Shown: positions 1 through 64,000 of the stretch, piece after piece
Position numbering within the stretch: the stretch's first letter is position 1
Layout: each line of letters starts with the position of its first letter
Source: Burkholderia sp. BCC0322
GTDB lineage: Bacteria > Pseudomonadota > Gammaproteobacteria > Burkholderiales > Burkholderiaceae
Assembly: GCF_902833045.1 (NCBI RefSeq)
Contig: NZ_CADFDU010000003.1
Location: forward strand, 62,001-126,000
Direction: 5' to 3'
Length of the DNA stretch: 64,000 nt
The notes under the pieces: generated by a model
Databases searched by the model: none
Seen by the model: only the letters and a program-made list of their open reading frames with translations
Told to the model about the DNA's origin: nothing
Translations under genes and position numbers: made by a program

Positions 1-1
1 G

Positions 2-199
2 GATCCCGCCAGGTTGTTCAACGACGGCCTCGACGGCAATGCGCGGCGTGCGATCGACCTGTTCGAAGGCGACCGGATCGACAAGCGGGCGCTGAAGAAT
101 CTGGTGCGCGCGGCGATCGAATACAACCGCACGCATCTGAAGAAGAACGCGCGGCGAGCGGGCCCAGGCGCGAAGGCGCGCGCCGACAACGCGGCGTGA
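2..199 (+). CDS. C-terminal end of a small conserved protein (partial)
   Basis: The reading frame is open to the left edge, so only the last 65 residues are present and the start lies outside the window. The visible part has a compact motif (RRAIDLFEGDRID followed by ALKNLVRAAIEYN) and then a basic Lys/Arg/Ala-rich tail. The motif recalls the end of small conserved hypothetical proteins, perhaps of the DUF1801 type, but I do not recognise it with confidence. It converges on acnA, and a hairpin with a T-run for the opposite strand separates the two. Confidence 0.5.
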   Translation, partial: DPARLFNDGLDGNARRAIDLFEGDRIDKRALKNLVRAAIEYNRTHLKKNARRAGPGAKARADNAA

Positions 200-238
200 C
201 GCGCCGGACGCGCGGCGGCATCGCGTAACGCACGCACG

Positions 239-267
239 AAAAAAAAGCCCGACACGAGGTCGGGCTT
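239..267 (-). terminator. Rho-independent terminator of acnA
   Basis: A perfect 9-bp stem (245-253 with 259-267) has a 5-nt loop and is followed, on the minus strand, by a run of T residues (239-244). It lies about 57 bp beyond the acnA stop codon and faces the minus-strand operon. Confidence 0.85.
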
Positions 268-323
268 CCAAATCGGCCGCAACCGCCCGCGAGGCGGCTG
301 CGGCACCTGCAAAAGCAGGGCGC

Positions 324-3041
<2,718 letters not shown>

Positions 3042-3093
3042 GGTGATTTTCCTGGGTTTAAGGCTAGGAAACAAAGAGTCCTGTATCTGACGG

Positions 3094-4545
3094 CTATATC
3101 ACATACAGATCGACGTACTCATCGACCGGCATCGCTTCGAGCTTTGCCTGGTCCAGCGACACGTCGAGAATCGCTTGTTGCTGCTTTGCCGGGAAGCGGC
3201 GGGCAAGGTTGGTCCTGAATTTCTCGACCAGCAGCGGGACGCCTTCGGCCCGGCGCCGCCGGTGGCCGAGCGGGTATTCGACCGCCACTTCGGCAAGCTT
3301 CGACCCGTCCGTGAACTCGATCGTCAGTGCATTCGCGATCGAGCGTTTGTCCGGGTCGTGGTAATCCTTCGTGAACTGCGGATCCTCGACGCACACGGTC
3401 TTCGCGCGCAGCGCGTCGATGCGGGGATCGGCGGCGGCCGAATCTTCGTAGTCGGCCGCGGTCAGCCGGCCGAACAGCAACGGCACGGCGACCATGTACT
3501 GGATGCAGTGGTCGCGGTCGGCCGGATTGGCCAGCGGGCCCTGCTTGTCGATGATGCGGATCGCGGCCGCGTGCGTGCGGATCGTGATCCGGCTGATGTC
3601 GTCGGTCGTGCGGCCCGCGGCGGCGAGCTGCGCGTGCAGCTGCAGCGCGGCCTCGGCGGCCGTTTGCGCGTGGAATTCGGCGGGGAACGCGATCTTGAAC
3701 AGCACGTTTTCCATCACGTACGTGCCGTACGGGCGCTGGAAGCGAAACGGCTTGCCGTCGAACAGCACGTCGTAGAAGCCCCAGGTCCTGGCGGTGAGCG
3801 CCGACGGGTAGCCCATTTCACCCGTTTTCGCGATCAGCGCGAGGCGCACCGCGCGGGAAGTTGCGTCGCCGGCCGCCCATGATTTGCGCGAGCCCGTGTT
3901 CGGTGCGTGGCGGTAGGTGCGCAGCGCGTGGCCGTCGACGAACGCGTTGGACACCGCGTTGATCAGCTCGTCGCGCGTGAGCCCGAGCAGCCGCCCGACG
4001 ACGGCCGTCGATGCGACCTTCACGAGCAGCACGTGGTCGAGCCCGACCGCGTTGAACGAATTCTCGAGCGCGAGGCAGCCCTGGATCTCGTGGGCCTGGA
4101 TCATCGCGACCAGCACGTCGCGCATCGTGAGCGGCTTCCGGCCGGCCGCGACGGCCGTGCGGGAACGCCAGTCGGCCGTCGCCAGGATCCCGCCGAGATT
4201 GTCGGACGGATGACCCCATTCGGCGGCGAGCCAGGTGTCGTTGAAGTCCAGCCAGCGGACCATCGCGCCAATGTCGAAGGCGGCCTGGACGGGATCGAGC
4301 TGGAAGGACGTGCCGGGCACCTTCGCGCCGTTCGGCACGATCGTGCCGGGCACGACGGGGCCAAGCAGCTTGGTGCAGGCAGGGTAGGACAGCGCCTCGA
4401 GTCCGCATCCGAGCGTGTCGATCAGGCAATGACGCGCCGTCTCCAGCGCGAGCGCGCTGTCGATGCCGGTATTCAGCACGTAGTCGACGATATCGACGAG
4501 TACCGTATCCGGAGCAGGGCGGACGTTGGAGACCGGGGCGGACAT
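3094..4545 (-). CDS. prpD: 2-methylcitrate dehydratase PrpD
   Basis: Dehydrates 2-methylcitrate to 2-methyl-cis-aconitate in the methylcitrate cycle, which burns propionyl-CoA. The 483-aa product matches the length of E. coli PrpD and is near-identical to it in blocks such as [28 protein letters not shown] and the C-terminal DLYVI. It is an MmgE/PrpD-family protein, mostly alpha-helical with no metal-binding motif. It is not next to prpB or prpC here but sits directly upstream of acnA, so the two dehydration-hydration steps are coupled genetically. Confidence 0.93.
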
Positions 4546-4567
4546 CGAGGGGCCGATGGGAACGCGC

Positions 4568-5083
4568 TTAGTTCGTTGCCGGCTTCAGCTCGTTCGACTG
4601 CGTCGGTGCCGGCGTGCCTTGCGCCATTTCCGGCGTCACGCATTCGTCCGCGAGGCGCTCGCCGCCGTTCGCGTCGGAGAACAGCATCGCCTTGGTCGGG
4701 ATCACGACCAGCTTGAAGCCGGCTGCCGGATCGTAGAACGTGTCGGCACCCGTCGTCGTGGCCTGACGCGGCAGCTTGTAGTTCTTCTTCGCCCAGTGAA
4801 CCGTGACGACCTGGTCGCGCTTCATGTCGCCGGCGAGGTCGAACGACAGGCCTTCCTTGCAGGACCACTTGACCGCGCCGTCCGGTACCGGATCGACCTT
4901 GGCAGCGGCACGCGCCTGCGCCTTCTTGCTGCGCGGGATGATGCGCTTGGCCGGCGCCGGGCGCTTGGCCGCGGCCTTCTTCGCGGTCGTGGTGGTCGTA
5001 CCCTGGGCAAACGCGCTCGGAGCCGACACCAGCATCGTGGCGGACAAGGCGCCGATGGCGGTAGCGATCAGGAGTTTCTTCAT
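4568..5083 (-). CDS. Secreted MliC-like protein with a Lys/Ala/Pro-rich linker
   Basis: The 171-aa product starts with a clear Sec signal peptide (basic MKK, hydrophobic core, cleavage near AFA-QG around residue 26). A Lys/Ala/Pro/Arg-rich linker follows (about residues 30-62), which could lie against the anionic cell wall. The folded part (about 70-155) runs from [11 protein letters not shown] through [14 protein letters not shown] to LADEC. Two cysteines frame a C...L-x-V...W..k.Y.LP...C pattern seen in MliC/PliC C-type lysozyme inhibitors. That match is by pattern only. The stop is 22 bp from prpD. A GAAAGG-type ribosome site precedes the ATG. Confidence 0.75.
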
Positions 5084-5116
5084 GGAGTCAGAACCTTTCG
5101 ATAATCAGTTGACAAG

Positions 5117-5140
5117 GGCCGGCAATCGAAACTGCCGGCC
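5117..5140. other. Inverted repeat between citE-like gene and MliC-like gene
   Basis: Two 8-nt arms (5117-5124 and 5133-5140) form a GC-rich hairpin with an 8-nt loop. There is no T-run on either strand, so intrinsic termination is doubtful. It lies in a gap of about 230 bp, in which I see nothing else convincing. Confidence 0.35.
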
Positions 5141-5313
5141 GGTTTGAAACTGCACGCGCCCCGAAAGCGCGCAGCGGCCGCTATTTTCACCTATTTGGCC
5201 GCGTATATATCAGGTTTTCGGGCTCCGTTACGTTTTTTGTCGTTTCGCAAACCTCTATCCGGTTCGCGCCTCGTCGAATGCATGAAACTCGTGTATCGGC
5301 CGGCGGCCCGCGC

Positions 5314-6321
5314 TCAGGGCGCGCTGCCCGCGGCGGCCGGGCCGAACAGCGGCGCGGCCTCGGCCGGTACGGGCTGGCCGGTGGCCCGCGCACGGCGCAG
5401 CACCGACCAGTAATACCGGTAACTCGCGCGATCGTGGAGCGTATCACCGTGGCGCGTCGGTCCCCAATCGGCGGCTTGCGCGGCCAGCAGGATCTCGGCG
5501 GCCAGCGCGACCTCGTCGGTGCGCGGCGCGAATGCGTCGACGATCGGGCGGATCTGCGCGGGGTGGATGCTCCACATCCGCGTGAATGCGAATTCGTCGC
5601 GCGCGCGGCGCGCATCGGCGGCGGCGACGCTCATGTCGCGCACTTCCGTCGTGACGTTGTGCGAAGGCGTCTTGCCGTGCGCGTGGCAGGCCGCGGCGAT
5701 TTCCAGCTTCGCGCGGCGCACGAGCGGGTGCTCGAACTGGCCGGGCGAGCGCATCGCGGCATCGGGAATCGCGCCATGGTGCGCGGAGACGAAATCCATC
5801 AGCCCGAAGCTCAGCGTGCCGACGGTCGGCAGCGCGGCGAGGGCGGCCGCCTGCGCGAGCGCGCCGTGCGTCTCGACCAGCACGTCGACCGGAATCGGCT
5901 GCGCGATGCCGAGCTCGCGGCGCGTACCCTCGATGAACGCGGTCATTTCGGCTGCGTCGGCGGCGCTCGCGATCTTCGGGAGCGTGATGTGGGCGGGGGC
6001 GCGCGGCGCACGCAGCACGATGCGCACGTCGTCGCGCCAGTGCGGGTGGAAAAAGTCGTGGATGCGCACGCCGACGCGGCCGAAGCGGTTCTCGTCGCTG
6101 CCGAGCATGTCGGCGACGAGTGCCGCGTGCGCGGCTTCCTGGCCGACGGCCGCGCCGTCTTCGCAGTCGAGCGTGATGTCGAACACGGGGCCCAGCTCGG
6201 CCTGCAGCGCGAGCGACTTGCGCATCAGCTTTTCACTGCCCGCGTAGTGATCACAGCAGGGCAGGATCGCGGGCGGGGACGCCCCGTCGTACAGCACTTG
6301 TGCGGGAGTGAGCGCGGCCAT
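5314..6321 (-). CDS. HpcH/HpaI aldolase / CitE-like CoA-ester lyase
   Basis: A TIM-barrel lyase of the CitE/malyl-CoA lyase superfamily, expected to cleave or hydrolyse an acyl-CoA such as malyl-, citramalyl- or citryl-CoA. Visible motifs are DCEDGA (metal/substrate loop near residues 50-55), LPKI, VLVETHGAL and SIHPAQI near the C-terminus. There are no citD or citF partners, so this is not part of a classical citrate lyase complex. I prefer the ATG at 6321 (MAALTPAQV); an in-frame TTG at 6348 would add nine residues. It lies between mdh and prpD, pointing to organic-acid metabolism, but the substrate cannot be read from the sequence. Confidence 0.85.
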   Translation of the reverse strand: MAALTPAQVLYDGASPPAILPCCDHYAGSEKLMRKSLALQAELGPVFDITLDCEDGAAVGQEAAHAALVADMLGSDENRFGRVGVRIHDFFHPHWRDDVRIVLRAPRAPAHITLPKIASAADAAEMTAFIEGTRRELGIAQPIPVDVLVETHGALAQAAALAALPTVGTLSFGLMDFVSAHHGAIPDAAMRSPGQFEHPLVRRAKLEIAAACHAHGKTPSHNVTTEVRDMSVAAADARRARDEFAFTRMWSIHPAQIRPIVDAFAPRTDEVALAAEILLAAQAADWGPTRHGDTLHDRASYRYYWSVLRRARATGQPVPAEAAPLFGPAAAGSAP

Positions 6322-6505
6322 CTCGTCTACGCCAGGGAAGCGGGTCAACGTGGAGAAAATCGGATTCGGGCGTGTTCTGGGCCGGCGCGCGGCGGGCGCG
6401 GAGCGGCAAAACGTGCGCGGATCGGATCGGTCGGCCGGGCCGGCGGCATGCCGGCCGGGGCCGAAACCGGGCTGCCCGAGGGCCGCCCGGCGATACGCGT
6501 GATGC

Positions 6506-7492
6506 TTAGTTCTTCAGCAGGTGGGCGACGCCATCGCGCTCTTCGAGCAGCTCGGCCAGCGTGCCGTCCATCTTCTCGCGCGAGAACGCGTCGATTTCCA
6601 GGCCTTCGACGCGCTTGTACTCGCCGTTTTCGCAAACGACCGGCACGCCGTAGATGATGTCTTCGGGGATGCCGTACGAGCCGTCCGACGGGATGCCCAT
6701 CGTGACCCACTTGCCGTCCGTGCCGAGGACCCAGTCACGCACGTGGTCGATCGCCGCGTTCGCTGCCGACGCTGCCGACGACAGGCCGCGCGCTTCGATG
6801 ATCGCCGCGCCGCGCTTGCCGACGGTCGGGATGAACGTGTCGCGGTTCCACACGTCGTCGTTGATCAGCTTCAGCAGCGATTCGCCTTCGGCGGTCGCGA
6901 AGCGGAAGTCGGGGTACATCGTCGGCGAGTGGTTGCCCCACACGGCGAGCTTCTCGATCGATGCGACCGGCTTGCCCGACTTCGCTGCGAGCTGCGACAG
7001 CGCGCGGTTGTGGTCGAGGCGCAGCATGGCCGTGAAGTTCTTCTTCGGCAGATCCGGGGCCGACTTCATCGCGATGTACGCGTTCGTGTTCGCCGGGTTG
7101 CCGACGACCAGCACCTTCACGTCGCGGCTCGCGACTTCGTTCAGCGCAGCGCCCTGAACCGTGAAGATTTCGGCGTTTGCCGACAGCAGGTCCTTGCGCT
7201 CCATACCCTTCGAGCGCGGACGTGCGCCGACCAGCAGTGCGACGTCGGCATCCTTGAATGCGACCTTCGGATCGTCGGTGATCACGACGCCCGCGAGCAG
7301 CGGGAACGCGCAATCGTCGAGTTCCATCACGACGCCTTTGACGGCGGCTTGGGCTTGCGGGAGGTCGAGCAGTTGCAGGATGACCGGCTGGTCCTTGCCG
7401 AGCAGGTCGCCGTTCGCGATGCGGAACAGCAGGGAGTAAGCGATTTGACCTGCGGCGCCGGTGACGGCAACGCGCTTTGCGGGCTTAGCCAT
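6506..7492 (-). CDS. mdh: Malate dehydrogenase
   Basis: NAD-dependent oxidation of malate to oxaloacetate in the TCA cycle. The 328-aa protein begins [21 protein letters not shown], with the Rossmann GAAGQI motif. It contains substrate-binding [12 protein letters not shown] (about residues 92-103), NPANTNA, and the catalytic-His region [12 protein letters not shown] (about 185-196). This is the 328-residue MDH type common in beta-proteobacteria. The reading frame extends 71 codons upstream, but that part is not MDH-like. The start is 290 bp from the divergent gntR, and a perfect palindrome lies in the shared promoter region. Confidence 0.97.
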
Positions 7493-7716
7493 TGAAAATC
7501 TCCAGGACGGGTGAAGCGTTGGACACTCGCGAAAACGCCATTCTATGCGCGTTGTGCGTAGCGTTGCATTGAAGCAGGGCGGAGGACTCGCGATGGCAGA
7601 CGCGGTGAACCTGGAGACGGCCGTGGCACGTAGCCGGGGACGCGCTTTTGCACCCGCGAACCCTTGCTCGACCCGGAGTGTAGGAGTCGTCTCGCGCAAA
7701 GTCAAACGGTATCATA

Positions 7717-7732
7717 TGTCTTATATAAGACA
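7717..7732. promoter_or_regulatory. Perfect 16-bp palindrome, candidate operator in the mdh/gntR intergenic region
   Basis: TGTCTTATATAAGACA is its own reverse complement and is AT-rich in an otherwise GC-rich segment. It lies 49 bp upstream of the likely gntR start and about 225 bp upstream of mdh. Size and symmetry fit a dimeric GntR-type regulator, so autoregulation with control of mdh is an attractive reading. I found no second copy directly upstream of sdhC, gltA or acnA. Confidence 0.65.
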
Positions 7733-7780
7733 GATGTTTTGCGGAAATTGAGTGGACTTAAAAGTGCGGTTTGTGATGAA

Positions 7781-8605
7781 ATGCGCGCCATGACATCGAA
7801 CCAGGCGAATACCGCGAATCAGACCGGCGCAGGCGGCCCAGGGCAGCCGGGCGGGAGCGATCCCGCACCTTCGCCTGCGGCGGCTCCGTCGCCGACGTTC
7901 AGCCCGTTATACCAGCAGATTAAGTCATTGATCACGCAAAGTCTCGAAACCGGTGAATGGAAGCCGGGCGAGATCATCCCGAGCGAGGTGGAGCTCGCGG
8001 CCCGTTACAAGGTCAGCCAGGGCACCGTCCGCAAGGCGATCGACGAACTGGCCGCCGAAAACCTCGTGGTCCGGCGGCAGGGCAAGGGCACTTTTGTTGC
8101 GACGCACAATGAGGATCGCGCGCAGTTCCGCTTCCTGCGGCTGCTGGCCGACGACGGTGCCGAGCATCCGCACGTGAGCCGCCTGCTCGAATGCCGCCGC
8201 CTGCGCGCGCCGGCCGAGATCGCGCGGCAGCTCGACCTGAAGCCGGCCGACCCCGTCGTGCAGGTGCGCCGCCTGCTGGAATTCGACAGCGAGGTGACGG
8301 TGCTCGACGAGATCTGGCTGCCGGGCGCGATGTTCCGCGGGCTCACGTTCGAGCGGCTGAGCGAGTACAAGGGGCCGCTCTACGCGATGTTCGAGACGGA
8401 GTTCGGCACGCGGATGATCCGCGCGACGGAAAAGATCCGCGCGGTGGCGGCGGAGCCGGCGGTGGCCGACCTGCTGCACGTGCCGGCAGGTTTTCCTTTG
8501 CTGTCGGTCGAGCGGGTGTCCTATACATACGGAGACCGGCCGGTGGAAGTGCGTCGCGGCTGGTATGTCACAACCGGGTACTACTATCAGAATGACTTGA
8601 GTTGA
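7781..8605 (+). CDS. GntR/HutC-family transcriptional regulator
   Basis: A 274-aa DNA-binding regulator. After a Gly/Pro/Ala-rich N-terminal stretch (to about residue 35) comes a winged helix-turn-helix (IPSEVELAARYKVSQGTVRKAIDE in two parts, then VVRRQGKGTFV). A C-terminal UTRA ligand-binding domain follows (about 130-265, with FPLLSVERVSY and RRGWYVT), placing it in the HutC/UTRA subfamily. The start is uncertain between ATG 7781 and ATG 7790; neither has a strong ribosome site. It lies divergent from mdh and directly upstream of sdhCDAB, so control of TCA-cycle genes is likely. Confidence 0.9.
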   Translation: MRAMTSNQANTANQTGAGGPGQPGGSDPAPSPAAAPSPTFSPLYQQIKSLITQSLETGEWKPGEIIPSEVELAARYKVSQGTVRKAIDELAAENLVVRRQGKGTFVATHNEDRAQFRFLRLLADDGAEHPHVSRLLECRRLRAPAEIARQLDLKPADPVVQVRRLLEFDSEVTVLDEIWLPGAMFRGLTFERLSEYKGPLYAMFETEFGTRMIRATEKIRAVAAEPAVADLLHVPAGFPLLSVERVSYTYGDRPVEVRRGWYVTTGYYYQNDLS

Positions 8606-8775
8606 CGGTGTATCGGCTCAAGCCGAGTGCGTTCGCGTTCCCCACGTTCGCGAAGCACGTTTCGGGCCGCCTTTGTTCTTGTTCGCGCAACTATCCAGAG
8701 CAGACTTTCGCTGCAGCGCGATATAAAAAGGCGCTAAAATCGCGGATTAGTGTGACAACATAGTAGGGGTCTAGC

Positions 8776-9192
8776 ATGACTGATGCAGTAAGAAAGCCGA
8801 GGCCGGAATACCGGAACATCGGATTCAGCGATATCACGATGAAATATCGCATGCCGCTGGCAGCGACTTTGTCGATCCTCCATCGAGTCAGCGGCGCGCT
8901 GCTGTTCTTGTTCCTGCCGTTCCTGCTGTTCCTCTTCGACCAGAGCCTCACGTCCGAGCTCAGCTTCGAAGTCTTCAAGGCTTTCCTCTCCAACATCATC
9001 GTCAAGCTGATCGTCCTCGCATTGTCGTGGGCCTTCTTCCACCATTTCTGCGCGGGCATTCGCCACCTGCTGATGGACGTCAACCACGACGCCGTCACGA
9101 AGGAAGGCGGCAAGCGGACGGCAGCCGTCGCCTTTGTCGTCTCGATCGCCCTGACGATCGCCATGGCACTCAAACTGTTCGGAGCATTCTAA
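8776..9192 (+). CDS. sdhC: Succinate dehydrogenase cytochrome b556 subunit
   Basis: One of the two membrane anchors of complex II; it binds heme b and helps form the quinone site. The 138-aa protein has the family signature YRMPLAATLSILHRVSGALL, three predicted transmembrane helices, and a likely heme-ligand His in FCAGIRHLLMD. It heads the sdhCDAB-sdhE operon. The upstream 170 bp (8606-8775) contain AT-rich -10-like hexamers (8722-8727 and 8735-8740), but I could not match a -35 to them. Confidence 0.96.
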   Translation: MTDAVRKPRPEYRNIGFSDITMKYRMPLAATLSILHRVSGALLFLFLPFLLFLFDQSLTSELSFEVFKAFLSNIIVKLIVLALSWAFFHHFCAGIRHLLMDVNHDAVTKEGGKRTAAVAFVVSIALTIAMALKLFGAF

Positions 9193-9196
9193 GAAA

Positions 9197-9565
9197 ATGG
9201 CAGCCAATAACCGAATCGGCTCGAAGCGCCTCGTCGTCGGCGCACATTACGGCCTGCGTGACTGGCTTGCGCAGCGCATCACCGCCACGATCATGGCGGT
9301 CTACACGGTCATTCTGCTCGTCCTGTTCTTCGGCGCGCACGATTTCTCGTACGAAGGCTGGGCATCGATCTTCGCCGCGCAATGGATGAAGCTCGCCACC
9401 TTCGTGATGCTGCTTTCCCTCTTCTACCACGCATGGGTCGGCGTGCGCGACATCTGGATGGACTACGTGAAGCCCGTCGGTGTGCGCCTGCTGCTGCAAT
9501 CGCTGACCATCGTCTGGCTGCTCGCATGTGCGGGCTACGCCGCGCAGATTCTCTGGAGAGTGTAA
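9197..9565 (+). CDS. sdhD: Succinate dehydrogenase hydrophobic anchor subunit
   Basis: The second membrane anchor of succinate dehydrogenase. The 122-aa protein has three hydrophobic helices and the conserved segment LFYHAWVGVRDIWMDYVKP, which carries the quinone/heme-site His and Asp-Tyr region. It starts 4 bp after sdhC and ends 3 bp before sdhA, consistent with translational coupling within one operon. Confidence 0.95.
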   Translation: MAANNRIGSKRLVVGAHYGLRDWLAQRITATIMAVYTVILLVLFFGAHDFSYEGWASIFAAQWMKLATFVMLLSLFYHAWVGVRDIWMDYVKPVGVRLLLQSLTIVWLLACAGYAAQILWRV

Positions 9566-9568
9566 AGA

Positions 9569-11344
9569 ATGGCTGCAATCAAAACTTCCCTCCCGCGCCG
9601 CAAGTTTGACGTAGTGATCGTCGGCGCAGGCGGCTCCGGCTTGCGCGCGGCGCTGCAACTGTCGCGCGCGGGCTTGTCGGTCGGCGTGCTGTCGAAGGTG
9701 TTCCCGACCCGTTCGCACACGGTGGCCGCGCAGGGCGGCATCGGCGCGTCGCTCGGCAACATGAGCGAAGACAACTGGCACTTCCACTTCTACGACACGA
9801 TCAAGGGCTCCGACTGGCTCGGCGACCAGGACGCGATCGAGTTCATGTGCCGTGAAGCGCCGAACGTCGTGTACGAACTCGAGCACTTCGGCATGCCGTT
9901 CGACCGTAACGCGGACGGCACGATCTACCAGCGCCCGTTCGGCGGCCACACCGCGAACTACGGCGAGAAGCCGGTTCAGCGCGCTTGCGCGGCCGCCGAC
10001 CGTACCGGTCACGCGCTGCTGCACACGCTGTACCAGCAGAACGTCGAAGCGAAGACGCAGTTCTTCGTCGAATGGATGGCGCTCGACCTGATCCGCGACG
10101 CGGAAGGCGACGTGCTCGGCGTGACGGCCCTCGAGATGGAGACGGGCGACGTCTACATCATGGAAGGCAAGACCACGCTGTTCGCGACGGGCGGCGCAGG
10201 CCGGATCTTCGCGGCATCGACCAACGCGTTCATCAACACCGGCGACGGCCTCGGCATGGCCGCGCGTTCGGGCATCGCGCTGCAGGACATGGAGTTCTGG
10301 CAGTTCCACCCGACCGGCGTGGCCGGCGCGGGCGTGCTGATCACCGAAGGCGTGCGCGGCGAAGGCGGTATTCTGCGCAACGCGAACGGCGAGCGTTTCA
10401 TGGAGCGCTACGCGCCGACGCTGAAGGATCTGGCGCCGCGTGACTTCGTGTCGCGTTCGATGGACCAGGAAATCAAGGAAGGCCGCGGCGTGGGTCCGAA
10501 CAAGGATCACGTGCTGCTCGACCTGTCGCACATCGGCGCCGAGACGATCATGAAGCGTCTGCCGTCGATCCGCGAAATCGCGCTGAAGTTCGCGAACGTC
10601 GACGCGATCAAGGAGCCGATCCCGGTCGTCCCGACGATCCACTACCAGATGGGCGGCATCCCGACCAACATCCACGGTCAGGTCGTCGGCACGTCGCGCG
10701 GTCACAAGGATCCGGTCAACGGCTTCTACGCAGTGGGCGAATGCTCGTGCGTGTCCGTGCACGGCGCAAACCGCCTCGGCACGAACTCGCTGCTGGATCT
10801 CGTGGTGTTCGGCCGTGCGGCCGGCAACCACATCGTCGAGCACGTGAAGAACCAGAAGGAACACAAGCCGCTGCCGGCCGATGCAGGCGAATTCTCGCTG
10901 GCGCGCCTGGCGAAGCTCGACAAGTCGACTTCGGGTGAATACACGCAGGACGTCGCGAACGACATCCGCTCGACGATGCAGAAGCACGCAGGCGTGTTCC
11001 GCACGTCCGAACTGCTGAAGGAAGGCGTCGACCAGATGGCCGGCCTGAAGGCGCGCGTGGAAAGCATCCACCTGAAGGACAAGTCGAAGGTGTTCAACAC
11101 CGCGCGCGTCGAAGCGCTCGAGCTGGAGAACCTGATCGAAGTTGCTCGCGCAACGATGGTGTCGGCGGAAGCACGCAAGGAAAGCCGTGGCGCACACGCC
11201 CACAGCGACTACGAACACCGCGACGACGAGAATTGGCTGCGCCACACGCTGTGGTACAGCGAAGGCGATCGCCTCGACTACAAGCCGGTTCAAATGAAGC
11301 CGCTGACGGTCGAATCCGTGCCGCCGAAGCCGCGCACGTTCTAA
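9569..11344 (+). CDS. sdhA: Succinate dehydrogenase flavoprotein subunit
   Basis: Catalytic subunit oxidising succinate to fumarate. The 591-aa protein has the N-terminal dinucleotide-binding motif [16 protein letters not shown]. The FAD-linking histidine is in [10 protein letters not shown] (His50), and the active-site regions are [11 protein letters not shown] and RDFVSRS. The C-terminal [13 protein letters not shown] segment is typical of the family. It is cotranscribed with sdhC, sdhD and sdhB. Confidence 0.98.
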
Positions 11345-11365
11345 GCCGAGTCAAAGGAATCCGAA

Positions 11366-12067
11366 ATGGCAAAACGCATTTTTGAAGTCTACCGCTACGA
11401 TCCGGACAAGGACGCAGCGCCGCGCATGCAGACGTATGAGCTCGAGATCCAGCACGAGCGCATGCTGCTCGACGCACTGGTGAAGCTGAAGGCAGTGGAC
11501 GAGACGCTGTCGTTCCGCCGTTCGTGCCGCGAAGGCGTGTGCGGTTCGGACGCGATGAACATCAACGGCAAGAACGGTCTCGCGTGCCTGACGAACCTGA
11601 ACGACCTGCCGCAGAAGATCGTGCTGCGTCCGCTGCCGGGCCTGCCCGTCGTGCGCGACCTGATCGTCGACATGACGCACTTCTTCAACCAGTATCACTC
11701 GATCAAGCCGTACCTGATCAACGACGCGCCGCCGCCGGAGAAGGAACGCCTCCAGTCGCCGGAAGAGCGCGACGAGCTCGACGGCGTGTACGAGTGCATT
11801 CTGTGCGCGAGCTGCTCGACGTCGTGCCCGAGCTTCTGGTGGAACCCGGACAAGTTCGTCGGCCCGGCTGGCCTGCTGCAGGCGTACCGCTTCATCGCGG
11901 ACAGCCGCGACACGGCCACCGGCGAGCGTCTCGACAACCTGGAAGACCCGTACCGTCTGTTCCGTTGCCACACGATCATGAACTGCGTCGACGTTTGCCC
12001 GAAGGGCCTGAACCCGACGAAGGCGATCGGCAAGATCAAGGAACTGATGGTTCGCCGCGCGGTATAA
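11366..12067 (+). CDS. sdhB: Succinate dehydrogenase iron-sulfur subunit
   Basis: Carries electrons from FAD to the quinone site. The 233-aa protein shows the 2Fe-2S ligands in [13 protein letters not shown] plus a downstream Cys in NGLACL. The two ferredoxin-like clusters are [12 protein letters not shown] and [17 protein letters not shown], giving the 4Fe-4S and 3Fe-4S sets. It lies 21 bp after sdhA and 12 bp before sdhE. Confidence 0.98.
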
Positions 12068-12079
12068 GGCCGGGTTGCA

Positions 12080-12352
12080 ATGAGCGACGATTCGCATCAA
12101 TCCGACCCGCACCGTCGCGCGCGCCTTCGCTGGCGCGCGCGGCGGGGTCTGCTGGAAAACGACATCATCTTCGAGCGTTTCTTCAGCAGATACGAGCATG
12201 ACCTCACCGATGCAGACGTAGGCGCGTTGTCGCGCCTGCTCGATCTGAGCGACAACGACCTGATGGACTTGCTCCTCGCGCGCAAGGAACCAGAAGGCGA
12301 CCTAGACAGCCCGGACATTCACCGGCTGTTGGAGATGCTGCGCAACGTGTAA
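12080..12352 (+). CDS. sdhE: FAD assembly factor SdhE
   Basis: A 90-aa all-helical protein that promotes covalent flavinylation of SdhA. The diagnostic RGxxE-type motif is present as RRGLLENDIIFERF (about residues 21-34), followed by the acidic C-terminal helices. Its place directly after sdhB is the usual beta-proteobacterial arrangement. Confidence 0.93.
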   Translation: MSDDSHQSDPHRRARLRWRARRGLLENDIIFERFFSRYEHDLTDADVGALSRLLDLSDNDLMDLLLARKEPEGDLDSPDIHRLLEMLRNV

Positions 12353-12418
12353 CGCCAAGGTGTAACGCGCTGTGCCCGTTATCGAATCCCGTTTCTTTAT
12401 TTCGATTGAGGATGTGCC

Positions 12419-13720
12419 ATGACTCCGTCTGATGTTAAAGCCACGCTATCGTTCAGCGACAACTCTCCGAGCGTCGAACTGCCGATCTACAAGGGCACGA
12501 TGGGCCCGGACGTGATCGACATCCGCAAGCTGTACGGCCAGACCGGCAAGTTTACGTACGACCCGGGCTTCATGTCGACGGCAGCTTGTAATTCGGCGAT
12601 CACGTACATCGACGGCGACAAGGGCGAGCTGCTGTACCGCGGTTACCCGATCGACAACCTCGCGCAAAACGCAGACTTCCTCGAAAGCTGCTACCTGCTG
12701 CTGAAGGGTGAACTGCCGAACGCAGCGCAGAAGAAGGAATTCGTCGATACCGTCACGAAGCACACGATGGTGCACGAGCAGATGCACTTCTTCTTCCGTG
12801 GCTTCCGTCGCGACGCACACCCGATGGCGATCCTGGTCGCTGCGGTCGGCGCGCTGTCGGCGTTCTACCACGACTCGCTCGACATCAACGATCCGCGTCA
12901 CCGTGAAGTGTCGGCGATCCGCATGATCGCGAAGCTGCCGACGCTCGTCGCGATGGCATACAAGTACAGCATCGGTCAGCCGTTCGTGTATCCGAAGAAC
13001 TCGCTGTCGTACAGCGCGAACTTCATGCACATGATGTTCTCGAACCCGTGCGAAGAGTACAAGGTCAACGACGTGCTCGTCCGCGCACTCGACCGCATCC
13101 TGATCCTGCACGCCGACCACGAGCAGAACGCATCGACGTCGACCGTGCGCCTCGCCGGTTCGTCGGGCGCGAATCCGTTCGCATGTATCGCGGCTGGTAT
13201 CGCGTGTCTGTGGGGCCCGGCGCACGGTGGTGCGAACGAAGCCGCGCTGAACATGCTCGAGCAGATCGGTTCGCCGGACAACATCCCCGAATTCATCAAG
13301 CAGGTGAAGGACAAGAATTCGGGCGTGAAGCTGATGGGCTTCGGTCACCGCGTGTACAAGAACTACGACCCGCGTGCGAAGCTGATGCGCGAAACGTGCT
13401 ACGAAGTGCTGAACGAACTGGGTCTGCACGACGACCCGCTGTTCAAGCTCGCGATGCAGCTCGAGAAGATCGCGCTGGAAGACGAATACTTCGTGTCGCG
13501 CAAGCTGTACCCGAACGTCGACTTCTATTCGGGCATCGTCCAGCGCGCGCTGGGCATCCCGACGTCGATGTTCACGTGTATCTTCGCGATGGCACGTACG
13601 GTCGGCTGGATCGCGCAATGGAACGAAATGATCGGCGACCCGGAGCAGAAGATCGGCCGTCCGCGCCAGCTGTTCATCGGCGATACGCCGCGCGAAGCGA
13701 AGCCGCTCAACGCACGTTAA
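12419..13720 (+). CDS. gltA: Citrate synthase (type II)
   Basis: Condenses acetyl-CoA with oxaloacetate to citrate. The 433-aa length is that of the hexameric, NADH-sensitive Gram-negative type. Catalytic regions are visible as [20 protein letters not shown] and [14 protein letters not shown], with [11 protein letters not shown] between them. It is last in the sdh-gltA block, 66 bp after sdhE, and is followed by a strong terminator. Confidence 0.98.
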
Positions 13721-13779
13721 GTCGTGCGCGGCGCGAACGGCCGGCAGGCCGCTCGCGTCGGGCGAAACGCAACGCCACG

Positions 13780-13813
13780 ACACCCCGACGGGTCATCCCG
13801 TCGGGGTGTTTTC
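13780..13813 (+). terminator. Rho-independent terminator after gltA
   Basis: A perfect 13-bp stem (13780-13792 with 13797-13809) with a TCAT tetraloop is followed by a T-rich tract. It overlaps the last bases of the convergent araC-type gene and separates the two transcription units. Confidence 0.92.
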
Positions 13814-14789
13814 ATTTGTGCGGCCGAGGTTCGCTCTGGCCGGCGCGGCGCTCGAGCGACGGCGGGCGCGTGTCGAGTGCGGGCGCGTCGTCATCGGGCG
13901 CGTGGCCGTGCTGCACGAAGAACTGCCGGTATGCGCCGGGCGTCATCCCGCGCGCGGCGAGGAATTGTCGGTTGAAGTTCGCGGCATTCGGAATGCCGCA
14001 GCGCACGGCCACGGTCGCGATCGGCCAGTCGGTGCCGACGAGATGGCGGCACGCATGCGCGAGCCGCAGTCGCTGCACGTAGCGGCCGACGCTTTCGCCG
14101 AGATGCCGGACGAACAGGCGTTGCAAAGTGCGTTCGGACATGTGCGCAGTGGCGGCGAGCGCGCCGATGCGCAGCGGTTCGTGGAAATGCCGGTCGATCG
14201 CGTCGAGCACGCGGTCGAGGCGTTCGGCTTCCGGGGCGGCCACGTCGGCGGGTGGTGTCGCGCCGTCGGTCGGGGCATACGTGTGCGCGGTGGCGAGCGG
14301 TTCGCCGCCGGCTTCCGCGAGATCGGCGAGCGTGTCGAGCGCGGCCGCGAGCCGTATGCGTGGAGACGGATCGAGCAACTGCGGCAGTCGTGCGCGCATC
14401 GCCCGGGCCGCGTCCGTGCCAAAACGCAGGCCCGGTGCGGCACGCCGGAGCAGCGAGCGCAGCGGCGCGTATTCGGGGCAACAGTCGGCCAGGCGCCGCG
14501 CCCAGTCGCCGTCGAACCAGATGACGAGCGCGACTTCGGGCGCATCGCGATCGATGCGTGCGTTCGACGACCAGGTATGCGGCAGGTTGGGCGGCACGAG
14601 CACCAGGTCGTCGTCCGCGTAGTGCGCGACGTGATCGCCGATGAAGCGCCGGCCGCGGCTGTTGAGCGTCAGCGTCAGTTCGTATTCGGGATGGCGATGC
14701 CATTCGAACGGAATGCGCGCGAGCTGACGATGATAGACGCGGATCGAACAGCCGGGGGCGAACGTCACGTGCTCGTACTGCGGTTTCAT
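13812..14789 (-). CDS. AraC-family transcriptional regulator
   Basis: A 325-aa regulator with an N-terminal cupin-like sensor domain (WHRHPEYELTL, PPNLPHTW) and two C-terminal helix-turn-helices (LAATAHMSERTLQRLF and VAVRCGIPNAANFNRQFLA). I chose ATG 14789 (MKPQYEHVTF) because GGAGG lies seven bases before it; the ATG 13 codons upstream lacks one. It is divergent from the VOC gene with a gap of only 72 bp, so it probably controls that neighbour. The effector is unknown. Confidence 0.9.
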   Translation of the reverse strand: MKPQYEHVTFAPGCSIRVYHRQLARIPFEWHRHPEYELTLTLNSRGRRFIGDHVAHYADDDLVLVPPNLPHTWSSNARIDRDAPEVALVIWFDGDWARRLADCCPEYAPLRSLLRRAAPGLRFGTDAARAMRARLPQLLDPSPRIRLAAALDTLADLAEAGGEPLATAHTYAPTDGATPPADVAAPEAERLDRVLDAIDRHFHEPLRIGALAATAHMSERTLQRLFVRHLGESVGRYVQRLRLAHACRHLVGTDWPIATVAVRCGIPNAANFNRQFLAARGMTPGAYRQFFVQHGHAPDDDAPALDTRPPSLERRAGQSEPRPHK

Positions 14790-14861
14790 CGCGGCCTCCG
14801 GGCGAGGGTCGGCATCGCGCCGTGGCATGATCGTGAGCTATCGTCACGACGGAGCGATGCC

Positions 14862-15251
14862 ATGTTTTCACATGTTTGCGTGGGTGTGACCGACACCGCG
14901 CGCGCCTACGATTTCTACGCGCCGCTATTCGCGGAACTCGGGCTGCGCGTCAAATTTCGCGAACCGGACGGCTGGTCGGGCTGGATGCCGGCCGACACCG
15001 ACCGGCCGCTGTTCTTCTTTGGCCAGCCGCTCGACGGCCGCGCGCCCGAACCGGGCAATGGCCACACGATCGCGTTCGTTGCGCCGACCCGCGCGCACGT
15101 CGATCGCTGCCACGCGCTCGCGCTGCGCCACGGCGGCACCTGCGAAGGGCCGCCGGGCCTGCGGCCGGACTATCACCGCGACTACTACGGCGCCTATTTC
15201 CGCGATCCGGACGGCAACAAGCTGTGCGTGGTCTGTCATCGCCCGGAGTGA
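14862..15251 (+). CDS. VOC-superfamily (glyoxalase/dioxygenase-like) protein
   Basis: A 129-aa protein with one vicinal-oxygen-chelate fold repeat pair. MFSHVCVGVTD starts the first beta-alpha unit and supplies a possible metal His, and YYGAYFRDPDGNKLCVVCH closes the second. Such proteins bind a divalent metal and act on varied substrates, so the reaction is unknown. The ATG has a GGAG-type site eight bases upstream. It is paired divergently with an AraC regulator. Confidence 0.9.
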   Translation: MFSHVCVGVTDTARAYDFYAPLFAELGLRVKFREPDGWSGWMPADTDRPLFFFGQPLDGRAPEPGNGHTIAFVAPTRAHVDRCHALALRHGGTCEGPPGLRPDYHRDYYGAYFRDPDGNKLCVVCHRPE

Positions 15252-15361
15252 TGCACGGTTGTCCGGATTGTATCGATAGTTGGCCGGATAGTGGTGATGC
15301 TAGTCGAGCATCGGCCGTACGCTGACAGCACATCACGACACCTGTCAGCGAGGAGACCACG

Positions 15362-16612
15362 ATGCAACTGACGATAGACGACCTGCCTGCCGCGATTCGC
15401 GACGCGAAAAGAGCGCTGCGCGCCGACTTGCCCGGTTATGCGGCCACGTTTCGCGAACTGGAAGGCGATATCGCACGGCAGGTCGACGCGATCAGGCGCG
15501 CGCATGCGCATGGCCATGACGTCATTCCGGTGGTGCCGTTCGCGGACATCGCGAGCGGTACCGTCGATCCGCACGCGATTGCTGCGATCCGCACGCATGG
15601 CGCGGTCGTGATCCGTGGCGTATTCGATGCGCGGCAGGCGCGCGACTGGAACGACGAGATCGGTGCGTACCTGGACGCGAACCGCTTCACCGAGCGGCTG
15701 CACGCGCGTGCCGAGGATCGCTATTTCGGGAACCTCGCGTCGGGCAAGCCGCAGATCTACGGCGTCTACTGGTCGAAGCCGCAGGTGGCTGCGCGCCAGT
15801 CGCCGGCACTGACCCAGGCGCGTGTGTTCCTGAACCGCCTGTGGCGGCATACGCACGGCGGGCGCACGCACTTCGATCCCGACCAGGTGCCGGCCTATGC
15901 GGACCGGATTCGTCGCCGCCCGCCCGGCTCGACGTCGCTCGGGCTGTCGCCGCATGTCGACGGCGGTTCCGTCGAACGCTGGCTCGGCGCGAATTTCCAC
16001 CAGGTCTACCGTCACGTGCTGGCCGGCAACTGGCGCGATTACGATCCGTTCGACGCGGCGTTTCGTCCCGACGTCGAGGAGATTCCGTCGCCGGCCGTGT
16101 GCTCGATGTTCCGCACGTTCCAGGGCTGGACCGCACTGACGCCGCAAGGGCCCGGCGACGGCACGCTGCAGTTGATCCCGGTCGCGAACGCGATGGCCTA
16201 CATCGTGCTGCGCGCGCTGCAGGACGATGTGGCCGACGATGACCTGTGCGGCGCGCGTCCCGGCCGGGCGCTGTCGATCCGGCCTGAATGGCACGCACTG
16301 CTGCTCGACGCGCTGGTGCCGATCCCGCACATGGAGCCGGGCGACGTGGTGTTCTGGCACGGCGACGTCGTGCACGCGGTCGAGGATGCGCACCGCGGCA
16401 GCGGCGACAGCAACGTGATGTACATCGCGGCCGCGCCCGGTTGCGCGAAGAACGACGCGTACCTGCAGCGCCAGCGGGCCGCGTTCCTGCGTGGCGAGAG
16501 CCCGCCCGACTTCCCGGCCGATCATTTCGAGGTCGAATTCGACGGACGCGGCGGGGAGGGCGATCTCACGGCGCTCGGCCGTTTGCAGATGGGGTTCGGG
16601 GCGCACGTGTAG
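15362..16612 (+). CDS. DUF1479 (YbiU-like) putative Fe(II)/2-oxoglutarate-type oxygenase
   Basis: The 416-aa protein matches the YbiU/DUF1479 family by length and by blocks such as GAVVIRGVFD, QIYGVYWSKPQ and SPHVDGGSVERW. The HxD of SPHVDGG with a distal His in FWHGDVVHAVEDA gives the 2-His-1-carboxylate metal triad expected of the cupin-like dioxygenase fold. The substrate is not known. It stands alone with a purine-rich site (GAGGAGA) before the ATG; the preceding 110 bp show no clear promoter. Confidence 0.88.
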   Translation: MQLTIDDLPAAIRDAKRALRADLPGYAATFRELEGDIARQVDAIRRAHAHGHDVIPVVPFADIASGTVDPHAIAAIRTHGAVVIRGVFDARQARDWNDEIGAYLDANRFTERLHARAEDRYFGNLASGKPQIYGVYWSKPQVAARQSPALTQARVFLNRLWRHTHGGRTHFDPDQVPAYADRIRRRPPGSTSLGLSPHVDGGSVERWLGANFHQVYRHVLAGNWRDYDPFDAAFRPDVEEIPSPAVCSMFRTFQGWTALTPQGPGDGTLQLIPVANAMAYIVLRALQDDVADDDLCGARPGRALSIRPEWHALLLDALVPIPHMEPGDVVFWHGDVVHAVEDAHRGSGDSNVMYIAAAPGCAKNDAYLQRQRAAFLRGESPPDFPADHFEVEFDGRGGEGDLTALGRLQMGFGAHV

Positions 16613-16821
16613 CAGGCATGCGGCATGTGAAAGCGGCGGCTCGCCAGGCAGTGGACGGGGGAGCTGCCGAATCCGCTGCGCGCCGCGCACAATTCGACGT
16701 AATCGGCTGTCGGCGCAGCCGAAATCGACGCGAATTGCGCAATTTGGCTTCCGATAATGGTCCGGACACAACGCAGCCGCCCGTGTGACGCACGGATGTG
16801 GCGCTGACCATGGAGGAGTCG

Positions 16822-17580
16822 ATGCAATTCACGCAAGCGATCGTTCGCCGACCCGCGCCGTCCTGTGGCGCGGGCCTGACCACCGCCGAACTCGGCGCGC
16901 CCGATTACGACAAGACGCTCACTCAGTTCCACGCCTACTGCGAAGCGTTGCGCATGCTCGGCGTCGAGCTGACCGAACTGCCGCCGCTGGAGGCGTTCCC
17001 CGATTCGCACTTCGTCGAGGACACCGCGGTCGTGACGCCGGAATTCGCGGTGATCACGCGCCCCGGTGCGCCGGCGCGGCGTGGCGAGACGGCGCACATC
17101 GAAGCGGCGCTGGCCGCGCATCGCGACTTGCTGCCGATGCAGGACGGCCGTCTCGATGGCGGCGACGTGATGCAGGTCGGCAAGCGTTTCTACATTGGCC
17201 TGACGGGCCGTACCGATGCCGAAGGCATCGCCGCATTCGAATCGCTCGTGTCGCGCTACGGTTATTCGGTCGTCGCGGTGCCGGTGGGCGCCGGCCTGCA
17301 TCTCAAGTCGGTCGTCAACGCGCTCGGCGACGACACGCTGCTCGTGACCGAAGCGCTGGCCGCGCATCCGGCGTTCGCCGACTATCGCCGGATCGCGATC
17401 TCGGCTGCCGACGAATACGCGGGCAACACGCTGCGCGTGAACGGCACGCTGATCACGCCGGCCGGTTACCCGCGCGTGCACGACGCGATCGCGTCGCTCG
17501 GGCTGCCGCTGCACGTGATCGATACGAGCGAGTTCCGCAAGATGGACGGCGGCCTGACCTGCCTGTCGCTGCGGTTCTAG
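16822..17580 (+). CDS. ddaH: Dimethylarginine dimethylaminohydrolase-like amidinotransferase-fold hydrolase
   Basis: A 252-aa member of the guanidino-modifying superfamily, predicted to hydrolyse N-omega-methylated arginine (or arginine-like guanidines) to citrulline plus an amine. The catalytic set is visible: acidic residues in DSHFVEDTAVV, His in GLHLKSVVN and the nucleophilic Cys in GGLTCLSLRF at the C-terminus. The ATG at 16822 follows GGAGGAG directly, so I prefer it to the GTG at 16798. Lrp-type and LysP-type genes follow, suggesting uptake and use of basic amino acids. The 209-bp upstream gap shows nothing clear. Confidence 0.87.
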   Translation: MQFTQAIVRRPAPSCGAGLTTAELGAPDYDKTLTQFHAYCEALRMLGVELTELPPLEAFPDSHFVEDTAVVTPEFAVITRPGAPARRGETAHIEAALAAHRDLLPMQDGRLDGGDVMQVGKRFYIGLTGRTDAEGIAAFESLVSRYGYSVVAVPVGAGLHLKSVVNALGDDTLLVTEALAAHPAFADYRRIAISAADEYAGNTLRVNGTLITPAGYPRVHDAIASLGLPLHVIDTSEFRKMDGGLTCLSLRF

Positions 17581-17678
17581 CCGATTGGCGCGCGGCCGCT
17601 TCGGCCGGATAATGTGGCCCCCGCGCGGAACAGGAGACGTTGCGCGCACCAGCCACGACCCGACCGGAGCGAACACGG

Positions 17679-18143
17679 ATGACCGACAAGAAGATGCAGC
17701 TCGACAAGATCGATCTCCGGATCCTCGACATCCTGCGCACCGACGGGCGCATTTCCTACCGGAAGCTGTCCGAGCTCGTGAACCTCACGCCGCGGCCTTG
17801 CCAGGCGCGTGTCGAGCGGCTCGAGGCGCTCGGCGTGATCGAAGGGTACCGCGCGGTGATCAAGGCGCCGCGCGCGACCAAGCCGATCGTCGTGATCGCG
17901 CAGGTCACACTGGCCGACCACGGGCGTTCGCAGGCGCCGTTCGAGGACGAAATGCGGGCGAATCCGGCCGTGCTCGATTGCTGGCTCGTCAGCGGCACGT
18001 TCGATTTTCTCGTGCGGCTCGCGTGCGAGGATCTCGACGAGTACCGGCGGATCGCGAACGCGTGGCTGGAAAGCCCGCGGTTCCGGATCGAAAAGATCGT
18101 GACGACGGCAGAACTGCAGGCGATCAAGCGCAGCGTCGTGTGA
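17679..18143 (+). CDS. Lrp/AsnC-family transcriptional regulator
   Basis: A 154-aa feast/famine regulator. The N-terminal helix-turn-helix reads KIDLRILDILRTDGRISYRKLS then LTPRPCQARVERLEALGVI. The C-terminal RAM/AsnC ligand-binding domain runs from about residue 70 (VVIAQVTL, DCWLVSGTFDFLVRL). The ATG 17679 follows a GGAG site. It lies between the ddaH-like and permease genes and may respond to a basic amino acid. Confidence 0.92.
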   Translation: MTDKKMQLDKIDLRILDILRTDGRISYRKLSELVNLTPRPCQARVERLEALGVIEGYRAVIKAPRATKPIVVIAQVTLADHGRSQAPFEDEMRANPAVLDCWLVSGTFDFLVRLACEDLDEYRRIANAWLESPRFRIEKIVTTAELQAIKRSVV

Positions 18144-18187
18144 TGCGGTCGGGAAAGGCCGGTGTCGACGCGAATGACCGGGCCTGA

Positions 18188-18211
18188 CGATTTGCATTCC
18201 GAATCAAATCG
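18188..18211. promoter_or_regulatory. Inverted repeat upstream of the permease gene, candidate Lrp-type site
   Basis: CGATTTG (18188-18194) and CAAATCG (18205-18211) form a 7-bp dyad with a 10-bp AT-rich spacer, 30 bp before the permease ATG. Spacing of about 1.5 helical turns and the AT-rich centre fit an Lrp/AsnC operator. The link to the adjacent regulator is an inference. Confidence 0.45.
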
Positions 18212-18241
18212 CCAGGCTCAAACCGAACCAGGGTGAACACT

Positions 18242-19774
18242 ATGGATGCTTTGCAAGCGGCAGCGGAGACGGCCGAACCGTCCGGAACGACGCTGAAGCG
18301 CGGTCTGCAGGGCCGTCACATCGCGATGATCGCGATCGGCGGCTCGATCGGCACGGGGCTGTTCGTCGCGTCGGGTGCGTCGGTCGCGCAGGCCGGGCCG
18401 GGCGGCGCGATTGCCGCGTATATCGCGATCGGGCTGATGGTGTATTTCGTCGTCACGGGCCTCGGTGAGATGGCCGCGCTGATGCCGGTCTCGGGCTCGT
18501 TTGCGATCTACGGCGAGAAGTACGTCGACGAAGGTTTCGGCGTCGCGCTCGGCTGGACCTACTGGTACAGCTGGGCCGTGACGATCGCGATCGAGCTGGT
18601 TGCCGCACAGATCGTGATGCGCTACTGGTTTCCAACCCTACCTGGCATCTGGTGGGGCGCAGGCTTCCTCGTACTGATCTTCCTGCTGAATACGCTGTCG
18701 GTGCGCGGCTTCGGTGAATCGGAATACTGGTTCTCGCTGATCAAGGTCGTCACCGTGATCGCGTTCATCGCGGCCGGGCTGCTGATCGCGGCCGGCCTGA
18801 TCGGGAACGGGCATCCGGTCGGCTTGCGCAACTTCACGACGGGCGACGCCCCGTTCGTCGGCGGCGTACACGCGATGATGAGCGTCGCGCTGATCGCGGG
18901 CTTCTCGTTTCTCGGCACCGAGCTGGTCGGGATCACCGCCGGCGAATCGGAAAACCCGCGCAAGACGATCCCGCGCGCGGTGAAGCAGATCTTCTGGCGG
19001 ATCATGCTGTTCTACGTGTTCGCGATCTTCGTGATCGGGCTGCTGGTGCCATACACGGACCCGAACCTGCTGAAGAGCGACGTGACCGACATCGGTGTGA
19101 GCCCGTTCACGCTGGTGTTCAGCCACGCGGGCTTCCGGCTCGCGGCCGGCGCAATGAATCTCGTGATCCTGACCGCCGTGCTGTCGGCCGGCAATTCCGG
19201 CACCTACGCGGCGACGCGGATGTTGTACAACCTCGCTGCGGAAGGGCGCGCGCCGGCGATGTTCGCGACGCTGTCGCCGGGTGGCGTGCCGCGCAACGCG
19301 CTGTACGCGACGATGGCCGTCGGCGGGCTGTGCTTCCTCACGTCGCTGGCCAACAACCAGGGCATCTATCTGTGGCTGCTGAATACGGTCGGTATCACCG
19401 GCTTCATCGCGTGGCTCGGTATCGCGGTCTGCCATTACCGGTTCCGCAAGGGGTTCCTGAAGCAGGGCTACCGGCTCGATCAACTGCCGTACCGCGCGAA
19501 ATGGTTTCCGTTCGGGCCGCTGTTCGCGATCGCGATCTGCATCGTGATCTCGCTCGGGCAGGATTACCAGGCGTTCTTCGCGGCCCGCATCGACTGGATG
19601 GAAGTGCTGTCGATCTACGTATGGATTCCGCTGTTCGTCGCGATCTGGTGGGCGTATCGCCGTGCGCGCAAGAGCCGGCTCGTGCGCTACGAGGAGATGG
19701 ACATCGGGCCGTGGCTGACGCGTTCGGTCGAGGCCGTCGATGCGACCGCTATGCAGCACGGGCAGTCGCACTGA
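18242..19774 (+). CDS. lysP: APC-family amino acid permease, LysP-like
   Basis: A 510-aa inner-membrane transporter with 12 predicted helices. The first helix carries MIAIGGSIGTGLFVASGA, the consensus of the amino-acid transporter subfamily. Blocks such as MPVSGSFAIYGEKYVDEGFG, SVRGFGESEYWFSLIKV and SPFTLVFSHAG closely follow E. coli LysP, so lysine or another basic amino acid is the likely cargo. I take ATG 18242 (AGGGTG upstream) over GTG 18233. The neighbouring Lrp regulator and DDAH-like enzyme support basic-amino-acid or methylarginine transport. Confidence 0.88.
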   Translation: MDALQAAAETAEPSGTTLKRGLQGRHIAMIAIGGSIGTGLFVASGASVAQAGPGGAIAAYIAIGLMVYFVVTGLGEMAALMPVSGSFAIYGEKYVDEGFGVALGWTYWYSWAVTIAIELVAAQIVMRYWFPTLPGIWWGAGFLVLIFLLNTLSVRGFGESEYWFSLIKVVTVIAFIAAGLLIAAGLIGNGHPVGLRNFTTGDAPFVGGVHAMMSVALIAGFSFLGTELVGITAGESENPRKTIPRAVKQIFWRIMLFYVFAIFVIGLLVPYTDPNLLKSDVTDIGVSPFTLVFSHAGFRLAAGAMNLVILTAVLSAGNSGTYAATRMLYNLAAEGRAPAMFATLSPGGVPRNALYATMAVGGLCFLTSLANNQGIYLWLLNTVGITGFIAWLGIAVCHYRFRKGFLKQGYRLDQLPYRAKWFPFGPLFAIAICIVISLGQDYQAFFAARIDWMEVLSIYVWIPLFVAIWWAYRRARKSRLVRYEEMDIGPWLTRSVEAVDATAMQHGQSH

Positions 19775-19802
19775 CTGCCTGGCACTGAAAGCGCGGTAGC
19801 GA

Positions 19803-19830
19803 GAGCCGGCGTGTTTTGTACGGCCGGCTC
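19803..19830. terminator. Hairpin between convergent permease and lysR-type genes
   Basis: An 8-bp perfect stem (19803-19810 with 19823-19830) has a 12-nt loop but no T-run. It may act as a weak bidirectional terminator between the convergent genes. Confidence 0.4.
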
Positions 19831-19872
19831 CGATGCGTGCCGCCTGCGCGCGGCGACGTACGCAAGCGGCGC

Positions 19873-20787
19873 TCAGTGCCCGTGCTGCAACTGCGCCTTC
19901 ATGAAATCCACCCACGCGCGCACTTTCTGCGGGACGTGCCGCGTCGCGACGTACAGCGCGTAGACGTTCTGCTGCGGAAACCGGTAGGCGGGCAGTGCAT
20001 CGACCAGTGCGCCGCTTTCGAGATCGTCGCGCACGAGCCATTCGGGCAGCAGCGCGACGCCGCTGCCCTGGCGCGCCAGTTCGCGCAACACCGACGCGTT
20101 GTCGACGACGATACGAGGCTTCGTGCCCGGTCGAAACGCATGTGCGTTGCCCGCGCGATCGGTGAGGGTCCATTCGGCGATTCGCTCGAGCCGGCTGTGG
20201 CCGAGCTGCGGCAGGCGGGCCAGATCGCCGGGCGACGCCGGCGGCGGGAGCCCGGCCTTCGCAGGCAGGTCGGGCGCCATCACGGCGAGCACGTCGCAGG
20301 TGGCGAGGCAGACGCCGCGATAGGGCAGGTCGCGAAAGTGCTCGTGGCGTCCGAGCCGGATCGCAACGTCGAAGCGGTCGCGCACGAGATCGGCCTGCGA
20401 CGTGTGCGTTTCGAGCCGCACGCGCAGCGCGGGATGCTGTGCGGTGAACGCATGCAGCATCGGGGCGAGGACGCGCGCCGCATACTCGACCGTCGACGTC
20501 ACGCGCAGGATGCCCTGCATTCCGCCATGCTCGCCGCGCACGTCGTCGATCGCGCCTTCGGCTTCTTCGAGCACGCGCAGGCAGCGCTGGTAGAAGCGCT
20601 CGCCGGCATCGGTCAGCTCGACACGCCGCGTCGTCCGCGTGAGCAGCGTAACGCCGAGCTCGGCTTCGAGTTGCTTCACGTTGAAACTGACGGCCGCGCG
20701 CGCCTGGTTCAGCGCGGTTGCGGCGGCCGTAAACGAACCGGCCTCGACCACGGCACGGAAGACGGCGAAACGATCGAGGCTCACCAT
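19873..20787 (-). CDS. LysR-family transcriptional regulator
   Basis: A 304-aa LysR-type regulator. The N-terminal winged helix-turn-helix starts MVSLDRFAVFRAVVEAGSFT and includes ALNQARAAVSFNVKQLE; a periplasmic-binding-like effector domain follows. The frame is open 42 codons further upstream, but that part is low-complexity and the family starts here. It is divergent from an MFS exporter gene (gap 215 bp), a classical regulator/efflux pair. Confidence 0.92.
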   Translation of the reverse strand: MVSLDRFAVFRAVVEAGSFTAAATALNQARAAVSFNVKQLEAELGVTLLTRTTRRVELTDAGERFYQRCLRVLEEAEGAIDDVRGEHGGMQGILRVTSTVEYAARVLAPMLHAFTAQHPALRVRLETHTSQADLVRDRFDVAIRLGRHEHFRDLPYRGVCLATCDVLAVMAPDLPAKAGLPPPASPGDLARLPQLGHSRLERIAEWTLTDRAGNAHAFRPGTKPRIVVDNASVLRELARQGSGVALLPEWLVRDDLESGALVDALPAYRFPQQNVYALYVATRHVPQKVRAWVDFMKAQLQHGH

Positions 20788-21002
20788 GGTTGGGGCGTGG
20801 GTCCTGTCTATGCGTTGGATCGCTCGAAGGGTACCCGAATGTGCGGCATGCGTGCGGCGTGCGGTGCGTGGCAACGGACGTGCGATGGTGTCGCGGCGTG
20901 CGCCGATTGTCAAAAAAATGCGACGGGATCCGTCGAATCCGGCCGCTTACCGATGTGCGCTCCGGCGTCTACACTGCGGCGTTTCGTGATGTTTCCGCCG
21001 CC

Positions 21003-22388
21003 ATGCCGGACCGCTCCAGAATTGCCGTCGTCTACCTGCTCGGTTTCGCGATCGATCTCGCGAACATGTTCATGCTGAATGGCGCGTATCCGTCGTTACA
21101 GCGTGAATTGCACGCATCGGTCGCGCAGCTTGCGTGGGTCGGCAACATGTACGTGCTTGGCCTCACCGTCGTGATTCCGTTCGGCACGTGGCTCGCGCGC
21201 CGCTGCGGCGAGCGGCGCGTGTTCGCCGCCTCGTTGCTGCTGTTCGGGCTCGGCAGTGCCGGCGTCGGCGCGTCACCTTCGATCGAAGCGTTGCTCGCAT
21301 GGCGGATGGTCCAGGGGCTTGGCGGCGGGCTGTTGATTCCGGTCGGGCAGACGATGGCCTATCGCGCGTATCCGCCGCAGGCGCGGGCGCGGCTCACGTC
21401 GGTCGTGATGATGGTCGCGCTGCTGGTGCCCGCGTTGTCGCCGGCGATCGGCGGGGCCATCGTCGATCGCGGGTCGTGGCGCGCGATCTTCTTCGCGATG
21501 TCGCCGCTCGCGGCCGCGACCTGCGCACTGGCGTTCATCTGGCTGCCGCGCGACGGCGCGCGTGGCCGGCCGCCGCGGCTGGACTGGCGGGGGCTCGGGC
21601 TGAGTGCGGTGGCGCTCGTCGCGTTGCTGCTCGGGCTGACCGCCGCGGGGCAGCCTGGCGGCGCGGCATTCCCGCTCGCGATGCTGGTTGTGGCCGTCGC
21701 GGCAGGCGCTGGCTATGCGGTGCATGCGCGCCGGGCCATGGCGCCGGCGGTCGACCTGCGCCTGCTCGCACAGCCGATGCTGAGGATCGGCGTGGTGGTT
21801 TATCTGTGCGTGCCGGGCATCTTTACGGGCGTCAACCTCGTCGCGTCGCTCTATCTGCAGAACGCGCTCGGATTGAGCGCCGCGCATGCCGGCGCGCTGA
21901 TGCTGCCGTGGGCGATCGCGGCGTTCTTCGCGATCGCGACCACACGCCGCTGCTTTCCGAGCCACGGCGCGAAGCCGTTGTTCACGTGCGGTATTGCGAT
22001 CGACTGTGTCGGCATCGTACTGCTCGCCACGCCGTGGGCCAGCGGCGAAACCGTGCGCGTTGCGGCGTTTGCGGCGATGGGGTTCGGCGCGAGCCTGTGC
22101 ACGAGCACGTCGCAAAGCGCGGCGTTCGTCGATGTGCCGGCCGACCGGATGAGCGAGGCGAGCGCATTGTGGAACATCAACCGCCAGTTGAGTTTCTGTG
22201 TCGGCGTGGCCGCGCTCGGCAGCGCCCTCAACGCGTTGCTGGCGCTCGATGCGGGCGGTCCGTCGCTCGCGCCGTACCGCTGGTGCTTCGGGCTGGCGGT
22301 CGTGTTGACGTTGCTGCCGCTCGGCCTGATCGCGCGGCTTCCCGCACACCATGCGCCGGTCGCGCAACCCGCATCGTCCCACTCCTGA
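21003..22388 (+). CDS. MFS multidrug-type efflux transporter (DHA2/EmrB-QacA-like)
   Basis: A 461-aa integral membrane protein with the 14-helix DHA2 layout. Diagnostic motifs are GTWLARRCGERRVF (motif A region, about residues 61-74), WRMVQGLGGGLLIPVGQ (motif B) and LVPALSPAIGGAIVD (motif C, antiporter signature). The start is the ATG before PDRSRIAVVYLLGF; the longer open frame upstream is not protein-like. It is controlled presumably by the divergent LysR gene, and its cargo is unknown. Confidence 0.9.
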   Translation: MPDRSRIAVVYLLGFAIDLANMFMLNGAYPSLQRELHASVAQLAWVGNMYVLGLTVVIPFGTWLARRCGERRVFAASLLLFGLGSAGVGASPSIEALLAWRMVQGLGGGLLIPVGQTMAYRAYPPQARARLTSVVMMVALLVPALSPAIGGAIVDRGSWRAIFFAMSPLAAATCALAFIWLPRDGARGRPPRLDWRGLGLSAVALVALLLGLTAAGQPGGAAFPLAMLVVAVAAGAGYAVHARRAMAPAVDLRLLAQPMLRIGVVVYLCVPGIFTGVNLVASLYLQNALGLSAAHAGALMLPWAIAAFFAIATTRRCFPSHGAKPLFTCGIAIDCVGIVLLATPWASGETVRVAAFAAMGFGASLCTSTSQSAAFVDVPADRMSEASALWNINRQLSFCVGVAALGSALNALLALDAGGPSLAPYRWCFGLAVVLTLLPLGLIARLPAHHAPVAQPASSHS

Positions 22389-22403
22389 GAACCTGAGAGC
22401 CTG

Positions 22404-22802
22404 ATGAATTTGCCGAATCCGTATTTCAAGGAAGTCGTCGACACCGTTGCCGACATCGAGTGCTGGTTGTCCGGCCGTGCCGGCCCCGAACGGCTTGCGA
22501 CGCTGATGGCGCGCTTCTCGCCGGGCTTTTCGATGATCACGATGTCGGGGACGGTGCTCGATTACGCGGGCGTCGATGCGCTGTTTTCACACGGGCACGG
22601 CGCGCGGCCGGGGCTGGTGATCGGCATCGACGAATTGCGCGGGCTGGCCGTATGGTCCGACGGCGCGACGATCGGCTATCGCGAGACGCAGACCGACGCG
22701 CAAGGGCTGCGCACGGTGCGGCGCTCGACGGTCGTGTTCCGGCGCGAGGCGGACGGGCTGATCGTGTGGCGTCATCTGCACGAGACGCCGGTCGCCGCAT
22801 GA
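22404..22802 (+). CDS. SnoaL/DUF4440-like small protein
   Basis: A 132-aa protein of the NTF2-like cone fold by pattern: an N-terminal helix pair, then FSMITMSGTVLDYAGVDALF and a beta-rich C-terminal half with RRSTVVFRREADGLIVWRHLHET. It starts 15 bp after the MFS gene and is probably cotranscribed with it. Function unknown; such proteins may be enzymes or binding proteins. Family assignment is by pattern only. Confidence 0.72.
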   Translation: MNLPNPYFKEVVDTVADIECWLSGRAGPERLATLMARFSPGFSMITMSGTVLDYAGVDALFSHGHGARPGLVIGIDELRGLAVWSDGATIGYRETQTDAQGLRTVRRSTVVFRREADGLIVWRHLHETPVAA

Positions 22803-22852
22803 GCGAGGGCATCCGACGCCTCGCATGAAGCGGCTCGGCTACCGCGCCGGCG

Positions 22853-23578
22853 TTACTTGTCCAGCTCCGGATAGTGCCGGAAGATGCCCATGTCGTTGAA
22901 CGGGATACGGCGCTCCGACTCGAGATAGAGCGCAACAGGCGGATGTAGTGCGACGCGGTCGTGCAGCGCGACCAGCGCCGCGATCTTCCGCTCCGCACGC
23001 TTCATCGCTTTCGGAAACGCGTAGCGCAGGCCCTCGATGATCTGGAACATCGACAGGTCCGCGTAGCTGAGTGCGTTGCCGGCGAGGTAGCCGCTCTTGT
23101 GCGGATTCCGGTCGAGTACGCGCTCGAAGTAGCCGAGGAATTTCGGCAGCCGGTTTTCCAGAAAATCGGCCGCGCGCTCGGCTGCTGCCGCCCGCTGATC
23201 CTCGTAGTAGAGGCCGCTTGCGATCGGATGGTGCGTGTCGTGGATCTCGGTGACGAAATCGGCGACGGTCAACTGAAGCTGGTGCACCCACAGCCGGCCG
23301 GCTTCGTCGTCGGGGGCGAGCCCCAGCCGAGCGCCGAGAAACAGCAGAATGTTCGCGGTCTGCCCGATGACCAGGTCGCCGACTTTCAGGAACGGCGGCG
23401 CGAACGGCACGCATTCGGCCTTGGTGCCGTCCATCATGCGCATCATCGCCGGCACGCCCATGCCGCGCCCGGATTCGCGTGCGACGTCGACATAGTCGGC
23501 TTCGGCGGCTTCAAGTGCGAGCCGCACGTACTCGCCCCGGCCCTGGATCTCGGGCCAGTAATACAGTTCGTATCGCAT
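22853..23578 (-). CDS. Glutathione S-transferase family protein
   Basis: A 241-aa protein with an N-terminal thioredoxin-like domain (MRYELYYWPEIQGRGEYVRLALE, with Tyr/Arg contacts and IGQTANILLFLG as the gamma-Glu-binding loop). A helical C-terminal domain follows (LSYADLSMFQIIEGLRY). The first helix resembles sigma/alpha-like GSTs. ATG 23578 has a GGAAG site upstream. The substrate is unknown. Confidence 0.88.
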   Translation of the reverse strand: MRYELYYWPEIQGRGEYVRLALEAAEADYVDVARESGRGMGVPAMMRMMDGTKAECVPFAPPFLKVGDLVIGQTANILLFLGARLGLAPDDEAGRLWVHQLQLTVADFVTEIHDTHHPIASGLYYEDQRAAAAERAADFLENRLPKFLGYFERVLDRNPHKSGYLAGNALSYADLSMFQIIEGLRYAFPKAMKRAERKIAALVALHDRVALHPPVALYLESERRIPFNDMGIFRHYPELDK

Positions 23579-23999
23579 GCTGTCTTCCCGTTCGCTGAAC
23601 CGGCTGCCACCGGCATCGTGACGACCGGGCGGCCGCGTGTCGCGTGCCACCCGCTGCGAATAGACAGTCTAGGCGATCGCGGGAAAAGTGCCGCGTGCAT
23701 CGCGCGCTATGCGTTGCGCTCGCCGCCTTCGGGGCCATACATGTATGAAATGCGCGCGTCCATCGATGAAACGGCGTGGCGAGCGTTTGCATCCGATCGA
23801 CAGGTTCATCGCGATTTAATAAATACCCACTACGATCCCGCATCGCCGCATCTACCGATGCGCAGCGATCCGATTCGAGCGTCGACCCTGCCATCCATCG
23901 CCCAACCGCGCGACGCGTCAGGTTGTCATTTCCCGTGAACCCGCGATTTGCAACGCCGTGAGAGGCTGCCGGCGTTGCTCGCATCATTTCGTATTTCTC
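23579..23999. other. 421-bp intergenic region between divergent GST and secreted-protein genes
   Basis: It must hold the promoters of both flanking genes. An AT-rich patch near 23815-23830 (TTTAATAAATA) is the best -10-like region for the rightward genes, but I cannot pair it with a -35 box. I see no RNA gene or conserved frame here. Confidence 0.4.
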
Positions 24000-24821
24000 A
24001 TGAATCTGAACCCGTCGGCTTCTTTACGCAGAAAATTCCTGGCTGCCGCGCCCGCGGTTGCCGTGGCGCCGTTGTTGAGCGCATGCGGTGGTGACGACGT
24101 CACGTCGGCGCCCGTTACCGATGCGGCGCTGGCCGCGCAGATGTCGGCGAAGCTCAATGCGCAGCTCGGCGACGCGGCGACGGTCAACGCGATCGTGCCG
24201 GCGCTGACCGATGTCGGCTTCACGTGGGATCTGCCGACGGTGCCGGCTGCGCAGATCGGTGCGATCGTCGCGTACAGCTTCGGCAATCGCCCGAACGCGG
24301 CAAGCGGCAACACGTCGAGCACCGGCGGCAACCAATCGGCGCTGCCCGACCCGGGGCCCGTCAACGAAGCGCTCGCGGATGCCGTGTACCGCATTCGCCA
24401 GCTGAAACCGGTGAAGGTCTATGCACAGTGGGAGATCGCGCGCTTTCTCGTGTCGAAGTACGGCATGGGCGCCGACGTGCTGTCGTCGGTCGAGCCGGTG
24501 ATCGCGAGCGACGGCTCGATCGTGTACCTGAGCACGGCCGGTGTCGCGGCCGTGGCCGTGTCGCGCGCGGGCGGTGCGGCGGCGATGGGCACCGTTGCGG
24601 TGGTCGGCCATCGCGACCATGCGAAGCGCTGCATCCAGACCTCGCAGCAGGCGGGCATGAAGGCGGCCGCGGTGGCGGAGGTGTCGCTGCCGACGATGTA
24701 CGACCCGCAATCGGGCCAGCCGTGGACGCGCAACCGCAGCCTCTATCTCGTGCACGACATGTATGCGCAGATGCTTGCCCGCGCGGTGACCGCGACGATG
24801 CAGGCGTTCCCGAAGGGCTGA
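24000..24821 (+). CDS. Secreted lipoprotein with Tat-like signal, paralogue of the next gene
   Basis: A 273-aa protein starting MNLNPSASLRRKFLAAAP. Its signal has a twin-arginine (RRKFL) and ends in a lipobox LLSAC with Cys29, so it is probably exported and lipid-anchored. The body shares a clear pattern with the following gene: PGPVNEALADAVYRIRQ, then KVYAQWEIARFLVSKYGM, then GTVAVVGHRDHAKRCIQTSQQAGM. The order of these blocks vaguely recalls YdcF/SanA (DUF218) folds, but I do not recognise the family with confidence. It is 26 bp upstream of its paralogue. Confidence 0.8.
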   Translation: MNLNPSASLRRKFLAAAPAVAVAPLLSACGGDDVTSAPVTDAALAAQMSAKLNAQLGDAATVNAIVPALTDVGFTWDLPTVPAAQIGAIVAYSFGNRPNAASGNTSSTGGNQSALPDPGPVNEALADAVYRIRQLKPVKVYAQWEIARFLVSKYGMGADVLSSVEPVIASDGSIVYLSTAGVAAVAVSRAGGAAAMGTVAVVGHRDHAKRCIQTSQQAGMKAAAVAEVSLPTMYDPQSGQPWTRNRSLYLVHDMYAQMLARAVTATMQAFPKG

Positions 24822-24847
24822 CGCCTTCTGCTCCTCACTCGAATCTC

Positions 24848-25612
24848 ATGACCATGACGACCCGCCGCCATTTCCTGGCTTCCACTTCGTTGCTCGCCGC
24901 CTCGTGCGCATCCGTGGCCCCGGCTTTCGCGAATGATGCCCCCGTTTCCGATGCGGAATTGCAGCGCCAGATGCTCGGCAAGCTGACGAACGAACTGAAC
25001 GATCGCGCGACCGCCACCGACGAAACGGGCTACCTGTTCGACACGTTTTTCTCGTGGGCGCCGCCGACCGTCGACGCTGCCGGCCTCAACACGATTGCCG
25101 CGTTCAGCTTCGGCAGTCGTGCCCCGACATCCGGCACCACACCGGTGCCGGGCCCCGTGAACGAGGCGATCGCCGACGCCGTGTTCCAGCTTCGACAGAA
25201 GGTCTCGGCCCCGATCTACGCGCAGCAGGAAGTCGCGAGCGTGCTCGCATCGAAGTACGGACTGACGGCCGGCGTGACGTCGATCGCGACGCCGGCCCTG
25301 GCTGCCGGCAGCCCGATACCGACGCCCGATGGCGTGGCCGCCGCGATCGTCAAGCAGGCCGGCTCGGCCGCGGCGCTCGGCAAGGTCGCTGTCGTCACGC
25401 ATTCGGATCAGGCGTCGATCGCCGTGCGCGTGTCGGCTGCGGCAGGGATGCAGGCCGCCGTGCCGGCAGGCGTCACGCTGCCGTCGCTCTACGACACGTC
25501 GGCGTCGATGCCGGCCTTGCGGCGGCGCGATCTTTACCTGATGAGCAATGCGGGCGTGCAGCTCGGCATGCTGCGGCTCGCCCTGATCAATCGCGAGTAT
25601 CCGAACGGCTGA
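24848..25612 (+). CDS. Tat-exported protein, tandem paralogue of the preceding lipoprotein
   Basis: A 254-aa protein with a textbook Tat signal (TTRRHFLASTSLLAASC) and a likely AxA cleavage site near PAFA-ND. It aligns along its length with the preceding gene (PGPVNEAIADAVFQLRQ, IYAQQEVASVLASKYGL, GKVAVVTHSDQASIAVRVSAAAGM) but has lost the lipobox Cys in the equivalent place, so one copy looks anchored and the other soluble. No function is known to me. The pair forms a two-gene operon ending at a long hairpin near 25.7 kb. Confidence 0.8.
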   Translation: MTMTTRRHFLASTSLLAASCASVAPAFANDAPVSDAELQRQMLGKLTNELNDRATATDETGYLFDTFFSWAPPTVDAAGLNTIAAFSFGSRAPTSGTTPVPGPVNEAIADAVFQLRQKVSAPIYAQQEVASVLASKYGLTAGVTSIATPALAAGSPIPTPDGVAAAIVKQAGSAAALGKVAVVTHSDQASIAVRVSAAAGMQAAVPAGVTLPSLYDTSASMPALRRRDLYLMSNAGVQLGMLRLALINREYPNG

Positions 25613-25691
25613 AGCCGCGACGCACCGGCGCGCGACCCGGACGGCGCGATCCGCGATCCGTCATCGCGCTGCGCCGGATCCTGCGTGCCCC

Positions 25692-25746
25692 GTTTGGCTG
25701 GTAATGCCGATACAGGTATTGGCACTACCAGCCAAACCACTGTTTT
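25692..25746 (+). terminator. Very long hairpin with T-run downstream of the Tat-paralogue pair
   Basis: Arms 25692-25703 and 25726-25737 (GTTTGGCTGGTA and its complement) are perfectly paired, and the inner sequence extends the stem to about 21 pairs with one mismatch and a 2-nt loop. Five T residues follow at 25742-25746, with another T-run at 25754-25759. This should stop transcription before leuC. The stem is unusually long for an ordinary terminator. Confidence 0.85.
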
Positions 25747-25845
25747 TAATGGGTTTTTTCGCATCCGGCCTGCGCCGTGATGCGTTCTGCGTGGCATAAT
25801 CGACCGCATCCGCAAGGCTTGTAGTCACAACGACCCCGCATACCC

Positions 25846-27255
25846 ATGGCACAGACTCTCTACGACAAATTGTGGAACACCCACGTGGTCCACACCGAGG
25901 AAGACGGCACGACTTTGCTCTACATCGACCGTCAGCTGCTGCATGAAGTCACGAGCCCGCAGGCGTTCGAAGGGCTGAAGATGGCGCAGCGTCCGGTGTG
26001 GCGCATCAGCGCGAACCTGGCCGTGTCGGACCACAACGTGCCGACCACCGATCGCAGCCACGGCATCGCCGATCCCGTCTCGAAGCTCCAGGTCGACACG
26101 CTCGACGCGAACTGCGATGCGTTCGGCATCACGCAATTCAAGATGAACGACGTGCGGCAGGGCATCGTCCACATCATCGGGCCGGAGCAGGGCGCGACGC
26201 TGCCGGGCATGACGATCGTGTGCGGTGATTCGCATACGTCGACGCACGGCGCATTCGGCGCGCTCGCGCACGGCATCGGCACGTCGGAAGTCGAGCACGT
26301 GCTCGCGACGCAAACCCTGCTGCAGAAGAAGAGCAAGAACATGCTCGTGAAGGTCGAGGGCACGCTGCCGCGCGGTTGTACCGCGAAGGACATCGTGCTC
26401 GCGATCATCGGCAAGATCGGCACGGCCGGCGGCACGGGCTACGCGATCGAATTCGGCGGCTCGACGATCCGCGCGCTGACGATGGAAGGCCGCATGACCG
26501 TCTGCAACATGGCGATCGAAGCCGGTGCGCGCGCAGGCATGGTCGCCGTCGACGATACGACGATCGATTACCTGAAAGGCCGCCCGTTCGTGCCGACCGG
26601 CGCGGAATGGGACCAGGCCGTCGAATACTGGCGCCAGTTCAAGTCGGACGACGGTGCGCAGTTCGACCGCGTGGTCGAGTTGAACGCAGCCGAAATCGTC
26701 CCGCAGGTCACGTGGGGCACGTCGCCGGAAATGGTCACGTCGATCGACGGTCGCGTGCCCGATCCCGAGCGCGAGAAGGATCCGGTCAAGCGTGATGCGA
26801 TGGAACGTGCGCTGGCCTACATGGCGCTCGAGCCGAACACGCCGATCGAATCGATCAAGGTCGACAAGATCTTCATCGGCTCGTGCACGAACGCGCGAAT
26901 CGAGGACATCCGCGCGGCCGCGTATGTCGTGAAGAAGCTGAACCGTCGCATCGCGTCGAACATTCGGCTCGCGATGGTCGTGCCGGGCTCGGGCCTCGTG
27001 AAGGCGCAGGCCGAGCGCGAAGGGCTCGACAAGGTGTTCACGGATGCGGGCTTCGAATGGCGCGAACCGGGCTGCTCGATGTGCCTCGCGATGAACGCCG
27101 ACCGGCTCGATCCGGGCGAACGCTGCGCGTCGACGTCGAACCGCAACTTCGAAGGCCGGCAGGGCGCGGGCGGACGCACGCACCTCGTGAGCCCCGCGAT
27201 GGCGGCGGCCGCGGCGATCGAAGGTCACTTCGTCGACATTCGCAAGCTGGGGTGA
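25846..27255 (+). CDS. leuC: 3-isopropylmalate dehydratase large subunit
   Basis: With LeuD it isomerises 2- to 3-isopropylmalate in leucine synthesis. The 469-aa protein carries [19 protein letters not shown] and the three 4Fe-4S cysteines, one in [13 protein letters not shown] and two in [11 protein letters not shown]. It starts the leu block and is followed four bases after its stop by a small lipoprotein gene. A CATAAT -10-like element lies at 25795-25800 without a clear -35. Confidence 0.97.
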
Positions 27256-27258
27256 CGC

Positions 27259-27405
27259 GTGACGGCATCGAAGGTCATTGCGCGGCTGGTTGCCGCACTG
27301 GCGCTGGCGGGGCTGGGCTTCGGCCTCGCGGGCTGCAATACCGTCCAGGGCTTCGGGCAGGACGTCAACGCCGCCGGCAACGCGCTGAAGCGCGCCGCGG
27401 AGTGA
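27259..27405 (+). CDS. Entericidin-like small lipoprotein
   Basis: A 48-residue frame with a GTG start, four bases beyond the leuC stop. The protein has a basic N-terminus, a hydrophobic helix and a lipobox GLAGC (Cys26). The rest, NTVQGFGQDVNAAGNALKRA, is the typical mature entericidin A/B sequence. Entericidins are small outer-membrane-anchored lipoproteins, first described as a toxin-antidote pair in enterics; the role here is unknown. It sits inside the leuC-leuD interval and is likely cotranscribed. Confidence 0.87.
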   Translation: MTASKVIARLVAALALAGLGFGLAGCNTVQGFGQDVNAAGNALKRAAE

Positions 27406-27473
27406 CGATTCCCGCCGAGAATTTGTCGATGTGCGCCGGCTGAAAGCCGGCCCTCCAACCGGATAGACGGATC

Positions 27474-28124
27474 ATGGAAAAATTCACAGTACATACCGGC
27501 GTCGTGGCGCCGCTCGATCGCGAGAACGTCGACACCGACGCGATCATCCCGAAGCAGTTCCTGAAGTCGATCAAGCGCACGGGCTTCGGTCCGAACGCGT
27601 TCGACGAGTGGCGTTACCTCGATCACGGCGAGCCGGGCCAGGACAACTCGAAGCGTCCGCTGAATCCCGATTTCGTGCTGAACCAGCCGCGCTACCAGGG
27701 CGCATCCGTGCTGCTCGCACGCAAGAACTTCGGCTGCGGCAGCTCGCGTGAGCACGCGCCGTGGGCGCTGCAGCAGTACGGCTTCCGCGCGATCATCGCG
27801 CCGAGCTTCGCGGATATTTTCTTCAACAACTGCTTCAAGAACGGCCTGCTGCCGATCGTGCTGACCGAGCAGCAGGTCGATCACCTGTTCAACGAGACGG
27901 TCGCGTTCAACGGCTTCGAGGTCACGGTCGACCTCGACGCGCAGGTCGTGCGCACGGGCGACGGCCGCGAGTATCCGTTCGAGATCACCGCGTTCCGCAA
28001 GTACTGCCTGCTGAACGGCTTCGACGACATCGGCCTCACGCTGCGCCACGCGGACAAGATTCGCCAGTTCGAAGCCGAGCGCCTGGTGAAGCAGCCGTGG
28101 CTCAACACCAAGCTGGTCGGCTGA
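27474..28124 (+). CDS. leuD: 3-isopropylmalate dehydratase small subunit
   Basis: The 216-aa partner of LeuC that forms the substrate-specific swivel domain. Visible signatures are [21 protein letters not shown] near the N-terminus and [15 protein letters not shown] (about residues 83-97). The C-terminal [14 protein letters not shown] is typical. It lies 68 bp after the entericidin-like gene. Confidence 0.97.
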
Positions 28125-28203
28125 TCGTGCCTTTCGGGCGGGCGCGCCGGCGGCGCGTTCGCCGGCCTGCCTCCATAAAAACCTACCCAGTCAGGAATTT
28201 CGC

Positions 28204-29271
28204 ATGAAGATTGCAGTGCTGCCCGGCGACGGCATCGGTCCGGAAATCGTCAATGAAGCCGTGAAGGTGCTGAACGCACTCGACGAGAAGTTCGAACTCG
28301 AACAGGCGCCGGTCGGCGGCGCGGGCTACGAGGCAAGCGGCCATCCGCTGCCGGACGCGACGCTGAAGCTCGCGAAGGAAGCCGATGCGATCCTGTTCGG
28401 CGCGGTGGGCGACTGGAAGTACGATTCACTCGAGCGCGCACTGCGCCCCGAGCAGGCGATCCTCGGGCTGCGCAAGCACCTCGAGCTGTTCGCGAACTTC
28501 CGCCCGGCGATCTGCTATCCGCAGCTCGTCGATGCATCGCCGCTGAAGCCCGAGCTGGTCGCGGGCCTCGACATCCTGATCGTGCGCGAACTGAACGGCG
28601 ACATCTACTTCGGCCAGCCGCGCGGCGTGCGCGCCGCGCCGGACGGCCCGTTCGCCGGCGAGCGCGAAGGTTTCGACACGATGCGTTATTCGGAACCGGA
28701 AGTGCGCCGCATCGCGCACGTCGCGTTCCAGGCGGCCCGCAAGCGCGCGAAGAAGCTGCTGTCGGTCGACAAGGCGAACGTGCTCGAGACGTCGCAGTTT
28801 TGGCGCGACATCATGATCGACGTGTCGAAGGAATACGCGGACGTCGAGCTGTCGCACATGTACGTCGACAATGCGGCGATGCAGCTGGCGAAGGCGCCGA
28901 AGCAATTCGACGTGATCGTCACGGGCAACATGTTCGGCGACATCCTGTCGGATGAGGCGTCGATGCTGACGGGCTCGATCGGCATGCTGCCGTCGGCGTC
29001 GCTCGACAAGAACAACAAGGGCCTGTACGAGCCGTCGCACGGTTCGGCGCCGGACATCGCGGGCAAGGGCATCGCGAACCCGCTCGCGACGATCCTGTCG
29101 GCCGCGATGATGCTGCGCTACTCGCTGAATCGTGCGGAGCAGGCCGATCGGATCGAGCGCGCGGTGAAAACGGTTCTCGAACAGGGCTACCGGACGGGCG
29201 ACATTGCGACGCCGGGCTGCCGGCAGGTCGGTACGACAGCGATGGGCGACGCGGTGGTCGCGGCGCTGTAA
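28204..29271 (+). CDS. leuB: 3-isopropylmalate dehydrogenase
   Basis: NAD-dependent oxidative decarboxylation of 3-isopropylmalate to 2-oxoisocaproate. The 355-aa protein has the family start [28 protein letters not shown] for substrate binding, [14 protein letters not shown] with the metal-binding Asp residues and [15 protein letters not shown] hairpin lies just downstream. Confidence 0.98.
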
Positions 29272-29291
29272 CGCGGTCATGTAGAAAGGGT

Positions 29292-29321
29292 GCGAACGGG
29301 CCGCGAAATCGGCCGGTTCGC
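29292..29321 (+). terminator. Hairpin downstream of leuB
   Basis: Two 12-nt arms (29292-29303 and 29310-29321) pair with a single mismatch around a 6-nt loop. There is no T-run, so termination, if any, would be weak. It separates leuB from the asd promoter region. Confidence 0.45.
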
Positions 29322-29334
29322 ATGCGGTTGGCCG

Positions 29335-29363
29335 TTGTGCGGGCCACCGGCTTTGTGTAGACT
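29335..29363 (+). promoter_or_regulatory. Candidate promoter for the asd leader
   Basis: TTGTGC (29335-29340) and TAGACT (29358-29363) are separated by 17 bp. The match is modest (three and four of six consensus bases). Transcription would begin close to the ATG of the short frame at 29370, which has no ribosome site, so that frame could be leaderless. Confidence 0.35.
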
Positions 29364-29369
29364 CGAACG

Positions 29370-29489
29370 ATGGCGCTTATTTCCCTGATCTCCCCGGTCT
29401 TGAAACTCCACGGCAACACAGCCCGTGCGGGTGCGCGCGCCATCGTCATCACGAAAACCATTATCACGAAAACGATCATTAAACGCTGA
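29370..29489 (+). CDS. Short Lys/Thr/Ile-rich open frame upstream of asd, candidate leader peptide
   Basis: A 39-residue frame ends with IVITKTIITKTIIKR: Lys, Thr and Ile make up nearly all of the last 15 residues. These are end products of the pathway branch that starts at Asd, encoded 82 bp downstream. The underlying DNA is a 15-nt direct repeat (ITKTI twice). The stop codon lies inside a 7-bp hairpin (29472-29478 with 29487-29493), and further overlapping hairpins follow (29493-29498 with 29533-29538; 29511-29518 with 29543-29550). This layout resembles attenuator leaders. There is no T-run after the last hairpin and no clear ribosome site, so translation and function are unproven. Confidence 0.4.
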   Translation: MALISLISPVLKLHGNTARAGARAIVITKTIITKTIIKR

Positions 29490-29570
29490 TCGTCCGTCGT
29501 GCCCGCCTATTTCCCCGCGCGGTCACATCGGGGACGGAAATGGCGGGGAAGCTCCATCAAAGGGTTAGTC

Positions 29571-30692
29571 ATGAACGTAGGTCTCGTAGGTTGGCGCGGC
29601 ATGGTCGGCAGCGTCCTGATGCAGCGCATGCAGGAAGAGGGCGATTTCGACCTGATCGAACCGGTGTTTTTCAGCACCAGCAACACGGGCGGCAAAGCGC
29701 CGTCGTTCGCGAAAAACGAGACTACGCTCAAGGATGCGACCAACGTCGACGAGCTGAAGAAGTGCGACGTGATCATCACGTGCCAGGGCGGCGACTACAC
29801 GAACGACGTGTTCCCGAAGCTGCGCGCGGCCGGCTGGAACGGTTACTGGATCGATGCGGCATCGTCGCTGCGGATGAAGGACGACGCGGTCATCATCCTC
29901 GATCCGGTCAACCTCGACGTGATCAAGGATGCGCTCGTCAAGGGCACGAAGAACTTCATCGGCGGCAACTGCACGGTCAGCCTGATGCTGATGGCGCTCG
30001 GCGGCCTGTTCCGCGAGAACCTCGTCGACTGGATGACGGCGATGACCTACCAGGCCGCATCGGGCGCGGGCGCGCAGAACATGCGCGAGCTGCTGTCGCA
30101 GATGGGTACGCTGAACGGCGCGGTTCAGGCGCAACTCGCCGATCCGGCTTCCGCTATCCTCGATATCGACCGCCGCGTGCTGGCCGCGATGAACAGCGAT
30201 GCGATGCCGACCAGCCACTTCGGCGTGCCGCTCGCGGGCTCGCTGATTCCGTGGATCGACAAGGATCTCGGCAACGGGATGTCGAAGGAAGAGTGGAAGG
30301 GCGGCGCGGAAACCAACAAGATTCTCGGCAAGCCGGCCATGGGCGAGCCGGGTTCGATCCCGGTCGACGGCCTGTGCGTGCGGATCGGCGCGATGCGCTG
30401 TCACTCGCAGGCGCTGACGATCAAGCTGAACAAGGACGTGCCGCTCGACGAGATCAACGGCATCCTCGCATCGGCGAACGACTGGGTGAAGGTCGTGCCG
30501 AACGAGCGTGAAGCGTCGATGCGCGACCTGTCGCCGGCGAACGTCACGGGCACGCTGACGGTGCCGGTCGGCCGCCTGCGCAAGCTCGCGATGGGCGGTG
30601 AATACCTGTCGGCGTTCACGGTCGGCGACCAGCTGCTGTGGGGCGCGGCCGAGCCGCTGCGCCGCATGCTGCGCATCCTGCTCGACAAGTAA
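29571..30692 (+). CDS. asd: Aspartate-semialdehyde dehydrogenase
   Basis: NADPH-dependent reduction of aspartyl phosphate to the semialdehyde, the branch point to Lys, Met, Thr, Ile and diaminopimelate. The 373-aa protein has [20 protein letters not shown], the catalytic Cys134 in [12 protein letters not shown] and the Gram-negative-type C-terminus. I start at ATG 29571, which follows AAAGGG; the longer frame is not conserved-looking. The terminator at 30740 follows. Confidence 0.97.
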
Positions 30693-30739
30693 GCGGGATA
30701 ACCGGCCCGCGATACGCGGGCCCGCGGTGCACAAGATCG

Positions 30740-30787
30740 CGCGCCGCGTCGGCCTTGACGATATCAAGGCTGGCGCGGCGCGTTTTT
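30740..30787 (+). terminator. Strong Rho-independent terminator after asd
   Basis: A 19-bp stem (30740-30758 with 30764-30782, two G-T pairs) with a 5-nt loop is followed by five T residues. It closes the asd unit and lies just outside the end of the convergent flgE copy. Confidence 0.93.
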
Positions 30788-30797
30788 CATGCGCGGG

Positions 30798-32042
30798 TCA
30801 GCGCATGTTCAGGAGCGTCTGGTCGACGGTCTGCTGGGTCTTGATCGTCTGCGCATTGGCCTGGTAGTCGCGCTGCGCCTTGATCAGGTTCACGAGCTCG
30901 GATGTCAGGTCGACGTTCGAGTTTTCCAGCGCGCTCCCCTGCAGCGTGCCGTGGTTCGTGCTGCCCGGCGCGGAGATCTGCGGCACACCCGACGCGGCGG
31001 TTTCCACATACTGATTGCCGCCGATGTTCTCGAGCCCGTTCGGGTTGTTGAAATTCGCGAGCGCGATCAGGCCGAGCACCGCGCTCTGGCCGTTCGAGTA
31101 ATTGCCGGTGAGCTTGCCGTCGGTGCCGATCGAGAACGTCGTCAGCGTGCCGCTCGCGAAGCCGTCCTGTGCGAGATTGTTCACGCCGCTTTTTCCGCCG
31201 AACTGCGTCGTGCCGCTCAGGTCGAGCGTCAGGTTCTGCGGATTGGCGCCGCCCGACGCGTTGGGGATCGAGAACGCGAACTGGCCGAGGCTCGGCGTCG
31301 GCTGGCCGGTTGCGGCCGATGTCGTCGAGCTGATCCGGCCCGACGCGTCGAAGGTGACGGTGCCGAGATTCGTCGGCGTCTGGCCTTGCACGCCCGCGTA
31401 GGCCTGCCAGGCGCCGGCCGCGTTCTTCGTGAAATACATCGAGACCTGTTGCGCGCCGCCGAGCGTGTCGTACACCTGAATTGACGAATTGTAGTTGTAC
31501 GTGGTGTTGTCGCCCGCGTTGAACGGCGTCTTGGCCGGCACCTTGTCCTGCGAGTTCAGGTTGAACTGGCCGGTGATCTTCGTCGTCGCCTGCGGCGAGA
31601 TGTTGCTGGTCGGTGCCTGCAGCGGCACGGTCGCCGCGGTGTTGATGACGCCGCCCGGGCCTGCCGCATAGCCCATCAGGTTGCGGTTTTGCGCGTCGAC
31701 GATGGCGCCGCTCTTGTCGCGGTGGAATACGCCGTCGCGCGAGTACGTCGTCACGCCGTTGTTCGACATCTGGAAGAAGCCGTTGCCGTTGATCGCGATG
31801 TCGAGCGACGACTTCGTCGTGTTGATCGTCCCCTGGCCGAATTGTTGCTGCACCGATGCGAGCCGCGTGCCGATGCCGATCTGCGTGTTGGTCGACGTCG
31901 CGACCGAATTCGCGTACATGTCGGCGAAGTTCGCGCGACCCTGCTTGAAGCCAACCGTGTTTGCGTTTGCGATGTTGTTGCCGATCACGTCGAGATGGTT
32001 CGCCGCGCCGGCCAACCCGCTCAAACCCTGTTGATAGCCCAT
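30798..32042 (-). CDS. flgE: Flagellar hook protein FlgE, orphan copy
   Basis: A 414-aa axial flagellar protein. The N-terminus reads MGYQQGLSGLAGAANHLDVIGNNIANANTVGF in sequence blocks typical of rod/hook proteins; the middle is Asn/Thr/Gly-rich; the C-terminus NSNVDLTSELVNLIKAQRDYQANAQTIKT is the matching coiled-coil. No other flagellar gene is nearby: it lies inverted between asd and fimV, so it is an isolated hook paralogue. I start at ATG 32042; the 22 residues upstream are not FlgE-like. I see no sigma-28 promoter before it. Confidence 0.9.
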   Translation of the reverse strand: MGYQQGLSGLAGAANHLDVIGNNIANANTVGFKQGRANFADMYANSVATSTNTQIGIGTRLASVQQQFGQGTINTTKSSLDIAINGNGFFQMSNNGVTTYSRDGVFHRDKSGAIVDAQNRNLMGYAAGPGGVINTAATVPLQAPTSNISPQATTKITGQFNLNSQDKVPAKTPFNAGDNTTYNYNSSIQVYDTLGGAQQVSMYFTKNAAGAWQAYAGVQGQTPTNLGTVTFDASGRISSTTSAATGQPTPSLGQFAFSIPNASGGANPQNLTLDLSGTTQFGGKSGVNNLAQDGFASGTLTTFSIGTDGKLTGNYSNGQSAVLGLIALANFNNPNGLENIGGNQYVETAASGVPQISAPGSTNHGTLQGSALENSNVDLTSELVNLIKAQRDYQANAQTIKTQQTVDQTLLNMR

Positions 32043-32074
32043 GTTCGATCCCCGTAACGAGCTGGTGAGTAAAT

Positions 32075-32090
32075 GCAGTCGTGCGACTGC
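32075..32090. repeat. Inverted repeat in the flgE upstream region
   Basis: GCAGTCG and CGACTGC flank a 2-bp spacer, 32 bp upstream of the flgE ATG. It could be an operator or an RNA stem in the flgE 5' leader. Confidence 0.4.
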
Positions 32091-32276
32091 GCGATGCCTC
32101 CCTGGCACCTCACGGCGTCAGCCAGGCCGACCGCGTTCCCGCTTTTCCGGCGGGTGCGGGCGCGATGGTCGAACTGCGCCGATTCTTGTTTGAAGATGAT
32201 CCTAGCGACGGCAATTATTTGATCTGTGTAATTTTGTGTAATGTAATTGAATTGCTTTCGAAATGATCGTTTTCGT

Positions 32277-32453
32277 ATGAGTAATTACGCGGGGGTGAGG
32301 CTGAAGAGCCTTGTGGGGCGGAGGTTTTGCGGCGAAAGTATTCAAATTGACGATAAGAAAGGGAAATTGGCCTCTTATCGATCAATTGAAATTTATTTGA
32401 ATGGGAGGGTGGTTGGCTGGATTTATTTTGATTGGCGCTTGTTGTTCCATTAA
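32277..32453 (+). CDS. Small protein of unknown function in an AT-rich patch
   Basis: A 58-residue frame (MSNYAGVRLKSL... to ...YFDWRLLFH) in a region much richer in A and T than the rest of the window (about 32190-32480). Codon use is unlike neighbours (many ATT, TTT, TTG, AAA, GGG). The sequence looks protein-like, alternating charged and aromatic residues, but I do not recognise it. There is no clear ribosome site. A hairpin with a T7 tract 110 bp downstream is compatible with a rightward transcript. It may be a transferred remnant. Confidence 0.35.
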   Translation: MSNYAGVRLKSLVGRRFCGESIQIDDKKGKLASYRSIEIYLNGRVVGWIYFDWRLLFH

Positions 32454-32564
32454 CGGCAGGCGGCGCGAATTATTGAACAAACGTAGCTGATTCCCCGGCC
32501 GTGCCACTGCGTCGGGCCCGGGTCGTGCGAACCGCACCGTTGAGCGAGAAAAGGCTGCGACATG

Positions 32565-32597
32565 CGTTCGGGATGCGATGCGGCCGGACGTTTTTTT
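32565..32597 (+). terminator. Terminator-like hairpin in the flgE-fimV gap
   Basis: Arms 32565-32571 and 32584-32590 make a 7-bp stem (one G-T pair) followed by seven T residues. It faces right and would end any transcript from the AT-rich small frame before fimV. Confidence 0.6.
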
Positions 32598-32631
32598 CAT
32601 CCGTGACGGACATGCTTCCGATCGATCGACG

Positions 32632-32651
32632 GCGCACGCTGCAGCGTGCGC
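32632..32651. repeat. Perfect 20-bp palindrome upstream of fimV
   Basis: The 20 bases are identical to their reverse complement (half-site GCGCACGCTG). It lies about 240 bp before the fimV ATG. It could be a regulator site or a structured leader; nothing ties it to a known protein. The rest of the 32454-32890 gap shows no gene. Confidence 0.5.
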
Positions 32652-32890
32652 ACTCGGGCGTCAACGCGGCCCGATCTCGGGACGCACCGACGCGTGCTCA
32701 CGATCGGTTGCACCCGTCGGCGACGAATTCGGCCCGAACCCGATCGCGTGAAGTAAACTATGCGGCTACGACGCACAGACCCGCCGAAAGCGTCGCGTTC
32801 CACGCGACGCTTTTGCATTTCTGCGGCAACTTTATTGACGCTTTCAACCGCGAAACCGAGCCGCGCCTGCGCGCGGCGATAGAGCCAACG

Positions 32891-35005
32891 ATGTCCCGAA
32901 TTTCCTTGTTTCCGCGTCAGTCCCGTTTGTCGCGCGCCGTGCGTGGCGCGCTGGCGATCCTGGCGCTCGGCGCAACCGCATCGGCCTGGGCCGCCGGCAC
33001 CGACGAACTGCCGGCGTCCGCTGCCGGCGGCGCAGTGCCGCTTACCGTGACGGTCCAGCCGGGCCAGTCGCTGAACGACATCGCGAAAGCGGCCACGCAG
33101 TCGCGCGATCCCGGCGTGCTCGCGCGCGCCGGCCGCGCCTTGTTCGATGCCAATCCGCAAGCATTCATGAAGCACGACGCGAGCCGCCTGAAGGTCGGCG
33201 CGACGCTGACCGTGCCGTCGCTCGACGCGACAGGCGCGGCACTCGTGCCTGCAGGTGCATCCGCAGCGTCCGGTGCGGCGGCAGCGTCCGCGCCCGCCGC
33301 CGCGTCGGGCGGCACGGCAGTTTCGCAGCATGGCGCGTCCGCACCGCATCCGGGGTCGACCGTGCACTCCGCGCCGGTGGCGCCCGCCGCGCATGCGGCT
33401 CCTGTCAGCGGTGCGAGCGTAGCGACGGCTGCTGGCGCGTCGGCATCGGTCGGCGCTTCGGCTGCACACGGCGCATCGGCTGTCGAAAGCATGCAGCCGG
33501 CGGCGTCCGTTGCCGGTGCAAGCGGGCCGCATGTGTGGAGCGGCACGATCCAGTCGGCGCCATCGTCCGCGAGCGGTGTCGCAATCCCGCTTGCGCCGGG
33601 CAGCCAGGTTTCCGGCATGAACGCACCGGCCGGCGCGGCACCTGTCACAGCCGCGTCGCAGCCGCGGCCGTCGAGCCTTCAGCAACTGCTGGCGCTGAAG
33701 AACCGGGTGCTGATGGAGTTGCAGAAGCACGGTATCGGCAAGCCGGCCCCGGCGAACGGCGTTACGCCGGCGCCGGCCCCGGCACCTGCCGCGCCGCGTC
33801 CGGCCGCAAGCGACGCGGGCGCGTCCGCTGCCGCGCCGATCACAGGCGAAGCGGCGTCAGGCGTGGCTGCCGGCGCAGTGCAGCCGGCATCGGTATCGGC
33901 GCCTGCGCAATCGGCCGCGCCGGTCGTGGCACCGGCACGCAGTCACGAGCAGATGGACTGGCGTCCGGCCGCGGTGGCCGGTGCGGCCGTCATCGTCCTC
34001 GCGGCAGGTTTCGCGTGGCGCAAGCGCCGGAAAGGCCGTCGCACGGAAGAGACGGGTGCCGGTGCGCCGGCTGCACCGGTCGCAGCGAGCGGTGCAGCGG
34101 CTACGGCGGCTGAAGCCGAAGCCGCGCCGTCCGTCGAACCGGAGTTGCCGATCCGGCCCGAGATGCCGGTCGCACGCGATGCAGCTTCCGACTTGAGCCT
34201 TGCCGCGGCGACTGCCGCAGCGGCGGAGACGGTCGAGACGCCGGATACGGATGTATCGCCGGCGCCGGAAGAAGCGGCGCCCCACGGCGAGCAGCCCGAA
34301 TTGCCGACCGCGCGCGCTGCGGAGCCTCCCGCGAGCGAGGCGGCTCCGGCTCCGAGCGTAGCCGAGCCGGAAGAGCACGTCGCTGCCGAAAAGCCGGCGG
34401 AAAAGCTTGCCGAGACACCGGCCGCACCCGCGGCTGCCGAAGCGCAGCACGCGGCGCTGATGCAGAACGCGATCAGCGCGCTCAACAGCCTCGACATGCC
34501 GTTGCCGCCGCGCATGCCGGACGAGCTGTCGCTGGCGGCGGATGAGCCGGCTGCGCAAGCAGGGCAGTCCGACACCGGCAAAATCGCAACTAACGGTCAA
34601 GCCGCGCAGCACCTGCCAGTTGACTCGAACGATCCGGCCCCGGAACATCCGGCCGACCAGGACGACGAGTTCGATTGGGATCCGGACGCAGCGACGCCTG
34701 CGAGCCAAGCGGGCAGCCCGATTGCGACGTCGCCGCTGCCGCCGCTCGGTGGCGCGCACTTCGGCGCGCTGAAGCTCGATTTCGATCTCGACCTGCCGTC
34801 CGCGCCGGGCGCTGCGTTGCCGGCCCTGACGCCGGACGAGCTTGCCCGCATCGCGCGGAACAAACTCGACCTCGCGTCCGAGTACGTCGAGCTGGGCGAC
34901 CTGTCCGGTGCGCGGACGCTGCTGCAGGAAGTGGTCGACGCGAACGACATTGCGACGCGCGACGATGCGCGTGCGCTGCTCGCGAAACTGGCGGACGAGG
35001 CGTGA
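32891..35005 (+). CDS. fimV: FimV/HubP-family polar organiser protein
   Basis: A 704-aa inner-membrane protein. It has a long signal peptide (cleavage near AWA-AG, residue 34) and a periplasmic LysM-like domain ([18 protein letters not shown], about 48-115). Long Ala/Pro/Ser-rich linkers follow, then one transmembrane helix ([17 protein letters not shown], about 360) and an acidic cytoplasmic region. The C-terminal FimV domain ([19 protein letters not shown]) resembles a TPR pair. FimV/HubP proteins mark cell poles for type IV pili and flagella. Its stop overlaps the truA start by one base. Placement next to asd and truA is conserved in many proteobacteria. Confidence 0.88.
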
Positions 35006-35817
35006 TGCGGATCGCGCTCGGCATTCAGTACGACGGCGCGGCGTTCTGCGGCTGGCAGGCGCAGCCGCACGGCAAGACCGTGCAGGATCGTCTCGAGCAC
35101 GCACTGGCCGAGTTCGCGCGCGTGCCGCTGCATACGACGGTGGCCGGGCGGACCGACACGGGCGTGCACGGGCTCGGGCAGGTCGTGCACTTCGATACCG
35201 ATCTCGATCGCGAGGTTTTCTCGTGGGTGCGCGGCACCAACGCGTTCCTGCCGCCGACCGTGGCGGTGCAATGGGCGAAGCCGATGCCGGACACGTTCCA
35301 TGCACGTTTCTCGGCATTCGAACGCACGTATTACTACGCGCTCTACGTGCACCCCGTGCGCTCGCCGATGCTCGCGGGGCGTGCCGGGTGGATTCATACG
35401 CCGCTCGACGACGACGCGATGCGCGCCGCCGCCGCGCACCTGATCGGCGAGCACGATTTCTCGTCGTTCCGGTCGTCGGAATGCCAGTCGAAGACGCCGG
35501 TCAAACACCTGTACCAGATCGACGTGCGGCGCGTGGCCCATTTCGTTCATTTCCGGTTCCGCGCCAACGCGTTCCTGCACCATATGGTGCGCAACCTGAT
35601 GGGCTGCCTCGTCGCGGTCGGGCGCGGCCGCTATCCGGCCGACTGGCTCGCCGACGTGCTGGCCGGGCGCGACCGCAATCTCGCGGCGCCCACATTCATG
35701 GCCGACGGGCTGTATCTCGCCCATGTCGGCTACCCGGCGGAATTCGCCGTCCCGCCCGCGCAGCTCGGCAGTGTGCCGTGGAGCAGCGTCTGGGCCGATC
35801 TGGACCCGCAATCATGA
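35005..35817 (+). CDS. truA: tRNA pseudouridine(38-40) synthase
   Basis: Makes pseudouridine at positions 38-40 of tRNA anticodon stems. The 270-aa protein has the catalytic Asp51 in [17 protein letters not shown]. The ATG overlaps the fimV stop (TGATG) and the gene's own stop overlaps trpF (ATGA), so the three are translationally coupled. The longer open frame upstream is only the fimV region read in another frame. Confidence 0.97.
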
Positions 35818-36515
35818 CGGATCACGCCGTGTCTCCCTCGACTTCCGCCGCGGCCGGCCTGCCGCCGCGCACCCGCATCAAGCTGTGCGGGCTGTCGCGC
35901 CCCGAGGACGTGCTGCACGCGGCCGCGCTCGGTGCCGATGCGATCGGCCTCGTGTTCTACCCGAAGAGCCCGCGTGCGGTATCGATCGCGCAGGCGGCCG
36001 AGTTGGCGCGCCTCGCGCCGCCGTTCGTGTCGGTGGTCGGGTTGTTCGTGAACGCGACCGAGGCCGAGATCGAGGCCGTCGTACGCGACGTGCCGCTCAC
36101 GCTGCTGCAGTTCCATGGCGACGAGACGCCCGAGCAGTGCGATGCGCTCGGCCGCGCGGCGCGCCTGCCGTGGCTGCGCGCGGTGCGCGTGGGCCCCTCG
36201 ACGCAATCGGCCGATTTGGTAGAATCGGGTCTTCGTTATTCGAAAGCGCGCGGCCTCCTGTTCGACACCCTGGTGCCGGATTACGGTGGTAGCGGCAAGG
36301 TCTTCGATTGGTCTCTTATTCCCGCAGAGCTCGCGCATCGGGCCGTTTTGAGTGGTGGCTTGAGCGCGCAAAACGTCGGTGATGCGATTCGCCAGTTGCG
36401 CCCGTTTGCTGTCGATGTCTCGAGTGGCATCGAAGTGGAGGGCGCGAAGGGCGTGAAGGATCACGCCCGGATGGCGGCGTTCGTACGCGCGGTGCGCGAA
36501 GCGGACGCCGGGTGA
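35814..36515 (+). CDS. trpF: Phosphoribosylanthranilate isomerase
   Basis: Third step after anthranilate in tryptophan synthesis: an Amadori rearrangement on a TIM barrel. The 233-aa protein has the catalytic Cys in [20 protein letters not shown], the catalytic Asp in [19 protein letters not shown], and the phosphate-binding [16 protein letters not shown] 20-residue Ser/Ala/Pro-rich N-terminal stretch precedes the barrel. The start overlaps the truA stop. Confidence 0.96.
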
Positions 36516-36570
36516 TGCAAGCCGGTGCGGCCCCGACAGCGGGGCCCGCCGACCGATCGAGAGAGACACC

Positions 36571-37764
36571 ATGTACAACCTTCCTGATGATCGTGGCCAC
36601 TTCGGCCCTTACGGCGGCACGTTCGTCGCCGAGACGCTGATTCACGCGCTGGACGAACTGCGCGCGGCGTATGAAAAATTCCAGAACGATCCCGATTTCG
36701 TCGCCGAATTCGAGCGCGAGCTGAAGCATTTCGTCGGCCGCCCGTCGCCGATCTATCACGCGCAGCGCTGGAGCGAGATGCTCGGCGGCGCGCAGATCTA
36801 CCTGAAGCGCGAAGACCTGAACCACACGGGCGCGCACAAGATCAACAACGTGATCGGCCAGGCGCTGCTCGCGAAGCGCATGGGCAAGAAGCGCGTGATT
36901 GCCGAGACGGGCGCCGGCCAGCACGGCGTCGCGACCGCGACGATCTGCGCCCGCTTCGGGATGGAGTGCGTCGTCTACATGGGTTCGGAAGACGTGCGCC
37001 GCCAGGCCGCGAACGTCTACCGGATGAAGCTGCTTGGAGCGACGGTCGTGCCGGTCGAATCGGGTTCGCGCACGCTGAAGGACGCGCTGAACGAAGCGAT
37101 GCGCGATTGGGTCACGAACATCGAGAACACGTTCTACATCATCGGCACGGTCGCGGGCCCGCACCCGTACCCGATGATGGTGCGCGACTTCCAGCGCGTG
37201 ATCGGCGACGAGTGCAAGGTGCAGATGCCCGAACTCGCCGGCCGGCAGCCTGACGCGGTGATCGCCTGCGTGGGCGGCGGTTCGAACGCGATGGGCATCT
37301 TCTATCCGTACATCGACGACAAGTCGGTGCAACTGATCGGCGTCGAAGCAGCCGGCGACGGCATCGACACGGGGCATCACGCGGCGTCGCTGATCGCCGG
37401 CAGCCCGGGCGTGCTGCACGGCAATCGCACTTATCTGCTGCAGGACGACAACGGCCAGATCATCGAGACGCATTCGGTGTCGGCGGGCCTCGACTATCCG
37501 GGCGTCGGCCCCGAGCACGCGTGGCTGAAGGACAGCGGCCGTGCGCAGTACGTCGGCATCACCGACGAGGAAGCGCTGAAGGCGTTCCACGACTGCTGCC
37601 GGATCGAGGGGATCATTCCCGCGCTCGAGTCGAGCCACGCGATCGCATATGGCGTGAAGCTCGCACCGACGTTGCCGAAGGACAAGATCCTGCTCGTCAA
37701 CCTGTCGGGCCGTGGCGACAAGGACATGCACACGGTCGCCGAGCGATCGGGCATCGAGCTCTGA
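36571..37764 (+). CDS. trpB: Tryptophan synthase beta chain
   Basis: PLP enzyme that joins indole to serine. The 397-aa protein carries the PLP lysine in [10 protein letters not shown] (Lys90) and the phosphate-binding [10 protein letters not shown]. It lies 55 bp after trpF and is split from trpA by a DNA methylase gene, an unusual interruption of a normally tight trpBA pair. Confidence 0.98.
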
Positions 37765-37773
37765 CCCCGACCG

Positions 37774-38625
37774 ATGCGTGACCTGATCGAAGAACCGGGC
37801 GGCGGTGCCGCGAGCGAGGCGGGGGCGGTTCAGCCCGCCGCTGCCGTGCCGCGCGCGCTGCCGTCCGGTATCGAATTGCACAACCGCGATTTCCTGACCC
37901 ATGCCGCGCATCTGCCGGACGCGTCGATCGACCTGATCGTCGCCGATCCGCCGTACGGGCTCGGCAAGGACTACGGCAACGACTCGGACAAGCGTTCGGG
38001 CGACGACTTCCTCGCGTGGACGCGCGAGTGGCTCGAGCTCGCGATTCCGAAGCTGAAGTCGAGCGGGTCGATGTACATCTTCTGCACGTGGCAGTACGCG
38101 CCGGAAATCTTCAGTTTCCTGAAGACGCAGCTCACGATGGTCAACGAGATCATATGGGACCGGCGCGTGCCGAGCATGGGCGGCACGACGCGCCGTTTCA
38201 CGTCGGTGCACGACAACATCGGCTTTTTCGCGGTTTCCAAGGCGTATTACTTCGATCTCGATCCGGTCCGCATCCCGTACGACGCCGACACGAAGAAGGC
38301 CCGCTCGCGCAAGCTGTTCGAAGGCAGCAAGTGGCTGGAGATGGGCTACAACCCGAAGGACGTCTGGTCGGTCTCGCGCCTGCACCGGCAGCACGCGGAG
38401 CGCGTCGATCATCCGACCCAGAAGCCGCTGGAAATCATCGAGCGGATGGTGCTCGCAAGCTGCCCGCCGGGCGGCCGCGTGCTCGATCCGTTCATGGGCA
38501 GCGGCACGACCGCGGTGGCCTGCGCACGGCAGGGGCGCGACTTCGTAGGCTACGAGATCAACGAAAGCTATTGTGCGATCGCGCACGAGCGTGTGAACGC
38601 GCTCGCTGCGCCGGTGTGCGCGTGA
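37774..38625 (+). CDS. Orphan adenine/cytosine-N4 DNA methyltransferase (beta class)
   Basis: A 283-aa SAM-dependent DNA methylase. The catalytic motif IV DPPYGLG (about residues 58-64) precedes the SAM-binding motif [15 protein letters not shown] (about 239-252), the beta-class order; [13 protein letters not shown] is motif X. There is no restriction gene nearby. It starts nine bases after trpB and ends 46 bases before trpA, inside the operon. I recall that a B. cenocepacia methylase from this locus was deleted and shown to affect gene expression, with a GTWWAC-type target, but I cannot verify that here. Confidence 0.93.
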
Positions 38626-38671
38626 ATCGCGCCGCCGCATCGTCGAACGCAACGCATCCAGGAAAATTGCC

Positions 38672-39487
38672 ATGTCCCGTATTCAGCAGACCTTCGCCGC
38701 GCTCGCCGAACAAGGCCGTAAGGGCCTGATCCCGTTCATCACGGCCGGCGACCCCGATCCGGCCAAAACCGTCGAATTCATGCACGCGCTCGCCGAAGGC
38801 GGCGCGGACGTGATCGAACTCGGCGTGCCGTTCTCGGACCCGATGGCCGACGGCCCCGTGATCCAGCGCTCGTCGGAACGCGCACTCGCGCGCGGCGTCA
38901 CGCTCAAGAGCGTGCTCGCCGACGTGAAGCGCTTTCGCGAAACCGACCCCAAAACCCCCGTCGTGCTGATGGGCTATGCGAACCCGATCGAGCGGATGGG
39001 CGTCGACGCGTTCGCGGCCGAAGCGCAGGCGGCCGGGGTCGACGGCGTGCTCGTCGTCGACTATCCGCCGGAAGAGGCGGGCGTGTTCGCCGAGAAAATG
39101 CGTGCCGCGCAGATCGATCCGATCTTCCTGCTCGCGCCCACGTCGACCGACGAACGCATCGCCGACGTCGGCAAGATCGCGAGCGGCTACGTGTATTACG
39201 TGTCGCTCAAGGGCGTGACCGGTGCGGGAAATCTGGATGTTTCGAGCATTGCGGGTAAAATCCCGGCCATCAAGTCGCGCGTGCCGGTTCCGGTAGGCGT
39301 CGGCTTCGGCATCCGCGATGCCGAAACGGCGCGCGCGGTGGCCGAAGTGTCGGACGCCGTCGTGATCGGCAGTCGCCTCGTGCAGCTGCTTGAAAGCGCC
39401 GCGCCGGAAGGCGCCGCCGCCGCGCTGAAGGCATTCATCGCCGAGCTGCGCGCCGCGCTGGACGGCGCGGGCAAGACGGCGCGATAA
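38672..39487 (+). CDS. trpA: Tryptophan synthase alpha chain
   Basis: Cleaves indole-3-glycerol phosphate to indole and glyceraldehyde-3-phosphate, channelling indole to TrpB. The 271-aa TIM barrel has [12 protein letters not shown], the catalytic Glu and Asp in [16 protein letters not shown] and the phosphate site GVGFGIRD. It follows the methylase and precedes accD by 64 bp. Confidence 0.98.
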
Positions 39488-39551
39488 ACACAACACAGGA
39501 AGCGGGAACGGGCCACGCGGCCCGGCCCGCCACGGAACAGGAAACCATACG

Positions 39552-40424
<873 letters not shown>

Positions 40425-40446
40425 CCGGCGAGAGGTTGTGAACACT

Positions 40447-40492
40447 GCGCGTCGCCTGGCTTCAGCGCCAGGCGGCGCGCTTCGTTTTTTTT
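40447..40492 (+). terminator. Rho-independent terminator after accD
   Basis: A 14-bp stem (40447-40460 with 40467-40480, one G-T pair), a 6-nt loop and a tract of eight T residues (40485-40492). It separates accD from folC. Confidence 0.92.
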
Positions 40493-40526
40493 GGCGTAGT
40501 GGCGGTCCCGATCCAGATTTGAACCG

Positions 40527-41837
40527 ATGAGCACTTTTCCCACTCTCGACGCGTGGCTTTCGCATCTCGAGCGCGCGCACCCGGTCGGCATCGACATGGG
40601 CCTGACCCGCATCGGGCAGGTCAAGGCGGCGCTGCAGCTCGAATTCGCGTGCCCCGTCATCACCGTCGGCGGCACGAACGGCAAGGGCTCGACCTGCGCG
40701 TTCCTCGAGACGATCCTCGTGCGCGCGGGCTACAAGGTCGGTTGCCACACGTCGCCGCACCTGCTCGAATTCAACGAGCGCGCGCGCGTAAACGGTCAGA
40801 ACGTCACCGATGACGAGCTGCTGCCGCACTTCGAGGCCGTCGAAGCGGCGCGCACGTCGTTGCCCGAGCCCGTGTCGCTCACGTACTTCGAATTCACGAC
40901 GCTCGCGATCCTGCATCTGTTCGCATCGCGCGGGCTCGACGCCGTGATCCTCGAAGTCGGCCTCGGCGGCCGGCTCGATGCGGTCAATATCATCGATACC
41001 GATTGCGCGATCGTCACGAGCATCGACATCGACCACACCGAATATCTCGGCGACACGCGCGAGAAGATCGCCTTCGAGAAGGCCGGGATCTTCCGTGCCG
41101 GCAAGCCGGCGATCTGCGGCGATCCGGCCGCGCCGCAAACGCTGATCGACCACGCCGAAGCGATCGGCGCCGACCTGTGGCTGGTCGGCCGCGATTTCCG
41201 CTACGAGGCGCAGGCAGGCGCGGAGCGCCAGCAGTGGAGCTACCTCGGTCGCGAGAAGCGCTATCCGGCGCTCGCGTATCCGGCGCTGCGCGGGGCGAAT
41301 CAGCTGATCAATGCGTCGGCCGCGCTCGCCGCGCTCGAAGCGCTGCGCCCGGTGCTGCCGGTGTCGGCGCAGGACATCCGGCTCGGCCTCGCGAACGTCG
41401 AACTGCCGGGGCGCTTCCAGGTGCTGCCCGGCAAGCCGGCGATCGTGCTGGACGTCGCGCACAATCCGCATGCGTCGGCCGTGCTCGAGCAGAACCTCGG
41501 CAACATGGGTTTCTTCCCGTACACGTACGCGGTGTTCGGCGCGATGCACGACAAGGACATCGACGGCGTGCTGCAGCACCTGAAGGGCGAGATCGACCAC
41601 TGGTGCGTGACCGACCTGCCGCTGCCGCGCGCGGCGTCCGCGGAGCAGCTCGAAGCCGCGCTGGGCAAGGCCGGCGTGGAGGAAGGGCCCGATTCGAGCG
41701 TCACGCGTTACACGTCGCCCGCCGAAGCGTTTCGCGATGCACTAAAAAGAGCATCCGAAAATGATAGAATCGTGGTTTTCGGCAGTTTCCATACGGTTGC
41801 CGGCGTGCTGGCCTACCGTAAATCGCAGCAACACTGA
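40527..41837 (+). CDS. folC: Folylpolyglutamate synthase / dihydrofolate synthase
   Basis: ATP-dependent addition of glutamate to dihydropteroate and folates. The 436-aa Mur-ligase-like protein has the P-loop GGTNGKGSTCAFLE (about residues 50-63), the central EVGLGGRLDAVNI and TSIDIDHTEYLGDTREKIA, and the C-terminal domain with DVAHNPHAS. It begins a folC-dedD-cvpA-purF run. Confidence 0.97.
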   Translation: MSTFPTLDAWLSHLERAHPVGIDMGLTRIGQVKAALQLEFACPVITVGGTNGKGSTCAFLETILVRAGYKVGCHTSPHLLEFNERARVNGQNVTDDELLPHFEAVEAARTSLPEPVSLTYFEFTTLAILHLFASRGLDAVILEVGLGGRLDAVNIIDTDCAIVTSIDIDHTEYLGDTREKIAFEKAGIFRAGKPAICGDPAAPQTLIDHAEAIGADLWLVGRDFRYEAQAGAERQQWSYLGREKRYPALAYPALRGANQLINASAALAALEALRPVLPVSAQDIRLGLANVELPGRFQVLPGKPAIVLDVAHNPHASAVLEQNLGNMGFFPYTYAVFGAMHDKDIDGVLQHLKGEIDHWCVTDLPLPRAASAEQLEAALGKAGVEEGPDSSVTRYTSPAEAFRDALKRASENDRIVVFGSFHTVAGVLAYRKSQQH

Positions 41838-41866
41838 CTGACGGGCAGTTTCGGACTCAGCCATTC

Positions 41867-42697
41867 ATGGGAATTTTCTCGTTCGGCAAAAAAGACGACG
41901 ACGCGCCCCCGCGGCGCGGCGGTCGCACCGGGGCCTCCCGGAACGTGCGCACGGAGCGCACCGAACGCGTCGAGCGACGCTCGCGCCGCACCGAGCGTCC
42001 GGAATCGGACGCACTGCTCCTCGATCCGACCCTTCCAGAAAAGCAACGCGCGCGTCGCCGCCTCGTCGGTGCGATCGCGCTCGTCGTCGCGGCCGTGATC
42101 GTGCTGCCGATGGTGCTCGATTCGCACCCGAAGCCGGTCACGGACGACATCGCCATCGACATCCCGAATCGTCCCGCGCACCAGGCGGTCGCGCCGCGCG
42201 ACGATGACGCGTCCGACGTACAGGCGGGCGTCGCGCACGACGAACCGCCGGCATCCGATGTGGCCGTTGCGGCCGCGCCGACGGATGCCGACAAGCCGGC
42301 CGCGAAACCCGATACCACGACCACGGCGGCCGTGACGCCGCCGAAGCCTGCGCCGAAACCGGCTGCCCCCGCGGCGAAGCCGGCTGCGCCGAAGCCTGCA
42401 CCCGCGCCCGCAGCCGTCGCGAATACCGACGCCGCCAGCCCGGACAGCAGCGACGCTTCGTCGCCGTCGTCGCCGGCCGGCGCGCGCTTCGCGGTGCAGC
42501 TCGGTTCGTTCAAGGATGACGCGACGGCCCGTTCGTGGGCCACCAAGTTGAAATCGGCGGGCGTGCCCGCATATGTCGAGCATCGCAAGCAGGCAGACGG
42601 CAGCACGGCTACACTGCTGCGTGCGGGCCCGTTCGCGGATCGCGCGGCGGCTTCCGCCGCGATCGCGAAGGTGCGCGAAGCCGGTCTGACGCAATAA
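41867..42697 (+). CDS. dedD: DedD-like SPOR-domain cell-division protein
   Basis: A 276-aa bitopic membrane protein. A basic cytoplasmic N-terminus (Arg-rich, residues 1-65) precedes one helix (LVGAIALVVAAVIVLPMVL, about 67-85). An Ala/Pro/Lys-rich periplasmic linker leads to a C-terminal SPOR domain (GARFAVQLGSFKDDATARSW... LLRAGPFADRAAA) that binds denuded septal peptidoglycan. The folC-dedD-cvpA-purF order is conserved in proteobacteria. Confidence 0.93.
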   Translation: MGIFSFGKKDDDAPPRRGGRTGASRNVRTERTERVERRSRRTERPESDALLLDPTLPEKQRARRRLVGAIALVVAAVIVLPMVLDSHPKPVTDDIAIDIPNRPAHQAVAPRDDDASDVQAGVAHDEPPASDVAVAAAPTDADKPAAKPDTTTTAAVTPPKPAPKPAAPAAKPAAPKPAPAPAAVANTDAASPDSSDASSPSSPAGARFAVQLGSFKDDATARSWATKLKSAGVPAYVEHRKQADGSTATLLRAGPFADRAAASAAIAKVREAGLTQ

Positions 42698-42703
42698 CGC
42701 ACG

Positions 42704-43198
42704 ATGCTGACGGCTTTCGACTACGCTGTATTGGCGGTGATCGTGTTGTCGGCGCTGCGCGGTGCGTGGCGCGGCTTCGTATCGGAGATTTTCGGGCTGA
42801 TCGGCTGGATCGCGGCGATCGTGATCGCCGGTCGCTACGTCGGGCTGGTCGTGCCGTACATTCCGGCGAACTGGCCGGGCGGCGCGCTGACGCAGTGGGT
42901 GATCGCCTTCGCGTTGCTCGTGATCGGCGTGGTGCTGGTCGCCGGCGTCGCGAACGCGCTGCTGTCGCGGATCGCGCAGGCGAGTGGCCTGGGCGGCGTC
43001 GACCGCTCGCTGGGCATGATGTTCGGGCTCGTCCGCGGCTGCGTGCTGGTGGTGCTGCTGGTCGCGGCGGCCGGGTTGACCGAACTGCCCAAACAGGATT
43101 TCTGGCGCAATGCGCTATTGCGTCCTTTCGCCGAACAGGGCGTGCACGAGCTGAAGCAGCTCCTGCCCGACGGCATGGCCCAGTACGTACGCGTGTGA
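42704..43198 (+). CDS. cvpA: CvpA family inner-membrane protein
   Basis: A 164-aa protein with about four transmembrane helices. The N-terminus DYAVLAVIVLSALRGAWRGFVSEIF is the family signature, and GLGGVDRSLGMMFGLVRG is the conserved central loop. CvpA was named for colicin V production; its molecular role is unclear. It starts six bases after dedD and precedes purF by 51 bp. Confidence 0.95.
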   Translation: MLTAFDYAVLAVIVLSALRGAWRGFVSEIFGLIGWIAAIVIAGRYVGLVVPYIPANWPGGALTQWVIAFALLVIGVVLVAGVANALLSRIAQASGLGGVDRSLGMMFGLVRGCVLVVLLVAAAGLTELPKQDFWRNALLRPFAEQGVHELKQLLPDGMAQYVRV

Positions 43199-43249
43199 CG
43201 ACGCGGCCGGGCAGGACGGAACCGATTTTGTCATTCTGAAGGACATGCC

Positions 43250-44782
43250 ATGTGCGGCATCGTAGGCGTTATCTCCCAATCCCCCGTCAATCAGCTGATC
43301 TATGACAGCTTGCTGCTGCTGCAGCATCGCGGTCAGGACGCAGCGGGCATCGCGACGGCGGACGGCAGCAATTTCCACATGTACAAGGCGAACGGCATGG
43401 TGCGCGACGTGTTCCGCACGCGCAACATGCGCAGCCTGCCCGGCACCTACGGTATCGGCCAGGTTCGCTACCCGACGGCCGGTTCGGCGTCGAGCGAAGC
43501 CGAGGCGCAGCCGTTCTACGTGAACGCGCCGTTCGGGATCATCCTGGCGCACAACGGCAACCTGACGAACTGGCAGCAACTGAAGGACGAGATGTTCCGG
43601 ATCGATCGCCGGCACATCAACACCAATTCCGACAGCGAAGTGCTGCTCAACGTGTTCGCGCACGAGCTGCAACTGTCGACCACGGGCCTCGAGCTCGATC
43701 CCGCGTCGGTGTTCAAGGCCGTCTCGGGCGTGCATCGCCGCCTGCAGGGCTCGTACGCGATCGTGTCGCTGATCGCCGGCTACGGCCTGCTCGCGTTCCG
43801 CGATCCGTTCGGCATCCGCCCGCTCTGTATCGGCAAGCTCGAGACCGAGCACGGCACCGAGTGGATGGTCGCGTCGGAGTCGGTCGCGGTCGAAGGCATC
43901 GGCTTCGAATTCGTGCGCGACGTGCAGCCGGGCGAGGCGATCTTCATCGACCCGGCCGGCAACTTCCACAGCCAGCAGTGCGCGGAGCAGCCGACGCTGA
44001 ATCCGTGCATGTTCGAATACGTGTACCTCGCGCGTCCGGATTCGTGCCTCGACGGCGTGCCGGTCTACAACGTGCGCCTGCGCATGGGCGATTATCTCGC
44101 CGAGAAGATCAAGCGCGAGCTGCCGAACGTGCCGATCGACGTCGTGATGCCGATTCCCGATTCGTCGCGCCCGGCTGCGATGCAGGTCGCCGCGAAGCTC
44201 GGCGTCGAGTATCGCGAAGGCTTCTTCAAGAATCGCTACGTTGGCCGTACCTTCATCATGCCGGGCCAGGCCGTGCGCAAGAAGTCGGTGCGCCAGAAGC
44301 TCAACGCGATGAGCATCGAGTTCAAGGACAAGAACGTGCTGATCGTCGACGATTCGATCGTGCGCGGCACGACCTCGCATGAAATCGTGCAGATGGCGCG
44401 CGATGCGGGCGCGAAGTCGGTGATCTTCGCATCGGCGGCGCCGCCCGTGAAGTTCCCGAACGTGTACGGTATCGACATGCCGACGCGCGGCGAGCTCGTC
44501 GCGCACGGCCGCACCGACGACGAAGTCGCGAAGATCATCGGCGCCGACCACCTGATCTACCAGGACGTCGACGACCTGCGCCGCGCGGTGCGCGACATCA
44601 ACCCGAAGCTCGAGGGCTTCGAGGCGTCGTGCTTCGACGGCAACTACATTACCGGCGACGTGACGCCCGAGTATCTCGATACGATCGAGCGCGCGCGCCT
44701 CACGCCGGCATCGCAAGCCGATCGCGATACGGCCGGCGACACCCAACGCTCGCAGATGAACCTGCAGCTGTCGGTCGAGTGA
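43250..44782 (+). CDS. purF: Amidophosphoribosyltransferase
   Basis: First committed step of purine synthesis: transfers glutamine amide nitrogen to PRPP. The 510-aa protein starts MCGIVGVI, with Cys2 becoming the N-terminal nucleophile after Met removal. HNGNLTNW belongs to the glutaminase domain, and VLIVDDSIVRGTTS is the PRPP-binding loop (about residues 363-376). Confidence 0.98.
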   Translation: MCGIVGVISQSPVNQLIYDSLLLLQHRGQDAAGIATADGSNFHMYKANGMVRDVFRTRNMRSLPGTYGIGQVRYPTAGSASSEAEAQPFYVNAPFGIILAHNGNLTNWQQLKDEMFRIDRRHINTNSDSEVLLNVFAHELQLSTTGLELDPASVFKAVSGVHRRLQGSYAIVSLIAGYGLLAFRDPFGIRPLCIGKLETEHGTEWMVASESVAVEGIGFEFVRDVQPGEAIFIDPAGNFHSQQCAEQPTLNPCMFEYVYLARPDSCLDGVPVYNVRLRMGDYLAEKIKRELPNVPIDVVMPIPDSSRPAAMQVAAKLGVEYREGFFKNRYVGRTFIMPGQAVRKKSVRQKLNAMSIEFKDKNVLIVDDSIVRGTTSHEIVQMARDAGAKSVIFASAAPPVKFPNVYGIDMPTRGELVAHGRTDDEVAKIIGADHLIYQDVDDLRRAVRDINPKLEGFEASCFDGNYITGDVTPEYLDTIERARLTPASQADRDTAGDTQRSQMNLQLSVE

Positions 44783-44790
44783 CACCGGCG

Positions 44791-44810
44791 CACGCTTTTG
44801 ACGAAGCGTG
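44791..44810. other. Hairpin just downstream of purF
   Basis: A 7-bp perfect stem (44791-44797 with 44804-44810) encloses a 6-nt loop. Its TTGACG loop sequence resembles a -35 box, but no -10 lies at the right distance. There is no T-run. It may be a weak purF transcript end. Confidence 0.4.
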
Positions 44811-44823
44811 ATAGGATGTGGCC

Positions 44824-44885
44824 TTGCGTCGATTTGATTCAGCTTGCGGACGCGGGGCGACTTCCCAAAACAGCTAAAGCGAAGG
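44824..44885 (+). ncRNA. SAM-II-type riboswitch upstream of metZ
   Basis: The P1 stem GCGTC/GACGC (44826-44830 with 44849-44853) encloses a loop starting GATTTG (44831-44836) and ending CTTGC (44843-44847), and AGCTAAAGCG follows at 44872-44881. GATTT, TTGC and GCTAAAG in this order and spacing are the conserved core of the SAM-II (metA-motif) aptamer, which binds S-adenosylmethionine through an H-type pseudoknot. It lies in the leader of a methionine gene with a terminator between, the expected regulatory layout. Assignment rests on motif recognition, not a covariance search. Confidence 0.78.
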
Positions 44886-44928
44886 CCGGCGGCAGTCGGC
44901 CCGAGTCGATCGCTGTCGTACCGCACCG

Positions 44929-44967
44929 AAGCCCGCTGATGCCGACGCATAGCGGGCTTTTTGTTTT
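44929..44967 (+). terminator. Intrinsic terminator between the SAM-II element and metZ
   Basis: A 9-bp stem (44929-44937 with 44951-44959) with a 13-nt loop is followed by a TTTTTGTTTT tract. Because it is 44 nt after the riboswitch core and 60 nt before the metZ start, it probably serves as the riboswitch expression platform, though it could also simply end the purF transcript. Confidence 0.88.
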
Positions 44968-45026
44968 GGCCTGGTTTTGACCTGGCTTGCGCGACACGCG
45001 CGGTCATCGAATACGGAAAACGGAAC

Positions 45027-46217
45027 ATGGACGACTCCCTCAACTTCGACACGCTTGCCGTGCGGGCGGGCACGCTGCGCAGCGACTTCAACGAGCACTC
45101 GGAAGCGCTGTTCCTCACGTCGAGCTTTTGCTTCCAGAGCGCGGCCGACGCGGCCGAGCGCTTCGCGAATTCGGAAGACTACTTCACCTATTCGCGCTTC
45201 ACGAACCCGACCGTCACCATGTTCCAGGAGCGTCTCGCGGCGCTCGAGGGCGGCGAGGCGTGCATCGCCACCGCGTCGGGGATGGCCGCGATCATGTCGG
45301 TCGTGATGGCCGCGCTGCAGGCCGGCGACCACCTCGTCAGCTCGCGCAGCCTGTTCGGCTCGACGCTCGGGATGTTCTCGCAGATCTTCAGCAAGTTCGG
45401 CATCACGACGACCTTCGTCGACCCGACCGACCTGAACGCATGGAAGGAAGCCGTGCGGCCGGAAACGAAGATGTTCTTCCTCGAGACGCCGTCGAACCCG
45501 CTGACCGAACTCGCCGACATCGAGGCGATCGGCAAGATCGCGAAGGCATCGAACGCGCTGTTCGTCGTCGACAACTGTTTCTGCAGCCCGGTGCTGCAGC
45601 AGCCGCTGAAACTCGGCGCGGATGTCGTGATGCACTCGGCGACGAAATTCCTCGACGGTCAGGGCCGTGTACTCGGCGGCGCGCTGGTCGGCTCGAAGGA
45701 ATTCATCATGGGCAAGGTGTTCCCGTTCGTGCGCAGCGCGGGCCCGACGCTGTCGGCGTTCAACGCGTGGGTGCTGCTGAAGGGGATGGAGACGCTGTCG
45801 CTGCGCGTCGAGAAGCAGTCGGCGAACGCGCTGGAGATTGCACGCTGGCTCGATTCGCATCCGGCCGTCGCACGCGTGTTTCATCCGGGCCTCGAATCGC
45901 ACCCGCAGCACGAACTCGCGAAGCGCCAGCAGAAGGCGGGCGGGTCGATCCTGTCGTTCGAGCTGAAGGGCGATACGCCCGAACGGCAGCGCGCGAATGC
46001 GTGGCGCGTGATCGACAACACGAAGCTGATCTCGATCACCGGCAACCTCGGCGACACGCGGTCGACCATTACCCATCCCGCGACGACCACGCACGCTCGC
46101 ATCACACCGGAAGCGCGCGCGGCAGCGGGGATCAGCGAAGGGCTGATCCGGTTGTCGGTCGGCCTGGAGGATGCGGGCGACCTGCGCAAGGATCTCGCGC
46201 GCGGCCTCGAAGGCTGA
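45027..46217 (+). CDS. metZ: O-succinylhomoserine sulfhydrylase
   Basis: PLP enzyme making homocysteine directly from O-succinylhomoserine and sulfide, in methionine synthesis. The 396-aa protein has the family start LNFDTLAVRAGTLRSDFNEHSEALFLTSSF in sequence blocks, YSRFTNPTV, and the PLP lysine in HSATKFLDGQGR (Lys207). ATG 45027 follows GGAA-type sites; the 22-codon upstream extension overlaps the terminator and is not coding. Expression is probably repressed by SAM through the leader element. Confidence 0.96.
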   Translation: MDDSLNFDTLAVRAGTLRSDFNEHSEALFLTSSFCFQSAADAAERFANSEDYFTYSRFTNPTVTMFQERLAALEGGEACIATASGMAAIMSVVMAALQAGDHLVSSRSLFGSTLGMFSQIFSKFGITTTFVDPTDLNAWKEAVRPETKMFFLETPSNPLTELADIEAIGKIAKASNALFVVDNCFCSPVLQQPLKLGADVVMHSATKFLDGQGRVLGGALVGSKEFIMGKVFPFVRSAGPTLSAFNAWVLLKGMETLSLRVEKQSANALEIARWLDSHPAVARVFHPGLESHPQHELAKRQQKAGGSILSFELKGDTPERQRANAWRVIDNTKLISITGNLGDTRSTITHPATTTHARITPEARAAAGISEGLIRLSVGLEDAGDLRKDLARGLEG

Positions 46218-46313
46218 GCGCGGCGACCGCTTTCCGGGTCGACATGGTAACGGGCCGCTCGAATGAGCGGCCCTTTGTCTTTTCAGCCTGGCGTGGCGCG
46301 TGCGTTGCCGGAG

Positions 46314-49409
<3,096 letters not shown>

Positions 49410-49882
49410 CGCGCCGCTCCTTCGCGACGCGCGGCGTGAGCCGAGGCGTGTCGCACATCCGATGCGTAAACGTGAACGTAATGCATGCCATTAAATGAAA
49501 TATCGAATCGAAATCGATTCTAGGGAAAAGAAATCGGCAAAAAAACGCGCGTCATTTATCTGGCGACAAACATTCAAATGCCGATTATTTCGGTCGCGCG
49601 GTGGAAAGTCGTGCCCGGAAGGCCCCGTCAGACGGCGCGAAGCGGCACTTTCTACGGATCGGAAAACGAAAGGCGGTCGTTATTGCCGTTTTCGAGTGCC
49701 TTTCCGCCTCTGTTCCGGTTCGATATGTCACGCGGAAACATCCCCAAATATTTCCAAATTTCTTGTGATTATTTTTGCTTGTAACCTGCATCGCGACGTT
49801 TGAAACCCATTTAGCGACAGGGTGCGCCGGCGGCAGTCCGTGGCGGTGCCGGTCGCTGTTGCATCAAGTCTGGAGAAGCGCA
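49410..49882. promoter_or_regulatory. Divergent bceO/bceP intergenic region
   Basis: This 473-bp gap drives the two arms of the exopolysaccharide cluster. It is AT-rich from about 49490 to 49790. It contains two dyads: TAATG/CATTA (49479-49483 with 49489-49493) and GAATCGA/TCGATTC (49505-49511 with 49514-49520, 2-bp spacer). Either could bind a regulator. I see no convincing coding frame or sigma-54 site. Confidence 0.5.
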
Positions 49883-52099
49883 TTGCGACGTCTGATTCTG
49901 GTTGGCATGACGGTATGCGCGACGCTGCTGACGCGCGCCGCACCGGCGGAAACGGTGTTGCCCGCGACGACGTCGTGGATCGGCAATACGTTCGGCTATG
50001 GCGACGGCAGCTGGACGCAGATCGACATCCGCGCGATCGCGGTGACGCCCGAAGGCAAGGTGTATACGAATGCGCCGTGGGACGAGAGCGGGGCCGAGGC
50101 GAGCGTCTACCAGGACGGGAAGATGCTCGGCTTCGCGGGCGGCACACACGGCTGGGGCAACCTCGGCGGCAGCGCGATCGCCGTCAACAGCAAGTACGCG
50201 TACGTCGCGATCGGTGTCGGCAACGAGCGCGGCCACCTGCAGTCGCCCGGCATCTGGCCGGACAAGGGCAAGCAGTGGTTCGGCATCTCGCGCCGCGCGA
50301 TCGGCGACTTGAAGCAGCCCGCGCCGTTTCGCGCGGCGCCGCAGGTCGCGCCGGGCGGCCGGGCGGACCCCGGCCGCGCGCGGATGGCCGCGAGCTTCAT
50401 GATGATGAACGAGGTGGTGGCGCCCGCGCGCTCGGAAGTGGGCGAGCAGAAGGCGGAAGTCGGCGGCCTCGCGGCTGACGACAAGACGCTGTTCGCGACG
50501 AATCCGTCGCGCGACGCGGTGGACGTGTACGACGCGGAGACGATGCAGCAGAAGGGCACGTGGAGCGCGCACGAGCCGGGCCGCATCGCGCTCGCGGGCG
50601 ACGGCACGCTGTGGCTGCTCACGGATACGATCAACGGGCCCGCGCACCTGGTGCACGTGCGCGCGGACGGCCGCAAGCTCGACGACGCGCCCGCGCTGCC
50701 CGACGGCACCGACGCGGTGGACGTGGCGGTCGACACGAAAGGGCGTGTGCTCGTCGCGGACAACGGGCCGCGCCAGCAGATCCTGATCTTCTCGAAAGGC
50801 GGCAAGGGCTATGCGCAGTCGGGCACGCTCGGCGAGCGCGGCGGCATTTTCGCGGGCCCGGTGCCGGGCCGGCCGGGGCCGCAGCGCTTCAACGGGCTGA
50901 CGGGCGTCGGCGTCGACCGCGCGGGCAACATCTATGTGTCGATGAACGGCATCGGGCCGCGTCACGACACGATCGGCGCAGGGCTCGGCGCGGTGCTCGA
51001 AAGCTATACGCCGGACGGCAAGCCGCGCTGGCAGGTGCAGGGGCTGCTGTTCGTCGACGGCGCGTGGCTCGACCCGGCGCGGCCGAACAGCGTGTACACG
51101 GGCAACAAGCGCTTCGAGCTCGACCTGTCGAAGCCGCCCGGCCAGGACTGGAAATACGTCGGCTTCCTGTCGAACCGCTTCAAGTATCCGGACGACCCCG
51201 TGTTCCACACGGACCAATGGCCGGGCATGCCGATCGCGCGCCGCGTCGACGGCCGCACGTTCCTGTACCTGACCGACATGTACGCCGATCACCTGAAGAT
51301 CTACCGCTTCGATGCGAAGCGCGATGGCGAAGTCGCGATTCCGTCCGGCCTGATCGCGGGCCGTGCGCGGCCGGTCGACAACGTGCCGAACAAGCCGCCG
51401 GGCGGCGACTGGCTGTGGCGCGACGCAAACGGCAATGGCCGGCTGGATGCCGACGAGTTCGAGCTCAACACGACGGGCAAGGCGAAGGCGGGTGGCTGGG
51501 GCTGGTGGGTCGACACGAAGGGCGACATCTGGCGCACGAGCGACGTGCGCGGCATCCACCGCTTCCGCTATGGCGGCGTCGACAAGGCCGGCAACCCGAT
51601 CTACTCGTACGACAAGGTCACGACCTACCCGATGCCGCAGCCGTTCACGCAATTGCGCCGCTCGATCTACGACGCGCAGACGGACACGCTGTACGTGACC
51701 GGCTACACGGCCGACGCGCCGCCGCAGCCGGGCATCAACAAGGAAGTCGGCCGCGTGCTGGTGCGCTTCGACAAGTGGTCGACGGGCGCGCCGGTCGTGC
51801 GCTACCAAGTCGCGCTGCCGTGGCAACTCGACGCGAAGCCGATCTTCGACCTGATCGGGATCACGGTCGAGGGCCGCTACCTGTTCGGGGTGGAGCCGGT
51901 CGGCAAGATCCACGTGTACGACAAGGAAACCGGCAAGGAAGTGGGCGTGATGAGCCCCGGCGCCGAGGTCGGCAAGGCATCCGGCTGGGTCGACGTGCCG
52001 TTCGGCATTAGCGCGTTCCGCCGCGAAAACGGCGAGTACCTGGTGTTCGTCGAGGAAGACGCGCGCGGCAAGGTGCTGACGTATCGCTGGAAACCGTGA
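49883..52099 (+). CDS. bceP: Secreted beta-propeller protein of the cepacian cluster (bceP-type)
   Basis: A 738-aa protein with a Sec signal peptide (RRLILVGMTVCATLLTRAAPAETV, written with its TTG start) and repeated NHL/beta-propeller-like strands: VYTNAPWDESG, DVAVDTKGRVLVADNG, GVGVDRAGNIYVSMNG, VDTKGDIWRTSD. A perfect EF-hand-like calcium loop, DANGNGRLDADEF, interrupts the propeller near residues 515-527. The TTG start has GGAGAAG just upstream; no ATG suits. It is likely periplasmic and may bind or process the polysaccharide, but the function is unknown to me. Confidence 0.85.
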   Translation: MRRLILVGMTVCATLLTRAAPAETVLPATTSWIGNTFGYGDGSWTQIDIRAIAVTPEGKVYTNAPWDESGAEASVYQDGKMLGFAGGTHGWGNLGGSAIAVNSKYAYVAIGVGNERGHLQSPGIWPDKGKQWFGISRRAIGDLKQPAPFRAAPQVAPGGRADPGRARMAASFMMMNEVVAPARSEVGEQKAEVGGLAADDKTLFATNPSRDAVDVYDAETMQQKGTWSAHEPGRIALAGDGTLWLLTDTINGPAHLVHVRADGRKLDDAPALPDGTDAVDVAVDTKGRVLVADNGPRQQILIFSKGGKGYAQSGTLGERGGIFAGPVPGRPGPQRFNGLTGVGVDRAGNIYVSMNGIGPRHDTIGAGLGAVLESYTPDGKPRWQVQGLLFVDGAWLDPARPNSVYTGNKRFELDLSKPPGQDWKYVGFLSNRFKYPDDPVFHTDQWPGMPIARRVDGRTFLYLTDMYADHLKIYRFDAKRDGEVAIPSGLIAGRARPVDNVPNKPPGGDWLWRDANGNGRLDADEFELNTTGKAKAGGWGWWVDTKGDIWRTSDVRGIHRFRYGGVDKAGNPIYSYDKVTTYPMPQPFTQLRRSIYDAQTDTLYVTGYTADAPPQPGINKEVGRVLVRFDKWSTGAPVVRYQVALPWQLDAKPIFDLIGITVEGRYLFGVEPVGKIHVYDKETGKEVGVMSPGAEVGKASGWVDVPFGISAFRRENGEYLVFVEEDARGKVLTYRWKP

Positions 52100-52125
52100 C
52101 GGGCGACGTCACACAAGGCACAAGC

Positions 52126-53592
52126 ATGGACAAAGGCATACTCAAGAACGTTTCGATCAACTTCATCGGGCTGATCCTGCCGACCTTCGTGTCGCTGGTC
52201 ACCGTGCCCGCCTATATCCATGCGCTCGGCGTCGAACGCTATGGCGTCGTCAGCCTCGTGTGGACGCTGATCGGCTATTTCGGGATTCTCGATCTCGGGA
52301 TGAGCATGGCCGCGCAGAACCACATCTCGAAGGCGCTCGCGAGCGGCAACGCCGACGAAAGCGCGCGCGTGTTCTGGAGCGCGTTCTGGCTGAACCTCGG
52401 CACCGGCATCGTGGGCGGGCTGCTGATCTATTTCGGCGCATTCATCTACACCGCGTACTTCACGAAGGTGTCGGCGGCGATGCAGCACGAGGTGTATCTC
52501 GCGCTGCCGTGGCTCGCGCTCGCGATTCCGCTGGCGAACGTGTCGTGGGTGTTCGCCGGCGCGATCAACGGCGCCGAACGCTTCGGCGTGTTCAACACGA
52601 ACCAGACGATCGGCACGTTCCTGTTCCAGCTGCTGCCGCTCGGCGCCGCGTGGTGGATCGCGCCGAACCTGCAGACGGTGCTCGCCGCGGCAGTCGTCGC
52701 GCGCCTGATCGCGGCGGTGATGCTCGGCCACGCCAGCATCAAGGTGCTCGGCATCCGGCGCATCGATCCGCCGCAGTGGGGCACCGCGAAAGGGCTGTTC
52801 AACTTCGGCGGCTGGATGCTGATCGCGAGCACGACGAGCATGATCGCCGACACGCTCGACCGCGTGATGCTCGGTGCGGGGATGGGGGCAAAGTTCGTCA
52901 CTTACTACACGGTGCCGCAGAACCTCGTCACGCGCCTGAACATGCTGCCCAACGCGCTCGTGCGCACGCTGTTCCCGCGCCTGTCGGCGGTGGGCCGCGA
53001 CCATGCGGACACGCTCGCGCGCCAGTCGCTCGAATTCCTGAACGGCGTGTTCACGCCGGTCGGCATCGTCGCGATCTTCGCGCTCGCGCCGTTCCTCACG
53101 CTGTGGGTCGGCGCAGATCTCGCCGCGCATTCGGCGCCGGTCGGCCGCGTGCTGGTGATCAGCGTGTGGCTCGTCGGCCAGGCGAGCGTCACGCGAATCC
53201 TGATCCAGTCGCAGGTCAACCCGGCCCGCGCGGCGTTCGCCGGGCTCGTCGAGATGCCGTTCTTCGTCGGTGGCCTGTGGTTCGGCATTCATCACTTCGG
53301 GCTGATCGGTGCGGCGGTGGTGGTTGCCGCGCGTGCGCTCGTCGACTACGGCGTGCTGCTGTACCTGTCGGCGATCCGGATGCGCGCGATCGTGCTCGAC
53401 ATGCTCGCGCACCTGGCCTTCCTGCTCGCGAGCCTGTTTCTGGCGCAGGCGTGGCCGGGGCTCGTCGAGTCGATCGGCCTGTGCGCGGCCGTGCTGCTGC
53501 TGAATCTTGCGTGGTCGTTCACGATGACGCCGGGGTTGCGTGCGCTCGTGCGCGACCTGTTCGTCCGTCTCAATGCGAGGAGAACCGTATGA
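52126..53592 (+). CDS. bceQ: Wzx-type polysaccharide repeat-unit flippase (bceQ-type)
   Basis: A 488-aa membrane protein with about 12-14 helices of the MOP/Wzx superfamily (NVSINFIGLILPTFVSLVTVPAYI at the start; WTLIGYFGILDLGMSMAAQNHISKAL). It should flip lipid-linked repeat units across the inner membrane. I prefer ATG 52126 with AAGG before it over the GTG at 52096 that overlaps the bceP stop. It overlaps bceR by four bases (ATGA). Confidence 0.9.
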   Translation: MDKGILKNVSINFIGLILPTFVSLVTVPAYIHALGVERYGVVSLVWTLIGYFGILDLGMSMAAQNHISKALASGNADESARVFWSAFWLNLGTGIVGGLLIYFGAFIYTAYFTKVSAAMQHEVYLALPWLALAIPLANVSWVFAGAINGAERFGVFNTNQTIGTFLFQLLPLGAAWWIAPNLQTVLAAAVVARLIAAVMLGHASIKVLGIRRIDPPQWGTAKGLFNFGGWMLIASTTSMIADTLDRVMLGAGMGAKFVTYYTVPQNLVTRLNMLPNALVRTLFPRLSAVGRDHADTLARQSLEFLNGVFTPVGIVAIFALAPFLTLWVGADLAAHSAPVGRVLVISVWLVGQASVTRILIQSQVNPARAAFAGLVEMPFFVGGLWFGIHHFGLIGAAVVVAARALVDYGVLLYLSAIRMRAIVLDMLAHLAFLLASLFLAQAWPGLVESIGLCAAVLLLNLAWSFTMTPGLRALVRDLFVRLNARRTV

Positions 53593-56051
53593 ATCGCGAT
53601 CTGGCGGAACACGCCGTGTTGAATCTCGCCACCGCCGATGCGGCCGTGGCCGAAGCGGGCGATGCCGCCGTGCTGCGCCGGTCCGCGCCGGCCGAACGCG
53701 CCGGCGCGCGCCATGCGTCGCGCGCGCTGCGCGTGGCGATTGTCCACGACTGGCTCGTCACCTATGCAGGCGCCGAGCGCGTGCTCGAGCAGATCGTCGC
53801 GTGTTTTCCGGACGCGGACCTGTTCAGCCTCGTCGACTTCCTCGACGATCGGGCGTTCGTGCGCGGCAAGCCGGTGACGACGACGTTCATCCAGAAGCTG
53901 CCGTTCGCGCGCACCAAGTACCGCAGCTACCTGCCGCTGATGCCGCTCGCGATCGAGCAGCTCGACGTGTCCGAGTACGACCTCGTGATTTCGAGCAGCC
54001 ACGCGGTCGCGAAGGGCGTGCTGACGGGGCCGGACCAGGTGCACATCAGCTACGTGCATTCGCCGATCCGCTATGCGTGGGATCTGCAGCACCAGTACCT
54101 GGAACAGTCGAACCTCACGCACGGGCCGAAATCGCTGCTCGCACGGATGATCCTGCATTACATCCGCAACTGGGACACGCGCACCGCGAACGCGGTGGAC
54201 GGCTTCGTCGCGAACTCCGCGTTCATCGCGCGGCGCATCAAGAAGGTCTACCACCGCGACGCGGCGGTGATCTTCCCGCCGGTCGATGTCGACGCGTTTT
54301 CGCTGAACGCGCAGAAGGAGGATTTCTACCTGACCGCGTCGCGGATGGTGCCGTACAAGAAGATCGACCTGATCGTCGACGCGTTCTCGCGGACGCCCGA
54401 GCGCAAGCTCGTCGTGATCGGCGACGGCCCCGAGATGCAGAAGATCCGGGCGAAGGCCGGCCCGAACGTCGAGATCATGGGCTACCAGCCGTTCGCGGTG
54501 CTGCACGACCGGATGCGCCGCGCGAAGGCGTTCGTGTTCGCTGCCGAGGAGGATTTCGGGATCTCGGTGGTCGAGGCGCAGGCGTGCGGCACGCCGGTGA
54601 TCGCGTACGGCAAGGGCGGCGCGCTCGAAACCGTGCTCGACCCGCAATCGAGCCTGAATCCGACCGGGCTCTTTTTCGACGAACAGACGCCGCACGCGAT
54701 CGTCGCGGCCGTCGACGATTTCGAGCGTGCGCCGCAGCGCTTCACGCCGGACGCCTGCCGCGCGAACGCGGAGCGATTCTCCGCCGATACGTTCCGGCGG
54801 CGCTTTCTCGACTATGTCGAAGCCGCGCTGCCTGGCTCGACCGCGCAGCGTGGTACGGCCATCGCGCCGATGCCGGCCCCGCGCGGCCCGGCGACGCTCG
54901 TGCTCGACCAGAGCGGCGTGCTGGGCGGCGCCGAGCTGTCGCTGCTCGAGATCATGAAGCACACGCGCGCGAACGCCGATGTCCTGCTGTTCGACGACGG
55001 CCCGTTCCGTGCGGCGCTCGACGAGATCGGCGCGCGCGTCGACGTGGTCGACCAGGGGGCGCTCGCGGGTGTGCGCAAGCAGGGCGGCGTGTCGGTCGGC
55101 GCGGTGAAACAGCTCGTGCGGCTGGTGCGCGACGTCGCGCGCCGCGCACGCCGTGCCGAGGTGATCTACGCGAACACGCAGCGCGCGATGGTGGTCGCCG
55201 CGCTGGCCGGGCGGCTTGCGCGCAAGCCGGTGGTGTGGCACCTGCGCGACATCGTCAGCACCGACCATTTCGGCAGCAAGCAACTGCTGGCGATCAAGTA
55301 CTGCGCGCGGCTCGGCGTCACGCGCGTGATCGCGAATTCGGATGCGTCTGCGCAGGCGTTCCGTAAGCTGACGGGCTTCACGCCGCAGCACGTCGACGTC
55401 GTGTTCAACGGTATTTCGGCCGAGCCGTTCGATGCGCTGGAAGGCGTCAGCCAGGCCGCGCTGCGCGCGCGGCTGGGGTTGCCCGAGCACGCATGGCTCG
55501 TCGGCTCGTTCAGCCGCCTCGCGCACTGGAAGGGGCAGCACGTGCTGCTGGAGGCCGCTGCGCGGCATCCCGACATGCACGTGGTGCTGGTCGGCGCACC
55601 GCTGTTCGGCGAGGACGAATACGCCGCGCAGCTGCATGAATACGTTGCCCGGCACGGGATGGACGCGCGCGTGCATTTCCTCGGGTTCCAGCGCGACGTG
55701 GCCGCGTGCATGACGGCGGTCGATGTCGTTGCGCACACGTCGATCACGCCCGAGCCGTTCGGGCGCGTGATCGTCGAGGGGATGCTCGCGCGGCGGCCGG
55801 TCGTCGCGGCTCGCGCGGGCGGTGTCGTCGAGATCATCGAGGACGGCGACAACGGGCTGCTCTGCGCGCCGGGCGACGCGACCGCACTGGCCGATGCGCT
55901 GGATACGCTGAAGCGCGACGGTGCGCTGCGCGAGCGGCTCGTCGCGAGCGGGCGTGCGACGGCGGTGCGCCGGTTCGGCACCGAAACGTATGTGGAGCGG
56001 GTGGAGAAGATCCTCGCGGATACGGCGAAGGCCGCGAGGGCGAAGCAATAG
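53589..56051 (+). CDS. bceR: Bifunctional (double GT4) glycosyltransferase (bceR-type)
   Basis: An 820-aa cytoplasmic protein with two complete GT-B glycosyltransferases in tandem. Domain 1 (about residues 45-410) starts LRVAIVHDWLVTYAGAERVLE and ends with EEDFGISVVEAQACGTPVIAYGKGG, the E-x7-E nucleotide-sugar site. Domain 2 (about 435-805) starts VLDQSGVLGGAELSLLEI and has ITPEPFGRVIVEGMLARRPVV. Two sugars may therefore be added by one polypeptide. It is coupled to the flippase gene and followed by a terminator. Confidence 0.92.
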   Translation: MNRDLAEHAVLNLATADAAVAEAGDAAVLRRSAPAERAGARHASRALRVAIVHDWLVTYAGAERVLEQIVACFPDADLFSLVDFLDDRAFVRGKPVTTTFIQKLPFARTKYRSYLPLMPLAIEQLDVSEYDLVISSSHAVAKGVLTGPDQVHISYVHSPIRYAWDLQHQYLEQSNLTHGPKSLLARMILHYIRNWDTRTANAVDGFVANSAFIARRIKKVYHRDAAVIFPPVDVDAFSLNAQKEDFYLTASRMVPYKKIDLIVDAFSRTPERKLVVIGDGPEMQKIRAKAGPNVEIMGYQPFAVLHDRMRRAKAFVFAAEEDFGISVVEAQACGTPVIAYGKGGALETVLDPQSSLNPTGLFFDEQTPHAIVAAVDDFERAPQRFTPDACRANAERFSADTFRRRFLDYVEAALPGSTAQRGTAIAPMPAPRGPATLVLDQSGVLGGAELSLLEIMKHTRANADVLLFDDGPFRAALDEIGARVDVVDQGALAGVRKQGGVSVGAVKQLVRLVRDVARRARRAEVIYANTQRAMVVAALAGRLARKPVVWHLRDIVSTDHFGSKQLLAIKYCARLGVTRVIANSDASAQAFRKLTGFTPQHVDVVFNGISAEPFDALEGVSQAALRARLGLPEHAWLVGSFSRLAHWKGQHVLLEAAARHPDMHVVLVGAPLFGEDEYAAQLHEYVARHGMDARVHFLGFQRDVAACMTAVDVVAHTSITPEPFGRVIVEGMLARRPVVAARAGGVVEIIEDGDNGLLCAPGDATALADALDTLKRDGALRERLVASGRATAVRRFGTETYVERVEKILADTAKAARAKQ

Positions 56052-56077
56052 TAATCGGCGCGAGCCGGCGGGAAACG

Positions 56078-56117
56078 AGCCCTCATGCGGCGGTGTGCTG
56101 CGTGGGGGCTTTGTTTG
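56078..56117 (+). terminator. Rho-independent terminator after bceR
   Basis: An 11-bp stem (56078-56088 with 56100-56110, two G-T pairs) with an 11-nt loop is followed by TTGTTTG. It lies 26 bp after the bceR stop. Confidence 0.7.
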
Positions 56118-56159
56118 TCAGCGTCGGGGGCCTTTGCCGGGCGGGTTGTTATGCGCTGT

Positions 56160-56340
56160 GTACGGTGCGCGTTTGGCCGCTCGTCTATCGGGAGGGAGTG
56201 GTGGGTGACGCCAGAAGGCTGCGCCCAGACAGTCCCGGTGATGAAAGTCGGTCGAGGACGGCTCATGCGGGCCGTAGCGCGGCCCGACGCCGAGAGGCTG
56301 GCCCACCCTGCCAACGCGCCGTGCCAACCCGCTCAAGCCG
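56160..56340. repeat. Structured sequence element downstream of bceR, possibly a dispersed repeat
   Basis: There is no credible gene, yet the segment folds well: one hairpin at 56202-56227 (AGAA loop), another at 56269-56285 (perfect 6-bp stem), and a 6-bp outer stem joining 56200-56205 with 56302-56307, partly exclusive with the first. Open frames cross it on both strands. I have a recollection of near-identical short 'hypothetical proteins' from several Burkholderia genomes in these frames, which would suggest a repeated DNA or RNA element rather than a protein. That is unverified. Confidence 0.4.
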
Positions 56341-56341
56341 T

Positions 56342-56379
56342 GAAAAAGCCCCCGCGCAGCGGGACGCCGCGCAGGGGCT
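56342..56379 (-). terminator. Rho-independent terminator of bceS
   Basis: The stem (56347-56352 with 56374-56379, extended by 56354-56357 with 56369-56372 after one mismatch) is followed on the minus strand by five T residues. It lies 21 bp beyond the bceS stop. Confidence 0.85.
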
Positions 56380-56400
56380 CGGGAAAGCGGACCTTCCGGG

Positions 56401-57582
56401 TCAGACTGCTCGTTCGGGCGCCGGCGTGACGACCCGGGCGGGGCGGGCCGGCCTGAAGCTGGCCGACCACGTCATCGCGGGCCGTTCGAACGTCCGGTAG
56501 AACACGTACGCGACTGGGATCGCGGCAGCCATGAACGCGAACGACGGCCAGATCGACAACTGCAGCTCGGAATGGAACAGCACCGAGCCGAGGCAGACGA
56601 ACAGCGGCAAGTGGATCAGGTACAGCGAGTAACTGAAGTCGCCGAACCAGCTCAGCACGCGCAGCGGCGGCGTCGGGTGCGGCGGGCGGGCGAGCGCACG
56701 GTACAGGAAGCATGCGAAGCCGGCCGACCACAGCTGGAACGCGCCGTACTGGCCGTAATGGAACGCGCCGCAGCCGGCGGCCAGCAGCACCGCTGCCGCG
56801 CCGTACCACGCACGCGACGGCACGGTGGCCGCGCCGCCGCCGCGCGCCTGCTGCGCACGCACGTCGGCGATCCACGCGCCGATCGTCCAGGACAGCCAGT
56901 ACGACGTGAAGAACTGCAGATCGTGCCGTTCGAGCAACCACGCCGACGCGACGTTGACGAGCGCGACCGCGGCCACGACCGCTGGCATGCCGATGCGCCG
57001 GCGCAGCGCGAACAGCAGCGGGTAGATCGCGTAGAACTGCACTTCGAGCGACAGCGTCCACAGCGCGCCGTTCGACCCGTACGTGTAGCCGGCGACGCCC
57101 TGCACCGAGCACAGGTTCACGAGGAACGCGACGAGGCCGACGTCACGGATCTTGTGGCTGACAGGTTCGATCTGCAGGCTGAGCGAGTCGAGCGCGAGCG
57201 TGAACAGCAGCGCGGCGAGCAGCACCGGGTAGATGCGCGCGAACCGGCGCACCCAGAAGTTCGGCGCGTCGAGCCGGTACGCGGGATCGGCCGCGAGCTT
57301 GAGCGCCGCGTTGCGGTGGATGCAGTAGCCGCTGATCACGAAGAAGATCGGCACGCCGGCGGAGCCCCACGCGAACGGGAAGGTCAGGTAGCCGGCGATC
57401 GCGCTCGGGCTGAGCGCATGGCCGTAAGCGTGATGGAAGCTTTGCATGCCGACCCAGACGACCTGCCGGCAGTGGAAATAGGCGACGAGCAGCGCCGCGA
57501 AGCCGCGCATCGCGTCGATCACGTGTTCCTTGTGATCGGCGACGGGCGGCGCGGCCAGAGACGATCCGCTGAAAGCTTGCAT
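56401..57582 (-). CDS. bceS: Acyltransferase 3 family membrane protein (bceS-type)
   Basis: A 393-aa membrane O-acyltransferase. The family start is VIDAMRGFAALLVAYFHCRQ, followed by PIFFVISGYCIHRNAA, NFWVRRFARIYPVLL and WTLSLEVQFYAIYPLLF; SYSLYLIHLPLFVCLG lies near the C-terminus. It is the second of three related genes in the cluster. It is transcribed against bceR and divergent from the small membrane protein and bceT-type genes. Confidence 0.92.
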   Translation of the reverse strand: MQAFSGSSLAAPPVADHKEHVIDAMRGFAALLVAYFHCRQVVWVGMQSFHHAYGHALSPSAIAGYLTFPFAWGSAGVPIFFVISGYCIHRNAALKLAADPAYRLDAPNFWVRRFARIYPVLLAALLFTLALDSLSLQIEPVSHKIRDVGLVAFLVNLCSVQGVAGYTYGSNGALWTLSLEVQFYAIYPLLFALRRRIGMPAVVAAVALVNVASAWLLERHDLQFFTSYWLSWTIGAWIADVRAQQARGGGAATVPSRAWYGAAAVLLAAGCGAFHYGQYGAFQLWSAGFACFLYRALARPPHPTPPLRVLSWFGDFSYSLYLIHLPLFVCLGSVLFHSELQLSIWPSFAFMAAAIPVAYVFYRTFERPAMTWSASFRPARPARVVTPAPERAV

Positions 57583-57799
57583 GCGATTCGATTCCTTGCG
57601 ACGGATGGACGGGAAGTTTCATCCAATCGTAATGCGCAAGAATTCGATCAATGAATAAAAAAATCTCGCCGGGAAATATCGGAATTCCACATCATGGTCT
57701 CATCGCGTTCGGAAAACGGTCCCACGAGGCAGGTCAATTATTTACCGATTTTTTTCTGATAATTTGAAGCTCCAGTTGATTGATGCAAGGAGCGGCAAG
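57583..57799. promoter_or_regulatory. AT-rich divergent upstream region of bceS and the small membrane protein gene
   Basis: The 217-bp stretch is markedly AT-rich from 57640 to 57780. A GATAAT hexamer at 57758-57763 is the best -10 for rightward transcription, 37 bp before the small gene's start, but no consensus -35 sits 17 bp before it. I see no coding frame. Confidence 0.4.
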
Positions 57800-57943
57800 A
57801 TGGACATGCATTGGATCGCAAGCGCTGCAGTACTGCTGGTCATGGCCATGCTGTCGGCGTACCGCGAGGCGCTGAAGAACGAGCCGATTCGCCCGGGGCT
57901 CGAACGGGGCGGCGTGCCCTATATCGAGGAATTCGAGTCGTAA
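57800..57943 (+). CDS. Small single-pass membrane protein
   Basis: A 47-residue frame starting MDMHWIASAAVLLVMAMLSA, a single hydrophobic helix, then a short charged tail ending YIEEFES. AAGGAG lies 57787-57792, eight bases before the ATG, the best ribosome site in this part of the window. No family is recognised. It is the first gene rightward from the bceS upstream region and lies 230 bp before the galU-type gene, so it may be expressed with the exopolysaccharide cluster. Confidence 0.65.
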   Translation: MDMHWIASAAVLLVMAMLSAYREALKNEPIRPGLERGGVPYIEEFES

Positions 57944-58173
57944 GAATTTGTATCTGGAAAATCGGTAATTTGTTTCTGCTTCGGCACTCGGTTCGGCAAT
58001 ATCGACCGGGTTGAAAGGATTATATTTTTTCCGGAATCATTGGGCAATCAGTCCATATCGAAAATGAGCGGAGTCGAATTGGCAGTGCCGTCGATTGTCG
58101 ATATGCCGTTCGGAACACAATCGCGCCGGGTCCCGGGTCGACGCGGCGCAGTCAACGCAATCAGGATGCGAAC

Positions 58174-59061
58174 ATGTTGAAAGTCACCAAGGCCGTGTTC
58201 CCCGTTGCCGGTCTCGGCACGCGGTTCCTCCCGGCAACGAAGGCGAGCCCGAAGGAAATGCTGCCCGTCGTCGACAAGCCGTTGATCCAGTACGCGGTCG
58301 AGGAAGCGATCAACGCAGGTATCACCGAGATGATCTTCGTCACCGGGCGCAGCAAGCGCGCGATCGAGGATCACTTCGACAAGTCGTACGAGATCGAGGC
58401 CGAGCTCGAGGCGCGCGGCAAGGAAAAGCTGCTCGAACTCGTGCGCGGCATCAAGCCGAGCCACGTCAACTGCTTCTACGTGCGCCAGCCGGAAGCGCTC
58501 GGTCTCGGCCATGCGGTGCTGTGCGCGGAAAAACTCGTGCACGGCGAGCCGTTCGCGGTGATCCTCGCCGACGACCTGCTGCACGGCGAGCAGCCGGTGC
58601 TCAAGCAGCTCGTCGACGTGTTCGACCACTATCACAGCTCGGTGATCGGGGTCGAGACGATCGCACGCGACGACAGCCGCTCGTACGGCGTCGTCGAAGG
58701 CCGCGAATGGGAAGAGGACATCATCAAGCTGTCGGGCATCATCGAGAAGCCGGCTCCCGAAGATGCGCCGTCGAATCTCGGCGTGGTCGGGCGCTACGTG
58801 TTCATGCCGACGATCTTCGATCACCTGCGCAAGCTCAAGCCGGGCGCAGGCGGCGAACTGCAACTGACCGATGCCGTGCAGACGCTGCTCGCGAACGAGC
58901 AGGTGCTCGCATATCGCTACTACGGCACGCGCTTCGACTGCGGCAGCAAGATCGGCTATCTCAAGGCAACCGTCGAGCTCGCGCTCCAGCATCCGGAAGT
59001 GAGCCGCGAATTCGAGGCGTACCTGCGTACCTGCTTGCCCGCGCTGGCTGCTGTCGCGTAA
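58174..59061 (+). CDS. bceT: UTP-glucose-1-phosphate uridylyltransferase (bceT-type)
   Basis: Makes UDP-glucose, the precursor of several cepacian sugars. The 295-aa GalU-type protein begins with the nucleotidyltransferase motif [28 protein letters not shown] in sequence blocks, then [24 protein letters not shown] (metal-binding Asp) and [23 protein letters not shown] 58174 has AGGA upstream. A terminator follows. The 230-bp region before it has an AT-rich start but no clear promoter. Confidence 0.95.
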
Positions 59062-59104
59062 GCAGCCCCGCGCTCCGTTGTTTCAGGTGGTGGTTGTTCC
59101 GTTG

Positions 59105-59135
59105 GCCCCGGCCGCTCAGGCGCCGGGGCTTTTTT
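59105..59135 (+). terminator. Rho-independent terminator after bceT
   Basis: An 8-bp perfect GC stem (59105-59112 with 59122-59129) is followed by six T residues. It lies 44 bp after the bceT stop. Confidence 0.92.
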
Positions 59136-59463
59136 GCATGGACAGGCACGCGGTTGCGCGATCGTGGTGCGTGCCGTCGGCGTGTGTGTCGTGGCGGACC
59201 GGCTTCGAGAGTGGTGCCGCGTGCGGAGCGGGGCGCTTCGACACGAACGGGCGTCACGCTTGAAACCGGTGCCGCAGCGGGCGTCTGGGCGACCGGATCG
59301 GCGATTCGGTAGCGCGACGTACATCGACGTTTGTGACCGTACCGGTTCTGCCGGCGCCGGTCGCCGAAGCGACGCGGCGACGCCTCGCTCATCGAGTGTC
59401 AGCTCCCGGTTGTGGCCTGAATCGCGGCTTCTACGTTCGATCGTCGCCGCATCCGTACTGCGT
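59136..59463. other. Gap between bceT terminator and bceU
   Basis: A 328-bp region between convergent genes. Open frames cross it on both strands but none has a plausible start, family motif or ribosome site. I see no hairpin with a T-run for bceU. Confidence 0.5.
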
Positions 59464-60582
59464 TCAACGTGCCGACGTGCCCGGCCGCGCGACGAAATGC
59501 CGGGCCAGCATCACGGCGACCGGCTTCTTGAAATCGAGCAGCCGTTTTTCGAGATAGCGCCAGGACAGGTGCGCGAGCAGCACGGCGAGCGCGAACTGCA
59601 GCATCTCGGGTAGCGTGTCGCGGACGATTTCCGGTATGGCCACCTGCGCGACGTGCGCAGGCAGCACGCCGAAACGCGCCGGAATCAGGTTGTGGAACAG
59701 GTAGAAGCCGTAGCTGATCGTGCCGAGATAGGCGAGCGGCGCCCAGTCGAGCCGCGCCACGACCGGATGCTCGGGTTTGCTGACGATCCACAGCAGCAGC
59801 GCGCCGAGCGAGGCGGACAGGCCGAGATCCGCGAGCCCCGCGATCGCGCCGGGCAAGGTCGTGCAAGCCGGCAGCACGACGAAGAACAGGACGCCTGCGG
59901 CGCCGAGCCAGCCGGGCGCAACGCGGCGCACGGCGGCCGCACCGCGATCGGCGAGCACGATCGCGCCGACGCCGCCAAGCGCAATCAGCGCGAAATTCCA
60001 CGGCGAAAATGCGTAGATCAGCACCGGCGACGCGTCGCACAGGTAGAGCGCGAGATGCGTGAGCGCGCACAGCACGACGGCCGCGATGCCGAGCGCGACG
60101 TGTCGCGCGGCCGGCACCGCGAGCAGCGCGAGCGGCGCAATCAGATAGAACTGCTGTTCAACTGCGAGGCTCCAGAAGTGCGACGTGGAGCCCGGCCAGC
60201 CGTCCTTGACGACGCCGATCCAGTAATTCGACAGGAACACCGCGTGCCACGCGAGTCCGAGATTGACGCCGCGCTGGTAGAACAGCGCGTGCGCGATCGC
60301 GAGCGCGGCGAGCAGCAGGTAATAGACGGGAAAGATCCGCAGCGCGCGTTTCGCGAGGAACAGCGCGAGCGCATGGCGGCGCGTCATGGCGCCGCGCTCG
60401 ACCGCCTGGCGGTTGCGATGCAGCTCGCCGACGATCAGGAATCCGCTGATGAGGAAAAACGTCCACACGCCCAGCTTGCCGAGGTCGACGGCAAGGACGT
60501 GGCCCTTGTGGGACAGGAAAACGAGGATGACGGCGAGGGCTCGCAGGCCGTCGAGTCCTTTGACGTATCTGGCTTCGCGCAT
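59464..60582 (-). CDS. bceU: Acyltransferase 3 family membrane protein (bceU-type)
   Basis: A 372-aa membrane O-acyltransferase, third of the cluster. It starts MREARYVKGLDGLRALAVILVFLSHKG, then FFLISGFLIVGELHRNR, LFLAKRALRIFPVYYLL and WSLAVEQQFYLIAPLAL; SYGFYLFHNLIP is near the C-terminus. The open frame extends 81 codons upstream but is not protein-like there. It is divergent from the HU gene. Confidence 0.91.
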   Translation of the reverse strand: MREARYVKGLDGLRALAVILVFLSHKGHVLAVDLGKLGVWTFFLISGFLIVGELHRNRQAVERGAMTRRHALALFLAKRALRIFPVYYLLLAALAIAHALFYQRGVNLGLAWHAVFLSNYWIGVVKDGWPGSTSHFWSLAVEQQFYLIAPLALLAVPAARHVALGIAAVVLCALTHLALYLCDASPVLIYAFSPWNFALIALGGVGAIVLADRGAAAVRRVAPGWLGAAGVLFFVVLPACTTLPGAIAGLADLGLSASLGALLLWIVSKPEHPVVARLDWAPLAYLGTISYGFYLFHNLIPARFGVLPAHVAQVAIPEIVRDTLPEMLQFALAVLLAHLSWRYLEKRLLDFKKPVAVMLARHFVARPGTSAR

Positions 60583-60839
60583 GGCGGCATCCGGGCATTG
60601 AGCGAGCCCAGTATAGGTGCGCAAATATCGAACGTAATTCGCGTTCGGCTGCCTACGTGAAGGCGTTTTTCGATGCTGGAGCGTCGATGCAATCGGCCGC
60701 ATGCAAAAAAACCTGCGGGAAACCCCGCGAAAACGCATAAAAGTACTGCACGAAGCGTCAAGGCGCTTGTAGAATCCGGCGTTGAAGCGCGCGCGTTGCA
60801 CGCTTCGTGTATCCAACGACCACACCTGGTAGGAGAAAC

Positions 60840-61289
60840 ATGGCGACTTCCGCTAAAAAGGTGGCCAAAAAGGCTGCCGCACCGGCCACCAAGAAAGTGG
60901 CTGCCAAAAAGGCTGCGCCCGCGAAGAAAGTAGTGGCCAAGAAGGTTGTCGCGAAGGCGGCACCGGCCGCTCCGACGCCGCTGAAGGACAAGTTCACGAA
61001 GGCATCGCTCGCAACGCACATCGCTGAGCGCGCAGCTGTCGAAGTGAAGGCGGTCAAGGCAGTGCTCGTCGCACTCGAGAACGTCGTGCTGGGCTCGGTC
61101 CACAAGAAGGGCGCGGGCGAGTTCACGCTGCCGGGTCTGCTGAAGATCACGGCACAAGTCGTGCCGGCGAAGAAGAAGCGCTTCGGCAAGGATCCGTTCA
61201 CGGGCGAAGAGCGTTGGTTCCCGGCGAAGCCGGCCAGCGTGCGCGTGAAGGCACGTGCGCTGAAGAAGCTGAAGGACGCGGCGGCGTAA
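60840..61289 (+). CDS. HU-family DNA-binding protein with lysine/alanine-rich N-terminal extension
   Basis: A 149-aa nucleoid protein. The first 50 residues are a histone-H1-like tail of AAKK/PAKK repeats (VAKKAAAPATKKVAAKKAAPAKK in two parts). An HU/IHF domain follows (about 58-140): KASLATHIAERAAVEVKAVKAVLVALE, then GAGEFTLPGLLKITAQVVPAKK and a basic arm. ATG 60840 has GGAG upstream. Such tailed HU proteins are typical of Burkholderia and Bordetella relatives. A strong terminator follows. Confidence 0.9.
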   Translation: MATSAKKVAKKAAAPATKKVAAKKAAPAKKVVAKKVVAKAAPAAPTPLKDKFTKASLATHIAERAAVEVKAVKAVLVALENVVLGSVHKKGAGEFTLPGLLKITAQVVPAKKKRFGKDPFTGEERWFPAKPASVRVKARALKKLKDAAA

Positions 61290-61341
61290 TGCCGCGCGAC
61301 GGCTGCCGAATGCATGTCGGCAGCCGTCGCGATGTCCGACG

Positions 61342-61374
61342 ATCCCCGTACGCGAAAGCGTGCGGGGATTTTTA
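61342..61374 (+). terminator. Rho-independent terminator after the HU gene
   Basis: A 12-bp stem (61342-61353 with 61358-61369) capped by a GAAA tetraloop is followed by five T residues. Confidence 0.95.
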
Positions 61375-61559
61375 TTGCGCTGCGCAAATCGCGCGGCAGC
61401 GAAGCAGCGATATGGCGGAAGGGCCGGCTCGACGCGTGACGTACTCCGGAAGACGCGCCGCGCACGCGCGATGACGAGCGGCAATCCGCTTGCGCGTTTG
61501 CAGCGGATCCGCCGCTGACCGTCGCGCTCGCTGCGCCGGTTGCGTGCGCAGCGCGAGGG

Positions 61560-61911
61560 TCACGCATCGCGACCGAAGCCATTCCCGACGAAATCGCAGC
61601 CCAGGTCCGCCGCGGCGTGCGACGCGATCGCGCGGCATCTCGGCGCGACGCTGAAGGCGATCCACCTGTTCGAATCGGCGCTCGACGGCGGGCTGAAACC
61701 GTGCAGCGCCGCGACCGGCAGGATCGCATCCAAGGACGTCGCCGCGACATGGATACTGGAACGCTTGCCGGAAACATATCGGCCGGTTGTCGCGGCGGTG
61801 CGCGCCGCTTGTCTCGGCGGCGAGGACGATGTGGCGATCCTGTCGGGTGACCCCCTTGCCGCATTCATCGGCTACACGCGGCGAACGGTCGAATCGATGC
61901 TGTCGCCGTAG
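61560..61911 (+). pseudogene. Decayed aadA-like aminoglycoside (3'')-adenylyltransferase
   Basis: The later frame reads CDAIARHLGATLKAIHLF, then SALDGGLKPCS, then directly TGRIASKDVAATWILERLPETYRPVV. The first two match the N-terminus of AadA-type enzymes and the last matches their C-terminus, so about 140 central residues, including the catalytic DID motif, are missing. The usual Gly-Ser of the nucleotide loop is Glu-Ser. Upstream, EAIPDEIAAQVRRG resembles the AadA N-terminus but is in another frame, indicating a 1-nt shift near 61611-61620. No ATG or GTG start is available. A dead chromosomal resistance-type gene. Confidence 0.72.
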
Positions 61912-62002
61912 CGGCAGATGCCGCGCACGCATGCGGTCGAGCCGGATGCCTGCCGGCGATCCGGCGCGTCATCGCGCACGCGCTGTGCGGCGGGCTGCTT
62001 CG

Positions 62003-62476
62003 TCAGCCCGCCGTGCCGGCATAGGCGGCTTTCAGCGCGGCGTCGTCGAGCTTGACCATCTGCATCATCGCGGCGGCCACGCGCGTGGCCTTGACGGTGT
62101 CCCGGTCGGACATCATCGGGATCAGCGCTTCCGGAACGATCTGCCACGAGACGCCGTAGCGGTCTCTCAGCCAGCCGCAGGCGTCGGCCGTGCCGCCGTT
62201 GTCGAGCAGGGCGTTCCAGTAGCGGTCGAGCTCCGCCTGGTCGGCGCAGCTGACCAGCAGCGAGATCGCATGGTTGAACGTGTCGGTGCGCGGGTGGCTC
62301 ATCGCGAAGAACGGTTGCCCGAACAGCTCGAACTCGACCATCCGCGTGCCGTCGGTGCCGGGCACCGCGGTGACGCGCACGATGCGCGAATCCGGAAAGA
62401 TGCCCGCATAGAAGGCTGCGGCTTCTTCGGCTTCCGCCGCGTACCAGAGGAAGGGCGTGATCTTCTGAATCGTCAT
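62003..62476 (-). CDS. PhnB-like VOC-family protein
   Basis: A 157-aa member of the PhnB/3-demethylubiquinone-methyltransferase-like branch of the VOC superfamily. Signatures are ITPFLWYAAEAEEAAAFYAGIFPDS near the start, FFAMSHPRTDTFNHAISLLVSC in the middle and DRYGVSWQIVPEAL toward the end. The catalytic role of such proteins is mostly unknown. ATG 62476 has AGGAGA upstream. A long open frame upstream is not coding. Confidence 0.92.
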   Translation of the reverse strand: MTIQKITPFLWYAAEAEEAAAFYAGIFPDSRIVRVTAVPGTDGTRMVEFELFGQPFFAMSHPRTDTFNHAISLLVSCADQAELDRYWNALLDNGGTADACGWLRDRYGVSWQIVPEALIPMMSDRDTVKATRVAAAMMQMVKLDDAALKAAYAGTAG

Positions 62477-62775
62477 GGCGTATCTCCTGTCTGCATTGGC
62501 CGGGGCGCAAATCGCGTGCCGACCTCGATACGACGGATGAAGACCGCCGAAATCGACACGCCGGGGCAAGCGGCCGTTGCACCGGATCCGTGGCGCCGAT
62601 AGTGCGGATCGTCGTCGTCCGGCGTGCACACGGCGAGACGCTCTTGCGTCAGGAAATCGCGTTTCCGGCGTATTGCAGCCGCCAGGCGCCGCTGCCGGCC
62701 GGCTGAAGTGCCTCGGGGTGCCCGGGTATCGGCCGTCGGCGGGAGCGGGCCGTGCCGGGCCGCCGGCGACGGACG
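62477..62775. other. Gap between VOC gene and porin terminator
   Basis: About 300 bp upstream of the VOC gene. I see no RNA, repeat or plausible frame; it should contain the VOC promoter, which I cannot pinpoint. Confidence 0.5.
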
Positions 62776-62813
62776 AAAAAAAGCCAGCCATGGCCGAAAC
62801 CGATGACTGGCTT
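62776..62813 (-). terminator. Rho-independent terminator of the porin gene
   Basis: An 11-bp stem (62781-62791 with 62803-62813, one G-T pair) has an 11-nt loop and is followed, on the minus strand, by a run of T residues (62776-62782). It lies 53 bp beyond the porin stop. Confidence 0.93.
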
Positions 62814-62866
62814 TCCAGTTCGGCGGCAAGGCGTCGGAGACGCCATGCACGCCGGGTACGTCGTTT

Positions 62867-64000
62867 TTAGAACTTGTGGCGCAGGCCGAGGGCGACCAGC
62901 TCTTGCGAGCTCTTGCCGGCGATACCGTACGAGCCGATCGATGCTTGCGCATCGCTGCCGTCCGCGTTCTTGCCGCTTGCGTGCTGGTACGCGCCAACCA
63001 GGTAGACGTCCGTGCGCTTCGACAGCGAGTAATCCGCGCCGAGCGAAACCTGATGGTACTTGGCGTTGTTGTCGCCGCTACCCTTCGTGTAGATGTAGCC
63101 GAGGCCCAGCAGCAGCGGTGCCGATGCCTGGTACGTGACGAATCCGCGACCCGTGTTGTACTTCTGGTTCGTGCCGAACGTCGACGCGCCGTCAGCCTTG
63201 TACTGGGCGTTGCTGTAGCCGGCACCGACCGTCACCGGGCCGAATGCGTACTGGGCGGCCACTTGCGCGATGCCGATCGACGTCGACGACGTGAACGCGT
63301 TGTTGATGAAGGTCGTGCCGGTGTCGCCGTCGAAGATTGCGTCCGACGTACCGGTCCAGCCGCCGCGCTTGCCAGCCGTGAGCGCCGATGCGTTGTTCGC
63401 GTGGAAGTAACCTGCAGCCACGCCGAGCGGGCCGTTGTTGTAGGCTGCTGCGGCGGCCCACGTCTGACCCTTGCCGGTCGAGCCGGCGACGCCGCCGAGA
63501 GCGTACATGCCTTCGAACTGGAGGCCGGCGAACACCGGCGACGTGTACTTGATTGCGTTGCTGACGCGCAGGCTGTTGTCGTTGTTGTCGACGTCGCCCG
63601 GCGTGGCGAACACGCTGCCGAAGTAGTTGTCAGCCGTGACTGCCTGAACCAGGTCGACGAGCGGGTCATACTGACGACCCAGCGTCAGCGTGCCGTACTG
63701 GCTGCTTTCCAGGCCGACGAATGCCTGGCGGCCGAACATGCGACCACCCTGACCCAGTGCGCCCGATGCCGAGTTGAAGCCGTTTTCCAACTGGAAGATC
63801 GCCTTCAGGCCACCACCGAGGTCTTCGGAACCCTTCAGGCCGAAACGGCTGCCTTGCAGGTTGCCGCTACCCATCGACCACGAATTGTTGCCTTGACCTG
63901 CGTTACCGTGAACATAGGTGATCGACGTGTCGATCACGCCGTACAGCGTCACGCTCGACTGTGCCTGAGCAGCGCCGGCGGCGCCCAGCAGGGCGAGCGA
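62867..64000 (-). CDS. General (OmpC-type) outer-membrane porin, 5' end cut by the window
   Basis: The frame runs to the right edge, so the first residues of the signal peptide are outside. The visible part starts SLALLGAAGAAQAQSSVTLYGVIDTSI in sequence blocks: signal-peptide end, AQA cleavage and first beta strand, as in beta-proteobacterial Gram-negative porins. It continues with SRFGLKGSEDLGGGLKAIFQLENGF and GRQAFVGL, and ends in a C-terminal Phe (GLRHKF), the outer-membrane insertion signal. A trimeric, 16-strand diffusion channel is expected. Confidence 0.95.
   Translation of the reverse strand, partial: SLALLGAAGAAQAQSSVTLYGVIDTSITYVHGNAGQGNNSWSMGSGNLQGSRFGLKGSEDLGGGLKAIFQLENGFNSASGALGQGGRMFGRQAFVGLESSQYGTLTLGRQYDPLVDLVQAVTADNYFGSVFATPGDVDNNDNSLRVSNAIKYTSPVFAGLQFEGMYALGGVAGSTGKGQTWAAAAAYNNGPLGVAAGYFHANNASALTAGKRGGWTGTSDAIFDGDTGTTFINNAFTSSTSIGIAQVAAQYAFGPVTVGAGYSNAQYKADGASTFGTNQKYNTGRGFVTYQASAPLLLGLGYIYTKGSGDNNAKYHQVSLGADYSLSKRTDVYLVGAYQHASGKNADGSDAQASIGSYGIAGKSSQELVALGLRHKF

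Follow-up and report, generated by a model that had tools for sequence, protein, structure and literature searches.

The biosynthetic routes to Lys, Thr, Ile, and Met share a branch-point enzyme, aspartate-semialdehyde dehydrogenase (Asd); the asd gene of Escherichia coli, which encodes the same enzyme, has been singled out as lacking an attenuator. The threonine leader of Enterobacteria draws on Thr and Ile only, follows the classical design with a terminator on a shared strand, and has a leader frame led by a Shine-Dalgarno sequence. Like the element described here, that leader (Thr_leader, thrL, RF00506) encodes a peptide rich in end products of the aspartate family and has its stop codon beside competing hairpins, but it controls thrABC, not asd. 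The Cys-rich leaders of mycobacteria are leaderless. As proposed for asd, their frame lies at the 5' end of the transcript or close to it, with no obvious terminator, while amino acid, gene, and phylum differ; candidate Cys leaders that lack terminators have been described (PMC1262725). The same source predicts a LEU element upstream of leuA in Actinobacteria that likewise combines a leader frame with a pseudoknot or alternative fold involving the Shine-Dalgarno sequence of the biosynthetic gene (PMC1262725); there the leucine codons themselves pair with the Shine-Dalgarno sequence, whereas the asd element uses two separate strands, x and y, and its supported pairings involve strands downstream of the stop codon. 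A further parallel is ermCL-ermC, in which leader stalling frees the Shine-Dalgarno sequence of the next gene (PMC10219788); that arrest is drug-induced, whereas the stall that we propose at asd would follow from amino-acid shortage.

We analyzed the interval between leuB and asd in a 64-kb stretch of DNA from Burkholderia sp. BCC0322 (hereafter the window) and compared it with related loci. The initial annotation had described a short frame ending almost wholly in Lys, Thr, Ile, and Val, followed by overlapping hairpins, and had suggested an attenuator of the aspartate family. All of these features were recovered (Table 1): the 39-codon frame, the direct repeat, the stop codon within a 7-bp hairpin, and base-sharing hairpins before asd, with x pairing to y alongside alternatives. 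The encoded peptide, MALISLISPVLKLHGNTARAGARAIVITKTIITKTIIKR, has Lys, Thr, or Ile (K/T/I) at 11 of its final 12 codons. When the 220 nt upstream of asd were shuffled 2000 times with dinucleotides preserved, a best frame with 8 such codons arose in one shuffle and one with 6 in 24. The downstream gene is presumably asd, a name with which plasmid records annotated asd agree; the in-frame ORF is longer (29499-30692). Elsewhere in the neighborhood, a 48-aa lipoprotein-like frame, which resembles entericidin, sits between leuC and leuD (27259-27405, + strand). From the comparisons and folding models below, we consider that the leuB-asd interval most likely holds an attenuator through which ribosomes regulate asd in response to charged Lys-, Thr-, and Ile-tRNA. 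Folding energy across 29450-29582 was ordinary (z = -1.27; 23 of 200 shuffles equally stable), and with a single-sequence fold so unremarkable it is the comparison with relatives that has to decide; that comparison shows the feature to be under selection.

Table 1. Features of the leuB-asd interval in the window, in window coordinates.
Feature	Position	Strand	Remarks
leuB	28204..29271	+	355 aa; upstream neighbor, lacking a K/T/I tail
Possible -35 hexamer, TTGTGC	29335..29340	+	Weak; 17 nt upstream of the -10; absent from scan list
-10-like hexamer, TAGACT	29358..29363	+	Ends 6 nt before the leader ATG
Leader frame	29370..29489	+	39 sense codons and a TGA stop; rich in K/T/I from codon 25 on
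15-nt direct repeat	29448-29462 / 29463-29477	+	Copies 87% identical
Strand 1, ACGATCA	29472..29478	+	In the last leader codons; 5' strand of hairpin 1:2
Stop hairpin, 7 bp	29472-29478 with 29487-29493	+	ACGATCA with TGATCGT; TGA in 3' arm; present in computed fold
Strand pairing with strand 1, TGATCGT	29487..29493	+	Begins with the stop codon
Strand 2, TCGTCCGTCGTGCCCGC	29490..29506	+	Pairs with strand 3
Strand x, TTCCCCGC	29511..29518	+	Pairs with strand y
Strand 3, GCGGTCACATCGGGGACGG	29519..29537	+	Pairs with strand 2; poorer in the window than in most relatives
Strand y, GCGGGGAA	29543..29550	+	Pairs with strand x; 7-8 nt upstream of the asd ribosome site
asd ribosome-binding site, AAAGGG	29559..29564	+	Read from the sequence
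asd	29571..30692	+	Aspartate-semialdehyde dehydrogenase, 373 aa; ATG at 29571

Frames ending in K/T/I precede asd across much of the Burkholderia group. Searches with Asd found 80 named loci, one of which (L042) was left out since its contig starts within asd; the frame was present in 46 of the 79 testable ones. These comprised 41 of the 42 labeled Burkholderia, Candidatus Burkholderia, Paraburkholderia, Caballeronia, or Trinickia, L040 being the sole miss, together with all four Cupriavidus loci and one from an uncultured Burkholderiales (L063). The 33 named loci without it included Massilia, Duganella, Janthinobacterium, Pandoraea, Noviherbaspirillum, Limnobacter, and Zoogloea. In the family of the window (f1), 46 of 71 sampled loci carried the leader, a figure made up of 45/70, after removal of L230 as an AT-rich chance match and addition of L221 (score 6), plus L186; the groups without it include g5, g197, g198, and g203. 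A second family of Burkholderiales (f49), by inference probably the Comamonadaceae, had a K/T/I run before asd in 49 of the 54 loci examined, namely those read among 77 family genomes with an asd match plus loci from the order search. The run was the C-terminus of leuB in 25, a stand-alone frame in 23, and displaced in one (L151), and was missing from five (L149, L150, L233, L251, and L252). Most counts given below for the f49 set include L063, for which no family is given; four f49 loci (L145, L153, L156, and L246) and L186 of f1 were outside the positional and folding counts, although all five carry the run.

Several individual loci had unusual arrangements. In L151 (reverse strand), the element lies approximately 590 nt upstream of asd and a frame resembling a GNAT acetyltransferase is inserted between them; the inserted gene would come under the same control as asd. 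L038, from the degraded symbiont Candidatus Burkholderia pumila, has kept the K/T/I tail and the RNA but no longer has an ATG in frame with the tail, which would fit a leader in decay. L221 and L222, from 1.2-Mb reduced genomes (G333 and G284), retain the K/T/I leader.

We weighed whether a low-complexity intergenic frame could look like this by chance. The unexceptional single-sequence fold would fit such a reading, and two AT-rich loci, L229 and L230, did reach the K/T/I threshold by chance. The comparative counts all speak against it: shuffles of the f49 set at a threshold of at least 6 K/T/I codons predict 0.35 loci, compared to 45 of 51 observed, and those of f1 at a threshold of at least 8 of 12 predict 0.0. 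The shuffles and the relatives led us to reject a chance origin, to which we assign a negligible probability. A scan with the motif TTCGTCGTGCNCCC was unspecific, matching 22 of 150 genomes, and the sites that we followed were mostly unrelated to asd.

The composition of the run was analyzed in 78 distinct f1 tails and 45 tails of the f49 set, from loci pre-selected for at least 6 K/T/I codons in 12 but not for where the run begins or ends. In the f49 set, the K/T/I fraction was 0.89-0.98 at codons -2 to -8 before the stop, then fell to 0.44 and 0.31 and to at most 0.16 at -11 to -18, with 0.22 and 0.18 at -19 and -20; codon -1 was Gly in 39 tails and Ser in six. In f1, the fraction was 0.56-0.97 at codons -2 to -12. 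The run is placed where a stalled ribosome would cover strand 1 and leave strand 2 free. Relatives differ in the length of the frame, but all changes preserve the reading of the run.

Every codon for Lys, Thr, or Ile begins with A and so belongs to the ANN class, which is served by the tRNA modification t6A, which is made from threonine. The frame could thus sense t6A-modified tRNA, or slow decoding, instead of pathway products, and the strong preference for AAA over AAG in f1 tails (135 vs. 8), the reverse of that in leuB and asd of the window (3 vs. 36), might be read in that way. However, ANN codons for the remaining residues (Asn, Met, Ser as AGY, and Arg as AGR) numbered 3 among the 605 codons of the f1 tails and 2 among the 280 of the f49 set. 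Their near-absence points to a choice of amino acids and not of codon type; we rejected the general ANN idea on this basis and hold it to be very improbable. Met, likewise an Asd product, is unused in the run, and both Met and Asn are almost absent from the f49 set.

The initial annotation had noted that the frame lacks a ribosome site and that a promoter close to its ATG would make it leaderless. The sequence is consistent with both points, as a -10-like hexamer closely precedes the ATG, although a sigma-70 scan listed no promoter in 28900-30000. A TANNNT hexamer ended 4-10 nt ahead of an in-frame ATG in most f1 frames (88 of 91) and most of the stand-alone frames in the f49 set (21 of 24), compared to 4 of the 21 leuB-tail frames, which serve as a natural control. 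This spacing makes it likely that the leader transcripts are leaderless. Such starts have precedents in the group: in B. cenocepacia, transcripts of 114 genes, 24 of them tRNAs, began no more than 10 nt from the start codon (PMC4603805), and in C. metallidurans 4.67% of primary starts were leaderless (PMC7563307).

The frame might instead encode a small functional protein, or serve as filler for translational coupling, with the RNA structures incidental. In its favor, an inner HG..AR motif is conserved in 55 of 89 distinct f1 frames. At the DNA level, though, a C[AG]CGG...CCG[TC]G pattern occurs in 56 of those 89 and jointly with the HG..AR residues in 54, such that the motif may be explained as RNA. 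The N-terminal parts moreover differ between the two families, the same tail sits on LeuB in f49, and none of five scanned leader peptides matched Pfam or NCBIfam, for which reason a known peptide family was rejected. We give the protein reading little credence, at about the level of the ANN one. The window copy of the inverted repeat, CACGG...CCGTG at 29409-29427, lies within the leader frame in the codons for HGNTAR; it is possibly an RNA-polymerase pause hairpin, though this role is a guess.

Comparison of the loci showed a constant spacing between the end of the conserved K/T/I-rich frame and an RNA that is itself conserved, and f1 and f49 have one RNA plan in common, with the strand order 1-2-x-3-y. 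Hairpin 1:2 spans the stop codon, helix 2:3 encloses x, and helix x:y connects x with the strand nearest asd; with x enclosed, 2:3 and x:y should exclude each other. Across 40 aligned f1 sequences, 92.4% of cells were paired in 1:2, without covariation, and 97.8% in x:y, which is almost invariant and likewise without covariation in the alignment. For 2:3 the figure was 89.2%, compared to 33-51% when the strands were slid, and there were 10 double-change cells compared to 2.4 in shuffles, with none of 500 shuffles as good. The clearest paired change replaces CCGC:GCGG with CTGC:GCAG in Cupriavidus. In L222, the formerly GC-rich x and y have both become AT-rich without losing their complementarity (AUUCUAAG with CUUAGAAU). 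The x:y element ended 19-25 nt before the asd ATG in all 67 distinct f1 sequences. On the f1 alignment, RNAalifold returned x:y alone with confidence, since 1:2 is disrupted by gaps and 2:3 crosses x:y.

The f49 set repeats this plan, with strand 2 (e.g., GCCCGGUUCGUC) pairing with strand 3 (e.g., GACGAGCCGGGC). The intervening CGCCCU is able to pair with the Shine-Dalgarno sequence of asd, AGGGCG, meaning that in many f49 loci helix x:y includes the asd ribosome site. A hairpin of more classical kind, x':3, which shares strand 3, is also present. In 2:3, 85.4% of cells were paired; its covariation score was reached by 2 of 500 shuffles and its count of double-change cells by 37 of 500, while 1:2 had little or no covariation. 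Both alignments omit atypical rows, namely five of 45 thinned references in f1 with insertions (L008, L036, L037, L038, and L082) and six of 45 in the f49 set with an atypical or long 2:3 (L136, L139, L158, L234, L243, and L250), so the pair counts lean towards structure.

We also compared the pairing of each strand with its own partner and with partners swapped from other loci, a test that does not remove the effect of relatedness, though the family sample had one genome per genus. No permutation in 2000 did as well for 2:3 in the f49 set or for x:y in f1, and 15 did for the anti-Shine-Dalgarno:Shine-Dalgarno pair. Signals were weaker for f1 w:m (45/2000), f1 1:2 (58/2000), and f49-set 1:2 (198/2000), and two control strand pairs gave none (1734/2000 and 1426/2000).

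Folding models were used to ask how ribosome position might act on these strands. With RNA extending to the end of strand 3, helix 2:3 formed in 42 of 45 f49-set sequences when the ribosome was stalled upstream of strand 2, in none when it was at the stop, and in 18 without a ribosome. In f1, at least five expected pairs spanned x in 67 of 67 sequences with a stalled ribosome and in 20 with one at the stop. As the modeled ribosome removes part of strand 2, this contrast is partly built in; the arms are GC-rich, and when shuffled at the same composition they continued to pair, with 9.1 expected pairs vs. 13.1 for real arms in f1 (real higher in 62/67) and 6.1 vs. 10.1 in the f49 set (real higher in 42/45). 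On balance, the sensor half of the switch is well supported. At equilibrium the full leader keeps 2:3 poorly in the stalled state (mean 0.36), and stalling opened the asd ribosome site better in 12 and worse in 6 of 45 f49-set sequences. In f1 the change went in the wrong direction, with opening better in one and worse in 38 of 79. Output through direct Shine-Dalgarno pairing is accordingly plausible in f49, whereas the f1 off-switch is more tentative, f1 having no U-tract and its equilibrium ribosome-site models running against the proposal.

In the proposed mechanism, transcription would start at the leader ATG and the leader would be read as a leaderless mRNA. With ample Lys-, Thr-, and Ile-tRNA, the ribosome would reach the stop codon and cover strand 1 and part of strand 2; helix 2:3 would be blocked and x would pair with y. 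In many f49 loci y is the asd Shine-Dalgarno sequence itself, and asd translation would be switched off. In f1, the x:y hairpin upstream of the ATG might crowd the incoming 30S subunit or favor Rho-dependent early termination. If one of the three amino acids were scarce, the ribosome would stall in the run, covering strand 1 and freeing strand 2; helix 2:3 would form first, x would be held in its loop, and asd would be expressed. In many f49 loci, the last leuB codons would take the place of the leader.

The x:y helix or an adjoining hairpin could also act on transcription, with Rho ending it in f1 and intrinsic terminators doing so in some f49 loci. Of the 45 f49-set sequences, 19 do have a U-tailed terminator-like hairpin (e.g., AAACAGT...ACTGTTT with a T-rich tail) downstream of strand 3 and ahead of asd, and 15 of these 19 have a stand-alone leader; Rho has also been proposed for mycobacterial cys leaders without terminators (PMC1262725). 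Against this, a scan of the window found no intrinsic terminator, a looser pattern was matched by 2 of the 65 distinct intergenic sequences from f1, the 8 nt after y held one to three T residues in 53 of 67 f1 sequences, and the short, narrow distance from y to the ATG is more in keeping with action on the ribosome site than with a terminator. Attenuation of transcription therefore appears rather unlikely to us, though much less so than the protein or codon-class readings. Attenuation is probably exerted at translation in f49, where the proposed off-state pairs the asd ribosome site and thus points to translational control. The initial annotation was right that no T-run follows the last hairpin, but the same f49 off-state means that this absence need not count as a defect; a missing terminator would agree with an output at translation or through Rho.

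Seen against known attenuators, the locus has a frame rich in pathway products upstream of the gene, and frame and codon run are kept across relatives; two exclusive RNA structures selected by ribosome position are found computationally, the modeled opening of the ribosome site in f1 being contrary. What departs from the classical type is the U-tract terminator, confined to the f49 and f1 minorities given above, and the shared strand, as 2:3 and x:y of f1 cross and have no strand in common. The analogy to thr that was initially drawn holds for the kind of leader but not for the classical competition of 2:3 with 3:4 in thr and trp of E. coli. The suggestion of an aspartate-family attenuator at asd is itself supported by the sequences and models: when the leuB-asd interval was aligned across genera, as had been advised, the run was kept through in-frame changes in length and the stems persisted with some paired changes. 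Rfam (Thr_leader plus 4226 other families) gave no match at the gathering threshold in 20 loci, and in the window interval, at E up to 5, just four weak unrelated matches, the best far below gathering; a known Rfam element was therefore rejected.

We built a model, R1, from 39 f49-set sequences, none from f1. Its best match in the window was the asd element (29466-29550, E = 2.8e-5; next match 0.1); it found the asd leader in the whole genome of G001 (E = 0.003) and, with E values of up to 1 accepted, detected 12 of the 22 f1 loci that have the leader. The helix contributes less to these cross-family matches than does the sequence of the tail, the stop, and strand 2. The reverse model, R2, located the asd leader in nine of ten leader-bearing f1 genomes (G284 was missed) and nothing in five of five f1 genomes without it. 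In f49 it found one of four genomes, weakly (E = 0.37), and on 29 f49-set loci it gave weak matches (E = 0.007-0.8) at the element in 10, with positions checked for six. R1 had a single match, at asd, in each of four f49 genomes of the order sample, and one match each in seven f49 genomes among the matches listed for the phylum sample; at that threshold it revealed no second copy before another gene in those f49 genomes. Weak R1 matches (E = 4e-4 to 0.1) also occurred in other orders of the phylum. Those in G388, G518, G384, G511, and G399 (E = 4e-4 to 0.003, several of them 59 nt long) are perhaps an unrelated conserved hairpin.

In the 25 f49 loci with a leuB tail, the reading frame continues through the conserved ...GDAVVAA end of LeuB into the run, whereas leuB of the window stops at ...GDAVVAAL without extension. 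On an Asd tree of 38 rows, 15 of them leuB-tail, this state needs eight changes, of which at least three are forced by well-supported branches. It is likely, if somewhat less so than the attenuator itself, that in about half of the sampled f49 genera leuB serves as the sensor: the last 6-16 leuB codons would form the K/T/I extension, the ribosome finishing LeuB would decide on asd through the RNA past the stop, and stand-alone and leuB-tail forms would have interconverted several times.

We found no description of an asd leader in the open-licence full-text literature (subscription papers and preprints lay outside the search) and no model of it in Rfam, Pfam, or NCBIfam. What appears to be new is asd as the target, a leader that is likely leaderless, the crossing design, and, in 25 of 54 f49 loci, sensing by the C-terminus of leuB. 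A single element seems to monitor three end products together, probably via a leaderless frame, with a crossing fold replacing the textbook shared strand. If the leuB-tail form operates as proposed, a leader peptide need not be a separate gene; the end of any upstream enzyme could be recruited as a leader, and searches for short frames would miss such sensors.
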